Source of the DNA: Stygiobacter sp. RIFOXYC2_FULL_38_25
Lineage (GTDB): Bacteria; Bacteroidota; Ignavibacteria; Ignavibacteriales; Melioribacteraceae
Length of the DNA: 64,000 bases
Direction: 5' to 3'
Assembly (NCBI GenBank): GCA_001803165.1
Contig: MHAZ01000004.1
Coordinates: 124,001-188,000, forward strand
Shown here: positions 1 to 64,000 of the stretch, piece after piece
Numbering within the stretch: position 1 is the stretch's first letter
Layout of the letters: every line of letters starts with the position of its first letter
Notes under the pieces: generated by a model
The model's input: the letters and a program-made list of their open reading frames with translations, nothing else
What the model was told of the DNA's origin: nothing
The model's database searches: none
Translations under genes and position numbers: made by a program

Positions 1-1289
1 TTTATCTTTGCGAGTTCACTTATCTTCATTTTATTTTGAATCAGAACACTGATTAAATCTGCATAGCCAACTACTTCGTTGCCACCGTAGAAATTTGCGC
101 CCAGAATTCTCTCGCTACCAAGTTCATAGACAACGATTCCAGAAGTTATTCGGGAATCCGGCATTACTTTTACAAGGTTATTTGCTTCTGCATTAACGGA
201 ACTAACCCGTAAATTGTTCAGCTTGGCTTCATTGGAACTTAAGCCGACACTAACAAAAATATTATCAAAAATCTTTACCGAGATATTTTTAATTACCGGC
301 TGAGCGAAATTGTTTCCGCCCGCGGCATTCTCTCCGGCAATGTATCCATAATCTCTGGCAAAAGTTGCAAGGGGAATAAACTCATTCCGGTTTGTAATTC
401 TGTTTGCAACTTCAATGCAATCTCCGGCAGCAATAATATTTGAATCGCTTGTGCGCAGTTTCGAATCCACTTTTATTCCGCCGCGGGAACCAATATCAAG
501 TTTTGCCGCTAACGCTAAATCAACATTTGGCTCAAATCCTATTGCTTGGATTACAACATCAATCTCCTTGCGCCAGCCGTCAACTTCAATACTTTTAACT
601 GTATCATCTGCAAAATGAAATTTCGGTTGGGCAATTCCGCCATAAAACTCTATTCCCTTTTCTAACAGAGTATCAAGAATCTTTCTTCTCATCTCCGTTT
701 CGGCATTAGGCATCGGAAGGATTTCTTTATCAATTAAAATTACTTCGCAGTTAAGAGTGCGAAGCGCTTCCGCTAACTCCAAACCGATATAGCCGCTTCC
801 AACCACTAATACTTTTTTAGCTTTCTTTAGACCTATAAACTTTTGCAGAGAAATCAAATCCGAAACAGTTTTGAATGTAAAGGTGTTGGTTATGCTTCGC
901 TGAAGTGAATCCAGCCGCTTTGCCCGCGAACCGGTTGCGAGTACAAGTTTATCATAAGGAAAATCTATGAGGTGATTGCTAACTAAGTTTCTAACGGAAA
1001 TTGTTTTACTAGTACGGTTTATTTTTTCTACCCGGTGTTTGGTAAAAGCCTTAACTCCTTTTTCTTGCTCAAACTTTTCGGGTGTATAAAAAACAATCTT
1101 TTCGTAATCGTTAATTACATTGGAAAGCACATAAGGCAGCTCGCAAGTGCCGGTAGATATAAAATCTCCGGCTTCAAACATCACAACATTGGCTTTGGAA
1201 TCAACACGCTTTGCCTTGGCTGCAGCAGCCGGACCGGCAGCATTTCCGCCAATAACTATAATATTTTTCTGCGGGGTCTGGTAAATCAC
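1..1289 (-). CDS. FAD-dependent pyridine nucleotide-disulfide oxidoreductase (CoA-disulfide reductase/NADH oxidase-like), 3' end outside window
   Basis: Reading the reverse strand gives an open frame from a GTG codon at 1289-1287 to the window edge, about 429 residues, with the C-terminus missing. An FAD-binding glycine motif (VIGGNAAGPAAAAKA) sits near the N-terminus, a single redox Cys lies in a STGTCELPY context typical of CoA-disulfide reductases and Cys-type NADH oxidases, a second NAD-binding motif (VLVVGSGYIGLELAE) follows, and a late AAGDCIEVAN motif contacts FAD. The frame is closed upstream by TAA and has no ATG near the start, so GTG with the AAAGGG upstream is the best start. By family it should reduce CoA disulfide, polysulfide or oxygen with NAD(P)H. 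The exact substrate cannot be read from the sequence. It is separated from the next gene by a long gap. Confidence 0.85.
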   Translation of the reverse strand, partial: MIYQTPQKNIIVIGGNAAGPAAAAKAKRVDSKANVVMFEAGDFISTGTCELPYVLSNVINDYEKIVFYTPEKFEQEKGVKAFTKHRVEKINRTSKTISVRNLVSNHLIDFPYDKLVLATGSRAKRLDSLQRSITNTFTFKTVSDLISLQKFIGLKKAKKVLVVGSGYIGLELAEALRTLNCEVILIDKEILPMPNAETEMRRKILDTLLEKGIEFYGGIAQPKFHFADDTVKSIEVDGWRKEIDVVIQAIGFEPNVDLALAAKLDIGSRGGIKVDSKLRTSDSNIIAAGDCIEVANRITNRNEFIPLATFARDYGYIAGENAAGGNNFAQPVIKNISVKIFDNIFVSVGLSSNEAKLNNLRVSSVNAEANNLVKVMPDSRITSGIVVYELGSERILGANFYGGNEVVGYADLISVLIQNKMKISELAKI

Positions 1290-1561
1290 TCGCGTGCTTC
1301 CCTTTATTTAACGCCAAATATAAATAATTTAGTGATGAGAAATTTCTTAATGGTTTCCGGTTATATTCGCCTATTCAATGAATCTTCCCGGCAACGAATT
1401 CTACTTTTCTACTTCCCTCATATCTCCAACTTGCCAATCATTATCGTTCTTAAGCTAGCCGCACTATACTTACCTTCGTATTGAGAGACATTATTACGGA
1501 TAAACAATTTCACTTTGACAAACTGATTTTCCTCAAAACCGATATAGCAATGATCATAGAT

Positions 1562-1759
1562 GTTCTCTGTATTGTCCCCAAAGTGACTTTGGTTTATTTG
1601 ATATTCTTTGCTTACGATATTTTATCCCTACTGCTGTTGTCGCATAATTAATTATTTAAACAGAAATAGCACACTGATGACGCAGATTTAACGGATTTAC
1701 ACTGATATATTTTTGATTCATTAATTATGCGACATCTACCTTTGGGGACGGTATAGAAC
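1562..1759. repeat. Nested inverted-repeat (MITE-like) element
   Basis: The outer arms are 1562-1583 and 1740-1759. They share a perfect 10-base GTCCCCAAAG/CTTTGGGGAC core and an imperfect outer part beginning GTTCT. The inner arms are a perfect 14-base pair, GTCGCATAATTAAT (1639-1652) and its complement (1720-1733). Between the inner arms, 1671-1706 matches 37675-37710 at 29 of 36 positions. No transposase is present, so a non-autonomous element or a REP-like structure is inferred. Confidence 0.6.
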
Positions 1760-1980
1760 AATTCACCAATTGGATGAATTTTATTGCTCAGTAAATCCAT
1801 TATCATGTTAATATTCTTCTATCCTTCTATTTTCTATACTGGTTTTGAGACATTTTTTTATTGGAATACTAAGTAAATATTCTTAGCTTAAAACTGTAAT
1901 AGACATGTTCAATAGTTTATAACAAGTGATTTTTTTGATCTTGCAACAGTGTTATTATTCTCCGGAACTAAACATCGCAT

Positions 1981-2133
1981 ATGAAAAATAATTTGTTATA
2001 TAAAATTGCTGATATTTCAAAAATCATCCCCTCACTCTTCACATCCTCCTCATCTACCGATATGCTTACAAAGACTTTAAATCTTCTAAGAAATTTTATT
2101 GTACTGAGATTAAGGGCAATTAACGCTTTTTAG
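1981..2133 (+). pseudogene. Possible N-terminal relic of a GAF/sensor-type protein (50 codons)
   Basis: A short frame starts at ATG 1981 and stops at TAG 2131-2133, giving 50 residues. It opens with LLYKIADISKIIPSL and continues STDMLTKTLNLLRNF. This resembles the first helix of GAF-domain sensor proteins (LYxISxxL...DELLxxxLxL). No continuation of such a domain was found downstream in any frame. The ribosome site is weak. It could be a decayed fragment, a real small protein, or chance; I favour a relic at low confidence. Confidence 0.2.
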
Positions 2134-2202
2134 ACTTGAGTTTATTTGCAATAGTAAGATTTAAAAAGTTTCGTTTAACAAATCCATAACTATCGGAGGA
2201 GT

Positions 2203-2652
2203 ATGAAATCGTCTGCTAATAATGAAGATGGAAGGAGAAACTTCCTTAAATACATTATTAATGGTGGATTAATAGGTTTTGTATTTTCTATTTTCTATCC
2301 ACTAGTTTCCTATCTAAAACCCCCAAAGCAAGAAGAAGTTGAAGTAGCCTCAGTATCTGCCGGTAAACTTGATGAATTTGAAAAAGACTCAGGCAAAATA
2401 ATTCAGTTTGGCAGCAAGCCGGTAATTTTGATTAGAACACAAACTGATAAATTATTAGCATACGATGCCGTTTGTACACATCTGGATTGCACAGTGCAGT
2501 ATAAAAGTGAGATGGGTGTAATTTGGTGCGCTTGCCACAACGGCAAATATGACCTAAGCGGTAAAAATATTTCCGGTCCTCCGCCAAAACCGTTACAGCC
2601 TTATAATGTCTCCCTTAAGGGGGATGAAATAATTATTTCCAAACTATCATGA
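2203..2652 (+). CDS. Membrane-anchored Rieske [2Fe-2S] protein of a bc-type complex
   Basis: The protein has 149 residues. An N-terminal RRNFLKYI segment followed by a hydrophobic stretch (about residues 18-38) looks like a Tat-type signal anchor. The cluster site is complete: C91 and H93 in CTHLDC, and C109 and H112 in WCACHNG, with C96 and C111 placed for the stabilising disulfide of high-potential Rieske proteins. The gene starts a run of Rieske, cytochrome b and multihaem cytochrome c genes, with only 7 bases to the next one, so it should pass electrons from quinol at the cytochrome b site to the cytochrome c. A GGAGGA lies just upstream of the ATG. A separate Rieske lipoprotein at 27.8 kb lacks the disulfide cysteines and is not the same type. 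Confidence 0.93.
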   Translation: MKSSANNEDGRRNFLKYIINGGLIGFVFSIFYPLVSYLKPPKQEEVEVASVSAGKLDEFEKDSGKIIQFGSKPVILIRTQTDKLLAYDAVCTHLDCTVQYKSEMGVIWCACHNGKYDLSGKNISGPPPKPLQPYNVSLKGDEIIISKLS

Positions 2653-2659
2653 ACCGATT

Positions 2660-3739
2660 ATGAAAAAATATATAATGAAGTTTTATAGTTGGGTTGACGA
2701 AAGAGTCAACTTAGAAGACCTAGTAAAATTCATGGGTAAGAAATATGTACCGGTGCATCGCCATTCTATTTGGTACTATTTTGGCGGCGTTACACTCTTC
2801 TTCTTCATCATTCAAGTGCTAACCGGAATTTTGTTATTGTTTTACTACAAAGCCAGTTCGGATTTGGCTTTTGAAAGCATTCAATTCATAATGTCTAAAG
2901 TAGAATTCGGATGGTTGGTTCGATCACTTCATACATGGTCTGCTAATTTATTTATACTGGCAGCATTCATCCATATGTTCAGCGTCTATTTCGAAAAATC
3001 TTACCGGAAGCCTAGAGAAATTACATGGCTAACGGGAATGTTAATGTTTTTTATGGGACTCGGTTTTGGATTTAGCGGATATCTGCTTCCATGGAACGAG
3101 CTTGCCTTCTTCGCCACAAAGGTTGGGTCAGATATACTAAGTGCTATACCATTAATCGGTGATGAATTAAAAATTTTTATGAGAGGAGGAGCTGATGTAA
3201 GCGGGGCTACACTTTCCAGAATGTTTGGTTTTCACGTCGCTCTTTTTCCGGCAATATTTTCAGTACTATTATTTATTCATCTTCTTCTAGTCCAACGCCA
3301 GGGAATTAGCCAACCGATGGAAATGGAAGGGAAAGAAATTGATGAAGAGAAAAAGATGCCCTTCTTCCCCAACTTTTTTTTAAGAGATTTATTACTGTGG
3401 CTCATACTATTGAATGTGCTGGCTGTTCTTGCTGTTTTTTTTCCATCGGAACTTGGGCATAAGGCAGATCCGTTTGCATCGGCGCCGGCGGGAATTAAAC
3501 CCGAATGGTATTTCCTTTTCATGTTTCAAACATTAAAATACTTCCCTGCTCATGTGTTGTTCATTGAAGGTGAAGTCTTAGGGATATTACTTTTTTTAGC
3601 TGCCGGAATTCTATGGCTCTTAGTTCCATTTTGGGATAGGAAAAGTCCGCGTGGACAAAGGAATCGTTTCGTAAACTATTTAGGCTTGTTTGCAGTCATT
3701 TTTATAATTGTATTAACGATTCTTGGATGGCTATTATGA
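2660..3739 (+). CDS. Cytochrome b (fused b6/subunit IV type) of a quinol-oxidising complex
   Basis: The protein has 359 residues and combines the b6-like four-helix part with the subunit IV part in one chain. The haem histidines are H91 and H105 (13 residues between) and H192 and H207 (14 between); the H-x14-H spacing of the second pair is the b6f-type pattern. The Qo-site PEWY is at 281-284. The position that carries the extra haem-anchoring Cys in b6 (in the context FYCLGG) appears to be Tyr here (WYYFGG), so no covalent third haem is expected; this rests on my alignment from memory. The gene sits 7 bases after the Rieske gene and overlaps the cytochrome c gene by 4 bases (ATGA), so the three are probably translated together. 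Confidence 0.93.
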   Translation: MKKYIMKFYSWVDERVNLEDLVKFMGKKYVPVHRHSIWYYFGGVTLFFFIIQVLTGILLLFYYKASSDLAFESIQFIMSKVEFGWLVRSLHTWSANLFILAAFIHMFSVYFEKSYRKPREITWLTGMLMFFMGLGFGFSGYLLPWNELAFFATKVGSDILSAIPLIGDELKIFMRGGADVSGATLSRMFGFHVALFPAIFSVLLFIHLLLVQRQGISQPMEMEGKEIDEEKKMPFFPNFFLRDLLLWLILLNVLAVLAVFFPSELGHKADPFASAPAGIKPEWYFLFMFQTLKYFPAHVLFIEGEVLGILLFLAAGILWLLVPFWDRKSPRGQRNRFVNYLGLFAVIFIIVLTILGWLL

Positions 3740-5202
3740 AAAATCTACTTAAGAATTTTTGCATCACACTTTTCATTTTTTCTGCCGGTTCAATTTCCAG
3801 AGCACAATCTACACAAGATCAATGCTTTGTTTGTCATGATTCAAATGGCGACAAAATTGCTGCACTCTATAAAACAGATATTCATTTTCAAAAGAATATA
3901 CCATGTTCGGGATGCCATGGCGGGAATTTTAAAACCGACGACATGGACGCTGCCATGAATTACAAAGAAGGTTTTTTGGGAGTTCCAAAGGGAGATCAAA
4001 TATCAAACCGCTGCATTCAGTGCCATGGTAAAGCAGAAACAATGAAACGTTATGGCTCTAATTTACCAACCAATCAATATGAATCTCTGCAAAATAGTGT
4101 TCACTGGCAAAAATCAACAAAAGGTACAGAGCATATTGTGCAATGTATAACCTGCCACAATGCGCACGGCATTGTTTCAGTTAAGAATTCTTCTTCACCG
4201 GTTTATTCTCTGAACTTGCCGGCTCTCTGCTCAAAGTGCCATAGCAATGCTGTTTATATGCGGTCATATAATCCTTCGCTGCCCATTGATCAATTTCAAA
4301 AATATAAATCCAGCGTACACGGGATGCGCAATATTAATGGCGATGCAAAGGCTGCAGATTGTGCTGATTGCCACGGCACGCATGAAATACGCAAAGCTAC
4401 TGATGTTAAGTCAAAAGTATATCCAATAAATATTCCCCAGACTTGTTCAACATGCCATAGCAATGTTGAATACATGCAGACATATAAAATTGCAACCGAT
4501 CAATTTTCTAAATATAAATCCAGTGTTCATGGTAAAGCCTTATTCGAGAAAAACGATCTGAACGCTCCTACATGTAATAGTTGTCATGGAAATCATGCTG
4601 CTACACCTCCGGGTGTTGAATCAATTTCAAAAGTCTGCGGCAACTGCCATGTACTTAATGCCGAACTCTTTTCTGCAAGTCCGCATAAAAAAGCATTCGA
4701 TAAAAGAAAATATCCGGAATGCGAAACTTGCCATAAGTACCACGATATTGTAACAGCATCAAATGAATTGCTGGGTGTTTCCAAAGAAGCTGTTTGCGGC
4801 AAATGCCACAATGCTGCTGAAAATAAAAAAGGATTTGAGATAGCTAAGAAAATGAGAAACCTTATTGACAATCTGGAAAGTGAAATAACGGCAGCCAAAA
4901 GCATGGTTGAAGAGGCTGAACAAAAAGGTATGGAAGTAAGCGATGCTAAATTCAAACTCCGGGACGCTAACCAGGCAAGGCTTGAATCAAGAACAATGGT
5001 GCATTCTATTGACTATCAAAAATTTGAAGAAATTGTAAGCCGTAAGGGATTACAAGCAACTACCAGAGTTAAGGAAGAAGCAAGGAGCGCAATTGATAAT
5101 TACTTCTTTAGAAGATACGGTTTACTTGTATCTGTAATAATTATGAGCATGCTGGCTTTTGCTCTCTTCCTATACATTAAAAATATTGAAAGGAAAAAAT
5201 AA
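3736..5202 (+). CDS. Membrane-tethered 11-haem cytochrome c of the Rieske/cytochrome b operon
   Basis: The protein carries eleven CxxCH haem sites (CFVCH, CSGCH, CIQCH, CITCH, CSKCH, CADCH, CSTCH, CNSCH, CGNCH, CETCH, CGKCH), so it should bind eleven c-type haems outside the cytoplasmic membrane. A signal peptide ending near SRAQ precedes them. After the last haem comes a charged helical stretch, then one membrane helix in the last 30 residues, so it is tethered at the C-terminus. I chose the ATG at 3736, which overlaps the cytochrome b stop as ATGA; an in-frame ATG at 3727 would add three residues. The repeated spacing of domains 4-8 (each with YMxxYN/QFxKYKSSVHG) suggests internal duplication. 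It replaces the mono- or dihaem cytochrome c1 of ordinary bc1 complexes. Confidence 0.93.
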   Translation: MKNLLKNFCITLFIFSAGSISRAQSTQDQCFVCHDSNGDKIAALYKTDIHFQKNIPCSGCHGGNFKTDDMDAAMNYKEGFLGVPKGDQISNRCIQCHGKAETMKRYGSNLPTNQYESLQNSVHWQKSTKGTEHIVQCITCHNAHGIVSVKNSSSPVYSLNLPALCSKCHSNAVYMRSYNPSLPIDQFQKYKSSVHGMRNINGDAKAADCADCHGTHEIRKATDVKSKVYPINIPQTCSTCHSNVEYMQTYKIATDQFSKYKSSVHGKALFEKNDLNAPTCNSCHGNHAATPPGVESISKVCGNCHVLNAELFSASPHKKAFDKRKYPECETCHKYHDIVTASNELLGVSKEAVCGKCHNAAENKKGFEIAKKMRNLIDNLESEITAAKSMVEEAEQKGMEVSDAKFKLRDANQARLESRTMVHSIDYQKFEEIVSRKGLQATTRVKEEARSAIDNYFFRRYGLLVSVIIMSMLAFALFLYIKNIERKK

Positions 5203-5238
5203 CAACTACTTTTAACTAAATGTATCAACGAGGTAAAA

Positions 5239-6876
5239 ATGGAATCATCCAAAGATAACACCAGCCTTGATCTTCTGAGTGATCGGATGGAACAATTAGA
5301 AAAGAGGATTCTAAGCATCGAAAATAGATTGGAACTGAAAAATGTTTCTGAGACTCTTGAAGATAACAAACCCGCAAAGGTTTTTGAAACAGACGAAGAA
5401 AGAGATGAGAGATATGAATCTACTATCGGTCAATCATGGATGGCTTTGATTGGCACTATAGTAATTACAACCGGTTTATGTTTTTCTCTTTCTCTCTCTT
5501 ACGAATCATTACCGGCTATAATTCCGCCGCTAATTGGATTTGTATTGACACTGGGAATGTTAGGATTGTCATTTTACACAAGGGATAGTTATGCAAATAT
5601 TTCCAAATATCTCGTTGGCGGCGCAATGCTGCTTTTTTACTTCAGCACTTTAAGACTTCATTTTTTTGTTATAGAGCCGGTTACTCAATCTCTTAGTTTA
5701 GAAATATTTTTGTTAACTGCCGTTACTGTAATAAATATCCTTATATCATTGAGTAAAAAATCAATTTACCTTTTTTGTCTTTCCCTCTCCTTTGGTTTTG
5801 TAACAATATTAATAAATCCCGATCCGGTTTTCATGTTTGCAAGCCTTACGGTTATGGTTTCACTTAGCGTTTTCATTCAATTAAAGTTTTCATGGGAAAA
5901 AGTAACATTCTTTTTTATGCCGTTAACATATTTATCCCATCTACTTTGGTTTATCTTGCATCATATCAGCCCGGAAACTAATACCGAAGTAACATCTGTT
6001 TTTGTTCATTCGTTTTTCATTTCAATTTACAGCGCCATATTCTTTGCCGGCATTATTAATAGAAAAGAAGCGCAACCGGAAACTATAAGTATAGCCTCAT
6101 ACTTCTTTTTTAACTCCGGATTAGTTTTGCTGGTTACGTTTATTATTATAAACACAATGAAGGCTGAAAATTATGCCGCGAATTATTTTTTAACCTCAAT
6201 ACTATTTATCGCTTTTGCTGTAATTCTGTGGGTAAAAGAGAAAAGCGAATACTCAACATTTTTTAATGCGATGGCTGGCTACTTTGCACTAAGTCTGGCA
6301 ATTATATCTCTTAAAATTCCAAATTATCTAATCTGGCTATGCTGGCAAAGTTTATTGGTAACGGCAACCGCGGTTTGGTTCAGATCAAAATTTATTGTTG
6401 TAGCAAACTTTTTCATCTACGCAATTGTACTTTTAGCATATTATATCACAACTGCGGGCGTTACACTTGTTGATCTTAGCTTTGGCATTGTAGCACTTAC
6501 CAGCGCACGAATTCTGAATTGGAATAAAGATAGGCTGGAATTAAAAACCGAGCAGATGAGGAATGTCTATCTCATCTCGGCTTTTTTTGCTCTCCCTTAT
6601 ACATTCTACTTTACCGTACCGGAGTATTTTATAAGCATTTCATGGATAGCTCTCGCAGTGGTTTATTATACTCTTAGTTTAGTTCTTAATAATAGAAAAT
6701 ACAGATGGATGTCAATCTATACTTTTCTATTAACGCTAGTATATGTTGCCGTTATCGGATTGACCAGCCATGATAACACTTACAAAATAATTTCATTTCT
6801 GGCATTGGGTGTAACTCTAATTGCGATTTCTATTATTTATACAAAGAGGAAAGTCAAAAACAAAATAATAGTCTAA
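5239..6876 (+). CDS. DUF2339-like polytopic membrane protein
   Basis: The protein has 545 residues. Residues about 10-35 are a charged heptad-like segment (LDLLSDRMEQLEKRILSIENRL), predicted coiled coil. The rest is a long run of hydrophobic helices separated by short loops. The region just after the coiled coil (IGQSWMALIGTIVITTG... through SKYLVGGAMLLFYFS) resembles DUF2339 proteins, which have the same coiled coil plus many-helix plan but are usually longer. The gene lies 36 bases after the multihaem cytochrome gene on the same strand with its own GAGG ribosome site, so it is likely in the operon. No cofactor motifs were seen, and its role in the complex, if any, is unknown. Confidence 0.7.
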   Translation: MESSKDNTSLDLLSDRMEQLEKRILSIENRLELKNVSETLEDNKPAKVFETDEERDERYESTIGQSWMALIGTIVITTGLCFSLSLSYESLPAIIPPLIGFVLTLGMLGLSFYTRDSYANISKYLVGGAMLLFYFSTLRLHFFVIEPVTQSLSLEIFLLTAVTVINILISLSKKSIYLFCLSLSFGFVTILINPDPVFMFASLTVMVSLSVFIQLKFSWEKVTFFFMPLTYLSHLLWFILHHISPETNTEVTSVFVHSFFISIYSAIFFAGIINRKEAQPETISIASYFFFNSGLVLLVTFIIINTMKAENYAANYFLTSILFIAFAVILWVKEKSEYSTFFNAMAGYFALSLAIISLKIPNYLIWLCWQSLLVTATAVWFRSKFIVVANFFIYAIVLLAYYITTAGVTLVDLSFGIVALTSARILNWNKDRLELKTEQMRNVYLISAFFALPYTFYFTVPEYFISISWIALAVVYYTLSLVLNNRKYRWMSIYTFLLTLVYVAVIGLTSHDNTYKIISFLALGVTLIAISIIYTKRKVKNKIIV

Positions 6877-6987
6877 CAAAATTCCGGCGATTAAAGGATT
6901 TATCTTTTGAATAGTTTCTAATAAGCCGGTCTCAAATATTTTCAAGTTTGCTTTGCTAGATTGGAGAAAATGTTGTTAGAAACATAG

Positions 6988-7049
6988 GGACGCACCGCAC
7001 GCGTCTCATTTGTTATTATTTGTAGAGACGCCAATTATGGCGTCTCTGC
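6988..7049. repeat. Composite palindromic repeat of the GAGACG family
   Basis: Two adjacent hairpins, an imperfect one at about 6988-7007 and a cleaner 28-base one at 7022-7049 (GTAGAGACGCC ... GGCGTCTCTGC). They have the same plan as the 59-base units at 13.2-13.4 kb. They lie between convergent genes and may form a transcription end, though there is no clear T-run. Confidence 0.7.
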
Positions 7050-7059
7050 AATGTATTTT

Positions 7060-7722
7060 TTATTTCGCTTGTGTTGTACTTTCTACGGGGAACAAGTTGA
7101 AGGGTTGTACCTTAAAATTATCATTGAAAAATGAAACTGTAAGAAAAATGTATGCGATGAATCCCAAAACAATTAGCAGTTGAACCAAGGATGTTTTTTG
7201 AATTGCTTGCCTGTCTTTTACTTCGCAAACTTCGCCGGGACAGTGTTGAGCTTTTTTTCTATATATAAGTGAATAAACTTTACACCCGATGCAAATACCA
7301 AACGCCGACTCAAAGAACAAAAATATGAGGCAGATAAAACAGATTAGCCCGGTTATTGGTCCGGATAGATTTAATATCACAAGATGAACCAACATTGTAC
7401 CCGCCAAAAGCACGCCGATTATCCAAGCGAACTTCTTTTGCTGAGCGCCAACATATTCCGGTGTTTGATTCCGGACAATTAAACGCCCAATTATTAATGA
7501 AGGAGAAAACTTAGGATTAATAAATACGCGTATTAGAATATCCGTAAGGAAGATTACAACAGCATATTTCAGCAATGTGAAATCCCCTCTGGATGCGGCA
7601 GCATTAATTGCAATGAACATCATGATAAATAGAATGCCCGCCGCGGCTCTTATTTCCCGTTCGTTCAGGACCGGAATGCTATAGCCTTCAACATCTTCCC
7701 CAAATTTGAATACTTTACTCAT
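7060..7722 (-). CDS. DUF4395 integral membrane protein
   Basis: The protein has 220 residues with several hydrophobic segments: a pair near residues 25-65, another pair near 100-140, and a last one near 180-200. The central sequence FGICIGCKVYSLIYR holds a CxxC pair, as in DUF4395 proteins, where such cysteines are thought to be redox active and the genes often sit near thioredoxin or sulfurtransferase genes. The start has a GGAG about 8 bases upstream. No sulfur gene is adjacent here, so the context gives no added support. Function unknown. Confidence 0.75.
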   Translation of the reverse strand: MSKVFKFGEDVEGYSIPVLNEREIRAAAGILFIMMFIAINAAASRGDFTLLKYAVVIFLTDILIRVFINPKFSPSLIIGRLIVRNQTPEYVGAQQKKFAWIIGVLLAGTMLVHLVILNLSGPITGLICFICLIFLFFESAFGICIGCKVYSLIYRKKAQHCPGEVCEVKDRQAIQKTSLVQLLIVLGFIAYIFLTVSFFNDNFKVQPFNLFPVESTTQAK

Positions 7723-7847
7723 TGATACTCCTTTTTGTGCTTATATGTGACGTATTGATTTACAAAAATGTTACAACAAAATATTGAGCTTTAACTTGTC
7801 GCTCCTAACTGTTAGGGAGAATATTAAGGAGAAAGTAGACGCGCCTA

Positions 7848-8087
7848 CTATTTCCTCAATAGGCTTTCATTTAGGGAAATCAAAACATTAAGAGCGTTCT
7901 CTATGCGATTTATTTTTTCTTCTTGTTCTTTAAGTAAAACACCAGCACTATAATAATCTGTGGCACTTATAACAGAACCACATGAAGTACATTGAATAAA
8001 AAACATTTTGTAATTTGAATTTCGTGGTTCGTTTTCTTTTAATTCAAAAGTATAATTACCACAAGAAGGACATTTTGATGATGCCAT
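7848..8087 (-). CDS. Small zinc-ribbon protein
   Basis: The protein has 79 residues. C6 and C9 in KCPSCGNY and C33 and C36 in QCTSCGS form a four-cysteine zinc-ribbon site. After it comes a hydrophilic helix (about 47-75, LKEQEEKINRIENALNVL) that could be a coiled coil for dimerisation. A GAGG lies about 7 bases before the ATG. It follows the ABC-cyclase operon on the same strand after a 255-base gap with a hairpin, so it may be transcribed with it or independently. Nothing in the sequence shows what it binds. Confidence 0.65.
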   Translation of the reverse strand: MASSKCPSCGNYTFELKENEPRNSNYKMFFIQCTSCGSVISATDYYSAGVLLKEQEEKINRIENALNVLISLNESLLRK

Positions 8088-8134
8088 TTTTTACCTCATG
8101 CTTAGTTTAGAAAAACAACTGAGTAACGTTTCAA

Positions 8135-8162
8135 GCGCTGTACAACTTACTAGATACAGCGC
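8135..8162. repeat. Short inverted repeat between the zinc-ribbon gene and the ABC-cyclase operon
   Basis: GCGCTGTA (8135-8142) and its complement TACAGCGC (8155-8162) are separated by 12 bases. The run of A that follows on the + strand would be on the wrong side for a terminator of the minus-strand genes. It could be an operator or an attenuating hairpin. Confidence 0.4.
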
Positions 8163-8342
8163 AAAAAAACTAACGCCATAATTTATTTATTAATTCATTT
8201 TGTTAACTATACCCAAAGAGCAACATCTTTTTGCAAACTCAACTTTATAATTACACAAATACCAACTGAAAATAGTTTACACCACAGTAGTATCGCGGAC
8301 CGTCTGCGTTGCTCGACATGTTATCTGCAATTAATTAAATAC

Positions 8343-10307
8343 TTATAAGAGAATTTTATTTATATAGTTAACGGCTGATTCAATTTCTTCTAAAGAAACA
8401 TTTTTCTCTAATACAAATTCTTTGTTTGGGAAAGAATAATATCCAATTTTTGGCAATTCGATAGCAGGGTAGGGTCTTACAGGGTAATATGTTTCTTTAT
8501 TTAATTCTTTTAAAAAATCAGTACAATTTATTTTTGTGCATTTATTATGATTTAATTCAGCTGTTTTTAGTAACAAGTTTACAAGCCTTTCAAAGATATC
8601 TGGATGACCAGCGAGCTTTAGTTCAACCAATATTCCCCACAAAACACTTAAGGGGTGTGGTATTGTGAATTTAGAAACACGTTCCATAGCATGAGCAAAA
8701 ACATGTCCATAACGTAAAATTCGTCCACCTTCAGTTTCCCATGGATGACGTGATAAAACATCTCCTTTGAATTCCAAAACTCTTTCAGCAACGCTAATAC
8801 ATTCGTTAATATTTGGATTCTTACTTAGAATTAATTCATAAGTCTTTGAAAAAAGATCAGAATCTTGTAACAAACCATGTTTTAAGCATTCAACAAGACC
8901 CAAGCGTTTATTTTCTGGATTAAGCGAATCCATGAAATTATGATCAATTAAAATTGCTGTTGGATCAGAATAAACACCAAGTGCATTTTTAAAATAATCG
9001 CCATCAAGAGTTTTATAATTTATGGAAGTTTTACTTCCAATTACTACATCTGACAATGCCGTAAGATTTGTTGGTACTACAATATAGGCGGCACTCCCAC
9101 GAAACAAAATGGAGGTTACAAATCCGCCAAAATTTAGTAATGCTCCTCCACCAACAGAAGCAATGACACCCAATTTATTTTTGCTATCAATGAAGTTAAG
9201 GATATTTTCTACAGCCGGGAATAAATTTTCGTGATTCTTTCCTTCTTCGCCACTAGGAACAATAATTACTTCTGGATTAGTACCAGAGATATCAATAAGA
9301 ATATTCTTTACATGATTGATTTCATCTTCATATGAACTAATAATATTTTCCGTAGTGATCATAAAAGATTGCCCGCTATACTTGTTATTTAAAATAAGTG
9401 GAGTTGGATAAGGATATTTATATATAGGTATAGTATCATGTTTTTTAGGTAATGCTAAATGTACACTAAAATGATTTTTGATTTTTGAAGAAGTAATTTT
9501 TCTGTTTTTTATTTTAAATTCTTTTTTAGGTTTCCAAAGTAGTTTTTCCTCCTTATTATGAGTAACAACAACAATTGATTTATTATGATTTTCTTCACAC
9601 CATCCTTTCAAATTAAATATAATTTTTTTTCTTGTATCGTTGTCGATATTGGCTAGTACTTCATCCAGAAACAGAATATTAATATTTCTATATAGTTGTG
9701 CTGAGATCAATCTTACAATCGCCTTTTGACCACTAGAAAGCTCCATTGGCAATTTTTCTGTAATGTCTGGATGTCCATAAGAATTGAGAAGTTCTAATAA
9801 ACTAGTTTCAACTTCTTTAGAAGGTAATTCTCTATATCTATATTCATATTTTTCAAGGTCAGGAGTGGAAATAAAACTGATTTTATTTCGAATCATAGTT
9901 AAAAACATTTCATTCCACAGCCGACCAATTAATTGATCAGATACAACTCTAATCTTTGGATTTGAATGGCGCATTAATATTTGTTCTCTTACAGTCATGG
10001 TTGGAACTAATGTCTCTTCTTGAAAAACGGCAACCATTCCATTATTTATTGCATCAATTACAGAATTGATCTTCTGAGGTTTTCCATTTATATAGGTGAG
10101 TGAGACAGATAATTCTTTATCGAAATTTGGAGGAAGTGCACCGACAAGCAATTTTATCAAAACGCTTTTACCAACTTGGTTGGGACCTTCAATAGAATAT
10201 ATACCCGGTTCCTCAATAAGAAACGTTTGTTCTTCAAATATAGCTTCCCTTTCTACATTTACATCATTAGGGGTTTTATATAAATTTATTTCTCTTTTAA
10301 GCACCAT
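8343..10307 (-). CDS. Fusion of an ABC-transporter ATPase domain with a dehydroquinate-synthase-like sugar-phosphate-cyclase domain
   Basis: The protein has 654 residues. Residues about 1-265 are an ABC ATPase with Walker A GPNQVGKS (41-48), Q-loop Q96, signature LSSGQ (190-194), Walker B ILFLDE (211-216) and H-loop H250. A lysine-rich linker follows. Residues about 295-654 match the fold and length of dehydroquinate synthase: GEEGK (353-357), VGGG (385-388), D420, SKTSIN with K426, K440-N441, metal Glu E473, K476, and metal His H535 and H551. All three predicted metal ligands are present, so the domain may be catalytic. The Asp after GGG in AroB is Asn392, and the residue three before H535 is Arg instead of the usual Asn, which suggests a substrate other than DAHP. 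Sugar importers of the RbsABC type normally carry two ABC domains in this protein; here the second is replaced. It is the third gene of the importer operon, 3 bases after the binding-protein gene. Confidence 0.9.
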   Translation of the reverse strand: MVLKREINLYKTPNDVNVEREAIFEEQTFLIEEPGIYSIEGPNQVGKSVLIKLLVGALPPNFDKELSVSLTYINGKPQKINSVIDAINNGMVAVFQEETLVPTMTVREQILMRHSNPKIRVVSDQLIGRLWNEMFLTMIRNKISFISTPDLEKYEYRYRELPSKEVETSLLELLNSYGHPDITEKLPMELSSGQKAIVRLISAQLYRNINILFLDEVLANIDNDTRKKIIFNLKGWCEENHNKSIVVVTHNKEEKLLWKPKKEFKIKNRKITSSKIKNHFSVHLALPKKHDTIPIYKYPYPTPLILNNKYSGQSFMITTENIISSYEDEINHVKNILIDISGTNPEVIIVPSGEEGKNHENLFPAVENILNFIDSKNKLGVIASVGGGALLNFGGFVTSILFRGSAAYIVVPTNLTALSDVVIGSKTSINYKTLDGDYFKNALGVYSDPTAILIDHNFMDSLNPENKRLGLVECLKHGLLQDSDLFSKTYELILSKNPNINECISVAERVLEFKGDVLSRHPWETEGGRILRYGHVFAHAMERVSKFTIPHPLSVLWGILVELKLAGHPDIFERLVNLLLKTAELNHNKCTKINCTDFLKELNKETYYPVRPYPAIELPKIGYYSFPNKEFVLEKNVSLEEIESAVNYINKILL

Positions 10308-10310
10308 ACT

Positions 10311-11297
10311 TCACCTAGTTTTTTTATAAGGAAGCACATCAATAAAAATATCATGTTGTACAGAATTCGCCTCAATTAAATCATCAACTATCTTTATTGC
10401 GATTTTACCCATACCTTCTGGATTTTGCTGCATTGTAGCAAACAATTCACCATCGTCAACATATTTTTTGGCGTCTTGAATTGCATCAAATCCAATTATT
10501 GGTAATGAAGACGGTTTTATTTTATGTTGTTTAAAAGCCTCAATCGCACCAATTGCCATTTGATCATTCGCAGCAAAAATTGCATCATATTTATTACCCA
10601 CTGAAAGAAGCGCATCAACAGTCTCCCGAGCTTTATTTCTTTCCCAGTCACATGTTCGTTCAGTCAATCTATAATTTTTTAATCCAGAATTTTTTAGACC
10701 CTCTATAAATCCCTGACGACGTAGTCCAGCTGTTTCGTGACCGTCCAGACCGTTCAATAATAATATGCTACAATCCTCTTTAAGGAATGGATATAATTCT
10801 TTCGCAGCTTTAATTGCACCACCCTTATTATCAGATGCAATAAATGAAGTAATATTTGTAGAGGCTTTTTTCAAGGCTTCTACAGAAATTGGTGTATCAA
10901 CAATTATAACAGGAATGTTTTTGTCACGATATTTTTTAATAACTGGAGTTAAAGCATCGCCAGAAGATGCTGGCGTCATAACGATAGCGATAATATTAGG
11001 GTCTTGTTTCCCTTCAACTTCCTCTAAAAAGAAACTCTCCAGTATCTGTCTTTGGCCATTAACATCACCCTCTGCACTTCCAGAACGAATGATTAATGAA
11101 TATTTATAAGGAGATTTTGTAGAAGCGAATTTGAACCCGTTTACCATTTCGTTGAAGTATGGATTATCCATTGTTTTGACTATACAAAGTACCTTTTTAT
11201 TCTGGTACTTATTATTAACATCAGTTTCTTTTTTATAACAACTTGACAAAAAGAAAAGAGCTAATAAAGCAATTAGAAAATATTGTTTAGTCATCAT
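10311..11297 (-). CDS. Periplasmic sugar-binding lipoprotein (RbsB-like) of an ABC importer
   Basis: The protein has 328 residues. It begins with a lipoprotein signal and lipobox LSSC (Cys20), so it should be anchored in a membrane. The mature part matches the type I periplasmic binding family of RbsB-like proteins: a first beta strand KVLCIVKTMDNPYFNEMVNGF, a middle segment VIIVDTPI, a hinge-region FAANDQMAIGAIEAF and a late IGFDAIQDAKKYVDDG. The family captures monosaccharides, polyols or autoinducer-2. The ligand here is not predictable. The 5' end overlaps the permease gene by 11 bases and the 3' end is 3 bases from the ATPase-cyclase gene, a tight operon. Confidence 0.9.
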   Translation of the reverse strand: MMTKQYFLIALLALFFLSSCYKKETDVNNKYQNKKVLCIVKTMDNPYFNEMVNGFKFASTKSPYKYSLIIRSGSAEGDVNGQRQILESFFLEEVEGKQDPNIIAIVMTPASSGDALTPVIKKYRDKNIPVIIVDTPISVEALKKASTNITSFIASDNKGGAIKAAKELYPFLKEDCSILLLNGLDGHETAGLRRQGFIEGLKNSGLKNYRLTERTCDWERNKARETVDALLSVGNKYDAIFAANDQMAIGAIEAFKQHKIKPSSLPIIGFDAIQDAKKYVDDGELFATMQQNPEGMGKIAIKIVDDLIEANSVQHDIFIDVLPYKKTR

Positions 11298-12321
11298 CTG
11301 TCTTCCTCTCTGTTAATATTGATTGAGTTTGTTGTGATAATTTTTTTCTAAATAGGAAAAGCATTATTAAAAGGAATAAAGAAAACACAATACTAGCACT
11401 TCGATTTTGATATTCTTGTGCAATTCCAGGAAGATTAACGGTTATTAGAATATTATTTGTTATTACCCAAAAACCAGCGGCTGAAAGAATTGACCATTGA
11501 TTAAAATAACCTCCGCTCATCATTGTTCCACCCAAAACTGCGATTGCAATACCAATTAATTCATCACCTTGATGCTCAACAGTTGTCGCTCCATTATTCG
11601 TAATTGTGAATAATATGCCGGCAATTCCGGAACAAAGTGCAGCAAAAGAATAAACTAATAAAATGATTTTTTTGACATTAATTCCAAGATATCTAGCTGT
11701 ATCAATATTAGCTCCAACAGCTTTTGATTTTGATGGTAAATTCAGCATGTTTAACATAAAAACTAAAAAGAATAGCGTTGTAAAAGAAAAAAGAATTATA
11801 GGAGAATCAAAACTCCATTCAACTGAATGAATTATTGATCCAAGTTCGACATCTTGATCTGTACCTTTAATTTTCTCAAAACTTGCAATAAATAGTGAGG
11901 TTGCTATTAGAATTACCCCTAAACTCCAGCTTGCAATTAATGGATTGACTTTTTGGTATACAAGTTTGCTGAGTAAACATCCAATTAAAATAGAAATGGA
12001 AAGTGGAAGTAATACTATGAAAATAATTGACGAACAATATTGAGAAATAGAGGCAAAAATAACACCAGTGATAGTCATAACCCCTGCAGAAGAAAGGTCA
12101 ACACCAGCTGTTGAGAGTACTAAACCAGCGCCAAGAGCTAGAAAAGATATTGGCAAAAAATTTTTGATTAACGAGAGAAGTAATTCTTCAATAATTTTCG
12201 CATTAATATTATCTAAAGTGATGATTCTCAATAAAAGACTAAAAAGGAATAAAGTTGGTGCAAACCAATAGATAGTTTTTCTACGAAGCATTTTCGATAA
12301 TAAGTCATTAATTACTTTCAT
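11287..12321 (-). CDS. RbsC-like ABC sugar importer permease
   Basis: The protein has 344 residues and about eight to ten hydrophobic helices. Typical features of the RbsC/AraH permease family are FLALGAGLVLSTAGVDLSSAG near residues 56-76, VGANIDTARYLGINVKKI in the cytoplasmic loop, and IGIAIAVLGGTMMSGG late in the protein. It is the first gene of the operon, with AGGGAA about 6 bases before its ATG, and overlaps the lipoprotein gene by 11 bases. It would form the membrane channel for the substrate delivered by the lipoprotein, powered by the ABC half of the fused third protein. This gene is visibly AT-rich. Confidence 0.9.
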   Translation of the reverse strand: MKVINDLLSKMLRRKTIYWFAPTLFLFSLLLRIITLDNINAKIIEELLLSLIKNFLPISFLALGAGLVLSTAGVDLSSAGVMTITGVIFASISQYCSSIIFIVLLPLSISILIGCLLSKLVYQKVNPLIASWSLGVILIATSLFIASFEKIKGTDQDVELGSIIHSVEWSFDSPIILFSFTTLFFLVFMLNMLNLPSKSKAVGANIDTARYLGINVKKIILLVYSFAALCSGIAGILFTITNNGATTVEHQGDELIGIAIAVLGGTMMSGGYFNQWSILSAAGFWVITNNILITVNLPGIAQEYQNRSASIVFSLFLLIMLFLFRKKLSQQTQSILTERKTDDD

Positions 12322-13227
12322 AATAATTCCCTAAAGATACTTTTACAATAAATTTTTTGCAGCTAACTATTAATATGAGCGAACAGATAAGCTGTCGTGG
12401 GTGCATATCTACCAGCCTTTATTTAGTTTATTTAGTGAAAACGCAAATTCTTGCGTGCTATTCCGCCAGCAAGCGGCGGACAAGTATTCACATCTATTTT
12501 TTATTTATTCTTAAGAAAATCTATTTGCAGAACAGTTTATTTCATAACTCATGCTTCAAAACTCAAAACTGCTTTTCCTGTTCCCCCGAAGTTGAATTGA
12601 ATGGAACGTTTAACTATTTGCAACATAGCCATACAAGTTTTGAGAATCAAGAAAGAAAAACTTGCGGTTCCCCCCTTTCAACCTCACCCCCACATAAAAC
12701 GTGGGGCAAGCCTAAATCCCCAATGCAGCTAGGTTAGTAGGTAAAAATATAATTGCACCGACCTTTAGGTCGGTGAACAAAAGGAAATCTTTGACGGCTT
12801 TAGCCACATTGGATGCGACTAAAGTCGAAAATCAATATTTTAATTCGTTGTGTGAATTAAAATTCAAAAGTACAAAAGGGTTCACAAGAATAAGTTTTTC
12901 GGGTTTGATGAATCAAACCCCTACAATTTTTTTGTAGGGGCTTCATTCATGAAGCCCGTTTTTTAGGTAAAGCGCCAACAAATCATCTATTAAATCTAAT
13001 TCACACAACTGGTTATTTTATATTTATTATACAACGAGCTGAAGCTCGTTGCAATTTTATTTACCTGACAGCATTGCCTAAATCCCTCTCCTTCCCTCGA
13101 CTCCGCTCGGGATGACGGAGAGGGACTTTTGAACCCTTCTCCTTACTAAGGAGAAGGTGCCCGAAGGCTTGTCCGCCTATGGCGGGGCGGATGAGGTGTC
13201 TTGTACAAATTAAAATATGTTTAAAAC

Positions 13228-13458
13228 GTAAAGACGCGCCGTGCGCGTCTCATTAAAAACAAGAGACAGATGCGATCCGTCTTTACAAAACTTTGCCGTC
13301 TCACGTAAAGACGCACCGAGTGCGTCTCATTAAAAACAAGAGACGGATGCGATCCGTCTCTACAAAACCTAGCCGCTTCACGTAAAGACGCACCGAGTGC
13401 GTCTCATTGAAACCAAGAGACGGATGCGATCCGTCTTTACAAAAGCTTGCTGTTTCAC
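13228..13458. repeat. Three tandem 77-bp repeat units with paired hairpins
   Basis: Units begin at 13228, 13305 and 13382, exactly 77 bases apart. Each is a 59-base palindromic block (start GTAAAGACGC, a GTGCGTCTCAT half, then AGACGGATGCGATCCGTCT and TAC) followed by an 18-base linker of the form AAAAxxTxGCxGTxTCAC. Units 2 and 3 are closest. The block is the same family as the repeats at 6988, 31678, 31804 and 54707. Confidence 0.9.
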
Positions 13459-13597
13459 TTCGAAACGAACATGAAAAATCTCCTACTGAGTTATCTTTCA
13501 AGATTTTACTTAGTCCGCAATCAGCATTCGCTTTCAGATTTCATATTCTAACACTCAGAACTGTTGCGCAGAAGCGTTTCCCTTCTTAGAAAACAAT

Positions 13598-13622
13598 AAA
13601 AAACCCGCTTAAATACCGCGGG
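13598..13622 (-). terminator. Rho-independent terminator of der
   Basis: On the minus strand a CCCGC/GCGGG stem with a nine-base loop is followed directly by six T. It lies about 60 bases after the der stop codon. Confidence 0.75.
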
Positions 13623-13681
13623 CTCTTAATTTCTGATTTCTTATTACCTATTGCCTTTTGCCTAATGCCTATTCCTTACTT

Positions 13682-15004
13682 CTAGCTTGCCGATTTATCC
13701 CTAAATCCAATCGTCATCGGTACGCCTTCAAAACCAAACTGCTTGCGTATCTGGCGTTCGAGAAAACGCTTATAAGATTCCGGAATGTATTTATGCTCGT
13801 TGGCAAAGAATAAAAAGATTGGGTAATGATCGCCAACTTGAGTGATGTATTTAATCTTCACTTCTCTTCCGGTTGGTGTAGAAGGAGGAGGAGTCTGCTC
13901 AATAATTGGAAGCATCACATCGTTAAGTTCGTGAGTTGGAATTTTTTTGTGCCGCTCTTCATTTATCTTTTTGGCAAGTTCAATCAACTTAAAAATTCTT
14001 TGTTTGGTAAGCGCAGAAATAAAAACAACCGCAGCGTAATCTGCCGTTGCCATATCTTCTTTGATAGTCTTTTCAAACTCCTTGGCGGTGTTGGTATCCT
14101 TCTCAATTAAATCCCATTTGTTAACAGCAATTATCAAACCTTTTCTTCTTCGGATTACTTCTTCAATAACTTTTTGATCTTGATTGTTGATGCCAAGCTC
14201 GGCATCAAGCAGAAGTATTGCCACGTCGCAATTCCAGATTGCGCGGTAAGTGCGCACATTTGAGAAAAACTCAATATTCTCTTTCACTTTGGATTTCTTG
14301 CGCAGTCCGGCAGTATCAACAAGAACAATTTCCTCGCCGTAATACTTTAGAACGGAATCAATGCTATCTCTTGTTGTACCGGGAATGTTTGTAACGATGC
14401 TTCTATCATAACCAAGCAGCGCGTTAACTAAAGATGATTTACCAACATTTGGTTTGCCAACAATTGCCAAATGAAGCCTCTTATCACCAATCTCGGAATC
14501 ATCCGGGAAATTTAAATTAGCAAGCATATCATCAAGCAAGTTCCCAAGATTTCTTCCGTTGAGCGCGGAGACATCATAAACATTTTTGAAACCGAGAGAA
14601 TAAAACTCAGCCTTGTACATTTCAAAACCGGGAGTATCGCTTTTGTTTACAAGCAAGTAAGAAGGCTTAGTAGCTTTTCTCAAAATTCCGGCAACTTCTT
14701 TATCAATTGGCGTCATCCCGGTTCTGCCGTCAACAACAAACAAAATCATATCGCATTCCACCAGACCAATTTCTATTTGCTCTCTGATGGCAAGTTCAAA
14801 CAAATCTTCTGTATTTGGAACGTAGCCTCCGGTATCAATCACACGAAAAATTTTTCCATTCCATTCTACATCGCCATAATTACGGTCGCGTGTAACTCCG
14901 CTTGTATCATCAACAATTGCTATCTCACTGTGTGTTAGTCTATTAAACAGAGTGGATTTTCCAACATTCGGTCTCCCGACAATTAATACTAATGGTGAAG
15001 CCAT
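13682..15004 (-). CDS. der: Ribosome biogenesis GTPase Der (EngA)
   Basis: The protein has 440 residues with the tandem GTPase plan unique to Der. The first domain has GRPNVGKST, DTGG and NKSD; the second has GKPNVGKSS, DTAG and NKWD. The C-terminal KH-like domain (IKYITQVGDHYPIFLFFANEHKYI region) binds RNA. Der is essential in most bacteria for 50S subunit maturation and acts in the cytoplasm. The length is normal. The gene is 13 bases after the DUF5683-like gene on the same strand, so both may be co-transcribed, and a good terminator follows. Confidence 0.97.
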   Translation of the reverse strand: MASPLVLIVGRPNVGKSTLFNRLTHSEIAIVDDTSGVTRDRNYGDVEWNGKIFRVIDTGGYVPNTEDLFELAIREQIEIGLVECDMILFVVDGRTGMTPIDKEVAGILRKATKPSYLLVNKSDTPGFEMYKAEFYSLGFKNVYDVSALNGRNLGNLLDDMLANLNFPDDSEIGDKRLHLAIVGKPNVGKSSLVNALLGYDRSIVTNIPGTTRDSIDSVLKYYGEEIVLVDTAGLRKKSKVKENIEFFSNVRTYRAIWNCDVAILLLDAELGINNQDQKVIEEVIRRRKGLIIAVNKWDLIEKDTNTAKEFEKTIKEDMATADYAAVVFISALTKQRIFKLIELAKKINEERHKKIPTHELNDVMLPIIEQTPPPSTPTGREVKIKYITQVGDHYPIFLFFANEHKYIPESYKRFLERQIRKQFGFEGVPMTIGFRDKSAS

Positions 15005-15017
15005 TTATTCCTTTTCC

Positions 15018-15902
15018 TTAAAATCTATACTGCAAATGTAACTCCGGATAGTAATACGAAGTAAACCCATTTTGAAACTTTTCTATGCTTGTGTGGAGTT
15101 CTATGCTCTTATTGTATGAATGAGCCGACCAAGCGGCATCAATTGCGCTTATTAAGTGATTAACAACCACCACAATAACTGCTTTTGAAGCGATATTGTA
15201 GAAATCGTTCGCCTTTCCCCGCTCTACTGAATAGTACTTAAAATTGTTTGTTAGATTGCTTCTATCGGCTTTGTATTCAAAAGGAGTATTCTCATCGCCA
15301 AAATCATCCCAGCCAACATTAAACTGAGGATACTTACCGATCAGTTCAAAATATTGCTGCTCGCCGTAATATGGAAGACGGTGAGAGAAGTAAGAACCGA
15401 GATCGCTTTCCAATCTGTTTAGTTCCGTCCAATTAACTTTTCCGCTTGTGTAAAAAACATTGTACTTGGCTGGATCAACAGCAGCGTTAATATTTTTTGT
15501 GTTTGCCGGATTGGAAACCCACTTTGCGTAACGCGCTGCACTCCAATGCTGGTCTGCATAATTCTGGAAAAAAGTTGTTTGATCGTTACCCTTCTTATCA
15601 TAAGCTAATCCAACCGCAATTGCAGCAGCTTCTGCGGCTAAGAAGACTGCGGACTTGATATAGCTTTCGCTGTAAAATTCACCAGCACCGGGAAGAAGTA
15701 AAGAAAGACCGGCTGCAACAAGCGGTTTTTTCTTAGCTACAGTTTCATCCAGCGGAGATTTGATATGCTTTGTTTGCACAGAAACATCTACCATTTTTGA
15801 ATCCAAAGCTAAAACTCCGCTAAGCTGAGTTTGGTTCTGTTTCAATTCTTGAGCACTGACGAAAATTACTGGAAGAAGAAATAAACTCAACAACCTTTTC
15901 AT
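15018..15902 (-). CDS. DUF5683-like envelope protein
   Basis: The protein has 294 residues with a signal peptide ending near VSAQ. The segment KKPLVAAGLSLLLPGAGEFYSESYIKSAVFLAAEA is typical of DUF5683 and related proteins of Bacteroidota-type bacteria (a membrane-inserted LLPGxGxFYxxxxxKxxxF motif). A second hydrophobic stretch lies near residues 240-260. The C-terminal end (SYYYPELHLQYRF), with a terminal aromatic residue, hints at an outer-membrane or beta-structured end. Function is unknown. It precedes der by 13 bases. Confidence 0.6.
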   Translation of the reverse strand: MKRLLSLFLLPVIFVSAQELKQNQTQLSGVLALDSKMVDVSVQTKHIKSPLDETVAKKKPLVAAGLSLLLPGAGEFYSESYIKSAVFLAAEAAAIAVGLAYDKKGNDQTTFFQNYADQHWSAARYAKWVSNPANTKNINAAVDPAKYNVFYTSGKVNWTELNRLESDLGSYFSHRLPYYGEQQYFELIGKYPQFNVGWDDFGDENTPFEYKADRSNLTNNFKYYSVERGKANDFYNIASKAVIVVVVNHLISAIDAAWSAHSYNKSIELHTSIEKFQNGFTSYYYPELHLQYRF

Positions 15903-15944
15903 TTTATTCTCAATTTGTTTTGAATTCTATAGATAAAAACAAAG

Positions 15945-16030
15945 GCAAACCACAAAGGCACGAAGACACCAAGTTTGCACTAAGAAAGTTTCACAATTTA
16001 CTTTGTGCCCTAGTGTCTTGGTGGCAAATT
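15945..16030. repeat. Inverted repeat of the ACCACAAAGGCACGAAGACACC type
   Basis: A block rich in CACAAAGGCACGAAGACACCAAG (left, near 15953-15975) faces a related complement (near 16001-16028, TTTGTGCCCTAGTGTCTTGG). It lies between two minus-strand genes. No coding content. Confidence 0.55.
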
Positions 16031-16040
16031 TTTAAAAGTC

Positions 16041-19000
16041 TTAAAAGCTAAAATCGAACAGAATTCCGCCGTAGAAATTCCATTCCTTGCCATACTTTAT
16101 AACTTCGCCGCGGACGGTTTTACTAAACTCATCAAACGCATAAGCCGCGTTAAAGAATAAACTTGTTGGGAAGAGATAAAATGAATTAAGTTTTATTCTA
16201 AGCTCTCCGCCAATTCCCTTCTTAAAATCCTTCATCCCCGGGAATGAACCCGTCCACGCGTTTCCATAATCGGCATAAACAGAGAAGTAAACTTTATCCA
16301 AGTATAAGTGCCCGAAACGTGTATCAATGTTTTTGAAGAGTGGAAATCTGTAAGTAAGATTAAGCCAGCCGAGTTCGTTTCCGCTAACTGAATAGAATGG
16401 ATAACTTTTCATTCCAATTAAACCGCCAAGATAGAAATCGAAGAAATCCGGGACTTCCGGACCAAAGATTGTTCCGCCGCGGAATTGGGCTGTGATTGTT
16501 TGATCACCGCCAAGATGAAAATACTCTTTCCAGTTCAATTCTAATTTTGGAAATCTGAAATCATTGTAAAGCGGCTTTAGAATTCCATCAACAACAGTAT
16601 AATTATTTTCGTTGTTAAAGCGGTTGAACTCGTAATCAAATTTCAATTCAACTTTTCTTCCAACCGGATTTATGTCGGAATCAATAGTAGGCACAATTTC
16701 CTCGTGCGTAATCTTTAGTTGGAATCCTCTACCGATATAATATTTATCGCTCGAAGCCGGATAAAGTAAGTTGCCGCTTTCGGGAAGGATAAAACTTCCT
16801 AACTCAGACGAATACTGGCTGAAAATAAATCTTCCTTCCAGCATTGTTCCTTCGGAAAATATTTTATGCTTAGCCACAATATCAAATTCGAATAAGCTGT
16901 AAGTAACTTCCGCCGGAATTCTGTAATCAACTCTCGGTGGAATAAATGTAGAATCAATCCCGAAGTCCAAATCAATATTGGTTCCGCGGCTAACGCTGTA
17001 AAGTTCGAAGCCGATTTCCGGACGTAAACCCAAATTGTAAAGAAGCGGCAGTTTATCACGGTAATCGAATTGCAAAAACATATCGCGCTCAAGTTTTCTA
17101 TTGATTGATGCGCTTCCAAAAATTGAGTAGCGGTTAAGAATATCACTCGATGCAATGTAAATGCCCGGCTTAATTCTATCCAAACCGGAACTGAATGTGC
17201 TGTAATTATCGTAACGGATAAATGGAAGAATGCTTAGCTTAGAAAAGAAGCCGGAATACTTTTCCGGAGTGTAATCGGGAGTTTTTGTATCGTCATAATT
17301 TCTGAGCTTAACAATATCAAACTTGTTTATATCGCCATTTGGTTTATCTCCTTCGAGAGGCGGATTATTTATCCACGAATATTTTTTTGAAGGATCAACT
17401 TTTTCTTGTTCATCTTTTCCGATTACAAAAATTTTATAACCTGTAGCAGTGTAGCCGGCGTAAGCAATTTCATTTTTATCATTTACCGAAGGCATAAACG
17501 CGCCTCCGGTTACATTTGTTAGCTGCTTCTTTTCTTTTGTAGTCGGATCAACAGAATAGATATTGAAGATGCCGCTTTCGTCGCTAGAGTAATAAAGTTT
17601 GCCATCTTTAGTCTGAAATGGATTTCTTTCATCAGCAGCAGAAGTAGTAACTAACTCGTAGCCGGAGCCATCAACATTGATTCGAGCAACATCTCTGTTC
17701 TCTTTTAGAGAGAAGTCAAAAAATATCTGAGAATCATCCGCAGAAAATTTCGGATTGAAAACCTGCTCGCCTTGTTCAAAAAAAGTTAGCCGCTTAAAGT
17801 TCTTTCCGTCTATATCAACTGTTCCAAGATTAACAGTTCCATCATTCTGATAGATGAACACGATTTTTTTGCCATCGTGAGATACGTTTGGATTGTTAGC
17901 ACGCAAACCGTGAGTTAATCTTGTTTCTTTTTCGGTATCCAAATCATAAACATATAAGTCGTGTATGTTCACCCATTTCGGATTGTCATCGCTCAGTTCA
18001 GCGTAAACTATTTTGTTCGTTCCCGGAATGAATGATGAAGTTGAGCGAACTTTGGACTTGATTAACTTTTCCTTCTTTGTCGCAAAATCATAGAGATACA
18101 ATGAAGAGAGACTCATGTAATTGTTCGACTTGTTGGAAATGTAAAGAAGCTTAGAGCCATCGGAAGAATAAATCGGATGAAAATTTCCAAATCCTTCCGA
18201 AGCAATTATTTCTCCCGTTACTTTATTGGAAAGTACATCGGCGCTTCTCTTTATGTAATCACTCTTAAGATAACTGCTCCACTCGTTATAAATTTCATCG
18301 CCATCTTTGCCAAGAACATCTTCAAAAGCAGCGTCAATTGTAAAGTTGGTTAGCTTGCCAAGTTTGTGTGTTACTTCGCGCAATTTATCTTCGCCATACT
18401 TTTGAGAAATGTAACGCGTGAGCGCGAAGCCGGAATTGTAAACCGATTCGTTACCCAAACTTGTTTTCTCAAACACTCCCATTTGATTCCAAGTAAGCAG
18501 TTTATTTTCGAGAGCGTAACTGCGCAGAATCATATCGCGGTGAGTGTCCCAGTCATCGTAACCAAATTCTTTACGCATGTACTGAGCTGTTCCTTCAGCA
18601 AACCAAGCCGGAACGTTTATTCCCGGAATTGGATACGACGCAATAAAATTTGGAAAGCCGTAAAGAATATCGGGACGGCGTTTGTCTTCATAATTTAGAA
18701 ATTGCAAATAGAAAACCGGAAGTGTGCGGGAAAGTTTCAAGCCGGATTGAATCTGCACCATGTGCGTAAACTCGTGAGAGATTACATTGCGTAACCAATT
18801 GTGTGTGCCGCGCAAATCAAAATCCAGCGACGACGCCCAAATCTCAATCTTGTTATCAAAGAAATAAGTAGCGCCGTTAGAGTAATCATCAATGTCTTTT
18901 ATAATGTAGTCAACCGTTTCCGGTTCGTATTGATAAAGCGAAGTAATCGGCTCCCAAACTTCATCGGCAATTTTTGCTACAACTCTTGCAGTGCGCTCTG

Positions 19001-19130
19001 CTTCTTCGTGGTAATGAACGCGGACGTGCTTCCCTTTTATTGTAAGCCAATTATAATCCGGATTGTATTCATTGTACTGCGCAAAGAGCGGAGACAACGT
19101 AAGAAGGAATATTAAAATTATTTTTCGCAT
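16041..19130 (-). CDS. Exported metalloprotease-like / TolB-like propeller / outer-membrane barrel protein
   Basis: The protein has 1029 residues after a signal peptide (cut near LFAQ). Near the N-terminus is a zinc-protease motif HEFTH (119-123) and a downstream E179 in WFAEGTAQY that could be the third ligand. The middle (about 300-600) has TolB/WD40-type repeats such as FHPIYSSDGSKLLYISN, NPNVSHDGKKIVFIYQ and FNPKFSADDSQIFFD. The last third is beta rich and resembles bacterial surface antigen (Omp85-type) barrels, with FRGGTIFG, FYLGGLIGMKSYPFY and a terminal aromatic F. This suggests an outer-membrane protein carrying a periplasmic or surface protease and propeller. Substrate unknown. It ends 3 bases after the next gene's start region, in a run of minus-strand envelope genes. 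Confidence 0.8.
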   Translation of the reverse strand: MRKIILIFLLTLSPLFAQYNEYNPDYNWLTIKGKHVRVHYHEEAERTARVVAKIADEVWEPITSLYQYEPETVDYIIKDIDDYSNGATYFFDNKIEIWASSLDFDLRGTHNWLRNVISHEFTHMVQIQSGLKLSRTLPVFYLQFLNYEDKRRPDILYGFPNFIASYPIPGINVPAWFAEGTAQYMRKEFGYDDWDTHRDMILRSYALENKLLTWNQMGVFEKTSLGNESVYNSGFALTRYISQKYGEDKLREVTHKLGKLTNFTIDAAFEDVLGKDGDEIYNEWSSYLKSDYIKRSADVLSNKVTGEIIASEGFGNFHPIYSSDGSKLLYISNKSNNYMSLSSLYLYDFATKKEKLIKSKVRSTSSFIPGTNKIVYAELSDDNPKWVNIHDLYVYDLDTEKETRLTHGLRANNPNVSHDGKKIVFIYQNDGTVNLGTVDIDGKNFKRLTFFEQGEQVFNPKFSADDSQIFFDFSLKENRDVARINVDGSGYELVTTSAADERNPFQTKDGKLYYSSDESGIFNIYSVDPTTKEKKQLTNVTGGAFMPSVNDKNEIAYAGYTATGYKIFVIGKDEQEKVDPSKKYSWINNPPLEGDKPNGDINKFDIVKLRNYDDTKTPDYTPEKYSGFFSKLSILPFIRYDNYSTFSSGLDRIKPGIYIASSDILNRYSIFGSASINRKLERDMFLQFDYRDKLPLLYNLGLRPEIGFELYSVSRGTNIDLDFGIDSTFIPPRVDYRIPAEVTYSLFEFDIVAKHKIFSEGTMLEGRFIFSQYSSELGSFILPESGNLLYPASSDKYYIGRGFQLKITHEEIVPTIDSDINPVGRKVELKFDYEFNRFNNENNYTVVDGILKPLYNDFRFPKLELNWKEYFHLGGDQTITAQFRGGTIFGPEVPDFFDFYLGGLIGMKSYPFYSVSGNELGWLNLTYRFPLFKNIDTRFGHLYLDKVYFSVYADYGNAWTGSFPGMKDFKKGIGGELRIKLNSFYLFPTSLFFNAAYAFDEFSKTVRGEVIKYGKEWNFYGGILFDFSF

Positions 19131-19133
19131 GGA

Positions 19134-22100
19134 TTATTTGATCACCGCAATCTTGATAATTTTGTTTGCTGATTTACCACTTGAACTAACAACTTCGAGG
19201 TTAGCATAAAAAACTCCGCTCTGGACTTTTCCTATTTCCCAATCAATTTCATTATCCATTCCGCCAACTGCATTTCCACTAAGAGATGTTACAAGCGCGC
19301 CTGAAAGATCGAAAATCTTTACTGTTGCTGTAGAGTTTTCCGAAACGTAGTAACGAATCTTTGTAGAACTTCCGTAAACCGGATTAGGCCAGTTGTATGC
19401 TTTTGTCGTTGGGAAGAAATCTGAGCTCGGCGTATAAGTATTGGTTAATTCCAAATAAGCATTTCCAGATGAGTTTCCATTCTCTGCCGCCCAACTTACT
19501 TTACCTTGAACCGGAGAAAGTTGCCATGCGCTTAAGTGTCCATTGTAATCTATTACACCAAGAACAGGTTTATAAGATGGCAATGGTCCCATTGTAGGGA
19601 GTTCTTCGCTAAATAAAACCGGACTAACAGCAGGATAGTTTCCATATTGTAAAGGATAACCGCCCAACACTTTACCAGTTGATGGGTTAATAGCGTAAAG
19701 TTTACCATAAGTTAATGCTAGTATTTCAGAAACTCCATCATTATTTAGGTCAAGTACAATAGGTGTTTTAGCAAATTTTTGGTCTTTAATATTAATAGGA
19801 AAATTTTCTAACAGTACACCATTGAGACCATAAGCTTTTAACTCAAAATCTTCAATGGTAAGCAAATATGGCTTGCCATTATTCAAAATATCTGCAACAG
19901 CATACTTTGGAATTGTATTCTTTTTTGTCAATTCAAAATAGTTTTCAATTTTTCCGTTTCTAATTACAGTTACCGTTCTTGTTCCATCCTCAAAAACACT
20001 AAACGCAATATTCAAGTAATCGCCATTTGCATCTTTAACTATTAAATGTTGGTACTGTCCACTAATGTTGCCACTAGTTTCATTCCCTTTACTGTCTATA
20101 ATTGACTTGCCAACAATAACTGAGTAATAGTTGTCTGTACTTTCGAAAGGTCTATTTATTTTAGAAATAGCACCGGAAGAAATTTTCTTAATTGATTCCG
20201 GTGGAATTTTTCCAGATTGAATCAGTTTATCTACATCTGTTTCAACTAAGCTACCATCTTTCAATCCAAAACTTAAATAAATTGCCCCACCCTTCTTGCT
20301 GAACAATAAATTAGAGCTAACTTCTGCCGGAGAAGTAATTGTCGTAACTTTTTCAATTATCGTTCCTGAAGAGTAATCGTTTGAATAAATATTAATTTTG
20401 TTATCAAGCTGCGATGCAACCAACTGCCTTTTATTTATTGATACCCCAATTAGATTTAAGGTATTACTAAAATTCGGGAAATAAAAAAGAAGTTTTCCTT
20501 CGGAAGAAAATTTACTGAAGTTATTATAGTCCAAAACAAAAAATTCAACTCCTCTATTACCTTGAAGCATCAGCAAATAGTGATTCGGACCCTGAGCTAA
20601 GATTGGTAAATCAACATTTGCAACTAACTTTTGCTGATCATTCCCAAACGAAACATTAAAACTCATCATGTTGTTGAGTTCAGAAAAAGAATCAATTGTA
20701 ATTAAACTGTTGCTGCCTAAGTTGGAATTTGTGTTCGGCTTGCTGGTTGGCGAGAAACTGTTCTTGTAAAACTTGGCTTTATTCCCTTTATACCAAAAAT
20801 CTTCCTTTGTTCCCTCTCCAATAAACGAACCAAAAATTGAAGAAAAAGTTTCGCCAATATCCTGTATGCCATCGGCTTCTTCTACATCAACACCTTTGTA
20901 CATCAAATCGGTATTGATTTTATTCTCTCCAATCTTTGAGTTAATTACCATCTCATCAATATGCCAAATTACAATTCCATTACCCGGGACTGCGGCATCA
21001 TATTCATCAACATCTATTACTACTCCACCTTTAATGTCTGTTGGCTGAAAATTGAAAAGCCCGCTTGTGTCCTTCTGAATTGTCTTTTGATAAACAAGGG
21101 TATCTTTCTTCATCGTTTGCTTATCAATCGTAACTTTTCTAATCGTAAGTATCAGATTATCTTTTTTAGCGTCTTGCTGACGATTTTCAACAAGATAGTA
21201 TTCCTTTGAGCCGATTGGAATTTTAACAAGTGTTGTATCGGTTGCCGTAGCCGCTGCTCTATTAGCAACATTTACTTTGCCGCCGGCTAATGAAATTTCT
21301 TTTGGCTGTTCCCATCCTAAATACATTTTTTCCCATGGTGATGGTTCCGGCGGGAACATTCCATTATTAGCAACAATAGCTTGTCCATCCATTAAACCAA
21401 ATCTGCCAATCGCGCTTTTACCGGTTTCGGTGTCGAACAAATCAGGTAAGCCTAAATGACTTCCAATGTTTGCAACCAGAGCACCGTTGATTGTAATCTG
21501 CAACAAACCAACCGAATTATCTATGTAGGTCTGCTCGCGAGATTCGGTTTCCGGCATTATTAATGTGTTTTTAATTGAGCCGCTTTTAGTTGCAAAGCCG
21601 GCGAACTGCGTTCCAAAAATATTTTTAAGTGAAGAAGTGCTTAAGTATAGCGAAGGCATATTTCTGTCTATGGAGAAATTACCTAAGTCCAAGCCGCTGC
21701 TGACACCCGCGTGGAAGATTACAAACAAGTCATAATCAGAAAACTTCACGTTGGAAAATTTCTGATCAGCAAGTTTCCATACTTCTTCGGAAAATTTGCC
21801 GAGAGGAGAAAGGTCTGTGGATTTATATCCCGGTACATACTCGCGCATTGTTTGCGAAACCGTAATTACTTCCGGCAATACTTTGTAGGTCAAGTTCAAC
21901 TTTCCGCCGGAAACTTTTTTAAAGTAATTCTTCGCGAACAAAAGATGATCGGCAAAATATTCATCGTTATGCGGCAGCGGATCGAGAATTGTATCTCCGT
22001 AAACTTGTGTATAGTGAGAACCAAACTTTCCCGTTCCAATTGTCGCATCATATTTATCTTCCTGGAAATCAACCATAACAGCTAAAATCCTGAGCGTATC

Positions 22101-22217
22101 CGAAGATGAAATGTTTTGCACTTGATTTTGCGGAACAGCGAAACGCTTATTATAAGATTGGGCAGTAATGCTGCCCAATCCTAAGATCAATATTAGAAAA
22201 CCAACTAAGTTTTTCAT
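19134..22217 (-). CDS. Large secreted M6-like protein with lost zinc motif and C-terminal sorting domain
   Basis: The protein has 1027 residues and a signal peptide (cut near SITAQ). The N-terminal 350 residues resemble M6 (immune inhibitor A-like) peptidases: ILAVMVDFQ, a YFKKVSGGKLNLTYKV segment and LGLPDLFDTETG followed by FGLMDG. In active members HExxHxLGLPDLYD is expected, but here the aligned residues read ANIGSHLGLPDLFD, so the zinc histidines and catalytic Glu are gone. The middle contains FG-GAP-like propeller segments (VLDLNNDGVSEILAL). The end (NWPNPVYGSSTKIRYYV ... IKIAVIK) is a type IX sorting-type domain. It is probably a structural or binding protein. It sits directly next to porV and the protease-barrel gene. 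Confidence 0.75.
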   Translation of the reverse strand: MKNLVGFLILILGLGSITAQSYNKRFAVPQNQVQNISSSDTLRILAVMVDFQEDKYDATIGTGKFGSHYTQVYGDTILDPLPHNDEYFADHLLFAKNYFKKVSGGKLNLTYKVLPEVITVSQTMREYVPGYKSTDLSPLGKFSEEVWKLADQKFSNVKFSDYDLFVIFHAGVSSGLDLGNFSIDRNMPSLYLSTSSLKNIFGTQFAGFATKSGSIKNTLIMPETESREQTYIDNSVGLLQITINGALVANIGSHLGLPDLFDTETGKSAIGRFGLMDGQAIVANNGMFPPEPSPWEKMYLGWEQPKEISLAGGKVNVANRAAATATDTTLVKIPIGSKEYYLVENRQQDAKKDNLILTIRKVTIDKQTMKKDTLVYQKTIQKDTSGLFNFQPTDIKGGVVIDVDEYDAAVPGNGIVIWHIDEMVINSKIGENKINTDLMYKGVDVEEADGIQDIGETFSSIFGSFIGEGTKEDFWYKGNKAKFYKNSFSPTSKPNTNSNLGSNSLITIDSFSELNNMMSFNVSFGNDQQKLVANVDLPILAQGPNHYLLMLQGNRGVEFFVLDYNNFSKFSSEGKLLFYFPNFSNTLNLIGVSINKRQLVASQLDNKINIYSNDYSSGTIIEKVTTITSPAEVSSNLLFSKKGGAIYLSFGLKDGSLVETDVDKLIQSGKIPPESIKKISSGAISKINRPFESTDNYYSVIVGKSIIDSKGNETSGNISGQYQHLIVKDANGDYLNIAFSVFEDGTRTVTVIRNGKIENYFELTKKNTIPKYAVADILNNGKPYLLTIEDFELKAYGLNGVLLENFPINIKDQKFAKTPIVLDLNNDGVSEILALTYGKLYAINPSTGKVLGGYPLQYGNYPAVSPVLFSEELPTMGPLPSYKPVLGVIDYNGHLSAWQLSPVQGKVSWAAENGNSSGNAYLELTNTYTPSSDFFPTTKAYNWPNPVYGSSTKIRYYVSENSTATVKIFDLSGALVTSLSGNAVGGMDNEIDWEIGKVQSGVFYANLEVVSSSGKSANKIIKIAVIK

Positions 22218-22223
22218 TTATAC

Positions 22224-23432
22224 TTAAATGCCTCTTGGAAATCCTAAAGTAGTTTCGCTCTTTGTTCCCCAGTTCATCGAAAGTGTAAAGCGAAGTGTGT
22301 TGGAAAGCGGGTGGTTCTCACTTCCCTTAAATACATCTGTAGTAATGTAACTGAAATCGAAGCCGTATAAATCATAACGGATACCGGCGCCGAGTGTCAT
22401 AAATTTTCTATTACCAAATGCCGGGTCTTCATAAAATAATCCGGCTCTTAGCGCAAACATAAAACCTTCTTTCATGTTGCCGTACCAGTATTCCAACCCG
22501 GTTGATGTTACAATGTCTCTAATTTCTTCGCCGAAGGATTGATCTCCCCAAGCTGTAAAGATTGCCTGATACCAATCTTTTCTTTTTGTTGTAGTAACTA
22601 CAGTTGATGTATCTTCGCCGGTAATTCCATCTTTAATGTTTGTCTTACCTTTATCAACTAAAAGTTTGCTGAAGTCCAAAGTCCATGTAAGCGAATTGTA
22701 TTCATCTTCGAATGGTCTTACTGCAAAACCAAAACGGAAGTTTGTTGGAATTGGATCTGCTTGAGCTTGATCTATGTAATAAATTTTTGGACCAAGATTG
22801 CTGAGGTTTACACCAAAGCTAAACTTGTTTCCTAAGTCGCCAATAAGAGGTAGTTCAAAATTCTGCGGTCTCCACATTGCGGCAACGTCGAAGCTAACAG
22901 AAGTTGCAACACCGGAACCTTGTTCTTGTTCTGTTGGCTTATCCGCCAAACGGCTGTGTATCAGTCGGAAGTTGAAGCCCAGTCCCCAATCGTTACTTAG
23001 CTTAGTAGCATAACCGAGGGTTAGAGCAGCATCGAACGAGCGGAATTTTCCAACCGGGTCCGGCGAGTTTGAAAGCGTGCGTACAAACTCTCCATAATTC
23101 ATATAAGTTACGCTTGCTGTTACACTTCCGCTTATATCTTCTATATACTGGCGGTAAGTTGCATAGTCGTAAAAAATATCCAGATTAAATTGCGGCAGCC
23201 AGTTACTATGTGTTAAGCTGACTTCTGAACCGGTTAAAAAAGCAATTCCGGCCGGATTCCAGAATATAGCAGAAGAATTATCTGCTAAACCTACTCCGGA
23301 TTCTCCAAGTCCGCCGGCACGTGAATCCGGCGCAAGAATTAAAAACGGTACAGCGGCTTCGCCCTGAGCCTTAATAATATTTGCTGAGAAAAACATTGCA
23401 CACACAATCATCAGCATCGAGATTCTTTTCAT
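22224..23432 (-). CDS. porV: PorV/PorQ-family outer-membrane protein of the type IX secretion system
   Basis: The protein has 402 residues with a signal peptide ending near KAQG. The motif APDSRAGGLGESGVGLADNSSAIFWNPAGIAF near the N-terminus is the hallmark of PorV (LptO) proteins, which are barrels that shuttle type IX cargo to the sortase. The rest is beta rich, with repeated short strands typical of a 14-strand FadL-like barrel. It follows porU on the same strand, the usual arrangement in Bacteroidota. The 151-base gap contains palindromes. PorV rather than PorQ is inferred mainly from the porU neighbour. Confidence 0.88.
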   Translation of the reverse strand: MKRISMLMIVCAMFFSANIIKAQGEAAVPFLILAPDSRAGGLGESGVGLADNSSAIFWNPAGIAFLTGSEVSLTHSNWLPQFNLDIFYDYATYRQYIEDISGSVTASVTYMNYGEFVRTLSNSPDPVGKFRSFDAALTLGYATKLSNDWGLGFNFRLIHSRLADKPTEQEQGSGVATSVSFDVAAMWRPQNFELPLIGDLGNKFSFGVNLSNLGPKIYYIDQAQADPIPTNFRFGFAVRPFEDEYNSLTWTLDFSKLLVDKGKTNIKDGITGEDTSTVVTTTKRKDWYQAIFTAWGDQSFGEEIRDIVTSTGLEYWYGNMKEGFMFALRAGLFYEDPAFGNRKFMTLGAGIRYDLYGFDFSYITTDVFKGSENHPLSNTLRFTLSMNWGTKSETTLGFPRGI

Positions 23433-23488
23433 TTATTGTTCTCCTAAGATTAATGTCATTTTGATATTTATTTTTCAAACATGATAAC

Positions 23489-23581
23489 TTGGGCTAAAGC
23501 CCTTATTGATCAGGTTTGTTTTAACCCCACGCTTAAGCGTGGGGTTATTAATTCACTAAGTTAATTGGACTTTAGTCCAAG
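23489..23581. repeat. Cluster of perfect short palindromes between porU and porV
   Basis: The strongest is a 26-base perfect palindrome at 23522-23547 (TAACCCCACGC then its complement). It is flanked by GGGCTAAAGCCC near 23491 and TTGGACTTTAGTCCAA at 23565. No T-run follows on the minus strand, so termination is uncertain. Confidence 0.75.
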
Positions 23582-23583
23582 AT

Positions 23584-26500
23584 TTATTTAATTACTGCTA
23601 GTTTGCCAAGAATATTGTCTTTGAAACTTCCGTCAGCGGATTCTACAATCAGCTTGTAAAGATATGTTCCGTTGGCGATCTGGTTTCCATCTTCATCGCG
23701 TCCGTCCCAATCAATCTTCACAAATTTTTCCAGCAAATCACTCTCTTCAATTGTTTTGATCAATCTTCCGGCAACTGTATAAATTTTTATTTTAGTGTTG
23801 AATGCAGAGCTATAATTATGCTGAAATGTAAATGTTGTATTCGAGGTCATCGGGTTCGGATAATTAACGACATCTCTAATAACAATTCCTTTATCTGCCG
23901 ATACAACAGTAAACGCTGCTTCTTGAAATGAAAAATTATTAAAAACATCCCAAGCTTTCACTTTTATTTTGTAATCGCCTTGTGCCATTGAGTTAAAAGT
24001 ATACTTTGCCAACCCGGATTTACCGCCCGAGTTTAAATCGCCGACAAAGTTATTCGTAAGATCATAAGTATTTGCCGCATCGTCATTAAGGACGGCTTCC
24101 AGCTTATGTCCAATTCCGGTTCCGGTTGTATTTAAGCCGGTTTGGTCTTTCAGCTTTGCAATCAAAGTAAAGTTAGGATTTACTAAATAGGAACTCTCAA
24201 AGTTTGTATCGTCAAAAAAGATTTCAATTTCCGGACCCTTATTATCATTCGGCTGGTTCTGGTTTGTTCCGCCAACAACAATATTGCCCGAGTAACCAAC
24301 CCCATCCGTTGTTGAATTTGAAACATAAGCAACAATCTTTCCATTCCTGTTTTCATAAGAAATATCTTTGGGAACAACAAACTCAGTTTCAAACCGACCA
24401 TCACTTACCGAAGCTCTACCTTTGAAAATCAATCCGCCTTGTTGTTTAACGGAGTATCCCATTTCTTGGAAATAAATACTTCTTTCGGAATCGTAAACAG
24501 TGAGAACAACTTCGCCGTTAAGCGGATTAATCTTCCCTTCTTCGTTACGTACACTTCCTTTTATTTTTACATTGCTCAAGGCACTTACTTGAACTTGTGA
24601 TCCTGCTGCTTTACTATTTACAGAATCAATTGATACCGGCAAAATTGGCAGATTGAGTCTTATAGTTGGATCACCAAATAGATGAAATTTTTCATCATTT
24701 TCCCGTTCAACCATAAACTGCTTGGTTAAAAAATAAGCTTTACCAACTCTAAGCGGCAAATTATTTGCGTCTTTTAACCGGAATAAATTTGTGTAAAGAG
24801 AATCGTTCAGCGTCGCATTGTACTGCGAAAAAACTATTCTCGATGCTGTAAAGGTTAAAATTGATCCGGCATCTTTCATATTCATCATTGTTTCTGTAGA
24901 ACTTTGTTCAACAGGGTCATCATACTTACCGAAATCGCAAGTAGCAGCAGTTAAGAAAAAATAATTTGGATTTTTTAATTGCGGAATCGAAGTAGCCTTT
25001 TCAAATACATTTTCGTGAGCCCAGAGTTCCGGACTGCCATGACCAATGTAATTAAGTATCAAAGTGCCGCCGTTAATAGAATTCAAAATGGCTTTGTTTA
25101 CATCAGGTTTTCTTCTGCCGTTTCCTACATACATTGTGGGATAAGCTACCAAATAAATTTTATCCTGGAATAAATATTTGGGCAATATTTGATTTGATAG
25201 ATTTTCTGATTGTGATGTATGCAGGCTTCCGTCATCAGAGCCAATGCCTGCGGGACCATCATCCGCAATTAGTGTAACTGAGTTTCTCCAATCCCCTTTA
25301 CTCTGTACTGTTTCATAACTAATGATCTTGTCTATCACGATGTCTGCATCTTTAGCAGATTGGGCACAAATTCTGCCAACTGCCAAATCGGATTTCAAAT
25401 CTATGCCTGAAACACGGACGAAATAATCGTCCGAAGTGTAAGCGCTTATTTGGCTCAATGATTCTTGAGTTTGATAAGTAGGTACAAAATTAATGTTGTT
25501 CTTCATCGTGTTCAGATAATCATAAGTGCCGTCACCAAAAAGCAAAACATAAGCAGGCTTTTGCTGCCAGTTATCATAGGCAAATTTAATAAAGTCACGG
25601 ACTGCCATAGGATCAAAAACTCCGCCGGAGAATTCGTTAAAGATTTCATCAACATAGAACACTTGTGCGCTCATCTTGTTCGGCGAATCAGTAGTGCGAT
25701 ATTTGATGTATCTCTCGGCTTGCGTTTTCAATTCTTTTGGAGCTATAACTATTAATTCACTGCCCCCAATTGTGCCGCGGATATTAGAATTTTCAACCTT
25801 TGCCGCATTCGTTGGAGTTTTATATACACTGGAAGTAAAGGCATAATATTTACTTACATTGCCTTTGGTTTCCGAAGCTTGAAAGCGTGCTTGTCCGCCG
25901 CTAATTACCGAGTTTGAAATTAACTTAACATTAGAAAAATCTGTAACATCAAATATTTGAATTGCACTGTTCGAAAAGTTTGTTAATGTATAATCAATAA
26001 CAGCGGTAGTATCTTTGGAAAAGATTGTTAAGTTGTCGCTAAAAGCACGTAAAGATTTGTTGTAGCTAATTACTATATAATCTAAGTAGAGTTTTGTGCT
26101 TGCTGTCGGATCTACTAACGATATTTTGAGAACGCTTCTTTCATCAGCCAAGCCGCCACGGTAAACCGCTTGAGCTAAATCTGCAATACCATAATCATAG
26201 TGAGTATCAATTTGCCAAATTGTATTAGAATATATTTGGTTACCGGTTTCCTCTATTTTGTACTTTGTAGATGTAATTGATGTATGAGCTACCCGCACAA
26301 TATATTCCACAGGAGTATTTAATACCCAACCATTTAAGGAGTTAATGAATGTGCGGCTCTTTAGGTTAGCATCTAATTGCTCGCCAAAATATTCTCTGCC
26401 GGATTCCCCAATGTTTAAGCTGTCTTTTTCATAAGACTTAAATGCGCGTGTAAATGTTTGGGGGAAAGAATTGCTCACATTTAACGAAGCTTTGTCCGCA

Positions 26501-27546
26501 ATACGCTTTCCGGTTGTATTCCCAAAAGTCAGCCAGTAATAATTTTTCTTGGAATAAAAATTCTTAGTGCGCATCAATGCTCTATAATCTTTATTGTATT
26601 CCCAGAAATCAGTCGGTCTTGCGTAGAACAAGACATAATCAGCAGCGTCAAATTTGCCATCTTCTTCGCCAATAATTTTGATTGCGTTTTCAATCAATCC
26701 CTTATTGTTTGTTTTGCTTAAATCTTCCGGAAGAGGCGCACCGCCATAACCGTAAATTTTTATTGTCCTGGGATCAAGAGCGTTAACATCTACGCCCAAA
26801 TTTTGTAGAAAAGTTCTATCAATTTTGTAAATGCCTTCTTCGTTGGTTTCGAAGCGGAACCAGGTGCCATCAGCTAAAACTGAGTTTGAAACTTTCTGCA
26901 ATCTGCTTTGCTGCTGCACTCCCCAATTCTTAGCAACCGGCCAATTAACAATTAATGAACTAAGAGTTACATCATTCACAAGTGTTTTGCCTGTAGAGGA
27001 AGAAGCGAGGTTAACTCTAAAAACTATTTTGTTGTAAATTTTTATCTGATTGGAGGCTGCATCAAATTGAACCGGGTAAACTTTGATGGTCTGTACCGGA
27101 AGATTCCTTACCAAACCGAAATCGCCAAAAGCTACCAAATCTGTTTCAGCTGCTTTGTAGTAATCGGGGCTAACGTTGTAAACAAACTGATTACCGGAAC
27201 TATCTCTAATCAAGGTTGGATTTGGAATGTAACGACCGTTAAGTTTAGTAAAGCTTGTTGATATAATTTGGATTGTGTTTCCGGTTTCCGCCTGCACTCC
27301 AATATTTAGCTGCTTTACAAGCAGTTGGGGCACACCGGCTTTCCACCCATTTTCGTTGCTCGTGCCGGAAATATCAAGTCTAACAAATGATAAACCATTC
27401 TGACTGATACTGACAGTGTCTTTAATAATCGGTCGGTACTCAAGAATGATTGATCCGGCATCTGAGGAAAGTACTTTTAAATCTTGGGCTTGTAATGCAA
27501 GATTTAAAACAAAAAAGAGAAACATTATTGAGAATTTGGTTTTCAT
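23584..27546 (-). CDS. porU: Type IX secretion system sortase PorU (C25 gingipain-like)
   Basis: The protein has 1320 residues with a signal peptide (cut near ALQAQ). The central region is a C25 cysteine peptidase domain: VLLFGDGTYDYLN, YIGHGSPELW with catalytic His836, and TAATCDFGKYDDP with catalytic Cys870. PorU sits on the cell surface and cuts off C-terminal sorting domains of type IX cargo while attaching it to lipopolysaccharide. The protein ends with a beta domain NYPNPMTSNTTFTF ... NGTYLYKL, resembling FlgD/sorting domains. The gene precedes porV on the same strand. Length is in the family range. Other type IX core genes are not in the window. Confidence 0.93.
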   Translation of the reverse strand: MKTKFSIMFLFFVLNLALQAQDLKVLSSDAGSIILEYRPIIKDTVSISQNGLSFVRLDISGTSNENGWKAGVPQLLVKQLNIGVQAETGNTIQIISTSFTKLNGRYIPNPTLIRDSSGNQFVYNVSPDYYKAAETDLVAFGDFGLVRNLPVQTIKVYPVQFDAASNQIKIYNKIVFRVNLASSSTGKTLVNDVTLSSLIVNWPVAKNWGVQQQSRLQKVSNSVLADGTWFRFETNEEGIYKIDRTFLQNLGVDVNALDPRTIKIYGYGGAPLPEDLSKTNNKGLIENAIKIIGEEDGKFDAADYVLFYARPTDFWEYNKDYRALMRTKNFYSKKNYYWLTFGNTTGKRIADKASLNVSNSFPQTFTRAFKSYEKDSLNIGESGREYFGEQLDANLKSRTFINSLNGWVLNTPVEYIVRVAHTSITSTKYKIEETGNQIYSNTIWQIDTHYDYGIADLAQAVYRGGLADERSVLKISLVDPTASTKLYLDYIVISYNKSLRAFSDNLTIFSKDTTAVIDYTLTNFSNSAIQIFDVTDFSNVKLISNSVISGGQARFQASETKGNVSKYYAFTSSVYKTPTNAAKVENSNIRGTIGGSELIVIAPKELKTQAERYIKYRTTDSPNKMSAQVFYVDEIFNEFSGGVFDPMAVRDFIKFAYDNWQQKPAYVLLFGDGTYDYLNTMKNNINFVPTYQTQESLSQISAYTSDDYFVRVSGIDLKSDLAVGRICAQSAKDADIVIDKIISYETVQSKGDWRNSVTLIADDGPAGIGSDDGSLHTSQSENLSNQILPKYLFQDKIYLVAYPTMYVGNGRRKPDVNKAILNSINGGTLILNYIGHGSPELWAHENVFEKATSIPQLKNPNYFFLTAATCDFGKYDDPVEQSSTETMMNMKDAGSILTFTASRIVFSQYNATLNDSLYTNLFRLKDANNLPLRVGKAYFLTKQFMVERENDEKFHLFGDPTIRLNLPILPVSIDSVNSKAAGSQVQVSALSNVKIKGSVRNEEGKINPLNGEVVLTVYDSERSIYFQEMGYSVKQQGGLIFKGRASVSDGRFETEFVVPKDISYENRNGKIVAYVSNSTTDGVGYSGNIVVGGTNQNQPNDNKGPEIEIFFDDTNFESSYLVNPNFTLIAKLKDQTGLNTTGTGIGHKLEAVLNDDAANTYDLTNNFVGDLNSGGKSGLAKYTFNSMAQGDYKIKVKAWDVFNNFSFQEAAFTVVSADKGIVIRDVVNYPNPMTSNTTFTFQHNYSSAFNTKIKIYTVAGRLIKTIEESDLLEKFVKIDWDGRDEDGNQIANGTYLYKLIVESADGSFKDNILGKLAVIK

Positions 27547-27738
27547 AACGCTTTAGAGTTATTTAAAAAATTTTCCAAAAAAGTGAATTTCAAAAGCGGT
27601 AAACAAATTCTCTATACTATCTCTCCAAATTTCTGAGCAAAATTTATACAAGATAGGCTGATAATGTCAAGACAATAAAAGAGTTTTCGTTCTGGGGGTT
27701 ATTAATTGCATTATCGGCAAATGAAAAGAGCTAAATAC

Positions 27739-27777
27739 ATCTCCCTGCCCCTAAGCATAACCTGGGGAAAGGGAGAT
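27739..27777. repeat. Hairpin between porU and the Rieske lipoprotein gene
   Basis: ATCTCCCT..CCCC (27739-27750) faces GGGG..AGGGAGAT (27764-27777). It lies just beyond the stop of the minus-strand Rieske gene. It may end that transcript, although no T-run follows it. Confidence 0.5.
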
Positions 27778-27791
27778 TGCTTTAGTCTTTT

Positions 27792-28220
27792 CTAGCTGAA
27801 CACTCTTAAATTATTTCCTTCGAGTGTTGTTTTGTACTTGGTTAAAGCTTGTGCCGCCGGACCATTAATTACTTTTCCGTCACTAGAAAAGTTGGAACCG
27901 TGATTATTACAATGAAATCTTGCTGAAGCTTGTTCATAAACCAGAGTGAAACCTTCGTGTGTACATGCCGCGGAGACAGCACTAAAATCTGTTGAGCTAA
28001 TGCGTGCAACTATTACTCCGCTTTTCACTAAAAAGCCACCTACATTTTTAAGAGATTGATTAGCGGATTGCGTTAGGTCTAGGGTAAAATCAACGCCCTG
28101 AGGAGCTTGCGGCGCGGCTGGGTTACCGCCGGAATCATACCCGCAGCTTGCTAAAAAGCATGCTGTACAGACAACAATACTTCCTTTACCTACTGTCGTT
28201 AAAAATTCCTTTCGGTCCAT
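27792..28220 (-). CDS. Rieske [2Fe-2S] lipoprotein
   Basis: The protein has 142 residues. A signal peptide with lipobox LASC (Cys26) predicts an acylated exported protein. The Rieske ligands are C86 and H88 in CTHEGF and C104 and H107 in CNNHGSNF. Unlike the Rieske protein at 2.2 kb, the two disulfide cysteines are missing, as in low-potential ferredoxin-type or arsenite-oxidase-like Rieske domains, though the latter do carry a disulfide in some members. There is no partner oxidoreductase gene beside it. Its electron partner is unknown. Confidence 0.88.
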   Translation of the reverse strand: MDRKEFLTTVGKGSIVVCTACFLASCGYDSGGNPAAPQAPQGVDFTLDLTQSANQSLKNVGGFLVKSGVIVARISSTDFSAVSAACTHEGFTLVYEQASARFHCNNHGSNFSSDGKVINGPAAQALTKYKTTLEGNNLRVFS

Positions 28221-28386
28221 ATATTTTTTTCACCTTCATTTTTAGTTGGTAAACATGTGAAGAAAATAGCGACCTAATGTCTTTAATGCAATACTATATT
28301 TGCCCCATCAAGCCGGAATAAAAAAATAATATTCGTTTACGTCAGCTAAACTTGGTTTTGCCCTTGTATTTCAGTTCGCCTGTTTG

Positions 28387-28707
28387 TTAGAACGTTACTA
28401 CACGGTCAGCCCAAACCACAACATTTACACAATCAACCATTGTTGAAATTGGGCAGGCTTCCGTTTCCGACAGATTGCGGGATTTTAGGCAAGTACCGCA
28501 AGCGAGAATTTCACCACCTTCAGCGACATATAATTTCATTTGAGCATCAACATTGTATTTCTCATGGGTTAAACCTTCACATTCTACTGCTTCGCCCATT
28601 AAAAATACTTTTACTTCGTGTCCCTCCTTCTTCGCGGTAGTTGCAAATCTAAAAGCATTCCAGGCTTTTTCATATTCTTTTGTTTCTAATATTATTCCAA
28701 TCTTCAT
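28387..28707 (-). CDS. DsrE/DsrF-like sulfur-relay family protein
   Basis: The protein has 106 residues. The N-terminal MKIGIILETKEYEKAWNAFR and FLMGEAVEC segments and the conserved cysteine in LACGTCLKSRNL are typical of the DsrE family, small cytoplasmic proteins that carry or transfer persulfide sulfur. The Cys pair CGTC is in the position of the reactive cysteine in YchN/DsrE-like proteins. No dsr or tus operon is seen. It sits 166 bases before the Rieske lipoprotein gene. Sulfur transfer is likely, partner unknown. Confidence 0.75.
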   Translation of the reverse strand: MKIGIILETKEYEKAWNAFRFATTAKKEGHEVKVFLMGEAVECEGLTHEKYNVDAQMKLYVAEGGEILACGTCLKSRNLSETEACPISTMVDCVNVVVWADRVVTF

Positions 28708-28735
28708 GATCTAACCTTATTTAAATTCGATATAA

Positions 28736-29794
28736 TTATTTCATCAACATTAACTTTTTTGATCTTATTACTCCGCCGGCATTCAGAACAGCTAAATAAA
28801 CACCGGAAGTTAATTCAGAGCTGAGGATTGAAAATTGAGAATTATATGTTCCAGCCGGTTTGTATTCATCTACCAATGTTTTGAATTCATTACCGAGTGT
28901 ATCGTAAATTTTTAGAGTTACGTGACTCTCTTTTGCGAGTTCATAGCCGATTGTTGTTTCAGGATTAAATGGATTTGGATAATTCTGAATAAGATTGAAC
29001 TCGTTAGGAATTATTCCGGTCTTTTCAACATCCGTTGCTAATTCGTAAACACGCACATAATCAACATTCATTGTAATTGGGAATTGCATAGTACCATCCG
29101 GATTACCTGGCCATTTACCTCCAATTGCAAGATTTAAAAGAATAAAATGAGGAAGATGAAATTCTTCTGTTCCGTTAATGCTGTTTACAATATAAAAAGT
29201 AAAAAATGGTTTTGAATCTATAAACCATTTTATCTGAGCAGCATCCCATTCAATTGCATAAAGATGATATTGAGAAGGATCAAAAGTTGTTGTAGTACCT
29301 TTGGAATCGTATGTACCATCAGTCTTGGCATAGTGAACTGTTCCGTTTACTACGGTTAGATTGTTAACGTGTTCCATAATATCAATCTCGCCGCACTTAG
29401 GCCAGCCAACAGAAGTAATGTTTTCTCCCAACGTCCAGAATGCAGGCCAGGAACCTTGTCCCATAGGAATTTTAATGTATGCTTCAATTCTTCCATACTT
29501 AAAACTTTTCTTGCCCTGAGTTTTCATTCTTGCAGATGTATAGCTTTTTCCGCCGTATGATTCTTGCAGCGCAGTTATTACAAGTTCTCCGTTTACAATC
29601 TTGGCGTTCTCCGGTCTGCTTGTATAGTATTCAAGTTCATTATTACCCCAGCCATTGTTATTGCCGGTTTCAAATGTCCAGTTGGAGGTGTTTATGCTTG
29701 GTCCATTAAACTCATCCGACCAAATTAATTTCCAGCTTTGCGCATTGGTAACAACAAAAGTTAAAAAGAGTAAAACTAAGAATCGTATTTTCAT
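28736..29794 (-). CDS. Secreted GH16 beta-glucanase with type IX sorting domain
   Basis: The protein has 352 residues with a signal peptide ending near VTNAQ. Residues about 20-255 are a glycoside hydrolase family 16 domain with the catalytic motif EIDIME (nucleophile E136, D138, acid/base E141), expected to cut beta-1,3 or mixed-linkage glucans such as laminarin or lichenan. Residues about 270-352 form a C-terminal sorting domain starting NYPNPFNPETTIGYEL and ending KKLMLMK, the signature by which type IX cargo is recognised. With porU and porV in the same window, secretion by that route is the natural reading. Fine substrate choice is not visible. Confidence 0.92.
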   Translation of the reverse strand: MKIRFLVLLFLTFVVTNAQSWKLIWSDEFNGPSINTSNWTFETGNNNGWGNNELEYYTSRPENAKIVNGELVITALQESYGGKSYTSARMKTQGKKSFKYGRIEAYIKIPMGQGSWPAFWTLGENITSVGWPKCGEIDIMEHVNNLTVVNGTVHYAKTDGTYDSKGTTTTFDPSQYHLYAIEWDAAQIKWFIDSKPFFTFYIVNSINGTEEFHLPHFILLNLAIGGKWPGNPDGTMQFPITMNVDYVRVYELATDVEKTGIIPNEFNLIQNYPNPFNPETTIGYELAKESHVTLKIYDTLGNEFKTLVDEYKPAGTYNSQFSILSSELTSGVYLAVLNAGGVIRSKKLMLMK

Positions 29795-29869
29795 TTATAA
29801 TTCCTTTATTAAATATTATTACAAAATTTTCGGAAGCAAAATAAGCAAAGGGAGAGCAACAATTACTAC

Positions 29870-29896
29870 AAAAAAAAGAGTGACCGACAGCCACTC
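29870..29896 (-). terminator. Rho-independent terminator after the HD-domain gene
   Basis: On the minus strand, GAGTG pairs with CACTC across a nine-base loop and is followed by eight T. It lies about 30 bases past the HD gene stop. Confidence 0.7.
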
Positions 29897-29927
29897 ACTT
29901 TGAATTTCATTAACAAGAAAATAAATA

Positions 29928-30497
29928 TTACAATCCAAGTAATTCTTTGTTTTTCTTCATAGCATTGATACAAAACTCAATGTGTTCGTTAAGAGGAACG
30001 CCAAGTTCTTCTGCGCCTTTGGTAATATCTTCACGGTTTACAGCTCTGGCAAAAGCTTTGTCTTTCATTTTCTTCAACACAGATTTCACTTCAACTTCTT
30101 CTACACTTCTGCTTGGTCGAACGTAAGCCACAGCAGTTATAAATCCGGCAAGTTCATCGCAAGCAAATAAAGTTTTCATCAATTTAGTTTCTCGCGGAAT
30201 GTTAGAGTAATCCGCGTGAGACATAATTGATTTTCGGAACTCATCATCAAAACCTTTCTCTGCAAGAATTTCATTTCCCTTGTTAGGATGCTCTTCAGCA
30301 GTTGGATACATCTCGTAATCAAAATCGTGAAGCAACGCAACGTTGCCCCAATACTCAACATCCTCGCCAAATTTTTCAGCGTAAGCGCGCACGCAAGTTT
30401 CAACTGCATAAGCATGCTTTAGCAAGCTATCACTTTTTGTGTACTCTTTTAATATTGATAAACAAAATTCCCGGTTTCGCATAAAGTCGCTGCTCAT
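29928..30497 (-). CDS. HD-domain phosphohydrolase-like protein
   Basis: The protein has 189 residues. The pattern H..., ALLHDFDYEMYP (HD pair), then a later SHAD and FACDELAGF (Asp) matches the HD superfamily of metal-dependent phosphohydrolases. The start codon overlaps the nth stop by 4 bases (ATGA), so the order ferredoxin-like protein, nth, HD protein is one operon. Proteins of this small subtype are common beside other housekeeping genes and their substrate is unknown. Confidence 0.85.
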   Translation of the reverse strand: MSSDFMRNREFCLSILKEYTKSDSLLKHAYAVETCVRAYAEKFGEDVEYWGNVALLHDFDYEMYPTAEEHPNKGNEILAEKGFDDEFRKSIMSHADYSNIPRETKLMKTLFACDELAGFITAVAYVRPSRSVEEVEVKSVLKKMKDKAFARAVNREDITKGAEELGVPLNEHIEFCINAMKKNKELLGL

Positions 30498-31156
30498 TTT
30501 TTCCCTTTCATATTTGATTGCGGATTAAACGATGGACAAAGTTTAGCAATTACACACTCATGGCACTGCGGATGACGGGCGAAGCAAACTTCCCTTCCGT
30601 GAGTTGCAAGCCAGTGAGATGAATTTACCCAATAGCTTTCCGGCAAAAGTTCTTTAAGCCGGAATTCAATTTTTGTTTGATCTTTAGAATCTATAAAGCC
30701 AAGTAAGTTTGATAAACGAATTACATGAGTATCAACTGCAATTGCGGGAATGCCGAATGCGTTGCCGGCTACTACGGAAGCAGTTTTTCTTCCTACACCC
30801 GGCAGTTTAACGAGTTCATCAAAATCTTTTGGAACTTTGCCATTGTAGTTTTCGATCAATGATTTACAGCAGCCTTGTATATTTTTAGCTTTCATCCGGT
30901 AAAAGCCGGTAGAGAAAATATCTTTCTCCAATTCTTCTTGAGCAACAGAAATGTAATCTTGCGGTTTCTTGTATTTCTTGAAGAGAGTTTCTGTAACAAT
31001 ATTCACGCGTGCGTCTGTACACTGAGCTGATAAGATTGTAGCAATCAAAAGTTGAAACGCTGTGGTGTATTCCAGCGCCGGATGAACTTCTGGATAAACA
31101 GTTGCGAGTTTATCAAACACTTTTTTAGCGAATGCTTTTTCTTGTTTCTCTGCCAT
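30494..31156 (-). CDS. nth: Endonuclease III (base-excision DNA glycosylase/AP lyase)
   Basis: The protein has 220 residues from the ATG at 31156. The helix-hairpin-helix LPGVGRKTASVVAGNAF contains the catalytic Lys, and the catalytic Asp is in AVDTHVIRLSN. The C-terminal cysteines CFARHPQCHECVIAKLC are spaced C-x6-C-x2-C-x5-C and bind the [4Fe-4S] cluster. It removes oxidised pyrimidines from DNA. A GTG one codon upstream (31159) is an alternative start. The ATG overlaps the last base of the upstream stop (TGATG), and the 3' end overlaps the HD gene. Confidence 0.96.
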   Translation of the reverse strand: MAEKQEKAFAKKVFDKLATVYPEVHPALEYTTAFQLLIATILSAQCTDARVNIVTETLFKKYKKPQDYISVAQEELEKDIFSTGFYRMKAKNIQGCCKSLIENYNGKVPKDFDELVKLPGVGRKTASVVAGNAFGIPAIAVDTHVIRLSNLLGFIDSKDQTKIEFRLKELLPESYWVNSSHWLATHGREVCFARHPQCHECVIAKLCPSFNPQSNMKGKK

Positions 31157-31482
31157 CACAGAAACTTTTTGTCTTTTAGAATTAGTCTTTCAACCGGTTT
31201 GCCATTAATAATATGCTCTTGAATAATTTCTTCCACATCTTCGGGCTTAATGCCACCGTACCAAACTTGTTCAGGATAAACAACAGCTGAACATCCGAAG
31301 GCGCAAGCATCAAGGCAGCCTGTCCCGTTAGCCCTTACCGTTGTGTTGAGCCCAAGTTCTTTTATTCTTTTCTTAAACTGATCTCGAACTTCTTTTGAAC
31401 CTTTAGAAGCGCAGCATCCGCGCGGGTCATCTTCGCGCCGTTCGTTTTCGCAAATGAATATATGTTTTGTATAACGTGCCAT
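31156..31482 (-). CDS. Thioredoxin-fold [2Fe-2S] ferredoxin-like protein
   Basis: The protein has 108 residues. It starts TKHIFICENERREDDPRGCCASKGS and later has GTGCLDACAFGCSAVVYPEQVWYGG. Cysteines in these two segments are placed like those of thioredoxin-fold [2Fe-2S] ferredoxins (related to NuoE and to Clostridium and Azotobacter ferredoxins). It is likely a small electron carrier in the cytoplasm. It is the first gene of the nth operon. No NuoE is encoded in the nuo cluster here, so this protein is a distant relative but not a replacement for it. Confidence 0.85.
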   Translation of the reverse strand: MARYTKHIFICENERREDDPRGCCASKGSKEVRDQFKKRIKELGLNTTVRANGTGCLDACAFGCSAVVYPEQVWYGGIKPEDVEEIIQEHIINGKPVERLILKDKKFL

Positions 31483-31540
31483 TTTCTTCTCGCCTCAACC
31501 AAGAACATCAAAAAGTATTTATTGCAACTGCTCCAAACAT

Positions 31541-31573
31541 AATAAACCCCGGCGTTTTTTGCCGGGGTTTATT
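31541..31573 (-). terminator. Strong hairpin after the propeller gene
   Basis: A perfect 13-base stem (AATAAACCCCGGC with its complement) with a loop rich in A on the minus strand. It lies 30 bases past the stop codon of the propeller gene. It may act for both directions. Confidence 0.7.
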
Positions 31574-31603
31574 AACTAGTTTCTTGAACCTTACACCTTG
31601 AAG

Positions 31604-32887
31604 CTACTTTAGCAGCAACATTTTCTTCGTTTCAAAAAAATTACCGCTGCGGAGCTGGTAGAAGTAAACACCGCTAGGTAGAGACGCCATATATGGCGTC
31701 TTTACGTTAAATGTAACTTTGTAAGCCCCAGCTTGTTTGTATTCATCTACAAGTGTCGCAACTTCCCTTCCGAGCAGATCATAAACTTTTAGTATTACGT
31801 GTTGTAAAGTCGAGGCATGCCTCGTCTCTACGGGAATTGTGTAGCTAATAGTAGTTTCCGGATTAAACGGGTTGGGGAAGTTTTGGGATAAGACAAAATC
31901 ATTTGGGAAACTTGAAAGACTATTTTTTACATCTGTTAAGATTACTCCATTTTCATTGTATACAGCTATTCCGCCCCCGTAATTAATCCATTTATTTGAA
32001 TATTTGTCTATTAATATATCATTAACAAAACTAAAATTCCCAATTACTTGGCTACCACTTGGTGCCATTGCTTTCACTAGACCGTAGTAATAAATTCCGT
32101 ACCAGTTTGTTGTATCTTCAAACGCCAATGCAGTTAAAAGGCCATAATTTTCTCTTTGTCCAATTATTTCATAATTAGATGAATCCACTAAGCGGTGTAG
32201 GTTATAATAAAAATTCCATGAATCTCCAATCACACGATAAATACTTGACGCTATTAATTTATTATTCTTCTTGTCAATGTAAAGTTTATCAATACCCCAA
32301 TTATTATCTCTATCCCAGCCCCAGTTTTTTAGTATGTTATTCTCATACGAATAAACTTGTGATTGAGTATTAAACCATATTTGATTATCTACCGAATAGA
32401 GCGATAATATTTCACTGTTTAGTTTTGCTTTCTCAGTAAAACCGTTCCCATCGAATTTTACTAAAGAGTAGAAATTATTTATTAACCATTTGTTGCCGTT
32501 ACTATCAATTACAAGATGCTTCGATACCGCAGGAATGTTCCCGTATATTTTGTCATTATAATGATGCCAACGATTACCATCATATTTAGAAATACAACTG
32601 TCAATTATCCAAACATTATTATTTACATCTATAGAAATTGAGGTAATAGAATTTGAAATAAGACCATTCGCTTTGTTATAGATATTCCATGTCTTGCCAT
32701 CAAATTTTGACAAACCCGTATCTGTTCCTATCCATATACAATTGGTAGAATCTATTGCAATACATTGTATTTTGTAAGAAGGTAAAGGTGAGTTTAATTT
32801 ATTGTAATAAATCAGTTTTTCAAGTTTCTGACCATTTGCAGTTATTACAAATAACAGTATCATTAGAAATGTAAGTGCGGCTTTCAT
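31604..32887 (-). CDS. Secreted beta-propeller protein with type IX sorting domain
   Basis: The protein has 427 residues with a signal peptide (cut near TANGQ). Repeats such as IQCIAIDSTNCIWIGTDTGLSKFDG, ITSISIDVNNNVWII and VIDSNGNKWLI match the two-component-regulator-propeller type repeats (Reg_prop). The C-terminal domain begins QNFPNPFNPETTISYTIP and ends ETKKMLLLK, a type IX sorting domain. Two palindromic repeats are inserted in frame in this domain (31678-31705 and 31804-31831), lengthening loops to VETRHASTLQHV and VKTPYMASLPSG. The propeller suggests binding rather than catalysis. No partner gene is close. Confidence 0.88.
   Translation of the reverse strand: MKAALTFLMILLFVITANGQKLEKLIYYNKLNSPLPSYKIQCIAIDSTNCIWIGTDTGLSKFDGKTWNIYNKANGLISNSITSISIDVNNNVWIIDSCISKYDGNRWHHYNDKIYGNIPAVSKHLVIDSNGNKWLINNFYSLVKFDGNGFTEKAKLNSEILSLYSVDNQIWFNTQSQVYSYENNILKNWGWDRDNNWGIDKLYIDKKNNKLIASSIYRVIGDSWNFYYNLHRLVDSSNYEIIGQRENYGLLTALAFEDTTNWYGIYYYGLVKAMAPSGSQVIGNFSFVNDILIDKYSNKWINYGGGIAVYNENGVILTDVKNSLSSFPNDFVLSQNFPNPFNPETTISYTIPVETRHASTLQHVILKVYDLLGREVATLVDEYKQAGAYKVTFNVKTPYMASLPSGVYFYQLRSGNFFETKKMLLLK
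31678..31705. repeat. 28-base palindromic repeat inside the propeller gene (copy 1)
   Basis: Reads GTAGAGACGCC, then a central ATATAT, then GGCGTCTTTAC. It is in frame within the C-terminal domain and adds the KTPYMAS segment. It has the same ends as the intergenic GAGACG-family repeats. Confidence 0.9.
31804..31831. repeat. 28-base palindromic repeat inside the propeller gene (copy 2)
   Basis: Reads GTAAAGTCGAGG, then CATG, then CCTCGTCTCTAC. It is in frame and adds the ETRHAST segment in the sorting domain. It is the same length as copy 1 but a different central sequence. Confidence 0.85.
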
Positions 32888-32973
32888 ATCTGCCCCAAGT
32901 TAGAATAACTATTTTTCCTAAGCTTAAATAAACTTCTTTTGCTCAGAGAGTCAAGCCAATTTTTGTAGAACAT

Positions 32974-33003
32974 AAAAAAAGGGAAATCGAATTTCCCTTT
33001 TGC
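32974..33003 (-). terminator. Rho-independent terminator of the tRNA-Glu gene
   Basis: On the minus strand AAGGGAAAT pairs with ATTTCCCTT and runs into seven T. It lies 20 bases past the tRNA 3' end. Confidence 0.85.
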
Positions 33004-33024
33004 AAAAGCTGTTTGCAGAACTAG

Positions 33025-33098
33025 TAGCGCGTACGGGGGTCGAACCCGTGATCTCCGCCTTGAGAGGGCGGCGTCCTGGACCACTAGACGAACGCGCC
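33025..33098 (-). tRNA. tRNA-Glu (anticodon CUC)
   Basis: A 74-base cloverleaf reads on the minus strand. The acceptor stem is GGCGCGU with ACGCGCU (a G-U first pair), the discriminator is A, the D-arm has GGTCCAGGA, the anticodon stem is CCGCC/GGCGG around the loop CTCTCAA with anticodon CUC, and the T-arm has the TTCGA loop with GGG/CCC pairing. CCA is not encoded. A terminator follows. The protein reading frame that crosses it on the same strand is not real. Confidence 0.97.
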
Positions 33099-33146
33099 AT
33101 AATTTTTGCAGAGTTAAATTAAGTCTGTACAACAATAATATCAAAT

Positions 33147-34094
33147 CTATAAAGCAAACTCCGTAATAAGATTTTGGATTTCTTTCATTTCATCATCACT
33201 CAATACATATTCTGCGGCATTTATATTTTCTAAAACTTGCTCTTTCCTTCTAGCGCCAACTATTGCCGAAGTTATTGCCGGATTTTTCAGAACCCAAGCT
33301 ATAGCCAAATGTCCAACGGTTTTGTTTTGTCTAGCAGCAATTGGTTTTAGCCGTTCAACAAACTTTAGAATGTTGGAAAGTTGCGGCTCGGCAAAGAAAG
33401 GATTTTTTCTTCGCCAATCATCTTCCGCAATTTTTGCAATATCAAATTTGCCGGTTAACAATCCGGCTTGCATTGGACTGTAAGCAACAACGCCAATTTC
33501 ATTCTGCAAACAATAAGGTAGGTTTTCAATTTCAGCATCCCGTTTTACCATACTGTAACTTGGCTGAAGTGACTGAACCGGATAAACTTTGCCGCATCGT
33601 TCCATCATAGAAACATCATAAGTGCTAACGCCAATGTATCTTGCTTTTCCCTCTTCTTTAATTCTCATCATTGTTTCCCAAGATTCTTCCGCTGGAACAT
33701 TTGGATCCGGTTTATGAATCTGGTAAAGATCAACGTAATCTGTTTTCAATCTTCGCAGACTCGCTTCAATTTCACTTCTAATACTCTGCTGCTGAAGATT
33801 ATTAAGAGCAGTTCCTTTTCCATCATTTACTAAGCCGCATTTGGTAGCAATAAAAATTTTATCCCGGAATTCCTCAACTGCTTTTCCAACAACTTCTTCG
33901 GAATGACCGAAACCATAAACCGCCGCTGTGTCTATCCAATTAATTCCATTTTCGTAAGCTGCTTTTATAGCTTCCATAGATTCGGCATCATCAACTTTCC
34001 CCCAGCCAAATTGCCAGGGTCCGCCAATTGCCCAGGCGCCAAAACCAATTACTGTAAGTTCCGGACCATCTTTGCCAAGTTTTTTTTTTTGCAT
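33147..34094 (-). CDS. Aldo/keto reductase
   Basis: The protein has 315 residues and a complete AKR fold. The catalytic tetrad is D55, Y60, K85 and H127 (WIDTAAVYG, IATKCG, YQIHKPD). The cofactor-binding late segment TSAIVGARRKEQVLENINAA is present. It reduces or oxidises carbonyl/hydroxyl groups with NADP(H). It is the last gene after GH5 and the sialate-esterase-like gene, 24 bases apart, so it may act on released sugars or aldehydes. The start has a run of A (eleven) right after ATG codons CAA. Not close enough to name a substrate. Confidence 0.93.
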   Translation of the reverse strand: MQKKKLGKDGPELTVIGFGAWAIGGPWQFGWGKVDDAESMEAIKAAYENGINWIDTAAVYGFGHSEEVVGKAVEEFRDKIFIATKCGLVNDGKGTALNNLQQQSIRSEIEASLRRLKTDYVDLYQIHKPDPNVPAEESWETMMRIKEEGKARYIGVSTYDVSMMERCGKVYPVQSLQPSYSMVKRDAEIENLPYCLQNEIGVVAYSPMQAGLLTGKFDIAKIAEDDWRRKNPFFAEPQLSNILKFVERLKPIAARQNKTVGHLAIAWVLKNPAITSAIVGARRKEQVLENINAAEYVLSDDEMKEIQNLITEFAL

Positions 34095-34118
34095 TGTGCT
34101 ATTCCAGGTTAATTTTAA

Positions 34119-36131
34119 TTACTTCCAATCATCAGTCCTGAATGAAGAAGCCGGCAATCCGGAACCATTAAATAATGTTCCCTCCTCAATATTACTCCAG
34201 CAATATCTTACTGACTTCGGTTCTTTAACATTCGGTGAAGACACGACCAAATTTTTACCCTTTATCTCAACGATTGCGTCTGTAAAAAGTTTATCATCTC
34301 CGGTAATTAGAAAATTATTTTTCCCATCTCTTAATTTTATTTCAAGTTTATCGGCATAATCAAAAGATAAAATCATTTTACCGTTTTCAACTTTTGCTGA
34401 TTTGTAAATTGGTCCAGACACAACAACTTTCTTTGCGTAATCTTTAGCCAGCGCCCAACGTGCTAATCTTTCTCCAACATCTTTTTTATTTCCCGGATGA
34501 ACATTTTCAATTGTACCAATATCCATTGTTACAGCCATTCCGGTTTTAGGAACAGACAAAGTTTGCAATTGTGCTTCGCGAAGCAGCTGCGAGCTTGTTT
34601 CTTCGCCATAATTGAAAGGCGCTATTTGAGTATAGTAAAATGATAATTGATTGTTCCAGTCTCTTCTCCAGTTATTTATCATCATTGGAAAAACTTTTTT
34701 GTAGAGTTCGGCATCGCCGGTATTAGATTCACCTTGATACCAAATTGCGCCACGCAGATTATACGGAATCAGCGGCGATATCATAGCATTGTAAAGAGTT
34801 GTAGGCATGTACGCCGAAATTTCTATCGAAAGTTTTGGTCGGTTCAAATATTCAAGATTGTTGGCGCTAAACAAATAAAACATACCGTTTCTATATTCTG
34901 CAACCGGAAGATATTTCCAGCTTCCTCCAATAGAGATTGATTCGGCAGTGCCTCTCAAATGTAAACGGAACTTATCGGCGCTTCCATACATTCCGCCTCC
35001 GCCCTGGTTATCAATAACTCTTACTGCAATTGAAAGATTTTTTTGCTTAACTAATTCTGCCGGAATTATATGGTTTCGTTCAACTTGCCAATATCCCGGT
35101 TCTTCAAATCCGCCAACTTTTACTCCATCAACATAAGCAGCATCCATATCATCAATAGGTCCCAAGGAAAGAATCAAATCTTTGTTCAGCCAGGTTTCCG
35201 GAACTTCAATTTGCTTTCTAAACCAAAGCGCACCATCAAAATTTTCAAGACCAATTTTATCCCAGTTGGCAGGCATATCAATAGCAGGCCATTTTGAATC
35301 ATCATAATTAACTATTGAACATTCATTGTCTTTCAGATCAATTTTACTCCAAATTACTTCAGAATAATTTTGGCTAATATCTATCTGCGGAAGTTGATTT
35401 AACCATACATTCAATCTTTCATATTCTTCTTTACTGTTGGCATATTTTTCTAACATTTCTTTGTACTTAGGAATTGCAGATAAATCAGTGCTGCTTGTCC
35501 AAGCCTCAGCCGGAGTTCCGCCCCAACTTGAATGTATTAATCCGATTGGAATATTTAGTTCTTGCATTAATTTCTTTCCAAAGAAAAAAGCAGTAGCACT
35601 AAATGATGCCGCATTCTCCGGAGTACATTCATTCCATGTTCCTTCACAATCTTTTTCCGGCTTGCTTGATGCTGCACGCGTTACAGTAAAAAGTCTCAAG
35701 TTTGGGTAATTTGCAGCCGGAATTTCTTTTGCAGCACCATGAATTGTATCTGCCGGAGGCCAGCCGGCTAAAGGCATTTCCATATTTGATTGACCGGAAC
35801 AAAGCCACACTTCACCTATCAATACGTTTTTATAAGTTATCGATTCGTCTCGGCAAGAAACTGATAAGTCAAATGGTCCACCGGCTTTTGGCGTTTTAAT
35901 TTTCGCTAACCAGGTACCATCTTCTTTGGATTTTACGGAAACACTTTTTCCCCAACTCGCTTTAAGAACAACTTTCTGATTTGCTTCCGCAGTACCCCAA
36001 ACGGCGGCATCAGTTTTCTGTTGCAGAACCATGTTGTCTGAAAAGATAACCGGAAGTTTTAGTTTTGATATTTCTCTTTGACCAAATACTGTTGTAATTG
36101 AAATCATAATAAGAATAAATAGTTTTTTCAT
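34119..36131 (-). CDS. Secreted sialate O-acetylesterase-like SGNH hydrolase
   Basis: The protein has 670 residues with a signal peptide (cut near TVFGQ). The SGNH motif LCSGQSNMEM (Ser114) and the later AIWYQGESN block match the sialate O-acetylesterase family, and an inserted galactose-binding-like beta domain (ALWFRKQIEVPETW ... region 250-400) splits it, as usual in this family. It removes acetyl esters from sugars; in bacteria without sialic acid metabolism it more probably acts on acetylated hemicellulose. It lies between GH5 and an aldo/keto reductase on one strand, an operon for deacetylating and cutting polysaccharide. Confidence 0.92.
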   Translation of the reverse strand: MKKLFILIMISITTVFGQREISKLKLPVIFSDNMVLQQKTDAAVWGTAEANQKVVLKASWGKSVSVKSKEDGTWLAKIKTPKAGGPFDLSVSCRDESITYKNVLIGEVWLCSGQSNMEMPLAGWPPADTIHGAAKEIPAANYPNLRLFTVTRAASSKPEKDCEGTWNECTPENAASFSATAFFFGKKLMQELNIPIGLIHSSWGGTPAEAWTSSTDLSAIPKYKEMLEKYANSKEEYERLNVWLNQLPQIDISQNYSEVIWSKIDLKDNECSIVNYDDSKWPAIDMPANWDKIGLENFDGALWFRKQIEVPETWLNKDLILSLGPIDDMDAAYVDGVKVGGFEEPGYWQVERNHIIPAELVKQKNLSIAVRVIDNQGGGGMYGSADKFRLHLRGTAESISIGGSWKYLPVAEYRNGMFYLFSANNLEYLNRPKLSIEISAYMPTTLYNAMISPLIPYNLRGAIWYQGESNTGDAELYKKVFPMMINNWRRDWNNQLSFYYTQIAPFNYGEETSSQLLREAQLQTLSVPKTGMAVTMDIGTIENVHPGNKKDVGERLARWALAKDYAKKVVVSGPIYKSAKVENGKMILSFDYADKLEIKLRDGKNNFLITGDDKLFTDAIVEIKGKNLVVSSPNVKEPKSVRYCWSNIEEGTLFNGSGLPASSFRTDDWK

Positions 36132-36164
36132 CGTTAGACCTTTTTATTTTCTGTACCAAAAAAA

Positions 36165-37529
36165 TTATTTCGTATTTGAAGATTCCGGTTTTGCAATTGG
36201 AAATGCTTTATCACGTAATGTATTCATTTGCTCACTGTTCGTTTTAAGTATATCTATTGTTGATTGATCTGAATTAAAAACGGTATTCAATCCTTGCGGC
36301 TCATGCGGAGGATCGCCAACAAAGGGATCACCTTTTTGCCAAACATTGTCTTGATTTTTCCCTCTACCTTCACCGCCCCAAGCCCAAAAGTTTGCACCGG
36401 CAATCGGCGCTCCGGCAGATGCGCTATCACGAACCACGTTTAACATAATTTTATAATACTTATCCCGATACTCTGTTGATGAGTTTGGATCGCAACTTTC
36501 TAAATTGCGTCCCAAGCCAAATTCTTCCATTGTAACCGGCTTATTTAGAAGCCGGGCAAACTTCATGTGTTTGTTAAAATAATCCAGCGCGTTTGCTTCC
36601 GCAGTCGGGAAAGTCGCTTCCGGATGTTTGGCATCGTACCATTCCCAGTTCTTAGCCCAAACATGAAATGTTGCATAATCTATAAATTTACTTTCGTGAG
36701 CTTTGATGTAAACGCTGTCTCTTTGCAAAGAACCGATAACGCCTTCGCTTCCGGTTGTTACTAAATGATTCGGGTCAATTGATTTTATGTACTGCGCAGT
36801 TTGATCAATCCAATTGCAAAAAGCATTTATGTTATTCGCTAAACTACTCGCCTGCCCGGGACGCGGTTCATTTGCCAACTGCCAAGCCATTATTGTAGGG
36901 TCTTCGGAATAATAATCTCCGGTAAATTTATTTTGCCTTGTAATAATTTTTAAAATGAAATTTCTGAATAGTTCGTTCCCCTTTTCGTTGGAATAAAAAC
37001 TCGCAGTATAATTCATGAAATCGCCCCACCGATTAGTTTGAACATAAGGATCAATAGCCTCGCCAAAATTTGTCCAGTTATTGTATGCTGCAAAACCGCC
37101 GGACCATTCCCAGTAATTATTAAGCAGCACTACTGCATGCATATTACGCTTACGCATTTCTGCAAGAAGAAAATCGAGTCCCTCTAAAAGCTGATCGTTG
37201 TAAACACCCGGTTCAATTTGAATTGTTGGCTGAAGCGATTTCTTGATGTAAGATGTTTCCGAGCCGGCAAGAATTCTCAGATTAGTAACACCAATCGCTT
37301 GAAGATTATCCAGCTCTCTGATTAATCTTTCACGGTCTCCAAACTCATCTGATGCGCCAAGATAGCATCCATACCAAAGATTAGTACCAACAAAGTAATA
37401 GGGCTTTCCATCAAGTTCGAATTGGGTTCCCCTCACTCTTATAAATTTTGATTCTGTAATGTTCATAGCCGAACATCCTTGTAAATAAAAAGTAGTTAAA
37501 AGTGTTACAATCAGAATGATTCTCTTCAT
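36165..37529 (-). CDS. Lipoprotein GH5 (mannanase-like) glycoside hydrolase
   Basis: The protein has 454 residues. The signal peptide has a lipobox LQGC (Cys19), so it is lipid anchored. The family 5 barrel has the acid/base Glu in WQLANEP (E221) and the nucleophile in VTMEEFG (E336). YFVGTNLWYGCYLG and the overall layout resemble endo-beta-1,4-mannanases (GH5_7). It would cut mannans outside the cell. It is the first of three genes (GH5, deacetylating esterase, aldo/keto reductase), 33 bases from the next. Mannan rather than another glucan is inferred from resemblance only. Confidence 0.9.
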   Translation of the reverse strand: MKRIILIVTLLTTFYLQGCSAMNITESKFIRVRGTQFELDGKPYYFVGTNLWYGCYLGASDEFGDRERLIRELDNLQAIGVTNLRILAGSETSYIKKSLQPTIQIEPGVYNDQLLEGLDFLLAEMRKRNMHAVVLLNNYWEWSGGFAAYNNWTNFGEAIDPYVQTNRWGDFMNYTASFYSNEKGNELFRNFILKIITRQNKFTGDYYSEDPTIMAWQLANEPRPGQASSLANNINAFCNWIDQTAQYIKSIDPNHLVTTGSEGVIGSLQRDSVYIKAHESKFIDYATFHVWAKNWEWYDAKHPEATFPTAEANALDYFNKHMKFARLLNKPVTMEEFGLGRNLESCDPNSSTEYRDKYYKIMLNVVRDSASAGAPIAGANFWAWGGEGRGKNQDNVWQKGDPFVGDPPHEPQGLNTVFNSDQSTIDILKTNSEQMNTLRDKAFPIAKPESSNTK

Positions 37530-37674
37530 AATTCCTCAACATAATTCAAACGAAATTTTGTTTTTGCGGAAAACATTTGATTTACTAACAATAAACTTAG
37601 ACAGATAAATGCGAATTACAAATTGAGACTTCAGAAAAAATTAAAACAAAAGGACTCCAACTAAACTAAATAGA

Positions 37675-37710
37675 ACACTGATGACACGGATTTGGCAGAT
37701 TCTCACTGAT
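37675..37710. repeat. Copy of the ACACTGATGAC repeat
   Basis: This 36-base segment matches 1671-1706 at 29 positions. Here it stands in the gap between the GH5 and thioredoxin genes without the outer arms of the other copy. Confidence 0.75.
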
Positions 37711-37823
37711 TATAATCAGCGCTCATCTTTTATTTTTTAGAAGTTTCTAATTATTAAAACTCATTCAACTTTTCACAAATTCTTTTAATAATTTAACCAA
37801 GGCAAACAACAAAAGGAATGTTT

Positions 37824-38489
37824 ATGAACCGGAAGCTGACTTCAATTTTATTTTTATTCACTTTTTCGTTTGGAATAATTTCCGCTCAAGATACTAAACC
37901 GCTCCAAGCTGACGATATAATGAAGAGCGCTTACAAACAAGCTAATGATGAGAGCAAAAATGTCTTATTAATCTTTCACGCTTCTTGGTGCAGTTGGTGC
38001 AAACGTTTAGACAAAGCGATGAACTCCGATGAACTGAAGAAAATTTTTGAAGACAATTATGTTATCACACATCTTGATGTACTTGAACGAAACGAAAAAA
38101 TTGACTTGCTTGAAAATCCGGGTGGTAAAAAATTTATGGCAAAGCTTGGCGGAGAGAAATCCGGTTTACCTTTTTACGCTTTCTTAGATTCCGATGGCAA
38201 GATGATTTCGAATTCCAATGTAATGGATAAAGAATCAAACATTGGTTATCCCGGCAGCGAAGAAGAGATTGAGACGTTCGGTAAACTACTTAAATCATCA
38301 GCCAAGAATTTGAGCGATGAGCAGTTTACGGCAATAGTGGATTATTTAAAAGCTAACGCCCCTAAACCAAGAGCGAGTACTTCCAATATGCCAGTGGTGA
38401 AACCCGATTCCTTGTTAAAATCAAATATGCAAGTGCTTAAACCGGACTCTTCAAAAGCATCTAACATGCCGGTGATAAAAAAGAATTAA
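37824..38489 (+). CDS. Exported thioredoxin-family protein with C-terminal repeats
   Basis: The protein has 221 residues with a signal peptide (cut near IISAQ). The redox motif ASWCSWCKRLDK (CSWC) and the following helix match thioredoxin-like proteins of the DsbD-C/YyaL-linked type. The tail carries three near-copies of SNMPVVKPDS (SNMPVVKPDS, SNMQVLKPDS, SNMPVIKKN). I prefer ATG 37824 because AAAAGG lies 7 bases before it, whereas it abuts the ATG at 37818. A good terminator follows. Likely envelope disulfide exchange. Confidence 0.87.
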   Translation: MNRKLTSILFLFTFSFGIISAQDTKPLQADDIMKSAYKQANDESKNVLLIFHASWCSWCKRLDKAMNSDELKKIFEDNYVITHLDVLERNEKIDLLENPGGKKFMAKLGGEKSGLPFYAFLDSDGKMISNSNVMDKESNIGYPGSEEEIETFGKLLKSSAKNLSDEQFTAIVDYLKANAPKPRASTSNMPVVKPDSLLKSNMQVLKPDSSKASNMPVIKKN

Positions 38490-38513
38490 CTTTTTGCTCT
38501 GAATGATATTTTT

Positions 38514-38541
38514 TAGCCTCGCAAACAGCGGGGCTTTTTTG
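38514..38541 (+). terminator. Rho-independent terminator of the thioredoxin gene
   Basis: An eight-base stem AGCCTCGC / GCGGGGCT (one T-G pair) with an AAACA loop followed by six T. It falls inside the upstream part of the MATE reading frame, which argues that the MATE start is further downstream. Confidence 0.8.
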
Positions 38542-38574
38542 TTTAGTAAAATCTTAACTTTGCCCCTAACATTT

Positions 38575-39912
38575 TTGAAAAAAACATTGCAGATAAAAGA
38601 ACACATAAAAGAAACAGTAAAGCTTGCTATCCCAATTTCGTTTGGTCAACTCGGTCACGTTATGATGGGAGTTGTGGATAGTATGATGGTAGGACGAATT
38701 GGAACCGCACAACTTGCAGCTTCTGCGCTTGTAAACGGTTTATTCTTTTTGGTTCTTGTGATTGGAATTGGCGTTTCGATGGCAGCTACTCCTCTAATTT
38801 CTATGGCAAAGGGCGCGCAAAAATTTGATGACTGCGGTAAAACTTTAAGTCATTCTCTGGTTGTTAATTTTTCTTTCTCAATTATCCTAACAGTTTTAAC
38901 ATTTGGGATGACATATGTTATTCCACATCTCAATCAGCCGAAAGAGGTTGTTGCAGAAGCAATACCGTTTATGCAAGTGCTTTCATTTTCGGTAATCCCA
39001 TTTATGCTGTTCCAATCTTACCGGCAATTTTTGGAGGGACTATCAATTCCTAATCCTCCAATGGTGATTGTTTTGCTGGCAAATCTCCTAAATGCTTTTC
39101 TCAATTGGATTTTTATTTACGGAAATTTTGGAGCTCCTTCACTGGGATTATTCGGCTCCGGAATTTCGACAACAGTAACACGATGGATTATGGCATTTGC
39201 TCTTATCCTTTTTGTAATCAACTACAAAAAAGTTAAACAATACAATCCCCGCATAAGCATTTCTTCTCTTGATATTAGTTTGATTCGTAAATTAATCAGC
39301 ATTGGTTTACCGAGCGGCTTTCAATATTTTCTTGAAGTTGGAGCGTTTGGTTTTGCCGCAATTATGATTGGCTGGATTGGCAGCCACCAGCTCGCGGCTC
39401 ATCAAATTGCAATAAACCTCGCTTCAATTACTTACATGATTATCCTCGGAATTTCCGCCGCCGGCACAATCCGCGTTGGTGGATTTCTTGGCGAAAACAA
39501 CTGGATAAAAGTTCGTTATGCCGGTTTTACGTCGCTCGGAATTTCTGTAGCAATTATGTTTTGTTTTGGAATTTCATTTATCATTTTCAAAACAACTCTC
39601 ACAAAATTTTATGTTAACGACAGCGAAGTTATTAGTATTGCCTCACAACTTTTAATTGTAGCCGCATTGTTCCAAATCTTCGATGGAATGCAGGCAACCG
39701 GCGTTGGCATTCTACGCGGTTTATCTGATGTCAAAGTTCCATTAGTTATTTCACTTTTTGCGTATTGGATTATCGGAATTCCGGTCGGCGCTTTGCTTGG
39801 TTTTTATTTCAAACTCGGCGCAGTTGGAGTTTGGATTGGTTTGCTAATCGGGCTTGCGCTTATAGGTATAACATTATTATTCCGCTTTCGATATAAAACT
39901 AAACACCACTGA
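38575..39912 (+). CDS. MATE-family multidrug/Na+ efflux transporter
   Basis: The protein has 445-469 residues depending on the start, with about 12 hydrophobic helices. SFGQLGHVMMGVVDSMMVGRIG and the FQxFxEGLSIPNPPM segment are MATE hallmarks. It exports cationic compounds using a Na+ or H+ gradient. The frame is open from 38503, but a terminator hairpin (38514-38541) occupies that part, and the sequence from TTG 38575 reads LKKTLQIKEHIKETVKL, a typical MATE N-terminus. A TAACTTTG motif at 38555-38562 resembles the Bacteroidota -7 box. I give the TTG start, with 38503 as the long alternative. Confidence 0.85.
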   Translation: MKKTLQIKEHIKETVKLAIPISFGQLGHVMMGVVDSMMVGRIGTAQLAASALVNGLFFLVLVIGIGVSMAATPLISMAKGAQKFDDCGKTLSHSLVVNFSFSIILTVLTFGMTYVIPHLNQPKEVVAEAIPFMQVLSFSVIPFMLFQSYRQFLEGLSIPNPPMVIVLLANLLNAFLNWIFIYGNFGAPSLGLFGSGISTTVTRWIMAFALILFVINYKKVKQYNPRISISSLDISLIRKLISIGLPSGFQYFLEVGAFGFAAIMIGWIGSHQLAAHQIAINLASITYMIILGISAAGTIRVGGFLGENNWIKVRYAGFTSLGISVAIMFCFGISFIIFKTTLTKFYVNDSEVISIASQLLIVAALFQIFDGMQATGVGILRGLSDVKVPLVISLFAYWIIGIPVGALLGFYFKLGAVGVWIGLLIGLALIGITLLFRFRYKTKHH

Positions 39913-39974
39913 TAGACTTCATCATCTAAAATTATTTATATCTTTGAGCGCCAAAATTTAGAAAGAAAGGTTTG

Positions 39975-40892
39975 ATGAAAAGGATTGCCCCGCTTCTTGT
40001 AATAACCGCCGCATCGCTCTGGGGAATAGATGGCATTATACTTCGTCCGGCACTTTATAGTTTGCCTGTACCACTCGTGGTATTAATCGAAAGCGGTATT
40101 GTAGCAATTATTCTTTCTCCAATCTTCTTTAGAAAATTTGCAGAGATTAAAACTCTCACTAGAAAAGATTGGCTCTCTTTCATCGGTGTTGGTTTACTTG
40201 GCGGTGCAATTGGAACTATGGCAATTACCAAAGCTCTTTTCTATGTGAACTTTGTAAATCTTTCTGTTGTGATACTAATACAAAAACTTCAGCCGGTTTT
40301 TGCTCTTGGACTCGCTGCATTACTTCTTAAAGAACGCCTGCCAAAGATTTTTTTCTTGTGGGCTGGGCTCGCAATCACCGGTGCGTACTTTATGACTTTT
40401 GGTTTAACGCTTCCAAATTTTTCAACCGGAGACAAAACAATTATTGCCGCGGCTTTATCACTTGTTGCCGCAATAAGTTTTGGCTCTTCAACTGTTTTAA
40501 GTAAACTTGCACTAAAAAATGCCGGATTTGAACTTGGAACATATTTACGGTTTCTAATTTCGGCAGCAATAATGTTAATAATTGCCTCTACATTTGGTGA
40601 TGTAACAAAGATTGGTGAAGTTTCAGCAACACAGTGGGGAGTTTTTTTATTGATTGCATTTACAACCGGCGGCGCGGCAATCTTTCTATACTATTTTGGA
40701 TTGAAGAAAATTTCTGCTTCAGTTGCAACTATCTGCGAACTTGCTTTCCCGCTCACTGCCGTTGTACTTGATTACATAGTGAGAGGAACTGTTCTAACAT
40801 TTATTCAATGGCTCGGCGTTGCGATATTAATCTTCAGTATCATCAAAGTAAGCGGAATAACATTTTCCAACGAGCAAGCCAGAAGCAATTAA
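39975..40892 (+). CDS. EamA-family (DMT) transporter
   Basis: The protein has 305 residues with ten predicted helices in two EamA halves. Motifs include ASLWGIDGIILRP and, in the second half, AISFGSSTVLSKLALKNAG with a conserved late AVVLDYIVRGT segment. Members export metabolites such as amino acids or nucleosides. I chose ATG 39975 with AAAGG upstream. A TATCTTTG motif at 39939-39946 resembles a Bacteroidota -7 promoter box. The 3' end overlaps the convergent NTF2-like gene by 4 bases. Confidence 0.88.
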   Translation: MKRIAPLLVITAASLWGIDGIILRPALYSLPVPLVVLIESGIVAIILSPIFFRKFAEIKTLTRKDWLSFIGVGLLGGAIGTMAITKALFYVNFVNLSVVILIQKLQPVFALGLAALLLKERLPKIFFLWAGLAITGAYFMTFGLTLPNFSTGDKTIIAAALSLVAAISFGSSTVLSKLALKNAGFELGTYLRFLISAAIMLIIASTFGDVTKIGEVSATQWGVFLLIAFTTGGAAIFLYYFGLKKISASVATICELAFPLTAVVLDYIVRGTVLTFIQWLGVAILIFSIIKVSGITFSNEQARSN

Positions 40893-41737
40893 TCTTTCGG
40901 CTTTTCGTTCCAAACTTCAATTGTAATTTTCCAATCGTCCTTTTGCTTCTGCCAAACTCTCAGGTAATAATTTTCTTTCTCTGCTTCAGTCGCAGCATCT
41001 TGAAGAGTGACTGTTCCATAAGCATATAGAAAATCATCGGCTGAAGAAACTCCCCCATCAATCACCTTATACTTTGCAGCGCCGGATAAATTCTTAGAAA
41101 AATAATCACCAATATTTGCTTCACCATCCATCGGCTGCTGTCCTTCAACTAAAAGTCTTGAACCGGAGGAATATTTATTTATTCTAGCTTGCGGGTTAGA
41201 ACTATCAAAACCTTCTTCAACCAATTTCATTTTTGATTTGCTGCCAAGTTCTGTCAACTTAGAACTTACTGGCAAATCCAATTTTTCTGTTTTGAAAGGC
41301 GGCACTATTACAGATGGTTTTGGGCTTGAGATTCCAAAGTCAATTAAAAATTTCCATGCGTTATCTTTTTGTTTTCTCCAGACAGTACAAAAATTTCCAA
41401 ACCAAATATCGGCAGAATCACCTTTAGCTTTTCTAAAACTTGCAGGACCTGTTGTGTAACCTATATCTCCGCTCGCAGATATTCCGGCGCGCTCCGGATA
41501 CCAAATCAGCCAGCCATTATTCGGTTTCGATTTCCCTAAAAACTCTTGCCCATTTACCGGATGTGGACGGAATATTATTCCATCATCGGCAATAAAAGCT
41601 AAGAATGCTTCTCTAGTAGCATCGTGAGCAGCTTTTTCTGCAAACGCATACTCATGATTCACCATATTAAATAGGTCTATTGACTGAGCTGAGACAAAAG
41701 TCGTCACCATAACCAAAACAAAAAATATTTTTTTCAT
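40889..41737 (-). CDS. Exported NTF2/DUF4440-like protein
   Basis: The protein has 282 residues from the ATG at 41737, with a signal peptide MKKIFFVLVMVTTFVSAQ. A start 12 codons earlier (41773) is possible but would bury this signal. Two similar halves (AFIADDGIIFRP ... IGYTTGPASF and FLYAYGTVTLQDA ... WKITIEVWN) look like tandem NTF2-like (SnoaL/DUF4440) folds. No catalytic residues can be named. The gene converges with the EamA gene. Confidence 0.65.
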   Translation of the reverse strand: MKKIFFVLVMVTTFVSAQSIDLFNMVNHEYAFAEKAAHDATREAFLAFIADDGIIFRPHPVNGQEFLGKSKPNNGWLIWYPERAGISASGDIGYTTGPASFRKAKGDSADIWFGNFCTVWRKQKDNAWKFLIDFGISSPKPSVIVPPFKTEKLDLPVSSKLTELGSKSKMKLVEEGFDSSNPQARINKYSSGSRLLVEGQQPMDGEANIGDYFSKNLSGAAKYKVIDGGVSSADDFLYAYGTVTLQDAATEAEKENYYLRVWQKQKDDWKITIEVWNEKPKD

Positions 41738-41799
41738 ATGCCTACCGAAGTTTGGAGTGAAATTAAACAACAAACAGCAACAGCCAAAGGCAAAAATCT

Positions 41800-42318
41800 T
41801 TACTTAGCTTTTTTCTCAAACTTTATTGAAACAGAGTTTATGCAATAGCGCTGTCCGGTTGGTTTTGGTCCATCATCAAAAACATGTCCAAGATGTCCGC
41901 CGCAATTAGCACACATTACCTCTACGCGGTGCATCCCTAAACTAAAATCATCTTTTGTAATTACGTTCTTGTTGCTAATTACATCACTGAAACTAGGCCA
42001 GCCGCAGCCGGCATCAAATTTTGTATCAGACTCAAAAAGAACTTGTCCGCAGGCAACACATTTGTAAACGCCTTCTTCAAAAGTATTCCAGTACTTTCCG
42101 GTGAATGGACGCTCAGTTCCTTTTTCACGAAGTACTTTGTATTGTTCGTCAGTTAGAGATTCTTTCCATTCTTTATCTGACTTCTCTATTTTTTTATTCA
42201 TGGACTTTCCTTTCTCTGAGGCAGAACTGCCTTTTTTATCTTGAGCAAAAATTAAAACGAAAGCGAAAAGGGATAGGAATCCCAATGCAAAAACTAGTTT
42301 GGGGAATTTGCCGGTCAT
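41800..42318 (-). CDS. msrB: Peptide-methionine (R)-S-oxide reductase with signal peptide
   Basis: The protein has 172 residues. Residues 1-26 are an N-terminal signal or anchor (LVFALGFLSLFAF). The MsrB domain has the zinc pairs CVAC and CANC, CGWPSF, the GHLGHVFDDGP motif and the catalytic Cys in RYCINSVSIKF. It reduces methionine-R-sulfoxide in proteins outside the cytoplasm. No msrA is fused or adjacent. The gene shares strand with the SPOR gene upstream, but 47 bases separate them and co-transcription is possible. Confidence 0.95.
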   Translation of the reverse strand: MTGKFPKLVFALGFLSLFAFVLIFAQDKKGSSASEKGKSMNKKIEKSDKEWKESLTDEQYKVLREKGTERPFTGKYWNTFEEGVYKCVACGQVLFESDTKFDAGCGWPSFSDVISNKNVITKDDFSLGMHRVEVMCANCGGHLGHVFDDGPKPTGQRYCINSVSIKFEKKAK

Positions 42319-42365
42319 AATAACCTTTCTTTTTTGTTAATTTCTAAACTGATACAGGGGAAGTA

Positions 42366-43328
42366 TCATTTTAGTTTCTTTTGATATGCCTCTGTTTCTT
42401 CTATAGAATCGAAGTAGCCGATCCGCACCCGGTACCAAGTTCCGCGCCTTTCATTTACAAACGCTTCTACAATAAAGGCATTGTGTCCTTGTGCTTTAAG
42501 TTTTGTGGCTTCGCTTTCGGCTTTGGCTTTATTCTTCCACGAAGAAACTTGGAATGAATATTTGCCACCTTCACTATATATATTGTTTTTCGGATTTGCT
42601 TCTGCCGCACTGACATCTGCTGCATTTCTTTTTGATGAGAGTGTCTTAAGCGCTTCTTCTTTCTTCTTGGCTAGATTATCAACCACTTTTACAGTTGTAT
42701 CTTTTTCAACCGGCTTTGCAATGATTTCTTTCTTTGAAGAATCTTTTTTAGTCACTTCCGTTTTTGCCGGAGCTTTTACTTCTTTATTTACTTCCGGCTT
42801 AGATGTGATTGTCTCAGTTTTTAGATTTTCCTTTGGTGCCAATTTTTCTAAAGTCTCACGAGTGCGCTCACTTTGACCGCTAAATTCTTTCTCTGCAATT
42901 CCTCTTTCACCTCTATTGATAAATTTCAAGCAATATGAATAAATGTTCGCGACTACTTGATTGCTGTCTATCGGTACGGAAAATGCCTCACCGCCGGTAA
43001 GCCCGGGCAAAGATGATTCCCCTATAATTTTCAATTTGTCATCATAATAAAGTGTGCCCACGGTAGAATACTTTTGCAACCCTAGATTGAAAAGAATTTG
43101 AGATTTTACGCTCGATGCTTTTCCACTAATTGACTCAATCTTTTGAGGAGACTTGAAAATCGTAATACTAAGCACCGAAATCTGATTCTGAAAATGTTTT
43201 ATCGTCGAGGTATCTACAAAGACTTTCTGATCTTCTATATCGAGAATGGTTACCCACTTTGGACCTGGTGTCTGGGCAAAAAGAGATGAGATAACAAAAA
43301 CTATTATTAACAAAGTTATTTTTTTCAT
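42366..43328 (-). CDS. SPOR-domain exported protein
   Basis: The protein has 320 residues with a signal peptide ending near LFAQ. The N-terminal half is a beta-rich domain without a name. Residues about 160-235 are a lysine and glutamate rich linker (KPEVNKEVKAPAKTEVTKKDSSKKEI). The last 75 residues (YSFQVSSWKNKAKAESEATKLKA ... YRVRIGYFDSIEETEAYQKKLK) are a SPOR domain, which binds denuded peptidoglycan at division or wall sites. Likely periplasmic. It is transcribed away from nuoA. Confidence 0.85.
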   Translation of the reverse strand: MKKITLLIIVFVISSLFAQTPGPKWVTILDIEDQKVFVDTSTIKHFQNQISVLSITIFKSPQKIESISGKASSVKSQILFNLGLQKYSTVGTLYYDDKLKIIGESSLPGLTGGEAFSVPIDSNQVVANIYSYCLKFINRGERGIAEKEFSGQSERTRETLEKLAPKENLKTETITSKPEVNKEVKAPAKTEVTKKDSSKKEIIAKPVEKDTTVKVVDNLAKKKEEALKTLSSKRNAADVSAAEANPKNNIYSEGGKYSFQVSSWKNKAKAESEATKLKAQGHNAFIVEAFVNERRGTWYRVRIGYFDSIEETEAYQKKLK

Positions 43329-43416
43329 TTCAGATACAATTTGTTGCCTAAAATTTAAGAAAATTTACTTTTAGATAAACTTTATTAAGAAGTTGTTCCA
43401 AACACGAGAAGATTTC

Positions 43417-43445
43417 TTGACAAAAATACTTGGATGTGCTATTTT
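43417..43445 (+). promoter_or_regulatory. Sigma-70-like promoter of the nuo operon
   Basis: A TTGACA at 43417-43422 and TATTTT at 43440-43445 are separated by exactly 17 bases. The predicted start of transcription would be near 43452, just before the ribosome site AGAAG and the ATG of nuoA at 43469. This excludes the ATG at 43430 that lies inside the promoter. Confidence 0.6.
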
Positions 43446-43468
43446 TTCTGCAACTTTTTAGAAGATAT

Positions 43469-43885
43469 ATGCTTACTGAATTCGGAAAGATTTTCATATT
43501 CATCATCCTCGCAATAATCTTCGTAATTATTACTCTAACCATTAATAAGCTGCTCAGACCTAACAGACCCTCTCGCGAAAAACAAAAGGTTTATGAGTGT
43601 GGCGAAAATCCGGAAGGCTCGCCCTGGGTTAAATTTAACATCCGTTTTTATGTTGTAGCGTTAATATTCCTCATTTTCGATGTTGAAGTTGTGCTACTTT
43701 TCCCGTGGGCTGTTACTTACAAAGAATTCGGTCTTTATGGTTTTATTGCCGGAATAATCTTCTTACTTGTGCTTTTCCTTGGAATGGCATACGAATGGAG
43801 AAAAGGAGATTTGGAGTGGGCTCGTCCTACACCACAAGCTCCTAAATTGAGTGATTTACTGAAGAAAAAAGCTGAAATCAAGTAA
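43469..43885 (+). CDS. nuoA: NADH-quinone oxidoreductase subunit A
   Basis: The protein has 138 residues from the ATG at 43469, with three membrane helices. KVYECGENPEGSPWVKFNIRFYVVALIFLIFDVEVVLLFPWA is the NuoA core, containing the conserved ECG and FDVEV stretch. An ATG at 43430 would add 13 residues but sits between the -35 and -10 boxes. NuoA is part of the membrane arm of complex I near the quinone site. It is the first gene of the cluster. Confidence 0.95.
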   Translation: MLTEFGKIFIFIILAIIFVIITLTINKLLRPNRPSREKQKVYECGENPEGSPWVKFNIRFYVVALIFLIFDVEVVLLFPWAVTYKEFGLYGFIAGIIFLLVLFLGMAYEWRKGDLEWARPTPQAPKLSDLLKKKAEIK

Positions 43886-43923
43886 TTTTCGGCATTTTTG
43901 CTAACAAAATTGATGATTGAAAT

Positions 43924-44415
43924 ATGGGTTTACTAGATAAAGAATTTTCCGATGGCAATATTGTCATCGCTCCGGTTGAAGACGTTTTAAATTGGGCTCG
44001 TCTCTCCTCCATTTGGCAGCTTGGCTTTGGTCTTGCTTGCTGTGCTATCGAAATGATGGCAACCTCTGCTTCCCATTACGATTTTGACCGGTTTGGAGTT
44101 ATTCCACGCAACACTCCTCGCCAAGCTGATGCAATTATCATTTCTGGGACAGTTACACTTAAAATGGCTACACGTATTAAAAGATTATACGAACAAATAC
44201 CAGATCCTAAATACATCATTTCAATGGGTAGTTGTTCTAATTGCGGCGGTCCTTACTGGGAACATGGCTACCATGTTTTAAAAGGAATTGATAGAGTAAT
44301 CCCGGTTGATGTTTATGTACCGGGCTGCCCACCTCGTCCGGAAGCTTTATTGGAAGGCTTACTAAAATTACGCGATAAAATTCGTCACGAAACTTTGAGA
44401 AAAAAATCAGTATGA
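43924..44415 (+). CDS. nuoB: NADH-quinone oxidoreductase subunit B
   Basis: The protein has 163 residues. The N2 [4Fe-4S] ligands are C39 and C40 (LACCAIEMM), C104 (MGSCSNCGG) and C135 ([15 protein letters not shown]). N2 passes electrons to quinone. The 3' end overlaps nuoC by 4 bases (ATGA), so coupled translation is expected. The length is normal and nothing is missing. Confidence 0.97.
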
Positions 44416-44942
44416 AGAACGCAGAAGAAATTTTCGAAATACTTAAACAACAGTTTGGCGATTCAATTTTAGTCATGGATAAAGATTCCCCAACTGAGCC
44501 AATTATCAATATTGCTCCTCTTCAGATTCATAAAATTGCCGCTTTTTTACGCGAAACCGAAGGATTAAAGTTTGATAGCTTAATGTGCCTTTCCGGTGTT
44601 GATGACGCTAACGGAACAAAAGTTAAAGATGCGGATGGATACGATACTATTCAAGGTGGAACGTTAAGCGTCTATTATCATCTTGATTCAGTTGAACTAC
44701 GCCATAAGATTACGCTAAAAGTATCCACTGATAGAGAAAATCCGCAAGTTGAATCTGTTGAAAATGTTTGGAGATGCGCTGATTGGCACGAGCGTGAAGC
44801 GTTTGATATGTATGGTATAGTTTTCTTGAATCACTCTGATTTAAGAAGAATTCTTATGCCTTATGACTGGGAAGCCGGCTACCCACTGAGAAAAGATTAT
44901 AAAAACCCGGAATTTTACCAAGGAATGAAGGTACCTTATTAG
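44412..44942 (+). CDS. nuoC: NADH-quinone oxidoreductase subunit C
   Basis: The protein has 176 residues. The N-terminal part is variable; the C-terminal part has [45 protein letters not shown], the NuoC signature. It is not fused to NuoD. The stop codon TAG at 44940-44942 is part of the left arm of an inverted repeat that brackets the next gene. Confidence 0.95.
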
Positions 44943-45383
44943 TATTTAGTAATGAGTACTTAGTAGTTAGACAAAGATTAAAGATTATAGATGCACAATT
45001 ACAAAGAATTGAAAGTTTGGCATAAAGCAAGAGAGCTGGTTAAGTTCATATACATTTTGACTTCGGAATTTCCTAAAGAAAAGATTTATGGACTTACTTC
45101 TCAAATGAGAAGAGCGGTTATTTCATTCTCATCAAACATTGCCGAAGGATCAGGTTATGGAACGAATAAGCATTTCAATAGATTTTTAGAAATTTCTTAT
45201 TCATCGGCAAGCGAATTGGAAACACAAGTAATATTAGCATGCGATATAGGATTTATTGACGAAGTGAAATTGGCGGATGCATCGAATAGAATTTCAGAAA
45301 TTCAAAAGATGTTATCCGGTCTAATGAATTCATTAAATAATTGATTTTAGTCTAAATACACACTACTCAAGACTAAATACTAA
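44939..45383. repeat. Inverted repeats bracketing the four-helix-bundle gene
   Basis: TTAGTATTTAGT (44939-44950) and its perfect complement ACTAAATACTAA (45372-45383) flank the inserted gene. Similar sequences occur near 55105-55130 and 59470-59500. This marks the boundaries of an intervening element. Confidence 0.65.
44991..45344 (+). CDS. Four-helix-bundle protein (23S rRNA IVS-protein family) inside the nuo operon
   Basis: The protein has 117 residues with NYKELKVWHKARELV, TSQMRRAVISFSSNIAEGSGY and FLEISYSSASELETQVILA, the pattern of the four-helix-bundle family first found in 23S rRNA intervening sequences and related to the Avd protein of diversity-generating retroelements. It interrupts nuoC and nuoD, which normally adjoin. 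It is on the same strand, so it is likely read with the operon. No rRNA or reverse transcriptase gene is near. Function of the family is not settled. Confidence 0.85.
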   Translation: MHNYKELKVWHKARELVKFIYILTSEFPKEKIYGLTSQMRRAVISFSSNIAEGSGYGTNKHFNRFLEISYSSASELETQVILACDIGFIDEVKLADASNRISEIQKMLSGLMNSLNN

Positions 45384-45402
45384 AGAAAAATACTGAGTAA
45401 AG

Positions 45403-46518
45403 ATGTCCCTCAAAACGGAAACAATGGTATTAAACATGGGTCCTCAGCACCCTTCTACACACGGCGTGCTTAGACTCGAGCTTGAAATTGAAGGCGAAGT
45501 AATTAAAAAAGTTATTCCTCATCTTGGTTATTTACACCGCTGCTTTGAAAAACACGCTGAAGCTATGCAGTATAATCAAGTTGTTCCTTATACAGACCGC
45601 TTAGATTACCTTGCTGCAATGGGAAATAATTTTGGCTATGTACTTGCTGCCGAAAAACTTCTCGGAATACAAGTTCCTGAAAGAGTTGAATACATTCGCG
45701 TGATAATGGCAGAACTTCAGAGGATCGCTTCTCATACTGTGGCGATTGCAACTAACGGAGCTGATATTGGCGCTTTAACTCCTTTTCTCTATCTATTCCG
45801 CGACCGTGAACATATCCTTACAATTTTTGAAGAGACTTGCGGCGCAAGAATGCTCTACAATTATATGTGGATCGGTGGACTTTCACATGATATTCACCCG
45901 GATTTTGTTAGGAAAACAAAAGAGTTTACTAACTACTTCAAGAATACAATTGTAGAAGTTGATAATCTCCTCAGCTACAATAAAATTTTTATTGAAAGAA
46001 CTGCTAACGTTGGCGTACTTCCGGCTGATACTGCAATCAATTATGGTGCGACTGGACCGGTTCTTCGCGGTAGCGGTGTTAAGTTCGATTTAAGGAAAGA
46101 AGATCCATATTCCATCTATAATAGATTCGATTTTGATATTCCGGTTGGTAAAGGTTTGCAAGGTACAGTTGGCGATTGCTGGGATAGATATTATGTTAGA
46201 ATGAGAGAGATGGAACAAAGTTTAAGAATTATTGAACATGCTATTGATCAAATTCCGGAAGGCGATGTTCAATCTGCTATACCAAAAAGAATTAAACCGC
46301 CAAAAGGAACATCTTACGCAAGAGTAGAAAATCCTCGCGGTGAACTTGGTTACTTTTTAATTAGCGACGGCAATACTAATCCTTTCCGTGTAAAGGTTCG
46401 TGCGCCTTCTTTTGTTAACTTAGAAGTTTTTGGAGAATTGTGTAAAGGTCATTTAGTTGCGGATGTTATTGCAATTCTCGGAAGTATAGATATTGTTCTA
46501 GGAGAAGTGGATAGATAA
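45403..46518 (+). CDS. nuoD: NADH-quinone oxidoreductase subunit D
   Basis: The protein has 371 residues. MGPQHPSTHGVLRLELEIEGE near the start, RCFEKHAEAMQYNQVVPYTDRLDY and GTVGDCWDRYYVRMREMEQSL are signatures of the 49-kDa subunit that lines the quinone pocket. The C-terminus LGSIDIVLGEVDR is intact. The stop overlaps the nuoH start by one base. Confidence 0.97.
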   Translation: MSLKTETMVLNMGPQHPSTHGVLRLELEIEGEVIKKVIPHLGYLHRCFEKHAEAMQYNQVVPYTDRLDYLAAMGNNFGYVLAAEKLLGIQVPERVEYIRVIMAELQRIASHTVAIATNGADIGALTPFLYLFRDREHILTIFEETCGARMLYNYMWIGGLSHDIHPDFVRKTKEFTNYFKNTIVEVDNLLSYNKIFIERTANVGVLPADTAINYGATGPVLRGSGVKFDLRKEDPYSIYNRFDFDIPVGKGLQGTVGDCWDRYYVRMREMEQSLRIIEHAIDQIPEGDVQSAIPKRIKPPKGTSYARVENPRGELGYFLISDGNTNPFRVKVRAPSFVNLEVFGELCKGHLVADVIAILGSIDIVLGEVDR

Positions 46519-47585
46519 TGTATCAATTCTTTTTTGACTTAACCGGAAATGTCATAATCTCGACATTAGCAGTAGCTCTTGTCCCTCTTATTTGCATTCT
46601 GCTTGTAACACTATTTGGCGTTTGGCTCGAAAGAAAAGTTTCAGCATGGATGCAGGACCGTGTTGGACCTAACCGAATTGGTCCCTATGGAATTTTTCAA
46701 ACTGTGGCTGACTTTATTAAGATGCTTCAAAAAGAAGACGCTGTTTCTTCAGAAATTGATGGTGTGCTTTACAACATTGCTCCAGTTTTAGTTTTTGCCG
46801 GTAGTTTTGCTGCATTTGCAGTAATACCTTTTGCCGCTACAATAATCGGTAGTGAAATTGAAGTCGGATTGTTTTATATGTTGGCTGTTTCAAGCTTTGT
46901 AGTTGCCGGTATTTTAATGGGCGGCTGGTCATCAAATAATAAATATTCTTTACTTGGTTCGATGCGTTCTGCTGCTCAAATAGTCAGCTACGAAATTCCA
47001 ACTGCTCTTGTTGTGCTTTCTATGGTAATGTTGACCGGAACACTAAGCTTAACTCAAATAAGTGAGTTGCAGACATCAAGTTTCTGGCACTGGAATATTT
47101 TTGGCGGACCGGGCTGGGAACTCTCCAAATTTTTATTAATTCCTTTCATGGTAGTTGGTTTTATAATCATTTTTATCAGCACACTTGCAGAAGTAAACAG
47201 AACACCTTTCGATATTCCCGAAGCTGAATCCGAACTTGTTGCCGGATACTTTACTGAGTATTGCGGCATGAAGTACGGAATGTTTATGCTTGCTGAATAT
47301 GGAAATATGTTCGCTGTTTCATTACTTGTTTCTGTTCTATTCTTCGGCGGTTATCAATCACCGGTTGGTTATTTAGGAAAAACTTTTGGTATTGAGTGGC
47401 TTGTTTCGCTTGAACAATTCGGCTGGTTCTTTGCTAAAGGATGGTTTTTCATTTTCGTACAAATGTGGCTACGCTGGACGCTTCCCCGCTTACGTGTTGA
47501 TCAGCTTATGACACTCTGCTGGAAGTATTTGATTCCTTACGCTGTTATTAATTTAGTTATCATTGGAATAATTTCTTTATTGTAA
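46518..47585 (+). CDS. nuoH: NADH-quinone oxidoreductase subunit H
   Basis: The protein has 355 residues with about eight membrane helices. GVWLERKVSAWMQDRVGPNRIGPYGIFQTVADFIKML and STLAEVNRTPFDIPEAESELVAGYFTEY are NuoH signatures, next to the quinone tunnel. Its start overlaps the nuoD stop. A 23-base gap leads to nuoI. Confidence 0.97.
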   Translation: MYQFFFDLTGNVIISTLAVALVPLICILLVTLFGVWLERKVSAWMQDRVGPNRIGPYGIFQTVADFIKMLQKEDAVSSEIDGVLYNIAPVLVFAGSFAAFAVIPFAATIIGSEIEVGLFYMLAVSSFVVAGILMGGWSSNNKYSLLGSMRSAAQIVSYEIPTALVVLSMVMLTGTLSLTQISELQTSSFWHWNIFGGPGWELSKFLLIPFMVVGFIIIFISTLAEVNRTPFDIPEAESELVAGYFTEYCGMKYGMFMLAEYGNMFAVSLLVSVLFFGGYQSPVGYLGKTFGIEWLVSLEQFGWFFAKGWFFIFVQMWLRWTLPRLRVDQLMTLCWKYLIPYAVINLVIIGIISLL

Positions 47586-47608
47586 TAAATCGGAAGTCTC
47601 TTTGCAGA

Positions 47609-48208
47609 ATGCAAAAAGACGGAATTGAGTTTATGAGAGAATACCTTAAAAATACTTGGGATGGCATTTACACCGTTCTGGTTGGAATGCGAATCACCTT
47701 CAAACATTTGTTTACACCGGCTGTTACTATTCAGTATCCGGAAGTAAAAGTAAAATTGCCGGATCGCGTACGTAACAGATTGTATGTAAATATTGATGAC
47801 TGTATCGGCTGCGATCAATGTTCGCGTGCTTGCCCGGTAAGCTGTATCGAAATTGACACTGTTAAAAGTATTCCCGGTGAAGATTTAGGCACGACTTCTA
47901 ACGGAAAGAAAAAAGCTCTTTGGGTAACCAAATTTGATATTGACATTGCTAAATGCTGCTACTGCCAGCTTTGTGTATTTCCTTGCCCAACCGAATGTAT
48001 TTACATGACGGACGTTTACGAATTTTCTGAATATGAAAGAGCAAACTTGCTTTATAAGTTTTCCGCTTTGAACCAAGATGAAGCAGCACAGAAAAAAGTT
48101 AATTACGAAAAATTCCAAGCTGAGAAAGAAGCACAGAAAGCCGCCGCTGCCGCAGCAGCTGCCGCTAAACCAAAACCGGAAACTCCGGCTCAGCCATCTG
48201 ATAACTGA
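47609..48208 (+). CDS. nuoI: NADH-quinone oxidoreductase subunit I (two [4Fe-4S] clusters)
   Basis: The protein has 199 residues. Two ferredoxin motifs are present: CIGCDQCSRACPVSC and CCYCQLCVFPCPTEC, binding clusters N6a and N6b. The tail after residue 165 is rich in alanine and lysine (AAAAAAAAKPKPETPAQPS), longer than usual. The start may be 47609 or, eight codons later, 47633. As there is no NuoEFG, this subunit may be the entry for electrons from ferredoxin. Confidence 0.95.
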   Translation: MQKDGIEFMREYLKNTWDGIYTVLVGMRITFKHLFTPAVTIQYPEVKVKLPDRVRNRLYVNIDDCIGCDQCSRACPVSCIEIDTVKSIPGEDLGTTSNGKKKALWVTKFDIDIAKCCYCQLCVFPCPTECIYMTDVYEFSEYERANLLYKFSALNQDEAAQKKVNYEKFQAEKEAQKAAAAAAAAAKPKPETPAQPSDN

Positions 48209-48227
48209 AAAGTAACCGAATAATAAA

Positions 48228-48725
48228 ATGAATTACTACGACATAATGTTTTACATTTTTGCAGCCATCACATTAGTTTCTGCCTGGTTTGTTGTAACCA
48301 CAAGAAACGTGATTTACTCAGCTTTCTTCTTGTTGTTCACTTTTTTTGGTGTAGCCGGAATTTATGTTTTACTCGCCGCAGATTTTATAGCTGTTGTTCA
48401 AATTATGGTTTACGTTGGCGGTATTTTAATTCTCCTTTTGTTTGGCGTTATGCTCACAAATACAATTACAAATGTTGATATCAGAACCGGTGCGAGCAAT
48501 CTTCTGCCCGCTTCTATAGCAACCGGCATTTTGATGGGCGCAGTTGTCTCTGTGATGTGGTACACCGAGTGGAAAATTCAGCCCACAGCAGCGCCTAATA
48601 CCACTATTAAAGAATTAGGGAGACTTCTTCTAACGGATTACGTTTTAGTTTTTGAATTGTTAGGATTACTTCTTCTTGTTGCGCTTATCGGCGCAGCTTC
48701 AATAGCAAGAAGAGAAAAAGAATAG
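48228..48725 (+). CDS. nuoJ: NADH-quinone oxidoreductase subunit J
   Basis: The protein has 165 residues with five helices. AFFLLFTFFGVAGIYVLLAADFIAVVQIMVYVGGILILLLFGVMLT is the NuoJ core. It follows nuoI by 19 bases. A 126-base gap with palindromes separates it from nuoK. Confidence 0.94.
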   Translation: MNYYDIMFYIFAAITLVSAWFVVTTRNVIYSAFFLLFTFFGVAGIYVLLAADFIAVVQIMVYVGGILILLLFGVMLTNTITNVDIRTGASNLLPASIATGILMGAVVSVMWYTEWKIQPTAAPNTTIKELGRLLLTDYVLVFELLGLLLLVALIGAASIARREKE

Positions 48726-48739
48726 GTTTTAAACCCTGA

Positions 48740-48830
48740 ACGCCCGCTTCGCCGAACTAAGCGAGGCGGGAAGTGAAGGGTCTCAAAGAATAATCACTGG
48801 AGATTCTTCTTCCCGCAAAGCGGGACTCAG
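48740..48830. repeat. Palindromic repeats between nuoJ and nuoK
   Basis: Two GC-rich hairpins, CCCGCTTCGCC ... GGCGGGA (about 48746-48772) and CCCGCAAAGCGGG (about 48813-48826). The second is close to the ribosome site of nuoK. No T-run, so transcription is not obviously ended. Confidence 0.6.
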
Positions 48831-48851
48831 AATTTAAAAGGAGATTCAAAA

Positions 48852-49163
48852 TTGTTACAAGTTGGTTTAACTCATTTTTTAACACTCAGCGCAATATTGT
48901 TCTCGCTTGGTGTTTACGGAGTTGTTACACGGAAAAATGCAGTAATGGTTTTAATGGGAATCGAGCTAATTCTTAACTCGGCTAACATTAACTTCATTGC
49001 CTTTGCCAGATTCGGTAACTTTGGCTATAGCGGGCAAATTGCCGCACTATTTGTAATTATACTTGCCGCCGCTGAAGCCGCAATTGCACTCGCAATAGTA
49101 TTAAATATCTACAAAACATTTGCAAACGTTAACGTTGACGAAATAGATCACTTAAAAGACTAA
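48852..49163 (+). CDS. nuoK: NADH-quinone oxidoreductase subunit K
   Basis: The protein has 103 residues with three helices. GVVTRKNAVMVLMGIELILNSANINFIAFARF contains the conserved Glu of the proton channel, and AAEAAIALAIVLNIY the second. The start codon is TTG at 48852; an AAAAGGAGA ribosome site ends about 8 bases before it and no ATG fits. nuoL begins 3 bases after the stop. Confidence 0.95.
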   Translation: MLQVGLTHFLTLSAILFSLGVYGVVTRKNAVMVLMGIELILNSANINFIAFARFGNFGYSGQIAALFVIILAAAEAAIALAIVLNIYKTFANVNVDEIDHLKD

Positions 49164-49166
49164 GTC

Positions 49167-51263
49167 ATGAGCGAAAGTTTACTTATTAATTTATCCGTTG
49201 CCATTCTCTTTCTTCCCTTACTGGGATTCATAACTGTTGTTATTCTCGGAAAGAGATTCCCCAAACTATATTTACTTGAAGTAGGAATAGTTTCCATCGC
49301 ATTCATTCTATCTCTTGTTGTGATGTTTGCTAAACTTGCTTACTTCCCCAAAGATATAATTGCCGAATTCACATGGATTACTATGGGAAGCGCGCCATTT
49401 GCCGGTTCGTTTAACATTGATCTTGGCATTAAGATAGACAACATCACTGTGATGATGCTCTTTGTTGTTAATCTCATAAGCATGTTAGTTCATTTGTTTT
49501 CAATCGAATACATGCACGGCGATAAGAGATACACCCGTTACTTCTCATATTTGGGCTTGTTCACTTTTTCTATGTTAGGAATTGTACTTACGCATAATAT
49601 TTTAATGATGTACATCTTCTGGGAATTAGTTGGTGTTTCTTCTTACTTATTAATTGGTTTCTGGTACGAAAAGAAATCCGCTTCCGATGCCGGTAAAAAA
49701 GCATTCATCGTAAATAGAATTGGCGATATTGGAATGTTCCTCGGAATTCTAATTCTTTGGACTAACTACAAAACATTTACTTTCGATGCTATCTATTCTC
49801 AAATGGCTGCCGGAGTAATGCCATTTGGAAGTTCTGCTTGGCTAACCGCTGCTGGAATTTTAATTTTTATGGGCGCAGTTGGTAAATCGGCTCAGTTCCC
49901 TCTTCATGTGTGGCTGCCCGATGCAATGGAAGGTCCAACTCCGGTTTCTGCATTAATCCATGCTGCTACAATGGTTGCCGCCGGCGTTTATCTTGTTACA
50001 AGAATTTTTGTAATGCTCACAGCAGACGCAATGCTGGTAATTGCTGTTGTAGGCGCTTTCACTTCACTTGTAGCCGCTACAATCGCACTCACTCAAAACG
50101 ATATTAAAAAAGTTTTAGCCTACTCAACTGTTAGCCAGTTGGGATACATGGTTATGTCACTCGGCGTTGGCGCTTATGCGTTTGCGTTCTTCCATTTGGT
50201 AACACACGCTTTCTTCAAAGCATGTATGTTCCTTGGTTCCGGTTCCGTTATACACGCAATGCACCACGAGCAAGATATCCGCAACATGGGCGGCTTGAAA
50301 AAGAAAATGCCAATCACCTACTACACATTTTTAATTTCTACATTGGCAATTTCCGGTATTCCGCTTACATCCGGTTTCTTAAGTAAAGATGGAATTCTTG
50401 CCGGCACTTTAGCTTTCGGTAAACTTACAGGACATTGGTTAATTCCAATTATGGCATTTACTGTTGCCGGAATGACAGCTTTCTACATGTTCCGTTTAGT
50501 TCTCTTAACTTTTCACGGTGAACCAAGAGATCATCATAAGTACGATCACGCTCATGAATCACCAAAGTTAATGGTTGCACCGCTTGTTATTCTTGCCGGA
50601 CTTTCAATTTTTATTTGGTACACACCAAATCCAATTGGTGCAGATGCCGGATGGGTTCTTAGCAGCTGGATTAAAACTCCCGCTCAAGTTGTTCCATACA
50701 ATACTCGTTACGAATTTATGAGACCAAGTACCGAAGAGCAAAAAGCTGAAGTTCATGGTGAGATTACTCATTCCGTTGAATACACAGAAACGATGCATTG
50801 GGCTCATTACAAAGCAATGTTTGCCTCGTTGGCAGTTGCCGGACTTGGAATTCTTATTGCAATGCTGTTTTATCTATGGAAAAAAGTTGATGTAGATAAG
50901 ATGATTGAAGGCAAGATCATGAATACTCTTTATAGAGGTTCGTTAAAGAAGTGGAAAATTGATGAACTTTACGATGCGACAGCGGTAAACGGAACACTTC
51001 AAACCGGAAATGGACTTTCTTGGTTTGATCAAAAAATTGTTGATGGCGCTGTAAATGGTTCTGCTTGGTTAACCAGGTTTACTTCTAAGCTAAGCGGTTT
51101 GTTTGATACTTACGTTGTTGATGGAATGGTAAACTTCACTGCCCTCTTTAGCGGCTTTGTTGGTTTATCATTTAGAAAATTACAGACTGGTAAAGTTCAG
51201 ACATACATTGTATTTGTTGTGTTCGGCGTAATCATTCTCTTATTGCTCTTTAAGCCTTTTTAA
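49167..51263 (+). CDS. nuoL: NADH-quinone oxidoreductase subunit L
   Basis: The protein has 698 residues, an antiporter-type proton pump. VGKSAQFPLHVWLPDAMEGPTPVSALIHAATMVAAGVYL is the signature with the pumping Lys, and a long C-terminal lateral helix is predicted by the extra ~150 residues after the 14-helix core. The length is normal for NuoL. It is 3 bases from nuoK, so coupled. A 135-base gap with repeat-like sequence follows before nuoM. Confidence 0.97.
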   Translation: MSESLLINLSVAILFLPLLGFITVVILGKRFPKLYLLEVGIVSIAFILSLVVMFAKLAYFPKDIIAEFTWITMGSAPFAGSFNIDLGIKIDNITVMMLFVVNLISMLVHLFSIEYMHGDKRYTRYFSYLGLFTFSMLGIVLTHNILMMYIFWELVGVSSYLLIGFWYEKKSASDAGKKAFIVNRIGDIGMFLGILILWTNYKTFTFDAIYSQMAAGVMPFGSSAWLTAAGILIFMGAVGKSAQFPLHVWLPDAMEGPTPVSALIHAATMVAAGVYLVTRIFVMLTADAMLVIAVVGAFTSLVAATIALTQNDIKKVLAYSTVSQLGYMVMSLGVGAYAFAFFHLVTHAFFKACMFLGSGSVIHAMHHEQDIRNMGGLKKKMPITYYTFLISTLAISGIPLTSGFLSKDGILAGTLAFGKLTGHWLIPIMAFTVAGMTAFYMFRLVLLTFHGEPRDHHKYDHAHESPKLMVAPLVILAGLSIFIWYTPNPIGADAGWVLSSWIKTPAQVVPYNTRYEFMRPSTEEQKAEVHGEITHSVEYTETMHWAHYKAMFASLAVAGLGILIAMLFYLWKKVDVDKMIEGKIMNTLYRGSLKKWKIDELYDATAVNGTLQTGNGLSWFDQKIVDGAVNGSAWLTRFTSKLSGLFDTYVVDGMVNFTALFSGFVGLSFRKLQTGKVQTYIVFVVFGVIILLLLFKPF

Positions 51264-51398
51264 TCTTTGCACCTCTGCGCCTTTGCGAGAAATTCTTTTT
51301 TGCTCGCTAAGCCGCAGAGACGCTAACAAAATTGTAAATAATAAGCTGAAAGCAGACCGCCAACAGCTGATAGCTAAAATAAATATAGGTTCGTAAAC

Positions 51399-52976
51399 AT
51401 GATTGGATTTCCGATTCTTTCGTTAATTACTTTCCTCCCGGTACTGGGAATGATTTTAATTCTCTTTATTCCTAAGGAACAACCGAAAACAGTAAAGTAT
51501 TTGAGTTTGGCAATTACTGGAATTCAAGTTGTTCTGGCAATCATTCTTCTTGCTAATTACAATTACGGTATGGCGGGAATTTATGAAGAAAAATCATTTC
51601 AGTTCATTGAGAAATTCCGCTGGATTAACATTACCGGCATCTCTTGGTTAGGAACTGTAAAGATAGATTACTTTTTAGGACTCGATGGTTTAAGCATGCC
51701 AATGGTTCTCCTAACCGCAATCATTTCCTTCATCGCTTGTATCTCTTCATGGACAATAACAAAATCCGTTAAAGGATTCTTTGCTTTGTTCTTACTGCTC
51801 GATACCGGAATGATGGGCGTGTTTGTAGCCCTCGATTTCTTCTTGTTTTACGTATTCTGGGAATTAATGTTGCTGCCTATGTACTTCTTAATTGGTATTT
51901 GGGGCGGTCCAAGAAAAGAATATGCGGCTATCAAGTTCTTCATTTATACTTTGTTCGGCAGCGTGTTCATCCTTTTAGTAATGATTGGCTTATACTTCTC
52001 TACTACAGAAACTTTAGCAGACGGATCGAAAGTTCTTACTTTCAATCTTCTTGCAATGATGAACAAATCCAACGCAACTCCGGATGGAATTCTTTCGTTG
52101 CTTAATCCAAACAATTACAGATTTATCGCATACATAGCATTGTTTGTCGGCTTCGCTATTAAAATTCCGATGTTCCCTTTCCACACTTGGTTGCCGGATG
52201 CACACGTTGAAGCGCCAACTCCAATTTCAGTTATACTTGCCGGCGTTCTCTTGAAGATGGGTACTTACGGAATTCTTAGAATTAACTATCCAATCTTCCC
52301 GGAAGTTACAATTCAATTAATGTGGTGGATTGGTTTGTTCGGAATGATAAACATCATTTACGGCGCTCTCGTAGCTTTAGCTCAAAAAGATTTCAAGAAA
52401 CTTATCGCTTATTCATCCGTTTCGCACATGGGTTACGTTCTTTTAGGAATGGCTTCGTTAACAACCACGGGTGTGAATGGCGCTATCTTCCAAATGTTTA
52501 ATCACGGTACAATTACTGCAATGCTCTTCTTGATTGTAGGCGTTGTTTACGACCGCGCTCACACAAGAGGCTTATATGATTTTGGCGGACTTGCAACACA
52601 GTTACCGATTTACACCGGATTTGTAACTGTTGCATTCTTTGCGGCGATAGGTTTACCAAGCATGAGCGGTTTCGTTTCCGAAGCATTGGTTTTTGTTGGC
52701 GCTTTTGGTGTCGAAACAACAAGGACAATAGCAATGATCTCTACTCTCGGTATTTTATTAGGCGCCGGCTATATGTTGTGGACACTTCAAAGAGTTTTCT
52801 TTGGTCCGCTTAATGAAAAATGGGCAACAATGACTGACCTTGACAAGAGAGAATTGGCGATGTTTATTCCTTTAACTGTTATCATCTTCTACTTAGGAAT
52901 TAATCCATCTGCAATGTTGAATATTATGAATACATCGGTTAACACCTTGGTAAGTTTTGTAGTAAACGGAATATAG
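51399..52976 (+). CDS. nuoM: NADH-quinone oxidoreductase subunit M
   Basis: The protein has 525 residues, the second antiporter-like subunit. VGFAIKIPMFPFHTWLPDAHVEAPTPISVILAGVLLKMGTYG is the NuoM signature with the Lys of the channel. KDFKKLIAYSSVSHMGYVLLG is typical too. Complete. Confidence 0.97.
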   Translation: MIGFPILSLITFLPVLGMILILFIPKEQPKTVKYLSLAITGIQVVLAIILLANYNYGMAGIYEEKSFQFIEKFRWINITGISWLGTVKIDYFLGLDGLSMPMVLLTAIISFIACISSWTITKSVKGFFALFLLLDTGMMGVFVALDFFLFYVFWELMLLPMYFLIGIWGGPRKEYAAIKFFIYTLFGSVFILLVMIGLYFSTTETLADGSKVLTFNLLAMMNKSNATPDGILSLLNPNNYRFIAYIALFVGFAIKIPMFPFHTWLPDAHVEAPTPISVILAGVLLKMGTYGILRINYPIFPEVTIQLMWWIGLFGMINIIYGALVALAQKDFKKLIAYSSVSHMGYVLLGMASLTTTGVNGAIFQMFNHGTITAMLFLIVGVVYDRAHTRGLYDFGGLATQLPIYTGFVTVAFFAAIGLPSMSGFVSEALVFVGAFGVETTRTIAMISTLGILLGAGYMLWTLQRVFFGPLNEKWATMTDLDKRELAMFIPLTVIIFYLGINPSAMLNIMNTSVNTLVSFVVNGI

Positions 52977-52982
52977 TTTTTG

Positions 52983-53050
52983 TGTCACACTGAGCGAAGT
53001 CGAAGTGTGACTTTATAGCAAGTGTCATTTCTCGACTTCGCTCGAAATGA
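52983..53050. repeat. Two palindromes between nuoM and nuoN
   Basis: GTCACACTGAGCGAAG/CGAAGTGTGAC (52984-53011) and GTCATTTCTCGACTTCGCTCGAAATGAC at 53023-53050 form imperfect hairpins of the TCGACTTCGCTC family, also near 13097. Confidence 0.75.
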
Positions 53051-53091
53051 CTTTGAATTACTTATTAATCTTTAGTGGATAAAATTTTACG

Positions 53092-54600
53092 ATGGCAAAT
53101 TTATATCAGTCATTAGAACTAATTCGTCCGGAAATTATTCTTTCAATCGCGTTGCTGGTACTTGTTACGTGCGATCTGATTTTCCATAAAAACAAAAAGT
53201 ACATCCCCTACATTGCTCTTGGCGGTTTACTGCTTACCGGAATATTCGTAATTGCCAACTCCGGCGCTTCCGGTTTCGCATTCATCCAATCCGAATTGAT
53301 GGGAAAGATTGGTCTGCTGGCGATTGATAACTTCGGTACTTACTTCAAAGCGTTAATCATTATCACTTCTATTTTGATCGTCTTCTTCTCTTTTTCATCC
53401 GAAGAGATTCAAAAGATTACTGATAGAATCGGTGAATATTACGCCCTTATCTTCGGAATGATTTTAGGAATGTTCTTTATTGTTTCCTCTGTAGATTTGA
53501 TTTTAATTTATCTCTCGCTCGAACTGATGTCTCTCTCCTCTTATGTACTGGCAGGGTTCACAAAATTACGCGACCGCAACAGCGAAGCCGCTCTTAAATA
53601 TTTAATCTTCGGCGCCATATCTTCCGGATTAATGCTGTTTGGAATTTCACTTGTTTACGGCTTAACCGGAAGCACAAACTTGTACGTAATCAATATGATG
53701 CTTCAATCACCGAACGCTAACTTATTTACTCTCGCGTTCGCTAACATTTTAATCTTTGCCGGTATTGGCTATAAAATTTCTTCAGCCCCATTTCACTTTT
53801 GGACACCGGATGTTTACGAAGGCGCACCTATTACAATTACAGCTTATCTTTCCGTTGCAAGTAAAGCAGCCGGATTTGCTCTACTAATCCGCTTCATCAA
53901 AACTACTTATGTTTCTTTTGTTGACCCGGTTGGCAACTGGCAGCTTCTTCCGGTATTCGATTGGAAATCTGTTTTAATCGTAATCTCAATTTTAACAATG
54001 ACACTCGGTAACTTCTCTGCTCTCTGGCAGAATAATCTGAAAAGAATGTTAGCATTCTCTTCTATCGCTCACGCCGGTTATTTACTGCTTGGTTTGGTTG
54101 TTTTTTCTAACGGCGGTATGCTCGCAATCTTAATTTACTTTGCCATTTATTTGTTGATGAATCTTGGCGCATTCTTAATCGTAATGCTTATTGCTAACAA
54201 AACCGGCTCGGAAGATATTGATGATTACAACGGCTTAGGACACAGTTCTCCATACATCGGTATTGCAATGGTTATCTTCTTAATTTCATTAACCGGCTTA
54301 CCTCCAACTGCTGGTTTCATTGGTAAGCTTTATTTGTTTATCGCTTTGGTGGATGCCAAAATGATTACTGTCGCAATTATTGCTTTATTAAACTCGGTAG
54401 TTTCTCTTTACTATTATGTAAGAGTTGTAAAACACATGTATTTAGTTAAACCGGAAAAAGAAGCTCCGGCAGTTATACCAAACTTATCAGACAAAATTTT
54501 GCTAACGGTTCTGGTTGCTCCGGTTCTTCTGCTAGGCGTTTACTTCCAGCCTTTGGTTGATTGGGCAAAGAGCAGTTTAGAGGTTTTAGGATTGATGTAA
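53092..54600 (+). CDS. nuoN: NADH-quinone oxidoreductase subunit N
   Basis: The protein has 502 residues, the third antiporter-like subunit. AGIGYKISSAPFHFWTPDVYEGAPITITAYLSVASKAAGFALLIR contains the core and lysines. LKRMLAFSSIAHAGYLLLGL is conserved. It is the last gene of the cluster, followed by a good terminator. Confidence 0.97.
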   Translation: MANLYQSLELIRPEIILSIALLVLVTCDLIFHKNKKYIPYIALGGLLLTGIFVIANSGASGFAFIQSELMGKIGLLAIDNFGTYFKALIIITSILIVFFSFSSEEIQKITDRIGEYYALIFGMILGMFFIVSSVDLILIYLSLELMSLSSYVLAGFTKLRDRNSEAALKYLIFGAISSGLMLFGISLVYGLTGSTNLYVINMMLQSPNANLFTLAFANILIFAGIGYKISSAPFHFWTPDVYEGAPITITAYLSVASKAAGFALLIRFIKTTYVSFVDPVGNWQLLPVFDWKSVLIVISILTMTLGNFSALWQNNLKRMLAFSSIAHAGYLLLGLVVFSNGGMLAILIYFAIYLLMNLGAFLIVMLIANKTGSEDIDDYNGLGHSSPYIGIAMVIFLISLTGLPPTAGFIGKLYLFIALVDAKMITVAIIALLNSVVSLYYYVRVVKHMYLVKPEKEAPAVIPNLSDKILLTVLVAPVLLLGVYFQPLVDWAKSSLEVLGLM

Positions 54601-54647
54601 CTTTTGTAGGGAATGGTTATCAACCATTCCTTTTATGGTTTGCTAAT

Positions 54648-54672
54648 AAAACCCCGCTAAGCGGGGTTTTTT
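54648..54672 (+). terminator. Rho-independent terminator of the nuo operon
   Basis: AAACCCCGC, a TAA loop, then GCGGGG and six T. It begins 48 bases after the nuoN stop. A GGAATGGTTATCAACCATTCC palindrome at about 54610-54630 precedes it. Confidence 0.88.
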
Positions 54673-54706
54673 GTTTTAAAACTTCTACTAGAAAAAGTAA
54701 AGAAGT

Positions 54707-54755
54707 GCTGCGTGTGTCTCTTTACACGCTGAGACGGATTCGATCCGTCTCTACT
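54707..54755. repeat. GAGACG-family palindromic repeat
   Basis: A first half CTGCGTGTGTCTCTTTACACGC and a hairpin AGACGGATTCGATCCGTCT followed by CTAC, the same layout as the 59-base units at 13.2 kb. Confidence 0.75.
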
Positions 54756-54807
54756 AGATTTTATTCAATCGGGAGAACTTTCTCGCTAACTTAAATAATT
54801 TTACAAT

Positions 54808-55032
54808 TCACATTTGGTTTTTATTTAGTTCTTCTAAGACCCGCTCTGCCATTTCTATAAAAAAAGTTCTATCTACTTCATCTTTGCTTTTACTTTTTAC
54901 TGGGAGGGTTTCCCAACTGTAAATATATTCTGGGGAAGTTTCACCATTTAATTCATAAAATGGTCTGTAACAATGTCCATGAACTTCCGAAAGTATTTTC
55001 GCAAGCTTCTCTATTTCAGATTTGTTAGTCAC
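54808..55032 (-). CDS. Hypothetical small protein
   Basis: The protein has 74 residues, no signal, no membrane helix, mainly charged and helical (SEIEKLAKILSEVHGHCYRPF ... FFIEMAERVLEELNKNQ). It has a His-Cys pair (HGHCY) that might bind metal. No family was recognised. It stands alone between the nuo operon and hppA in repeat-rich DNA. It could be a real small gene, as the composition is protein-like, but support is limited. Confidence 0.5.
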   Translation of the reverse strand: MTNKSEIEKLAKILSEVHGHCYRPFYELNGETSPEYIYSWETLPVKSKSKDEVDRTFFIEMAERVLEELNKNQM

Positions 55033-55346
55033 AAGTCTTCCATCCTTTTCAAATATTTTAGATATGATCGTTACTAAATCAAAGTTTTTTTTCTTAGTCT
55101 CATTACTAACTACTCAATACTAAATACTATCTTCCCAAAAATTCTTCCGGTTTCAACCCGCTCTTTGTTGCTCTAATTGTTTTAGTATTCTAGTGGACAA
55201 AAAAAATGAGGCTGTCTCTAAACAATCTTATTTGGTAGGTGCAACTATTAAATTGCGCTAAATTCATTTTCGCAAGCTGAAGCTTGCGCCTACCGCATAT
55301 GTCAATTTAAAGACAGCCCCATTAATTATTAATCGTATCTATTTAC
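55033..55346. other. Gene-free gap before hppA 3' end
   Basis: About 314 bases. It holds a CATTACTAACTACTCAATAC / ACTAAATACTA stretch (about 55100-55130) related to the flanks of the four-helix-bundle gene, and the nested inverted repeat 55205-55323. No protein gene seen. Confidence 0.65.
55205..55323. repeat. 119-base nested inverted-repeat element, probable hppA terminator
   Basis: The ends 55205-55222 (AATGAGGCTGTCTCTAAA) and 55306-55323 are complementary at 16 of 18 positions. Inner arms 55234-55244 (GGTAGGTGCAA) and 55284-55294 match at 10 of 11, with CGCAAGCTGAAGCTTGCG inside. On the minus strand the outer stem ends in CATTTTTTTT, placed 24 bases after the hppA stop. It looks like a non-autonomous insertion element that now also ends the transcript. 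The GAGGCTGTCTC tip resembles ends of some Bacteroidota insertion sequences (from memory). Confidence 0.7.
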
Positions 55347-57872
55347 TTATTCGGCTACTTCAAAATCACCGGTTTCACGTTTGGATTGCCATACAGCCCA
55401 AGCAATTGCGGCAACGCAAATTACTGAAGCAATAATACCAACAACCATTGAACCGGATTTTGGAGCTACGAGACCAAAGTTCAAAATCATTCCTAAGGTT
55501 AATAAGCTAACCATATTCATAACTTTGATTAAAGGATTGATTGCCGGACCAGCTGTATCTTTCAAAGGATCGCCAACAGTATCGCCGGTAACTGCAGCTT
55601 TATGAGCTTCTGAGCCTTTACCGCCATAGATACCATCTTCAATCATCTTCTTTGCATTATCCCAAGCACCGCCGGCATTTGCCATAAATACTGCAAGCAA
55701 TTGTCCGACTAAGATCATTCCGGCTAAGAACCCACCAAGTGCGTAAGGTCCTAACAAGAATCCAACTAGCATTGGAGTCATGATTGCCAAAAGTCCGGGA
55801 CCAACTAATTCTTTTTGAGCTGTCTTAGTACAAATATCAACTACCCGACCGTAATCCGGTTTCTTTGTACCAGCCCAAATTTCTTTATCGCGGAACTGAA
55901 CGCGGCATTCTTGAACAATATAATAAGCTGCGCGTCCTACCGCTCTAATTAACATAGAGCTAAATAAGAATGGAACAGCGCCGCCGATTAAGAATCCAAT
56001 AAATACAACCGGATTAGCAACTGTAAGTTTGCCGGCTTCTTCTAAATATTGAGATACAGTTAAAAGATTAATTTTATCTTCGCTGCCAACCGCAATAATT
56101 GCTATAAAGCTAGAGAACAATGAAACAGCCGCAATAACTGCTGAACCGATTGCGATTCCTTTTGTTTCAGCTTTTGTTGTGTTACCAACCGCATCTAAGT
56201 CAGCTAAGATTTGACGAGCGCGTTTGTATGAACCTGGAGCTTCTTTTTCCATTTCATCTTTATCGTAACCCATTTCGCCAATACCATTAGCGTTATCAGC
56301 TACTGGTCCAAATACGTCCATTGAAATAGTATTTCCGGTTAAGGTCAACATACCGATGCCAGTCATAGCAACACCGTAAGCGATGAACAATGGTGGAGTT
56401 CCGGCATAAGTAAGAACTGATAAAAAGATTGCAACAGCGATAACTAAAATCATTGCAACTGTGCTTTCGTAACCAACAGCAAAACCTTGAATGATGTTTG
56501 TTGCGTGACCGGTTGTACAAGCTTTTGTTAAGCTTTTTACCGGAGCGTGACTTGTATGAGTATAGTAGCTTGTAACTTTGTTCAAGCCGACAGCCAGGAA
56601 CACACCAATTAAGCAAGTAATAGCCGGACGAAGATCTAATCCCTCAACACCAAAGTTAGCAAACCATGGTAAGTTCATAGGATCAACAGCCCAGTAACCA
56701 AGATTTTTTAGTTCAGCTAATTTTTCAACACCAAAATATTCCGGTGTAAAGTGTAAGTAGCCAAATCCGAGTACGAAGAATCCTATAACGGAAATAACTG
56801 AACCAATCCAGAAACCTCTGTGAACACTCTTAAGAGCTGTATCAGATGTATCTTTATCGCCAGCTTTTACAGTGTATGTAGAAATGATTGAACCAAGTAC
56901 GCCGATACCGCGAACTAACAATGGGAAGATTACTCCCTTGTGTCCGAATGTTGACATACCAAGAATCATAGCGGCTACGATTGTTACTTCATAGCTTTCG
57001 AAAATATCTGCAGCCATACCGGCGCAATCGCCAACGTTATCGCCAACGTTATCAGCGATTGTTGCAGCGTTGCGTGGATCATCTTCCGGAATATCTTTTT
57101 CAATTTTACCAACTAAGTCTGCACCTACGTCGGCAGCTTTAGTATAAATACCACCGCCAACTCTCATGAATAAAGCTAATAATGTACCGCCAAAACCAAA
57201 TCCTAATAGAGCTTCGTAAGCTAAATCACCAAACAATAAGAATATCAAAGTACCACCAAGAAGACCAAGACCATCGGTTAACATACCGGTAATAGTTCCG
57301 GTTCTGTAACCAAGCTGCATTGCTTCTCCGTAGCTTCTTTTTGCTGCTGTAGCAACTTTCAAGTTACCAATTGTTGCCAAGCGCATTCCAACAAAACCTA
57401 CTAACCAGCTAAATATAGAGCCAATTAAGAAAGCTCCGGAGCGTCCCCATCTAAATGCGGATTCTGAGCCTGTATAGGTTAAGAAAAGTAGTACTGTGAT
57501 AATGATAATGAGTGGACCAATTTTTTTGAACTGAGCGGCGAGATAAGCATTTGCGCCTTCACGTACAGCCGCTGCAATTTCTTGCATTTTCTTTGTACCG
57601 CTATCTGCCGCGGTAACTTGTTTTACAAGTAATAGTGCATATAACAATCCGGCTACTGCAATACCAAGGACTGTTAAGAGAGCTCCAATTTCAAGAGGAG
57701 TGTACTTTGGATCTGAGAATAAGGAGAAAGGAACGAACGAATGCCCGCCTTCTACAGCTTCGCCGCCTTGAGAAGGAAGCCACAAAAAGCCGGCAGCAAA
57801 TAGAAACATCATTAAGACAAGATTCCCCATCCTTACCGCTTTGGAGCGGAAGATTTGTTTCAGTTTTTTCAT
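55347..57872 (-). CDS. hppA: Membrane-bound proton-pumping pyrophosphatase (K+-independent type)
   Basis: The protein has 841 residues and about 16 helices. It contains the pyrophosphate-binding ADVGADLVGKIE, DDPRNAATIADNVGDNVGD and AWDNAKKMIEDG. It hydrolyses pyrophosphate to pump ions across the cytoplasmic membrane. The motif GNTTKAETKG has Lys at the position that is Ala in potassium-dependent enzymes, so a K+-independent H+ pump is predicted. The length is slightly long, with an extra periplasmic-facing N-terminal segment of about 30 residues. It is divergent from the iscA-like gene. Confidence 0.96.
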   Translation of the reverse strand: MKKLKQIFRSKAVRMGNLVLMMFLFAAGFLWLPSQGGEAVEGGHSFVPFSLFSDPKYTPLEIGALLTVLGIAVAGLLYALLLVKQVTAADSGTKKMQEIAAAVREGANAYLAAQFKKIGPLIIIITVLLFLTYTGSESAFRWGRSGAFLIGSIFSWLVGFVGMRLATIGNLKVATAAKRSYGEAMQLGYRTGTITGMLTDGLGLLGGTLIFLLFGDLAYEALLGFGFGGTLLALFMRVGGGIYTKAADVGADLVGKIEKDIPEDDPRNAATIADNVGDNVGDCAGMAADIFESYEVTIVAAMILGMSTFGHKGVIFPLLVRGIGVLGSIISTYTVKAGDKDTSDTALKSVHRGFWIGSVISVIGFFVLGFGYLHFTPEYFGVEKLAELKNLGYWAVDPMNLPWFANFGVEGLDLRPAITCLIGVFLAVGLNKVTSYYTHTSHAPVKSLTKACTTGHATNIIQGFAVGYESTVAMILVIAVAIFLSVLTYAGTPPLFIAYGVAMTGIGMLTLTGNTISMDVFGPVADNANGIGEMGYDKDEMEKEAPGSYKRARQILADLDAVGNTTKAETKGIAIGSAVIAAVSLFSSFIAIIAVGSEDKINLLTVSQYLEEAGKLTVANPVVFIGFLIGGAVPFLFSSMLIRAVGRAAYYIVQECRVQFRDKEIWAGTKKPDYGRVVDICTKTAQKELVGPGLLAIMTPMLVGFLLGPYALGGFLAGMILVGQLLAVFMANAGGAWDNAKKMIEDGIYGGKGSEAHKAAVTGDTVGDPLKDTAGPAINPLIKVMNMVSLLTLGMILNFGLVAPKSGSMVVGIIASVICVAAIAWAVWQSKRETGDFEVAE

Positions 57873-58304
57873 AGTTAACCCATTTATTTGATGAATTATG
57901 TTATTGGATTAAACAGATTTTTGATTCAGCGACCAACTAAAAACAGTAAAACCATTTACTAATCGGAGTAAAAAGCGCTAAACCGTAGTTGAAACTTTTG
58001 ATGATTTTCCAATTGAAATGACCTAATAATGGTCACAAATGAGAATGAATCATATTTCGGATACAAATGTATAATTTCTGGTACCTAAATTCAAAAGTAC
58101 AACAAAATTCAACACTTCTTTGCTGTTTCAATTTCAATCTAACACCTACAAACGGTTTTAGCAATAAGATTTTTCCGTTAAAAAAATTTTCTTTTGAACT
58201 AAACATCGAGTAAATCCAACAAAAATCGAAAGAATTATTTCTAAAAATGAATTTTTTTTTAAGAACTTGTGTTGTGAATTGTGTAACAGAAATAAAGGAT
58301 TTCA
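57873..58304. other. Divergent promoter region between hppA and the iscA-like gene
   Basis: About 430 bases, AT-rich, no convincing gene. Both neighbouring genes are transcribed outward, so two promoters are expected. I could not assign them with confidence. An AAAGGA lies about 7 bases before the + strand ATG. Confidence 0.55.
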
Positions 58305-58658
58305 ATGAGCAATCAAGTTGGTATTCAGTCAGAAATTGATATCACTGAAAAAGCTATTAAGCAAGTAAAGAGAATCAAAGAAGAGAATAACATTCCTGAA
58401 GCGCATGGTTTGCGAGTTGGTGTAAAAGGTGGCGGATGTTCCGGCTTAACGTACCAAATGGGCTTTGACGGAGAAGTTAAAGACAGTGATACTGTAATGG
58501 AAAAAGATGGACTCAAAATTATTGTTGATGGAAAGAGCTTATTCTATTTAGCTGGAACAGTTCTGGATTTTAGCGATGGACTAAATGGTAAAGGATTTGT
58601 TTTCAACAATCCTAATGCTACAAAAACATGCGGCTGCGGCGAGTCATTCGGGGTATAA
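58305..58658 (+). CDS. A-type iron-sulfur carrier (IscA/ErpA/HesB family)
   Basis: The protein has 117 residues. GGGCSGLTYQMGF has C45, and the C-terminal TCGCGESF has C109 and C111, the three conserved cysteines of A-type carriers that deliver iron-sulfur clusters to targets. The stop codon is immediately followed by the superoxide dismutase start. With many [Fe-S] proteins in the window, a general assembly role is reasonable. The exact subtype (IscA, SufA or ErpA) is not decided. Confidence 0.93.
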   Translation: MSNQVGIQSEIDITEKAIKQVKRIKEENNIPEAHGLRVGVKGGGCSGLTYQMGFDGEVKDSDTVMEKDGLKIIVDGKSLFYLAGTVLDFSDGLNGKGFVFNNPNATKTCGCGESFGV

Positions 58659-59387
58659 ATGAAAAGAAGAAACTTTTTAACATCACTTGGTATTTTAGCT
58701 GCTGCCGGAAGTGCTACAAAAATTGAAGCGATAACAAAACAAATAAATAATAAAATAAACGGGAGTAACTTAGTAATGAGCAAATTTGAATTAGCACCTT
58801 TGCCCTATGCGCATAATGCTTTAGAGCCTTATGTCGACGCGCAAACAATGGAAATTCATCATGGTAAACATCACGCAGCTTATGTTGCAAACTTGAACAA
58901 AGCTGTAGAAGGCAACGCTGAACTTGAAGGAAAATCTTTAGAAGAATTATTCAAGAATATTTCCAAACTGCCGGTTGCTGTAAGAAACAATGGCGGCGGG
59001 CATTATAACCACACAATGTTCTGGAATGTAATGGGACCAAACAAAGGCGGCAAGCCATCCGGCGCTTTAGCTGAAGCGATTAACGCAGCGTTCGGTTCAT
59101 TCGAAAAATTTCAAGAAACTTTTAATGCCACAGCAACAACACGTTTTGGATCAGGCTGGGCTTGGTTAAGCGTTAGCGGCGGTAAATTGGTTGTTTCCTC
59201 AACTCCAAATCAAGATAATCCTTTGATGGACCTTGCAGAAGTAAAAGGTTTTCCAATTCTCGGTTTAGATGTTTGGGAACATGCTTACTATCTTAAATAT
59301 CAGAACCGCAGACCGGAATACATTACTAATTGGTGGAATGTAGTTGATTGGGATGCTGTAGCAAAGAGATTTGCTGAAGCGAAGTAA
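58659..59387 (+). CDS. sodB: Fe/Mn superoxide dismutase with optional Tat-like leader
   Basis: The long form has 242 residues. The first 39 residues are a leader with twin Arg ([18 protein letters not shown]). The catalytic domain starts near [11 protein letters not shown] (Met40) and has metal ligands in [20 protein letters not shown], and [19 protein letters not shown]. The ATG at 58776 starts exactly at this core and has GGGAG about ten bases before it, so a cytoplasmic short form is also possible. The gene begins directly after the iscA-like stop. Fe rather than Mn is not certain from sequence. Confidence 0.92.
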
Positions 59388-59433
59388 CTGTCCATTCTTC
59401 CCAAAGGCAACGGCTATAAAGATCGTTTAAAAT

Positions 59434-59463
59434 AAAAAACCCTGAGCTTGCTCAGGGTTTTTT
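59434..59463. terminator. Bidirectional terminator between sod and atpC
   Basis: AAAAAACCCTGAG, CTTG loop, CTCAGGGTTTTTT: a seven-base stem with A/T runs at both sides. It lies between convergent genes. Confidence 0.9.
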
Positions 59464-59502
59464 ATTTATCTAAATACTAAAGACAAATTACTAAATACTA
59501 TT

Positions 59503-59910
59503 CTAGAACGATGTTCCAGTAAATTTCAATCTATTAATTGCTCGCGCTAAAGCTCCTTCAGCTCTAATTGCATCAATATCTTTTCCTCTGTTAGACAATC
59601 TATCCTTCGCCCTATCGTACGCTTGCTTAGCACGTTCAATGTTAATTTCTTCCTTTGTTTCCAAGCTATCGGCAAGAAGTAAAATCTTATTCTCGTTTAC
59701 TTCTACTGTACCGCCGCTTGTAGCAAACTCGATTTCTTTGCCATCTAAATCTTCTATCTTAACCTTTCCAATTTCAAAAGTACTAAGAAGCGGAGCGTGA
59801 TTGAAAAGTACTTGAAAGCTTCCGGCAGTTCCGGGAATTGTAATTGATTTTACTTTTCCGCTAAACGCTTGTTTAGATGGAGTAATTATTTCAAGATTTA
59901 GTTCTTTCAT
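59503..59910 (-). CDS. atpC: ATP synthase epsilon subunit
   Basis: The protein has 135 residues. LEIITPSKQAFSGKVKSITIPGTAGSFQVLFNHAPLLSTFEIG is the epsilon beta-sandwich start, followed by a helical C-terminal domain (AKQAYDRAKDRL...). It couples rotation and can inhibit ATPase. It follows atpD by 2 bases on the same strand. The rest of the atp genes are not in this window. Confidence 0.95.
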   Translation of the reverse strand: MKELNLEIITPSKQAFSGKVKSITIPGTAGSFQVLFNHAPLLSTFEIGKVKIEDLDGKEIEFATSGGTVEVNENKILLLADSLETKEEINIERAKQAYDRAKDRLSNRGKDIDAIRAEGALARAINRLKFTGTSF

Positions 59911-59912
59911 AA

Positions 59913-61370
<1,458 letters not shown>

Positions 61371-61418
61371 TTAGGAAAGATGGAAGTGATTTCCAAAAAA
61401 GTTTGAATTATCGGTAAA

Positions 61419-61445
61419 CAAAAAAGCCGCAGAAAACTGCGGCTT
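61419..61445 (-). terminator. Rho-independent terminator of the 2-oxoacid oxidoreductase operon
   Basis: On the minus strand AAGCCGCAG pairs with CTGCGGCTT and is followed by six T. It sits about 25 bases past the gamma-subunit stop. Confidence 0.87.
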
Positions 61446-61467
61446 GAAGTTCATTTAATAGGTTATC

Positions 61468-62022
61468 TTAAGCCGTTACAGTGGCTTTCTCAGCTAGTTC
61501 CATTCCTTTTTCAATTGCTTCTTTGTTCAGTGGTATAAGATGATGATATCTTTCCGGTAGAACTTTTTCCAATCCCTTGATAGCGCTTTCAAGTTTAATG
61601 ATAGGTTTCCTCTTTAATAAAGAACCAAGCACAATCATATTCATGATTTTGATATTTTTCATTTTAGCTGCTTCGTTGGAAGCTTCAATCGGTAATACTT
61701 CGATATCAGTTCTTGTGGGAGGATTAATAATCGTACTAGCTTCATAAATTAGAAGTCCGCCCGGTTTTACCGCGCTTTCAAATTTATCTAGCGATGGCTG
61801 GTTCAAAGCAATCACTGTATCAAATTTCGTGAGTATTGGCGAACTGATTTTTTCATCGCTTATTATCGCGATGCAGTTTGCAGTGCCGCCTCTCATTTCT
61901 GGTCCGTAAGATGGCATCCAGCTGACTTCTTTATCTTCCATTACTCCGCTGTAGCAAAGAATTTGTCCCATGGAGAGAACACCTTGTCCGCCGAATCCGG
62001 CAATAATAATTTCTTCAGTCAT
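61468..62022 (-). CDS. 2-oxoacid:ferredoxin oxidoreductase gamma subunit
   Basis: The protein has 184 residues. EIIIAGFGGQGVLSMGQILCYSGVMEDKEVSWMPSYGPEMRGGTANC is the gamma-domain motif. It binds at the alpha-beta core and is needed for CoA/ferredoxin-linked oxidation of 2-oxoacids. It is the third gene of an operon with beta (13 bases away) and alpha. Subtype, 2-oxoglutarate (Kor) or branched-chain (Vor), is not fixed by sequence reading. Confidence 0.93.
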   Translation of the reverse strand: MTEEIIIAGFGGQGVLSMGQILCYSGVMEDKEVSWMPSYGPEMRGGTANCIAIISDEKISSPILTKFDTVIALNQPSLDKFESAVKPGGLLIYEASTIINPPTRTDIEVLPIEASNEAAKMKNIKIMNMIVLGSLLKRKPIIKLESAIKGLEKVLPERYHHLIPLNKEAIEKGMELAEKATVTA

Positions 62023-62035
62023 TGTAATCTCCTAA

Positions 62036-62854
62036 TCAGTTAGATGGTTTTTTAATATCGCCAAGTGGATAAAACGGAAGCATATTTTCTTCCAACCATT
62101 TATTCGATTGCACCGGAGTCATCTTCCAGTTTGATGGACAATTTGTTACTATCTCCACAAAACAAAGTCCCTTGTTTAACTTCTGGTATTCGAAACTCTT
62201 TTTGATTGCCGCCTTCGCTTTGCGAACATTTACCGGCGAATTAACCGCAGTTCTTGTTACATAATAAGTTCCGGGAAGCTGCGCTACAAGTTCAGTAATC
62301 TTCAGCGGATTTCCCATCGTCGCAACGTCTCTACCAAGAGGAGAAGTTGTTGATTTCATTCCTACCAAAGTTGTTGGCGCCATCTGCCCGCCGGTCATTC
62401 CATAAATACCATTGTTAATAAAAATGATTAGGAAATTTTCTCCACGATTGCATGCATGAATAGTTTCTCCGGTTCCAATCGCGGCTAAATCTCCATCACC
62501 TTGATATGAGAAAACATATTTATCCGGCAACACACGTTTGATACCGGTAGCAACTGCAGCAGCTCTGCCATGCGCAGCGCCGTTCATATCAATGTTCAAA
62601 TAATTGTATGCGAGAACAGAACAACCTACCGGCGCAACACCAACTGTATCTTTCTGAATATCCAATTCACTAATTACTTCAGCAATAATTCTATGAGCAA
62701 CTCCATGTCCGCAACCCGGACAGTAATGCATTGTTGCGTCTGTAAGGGTTTCCGGTCTTTCATAAACTAAATTTTCTTTGGTACAAACACTTTCTTCTGC
62801 AATCATTTGCTCAAAGTGTAAGTCATCTTCTACAGTCATAGTTTTTTCGTTCAT
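62036..62854 (-). CDS. 2-oxoacid:ferredoxin oxidoreductase beta subunit (TPP binding)
   Basis: The protein has 272 residues. HYCPGCGHGVAHRI, GDGDLAAIGTGETIHACNRG and INNGIYGMTGGQMAPTTL carry the TPP-diphosphate and Mg binding sites (GDGD with N in NNG). The beta subunit oxidises the 2-oxoacid with CoA. Its start overlaps the alpha stop by 4 bases (ATGA). Kor- or Vor-type. Confidence 0.94.
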   Translation of the reverse strand: MNEKTMTVEDDLHFEQMIAEESVCTKENLVYERPETLTDATMHYCPGCGHGVAHRIIAEVISELDIQKDTVGVAPVGCSVLAYNYLNIDMNGAAHGRAAAVATGIKRVLPDKYVFSYQGDGDLAAIGTGETIHACNRGENFLIIFINNGIYGMTGGQMAPTTLVGMKSTTSPLGRDVATMGNPLKITELVAQLPGTYYVTRTAVNSPVNVRKAKAAIKKSFEYQKLNKGLCFVEIVTNCPSNWKMTPVQSNKWLEENMLPFYPLGDIKKPSN

Positions 62855-63924
62855 ACCAATTCTCCTACCAATTTTTCTTCAAGTTTAGCAAGAATTTCTT
62901 CCGGAGAAGGAATTATTCCTCCTTGTCTTCCGTGAAATTCTACCGGTTTCTTTCCGTTAACACCAAGACGAACATCTTCAACCATTTGTCCGGCGTTCAT
63001 TTCGACGCTCATAAATCCCTTAACATTATCAGCGAGTTTATTTAAATCTGCATAAGGGAATGGATAAAGTGTAACTGGTCTAAATACACCGACTTTAATT
63101 CCCTTTTCCGCTGCTAAGTGAGCAGCTTTTTGGCAGATACGCGCAACCAAACCATAAGCAACCAAAACATAATCTGCACCTTCGCAGTCAATCATTTCGG
63201 AACGTACTTCGTTAGCTTCAATTTCTCTATACTTAGCTTGAAGACGCTGATTCCATTTTTCCATTACATCTGCTTGTAATGAAAGAGTATAAATAATATT
63301 TCTTTCCCGATCCGGTGTTTTGCCTGTGCTTCCCCACGGTTCGTATTCGGTCTTTCTTGGTTTCTGTTCCGGTAAAAGAACTTTTTCCATCATTTGACCA
63401 AGAGCGCCATCTGTTAATATCATAACCGGATTACGGTATTTGAAAGCGAGATCAAATCCTAGACCTACAAAATCTACCATTTCTTGTACAGTTGATGGTG
63501 CGAGAGTTAGTACTTTATAATCACCATGACCGCCACCTTTTACTGCTTGAAAATAATCTGCTTGTCCAGGCTGAATAGTTCCTAAACCCGGACCTCCTCT
63601 TTGAACATTTACGAGTAAACAAGGAACTTCACCACAAGCGATGTAAGAAATTCCTTCTTGCATCAAACTCATTCCCGGACTTGAAGAAGAAGTCATTACT
63701 CTCTTTCCGGTTCCCGCAGCTCCGTAAACCATATTGATTGAAGCGACTTCGCTTTCTGCTTGTAGCACAACCATTCCTGTTCTCTTGGTTGCTTCGTTGC
63801 TCAGATATTCTAATACTTCCGATTGAGGAGTGATTGGATAACCAAAGTAAGCATCGCAGCCGGCAAGAATAGCAGCTTCTGCCAATGCTTCATTTCCCTT
63901 CATTAATTTTAATTCTTTTTTCAT
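62851..63924 (-). CDS. 2-oxoacid:ferredoxin oxidoreductase alpha subunit (VorB/KorA-like)
   Basis: The protein has 357 residues. KGNEALAEAAILAGCDAYFGYPITPQSEVLEYLS and MSLMQEGISYIACGEVPCLLVNVQRGGPGLGTIQPGQADYFQAVKGGGHGDY match the alpha subunit of 3-methyl-2-oxobutanoate (VorB) or 2-oxoglutarate oxidoreductases. The single-domain length and order alpha, beta, gamma fit the four-subunit type. Its ATG overlaps the stop of a gene entering from the right edge (ATGA). Confidence 0.94.
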   Translation of the reverse strand: MKKELKLMKGNEALAEAAILAGCDAYFGYPITPQSEVLEYLSNEATKRTGMVVLQAESEVASINMVYGAAGTGKRVMTSSSSPGMSLMQEGISYIACGEVPCLLVNVQRGGPGLGTIQPGQADYFQAVKGGGHGDYKVLTLAPSTVQEMVDFVGLGFDLAFKYRNPVMILTDGALGQMMEKVLLPEQKPRKTEYEPWGSTGKTPDRERNIIYTLSLQADVMEKWNQRLQAKYREIEANEVRSEMIDCEGADYVLVAYGLVARICQKAAHLAAEKGIKVGVFRPVTLYPFPYADLNKLADNVKGFMSVEMNAGQMVEDVRLGVNGKKPVEFHGRQGGIIPSPEEILAKLEEKLVGELV

Positions 63925-64000
63925 GAGTTCACCGTTACTGTTATGTCACCGGTTACGTTTGTAAGAGTTGCGATCTGCTCTTTCTTCTTTTCAGTTTTCC
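63921..64000 (-). CDS. 3' end of an upstream operon gene (partial)
   Basis: The last 25 codons of a reading frame end with TGA at 63923-63921, overlapping the alpha-subunit ATG. The visible tail reads KKKEQIATLTNVTGDITVTVNS, rich in lysine then beta-like. In four-subunit oxidoreductases the ferredoxin-like delta subunit is often upstream, but no cysteine is visible in this short tail, so the identity is open. Confidence 0.5.
   Translation of the reverse strand, partial: KTEKKKEQIATLTNVTGDITVTVNS

Follow-up and report, generated by a model that had tools for sequence, protein, structure and literature searches.

An ABC ATPase and a putative sugar phosphate cyclase of a new subtype share one reading frame in a sugar importer operon of Stygiobacter sp.

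In Stygiobacter sp. RIFOXYC2_FULL_38_25, one gene encodes a protein of 654 residues whose first half is an ABC ATPase and whose second half is a domain of the sugar phosphate cyclase (SPC) superfamily, akin to dehydroquinate synthase (DHQS, AroB). It lies in a stretch of 64,000 nucleotides, referred to here as the window. The open frame, the operon around it, the identity of the two domains, the cyclase fold, the conserved cyclase core and the loss of residues typical of DHQS are all seen directly, and they suggest that the uptake of a sugar and a ring-closing chemistry have been joined in one protein. We favor the reading, with a probability of roughly one half (0.52), that the ATPase is that of a CUT2-type aldose importer and that the fused cyclase is active, with an aldose phosphate as its substrate.

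The fusion gene (8343..10307) is a single open frame on the minus strand, starting with the ATG at 10307 and ending with the stop at 8343. The preliminary description of this DNA had reported an unbroken frame of 654 codons without naming a strand; the frame is confirmed, and a gene on the plus strand over the same interval is ruled out by its many stops. Read from right to left, it is the last member of a tight three-gene operon. The first is a CUT2-type permease gene (11287..12321, minus strand, 344 aa; BPD_transp_2, PF02653, 59.6 bits for a cut-off of 26.8) and the second a gene for a sugar-binding lipoprotein (10311..11297, minus strand, 328 aa; PF13407, Peripla_BP_4, 167.4 bits for a cut-off of 35.1), in which a lipobox-like LSSC can be seen by eye near residue 20. 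With both matches above their cut-offs directly upstream, the importer context proposed earlier is well founded. The permease and lipoprotein genes overlap by 11 bases and only 3 bases separate the latter from the fusion gene; just 5′ of the fusion ATG, the sequence AAAAAAACTAGGTGAAGT contains the stop of the preceding gene and, by eye, an AGGTGA-like ribosome site.

The ABC ATPase domain comprises about residues 1-275 (9483..10307, minus strand) and the SPC domain about residues 278-654 (8346..9476, minus strand). Between codons 240 and 345, the sole ATG, GTG, TTG or CTG is ATG 316, which already lies within the cyclase domain, so that a complete cyclase started separately, from a codon between the halves, is unlikely. 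Terminator-like sites inside the fusion gene number one, against a mean of 2.4, and matches to sigma-70 promoters are at chance level (22, with a mean of 22.8 in shuffled sequences). The gene sits on a 205-kb contig of an assembly that is 99.82% complete.

Upstream of the permease gene, about 1.36 kb contain only a 126-codon ORF starting with TTG, followed by what appears by eye to be a der-like gene; downstream of the fusion, about 600 bases with no clear gene precede a DUF4395 gene. The operon holds importer genes only, with neither a kinase nor an enzyme for a cyclase product, which makes the importer the sole visible partner of the cyclase. At 13226-13470, in the region poor in genes that separates the operon from der, a 77-base unit built from hairpin-forming pieces (GTAAAGACGC..GCGTCTC and GAGACGGATGCGATCCGTCTTTAC) occurs three times in tandem and resembles a genomic interspersed palindromic repeat. 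Elsewhere in the window, a 117-aa ORF (44991-45344) lying between two genes of an apparent complex I operon resembles, by eye, the four-helix family of proteins encoded by 23S rRNA intervening sequences.

The ABC half matches PF00005 (ABC_tran) in one stretch, residues 29-217, with 45.4 bits for a cut-off of 25. It had been described as a complete single ABC ATPase, and every motif named then is in place: Walker A at 41-48 (GPNQVGKS), LSSGQ at 190-194, Walker B ending in D215-E216, and H250, to which Q96 can be added. When the domain is aligned to four ATPases encoded in this genome, G41, G46, K47, Q96, S191, G193, D215, E216 and H250 are invariant. An insertion of about 40 residues is found around positions 116-160. 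Residues 28-127 match the starts of NCBIfam profiles for CUT2 ATPases of about 500 residues (AraG, GguA, and the B6 and xylose transporters); further along, the matches are to general ABC ATPases, the best being the tungstate ATPase WtpC. These results argue for descent from a CUT2 ATPase, the second ABC domain being absent, with some doubt left by the later part of the domain. An AlphaFold model of this half alone, built from five rows, has low confidence (mean pLDDT 60.9) and resembles MalK (Z 20.6, 208 aligned residues, rmsd 2.4).

In turn, the earlier remark that CUT2 ATPases normally carry a second ABC domain agrees with the examples at hand, since two such domains are visible by eye in the ATPases of two relatives (L045, L046) and of a viral contig (L142), and the single PF00005 stretch sets the fusion apart from this typical layout. 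CUT2 ATPases with a single ABC domain do exist, FrcA being one of them. The likeness to CUT2 importers such as RbsABC and AlsABC extends to the PF02653 permease, the PF13407 binding protein of the allose/ribose type and the first 130 residues or so of the fusion, similar to AraG/GguA-type ATPases. The differences are that the cyclase stands at the place of the second ABC domain and that the genes follow another order (permease, binding protein, ATPase).

In the second half, residues 348-466 match PF01761 (DHQ_synthase; 66.6 bits, cut-off 24.2) and residues 470-578 match PF24621, the C-terminal domain of DHQ synthases (54.9 bits, cut-off 27.6). An AlphaFold model of the whole chain, based on an alignment of the fusion with 48 SPC relatives (49 rows in all), has a mean pLDDT of 64.9, with residues 311-654 mostly above 80. 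The preliminary description had assigned an AroB fold to residues 295-654. The modelled cyclase indeed adopts the two-domain fold of DHQS, its best match being 1xai (Z 35.9, 341 aligned residues, rmsd 2.7), followed by 2-deoxy-scyllo-inosose synthase (DOIS; Z 34.3) and the EEVS structure 4p53 (Z 31.2), with metal-dependent alcohol dehydrogenases near 24, a result that favors the original observation. The aligned ranges of the model start near residue 200, and the first cyclase strand is partly filled by residues of the ABC half; for this reason, the modelled arrangement of the two halves is not to be trusted. By its domains, its fold and its ligand positions, the cyclase half is a member of the SPC superfamily, for which cyclisation is the predicted activity.

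The residues expected of such an enzyme are largely present: the GGG motif at 386-388, R403, D420, K426, N441, K476, K514 and H539, together with E473, H535 and H551, which we take to be the metal ligands. Thirty reference cyclases were used for comparison, namely 13 DHQS, three TIGR04425-like proteins, seven viral proteins, four sedoheptulose 7-phosphate (S7P) cyclases, two DOIS and one other; the DOIS and S7P cyclases are annotated plasmid genes. Among the 24 columns conserved in at least 95% of these references, the fusion keeps 23, metal ligands included, the only loss being the glycine after the third metal ligand (P552 in the fusion), whereas in the other columns it agrees with the majority in 65 of 273. 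Such a difference is the reason why the core looks maintained.

This conservation has clear limits. Of 39 columns conserved in a set of bacterial SPCs, reduced from 44 rows to 36 distinct ones, the fusion keeps 30 and loses nine (D319, D392, D521, R528, N532, G552 and the DKK at 605-607), and of 45 columns conserved in the 48 relatives used for the whole-chain model it keeps 30 and loses 15. Five changed features, overlooked in the preliminary description, stand out: Asn392 replaces an Asp, Gly528 an Arg, Arg532 an Asn and Pro552 a Gly, and DKK is absent, its columns reading E605-T606-Y607. Asp392, Arg528, Asn532, Gly552 and DKK occur in all 36 bacterial SPCs and in all 80 rows (67 distinct) taken from at least 137 stretches of viral contigs, and none of them in the fusion. 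In known structures of DHQS, the positions of R528, N532 and DKK are part of the substrate site (R264, N268 and K356 in A. nidulans). R532 and P552 are unique to the fusion within the aligned set.

Where, then, does the domain belong? It had been called a full-length AroB-type domain, and this holds for the fold, the metal ligands and the three core lysines, but not for a DHQS-like identity: five features are changed, and the fusion scores 148.9 bits in the NCBIfam aroB family, for a cut-off of 305, and the separate AroB encoded elsewhere in the same genome reaches 359. Two DOIS and the one S7P cyclase that was scored also remain below this cut-off. With DHQS the fusion shares the fold, the NAD motif, E473/H535/H551, K426/K476/K514 and H539, and it differs in Asn392, Gly528, Arg532, Pro552 and the missing DKK; a paralogue of DHQS is ruled out by the aroB score and by the loss of the Arg, Asn and DKK of the substrate site. 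DOIS (2d2x, 2gru and two plasmid genes, L148 and L149) is alike in fold, in K514 and H539, in having Asn for Asp after the GGG motif, as also in the solved 2d2x, and in lacking Arg at position 528. It carries, however, a Glu at position 532, before [FY]GH, and a DNK, where the fusion has Arg and no DNK, and this assignment is ruled out against L148, L149 and 2d2x.

The S7P cyclases of the EEVS type (4p53; L146, L150-L152) resemble the fusion in lacking DKK, in being changed at 528 and 532, and in an Arg one place past the DHQS arginine. In all four, nevertheless, positions 514, 532 and 539 hold Met, Asp and Pro, where the fusion has Lys, Arg and His, and R532 and H539 rule out this type. Lastly, the AroB-related putative phospholyases of TIGR04425 (L007) share with the fusion a GSKTSxNYK stretch and an FKN motif; L007 scores 402.9 bits for a cut-off of 400 and keeps DKK and Asn, while the fusion, with 136.6 bits and neither of them, falls outside the family. 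In a tree of 31 rows the fusion has no clear placement: its branch, flagged by the program, measures 2.76 against a median of 0.79 and is joined to another long branch with support of 52/93.

An intact SPC core with a substrate site unlike that of any compared subtype argues for a new, non-DHQS subtype. The best reading of these alignments is that the cyclase half would be a competent SPC of such a subtype, probably acting on an aldose phosphate that stems from the sugar taken up.

The contigs of 84,980 species were scanned with a motif that allows Arg or Ser at position 532 and fixes the flanking residues. Six stretches were found, none with Arg: four are AroB genes, all with Ser, and the remaining two contain no ORF related to the fusion. 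The motif is strict, so that this result bounds the number of relatives and does not exclude them. The four genes (L055, L057, L059, L060) come from metagenome-assembled genomes of several phyla and show that Ser can stand for the DHQS Asn before [FY]GH. In viral contigs, the scan for Arg or Ser at 532 gave no stretch, and a scan for HP instead of HG gave 10, none of which contains an ORF related to the fusion.

Viral contigs are rich in cyclases of their own, with at least 137 stretches encoding AroB-like proteins, of which the 80 taken (L061-L140) can be described here. A DSC signature is present in 78 of these 80, and position 476 is split within the set, with His in 27 rows and Lys in 53, the latter as in the fusion. 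The sole viral cyclase scored with NCBIfam (L061) matches TIGR04425 better than aroB, below both cut-offs. Two others exceed the remaining viral rows in length (L074:1290-2660, 456 aa, and L139:2536-3948, 470 aa); residues 1-75 of the former weakly match a phage ATPase family and residues 1-32 a kinase family, a possible kinase-cyclase fusion.

The joining of ATPase and cyclase is a singleton in the collections searched. With the full protein as query, 1,898 overlapping genome-searches gave no second fusion; they covered its own genome, 39 relatives, 395 genomes from the phylum and 391 from the class (these three sets including the own genome), five genomes reached via individual loci, and 378, 346 and 343 genomes from three other phyla. 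The E-value limits were 1e-22 for the phylum, 1e-27 for the class and 1e-28 for the three other phyla, with three candidates scored per listed genome. Matches occur in 115 of the 395 phylum genomes and in eight of the 391 class genomes and, outside the gene itself, always concern the cyclase half. No match at 1e-28 was found in the three other phyla, whose sets hold no genome known to match, so that this empty result shows nothing alone. Among 72,556 plasmid records 168 match, and among 50,697 phage records 14, none covering 80% of the query. An exact-motif scan of the contigs of the 84,980 species returned 18 stretches, with no relative among them. Viral contigs scanned with the protein yielded no second fusion either; scans of them for ABC and for CUT2 ATPases gave five and two loci.

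A search for the same domain order had been proposed at the outset, and its outcome is that, among the matches listed, only the gene itself covers both domains. The accompanying remark that no described importer with such a cyclase was known to its author also agrees with a search of freely readable papers, in which no precedent for an SPC or DHQS fused with an ABC transporter was found. Since the collections searched gave no second fusion, the architecture cannot be shown to be conserved.

The best match within the genus (G003) is a TIGR04425 cyclase (L036:9483-10562) in a gene cluster resembling those for surface sugar synthesis, apparently of a surface polysaccharide, beside sugar nucleotide and NeuB-like genes. 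Four long SPC frames were also examined, and none shows an ABC domain by eye: one is an AroK-AroB-like fusion of 546 aa (L171), two are probable N-terminal over-extensions (L170, L172), and the last (L173:869-2233) is a cyclase with the motif DFGHWAAHKLE, followed by a TIM-barrel-like gene, which we take to be EboD-like and which represents another SPC subtype, one whose variable position is occupied by Asp.

Concerning the cargo, the best solved relative of the binding protein is 1gub, which binds D-allose (E 3.1e-27); ribose-type binding proteins rank lower. The alignment with 1gub retains a Lys, an Asn-Pro pair, an Asp, an Arg, a Trp, an Asn, an Asp and a Gln, several of them presumably in contact with the sugar, and on these grounds an aldopyranose is a likely cargo. 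For the permease, a search of solved structures at E 0.001 returned nothing. CUT2 importers carry unphosphorylated sugars and SPCs require a phosphate on their substrate, which in DOIS is an aldose 6-phosphate (glucose 6-phosphate). The cargo would thus have to meet a kinase before an SPC could act on it, a difficulty left aside in the preliminary description; two ROK and two FGGY kinase genes exist elsewhere in the genome, outside the operon.

As for the origin of these genes, their GC3 values (permease 0.197, binding protein 0.228, ABC half 0.200, cyclase half 0.195) make them the three lowest among the 35 ORFs of at least 200 aa in the window, where the median is 0.326. Codon-usage distance, which is only mildly raised, was set aside as a weak mark of transfer: two operon genes are among the three most distant ORFs and the fusion is seventh, the most distant being the ORF at 7060-7722. 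The operon permease is the sole PF02653 match in the 4.4-Mb genome, in a search whose control family was found in 12 of 14 named genomes. At E 1e-8, four of 58 genomes have a matching permease. One of the four is the own genome; in the others, identity is 26-36% along part or most of the permease, which adjoins an RbsA-like ATPase ORF, as judged by eye (those of L045 and L047 being cut by the end of the locus). With nothing above 36% identity in 57 relatives, an orthologous permease is ruled out there. The operon was probably acquired horizontally, and it is likely that its three genes were gained together as a block.

How could such a protein work? In the proposed scheme, the cyclase would occupy the place of the second ABC domain in a CUT2-type aldose importer ATPase, and two copies of the fusion would pair via both halves. 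The two ABC domains would drive a permease homodimer and, on its cytoplasmic side, the two cyclase domains would assemble into the dimer usual for cyclases. Once imported and phosphorylated by a kinase encoded elsewhere, the aldose could then undergo NAD- and metal-dependent oxidation, phosphate elimination and ring closure to a carbocyclic product, a chemistry modelled on that of DOIS acting on glucose 6-phosphate. Some benefit might come from coupling uptake to cyclisation. A bolder version, which we hold as tentative and on the doubtful side, is that of a transport-coupled cyclitol synthase, in which the new SPC subtype, working at the inner face of the permease, would convert the cargo, once phosphorylated, to a carbocycle, making uptake, ATP hydrolysis and ring formation one physical step.

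Several observations weigh against an active, cargo-using cyclase, the rarity of the fusion and a possible regulatory role being the chief doubts: the absence of a second fusion from the collections searched, the long branch and its lack of placement, the unique R532 and P552, the nine of 39 and 15 of 45 conserved columns lost, the absence of a kinase or product enzyme from the operon, and the low confidence with which the ABC half and the arrangement of the halves are modelled. Part of this evidence would suit a cyclase half turned into a non-catalytic regulatory domain, an on-off switch for the ATPase that would bind a sugar phosphate, a metal or NAD(H). C-terminal regulatory domains are well known on importer ATPases, such as that of MalK or the binding-protein-like domain of NrtC, and the cargo of CUT2 importers is not phosphorylated; the very long branch, the loss of residues conserved in all compared DHQS-like relatives and an operon devoid of kinase and product enzyme fit this explanation as well. 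Nevertheless, a sensor need not keep 23 of 24 core columns with all three metal ligands, and we consider this explanation less likely than an active cyclase, though a serious rival to it.

A further serious rival, in our estimation somewhat less probable still, is that both halves work and that only their expression and location are joined, with neither channelling nor control, the cyclase perhaps serving an unrelated cytoplasmic pathway. Fusions of SPCs with pathway partners do occur, as in the AroK-AroB-like ORF of L171 and in two AroK-AroB models of NCBIfam, and nothing in the operon connects a cargo that carries no phosphate with an enzyme that uses one; the fact that it consists of importer genes alone speaks against such independence. 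An artefact of assembly or sequencing, or a decaying relic joined by chance, might be evoked because a single genome among those searched carries the fusion. This is highly improbable in view of the open frame, the complete set of ABC motifs, the state of the cyclase core, the tight gene spacing with its ribosome-site-like sequence, the equal GC3 of the two halves, and the long contig and near completeness of the genome. The aldose importer with an active, aldose-phosphate-using cyclase is the reading that we retain.

Importer ATPases with regulatory tails are known; uptake would be tied to metabolism in a new manner if the motor of an importer shared its chain with a metabolic enzyme that seems intact. 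Moreover, the binding protein offers a direct route to the cargo and, through it, to the substrate of the enzyme. Non-DHQS members of the SPC superfamily lead, among other products, to aminoglycoside antibiotics. To this superfamily, whose non-DHQS enzymes are described in PMC4426668 as opening routes to antidiabetic drug, crop protectant and sunscreen compounds, the cyclase described here would add a subtype with substrate-site residues of its own.
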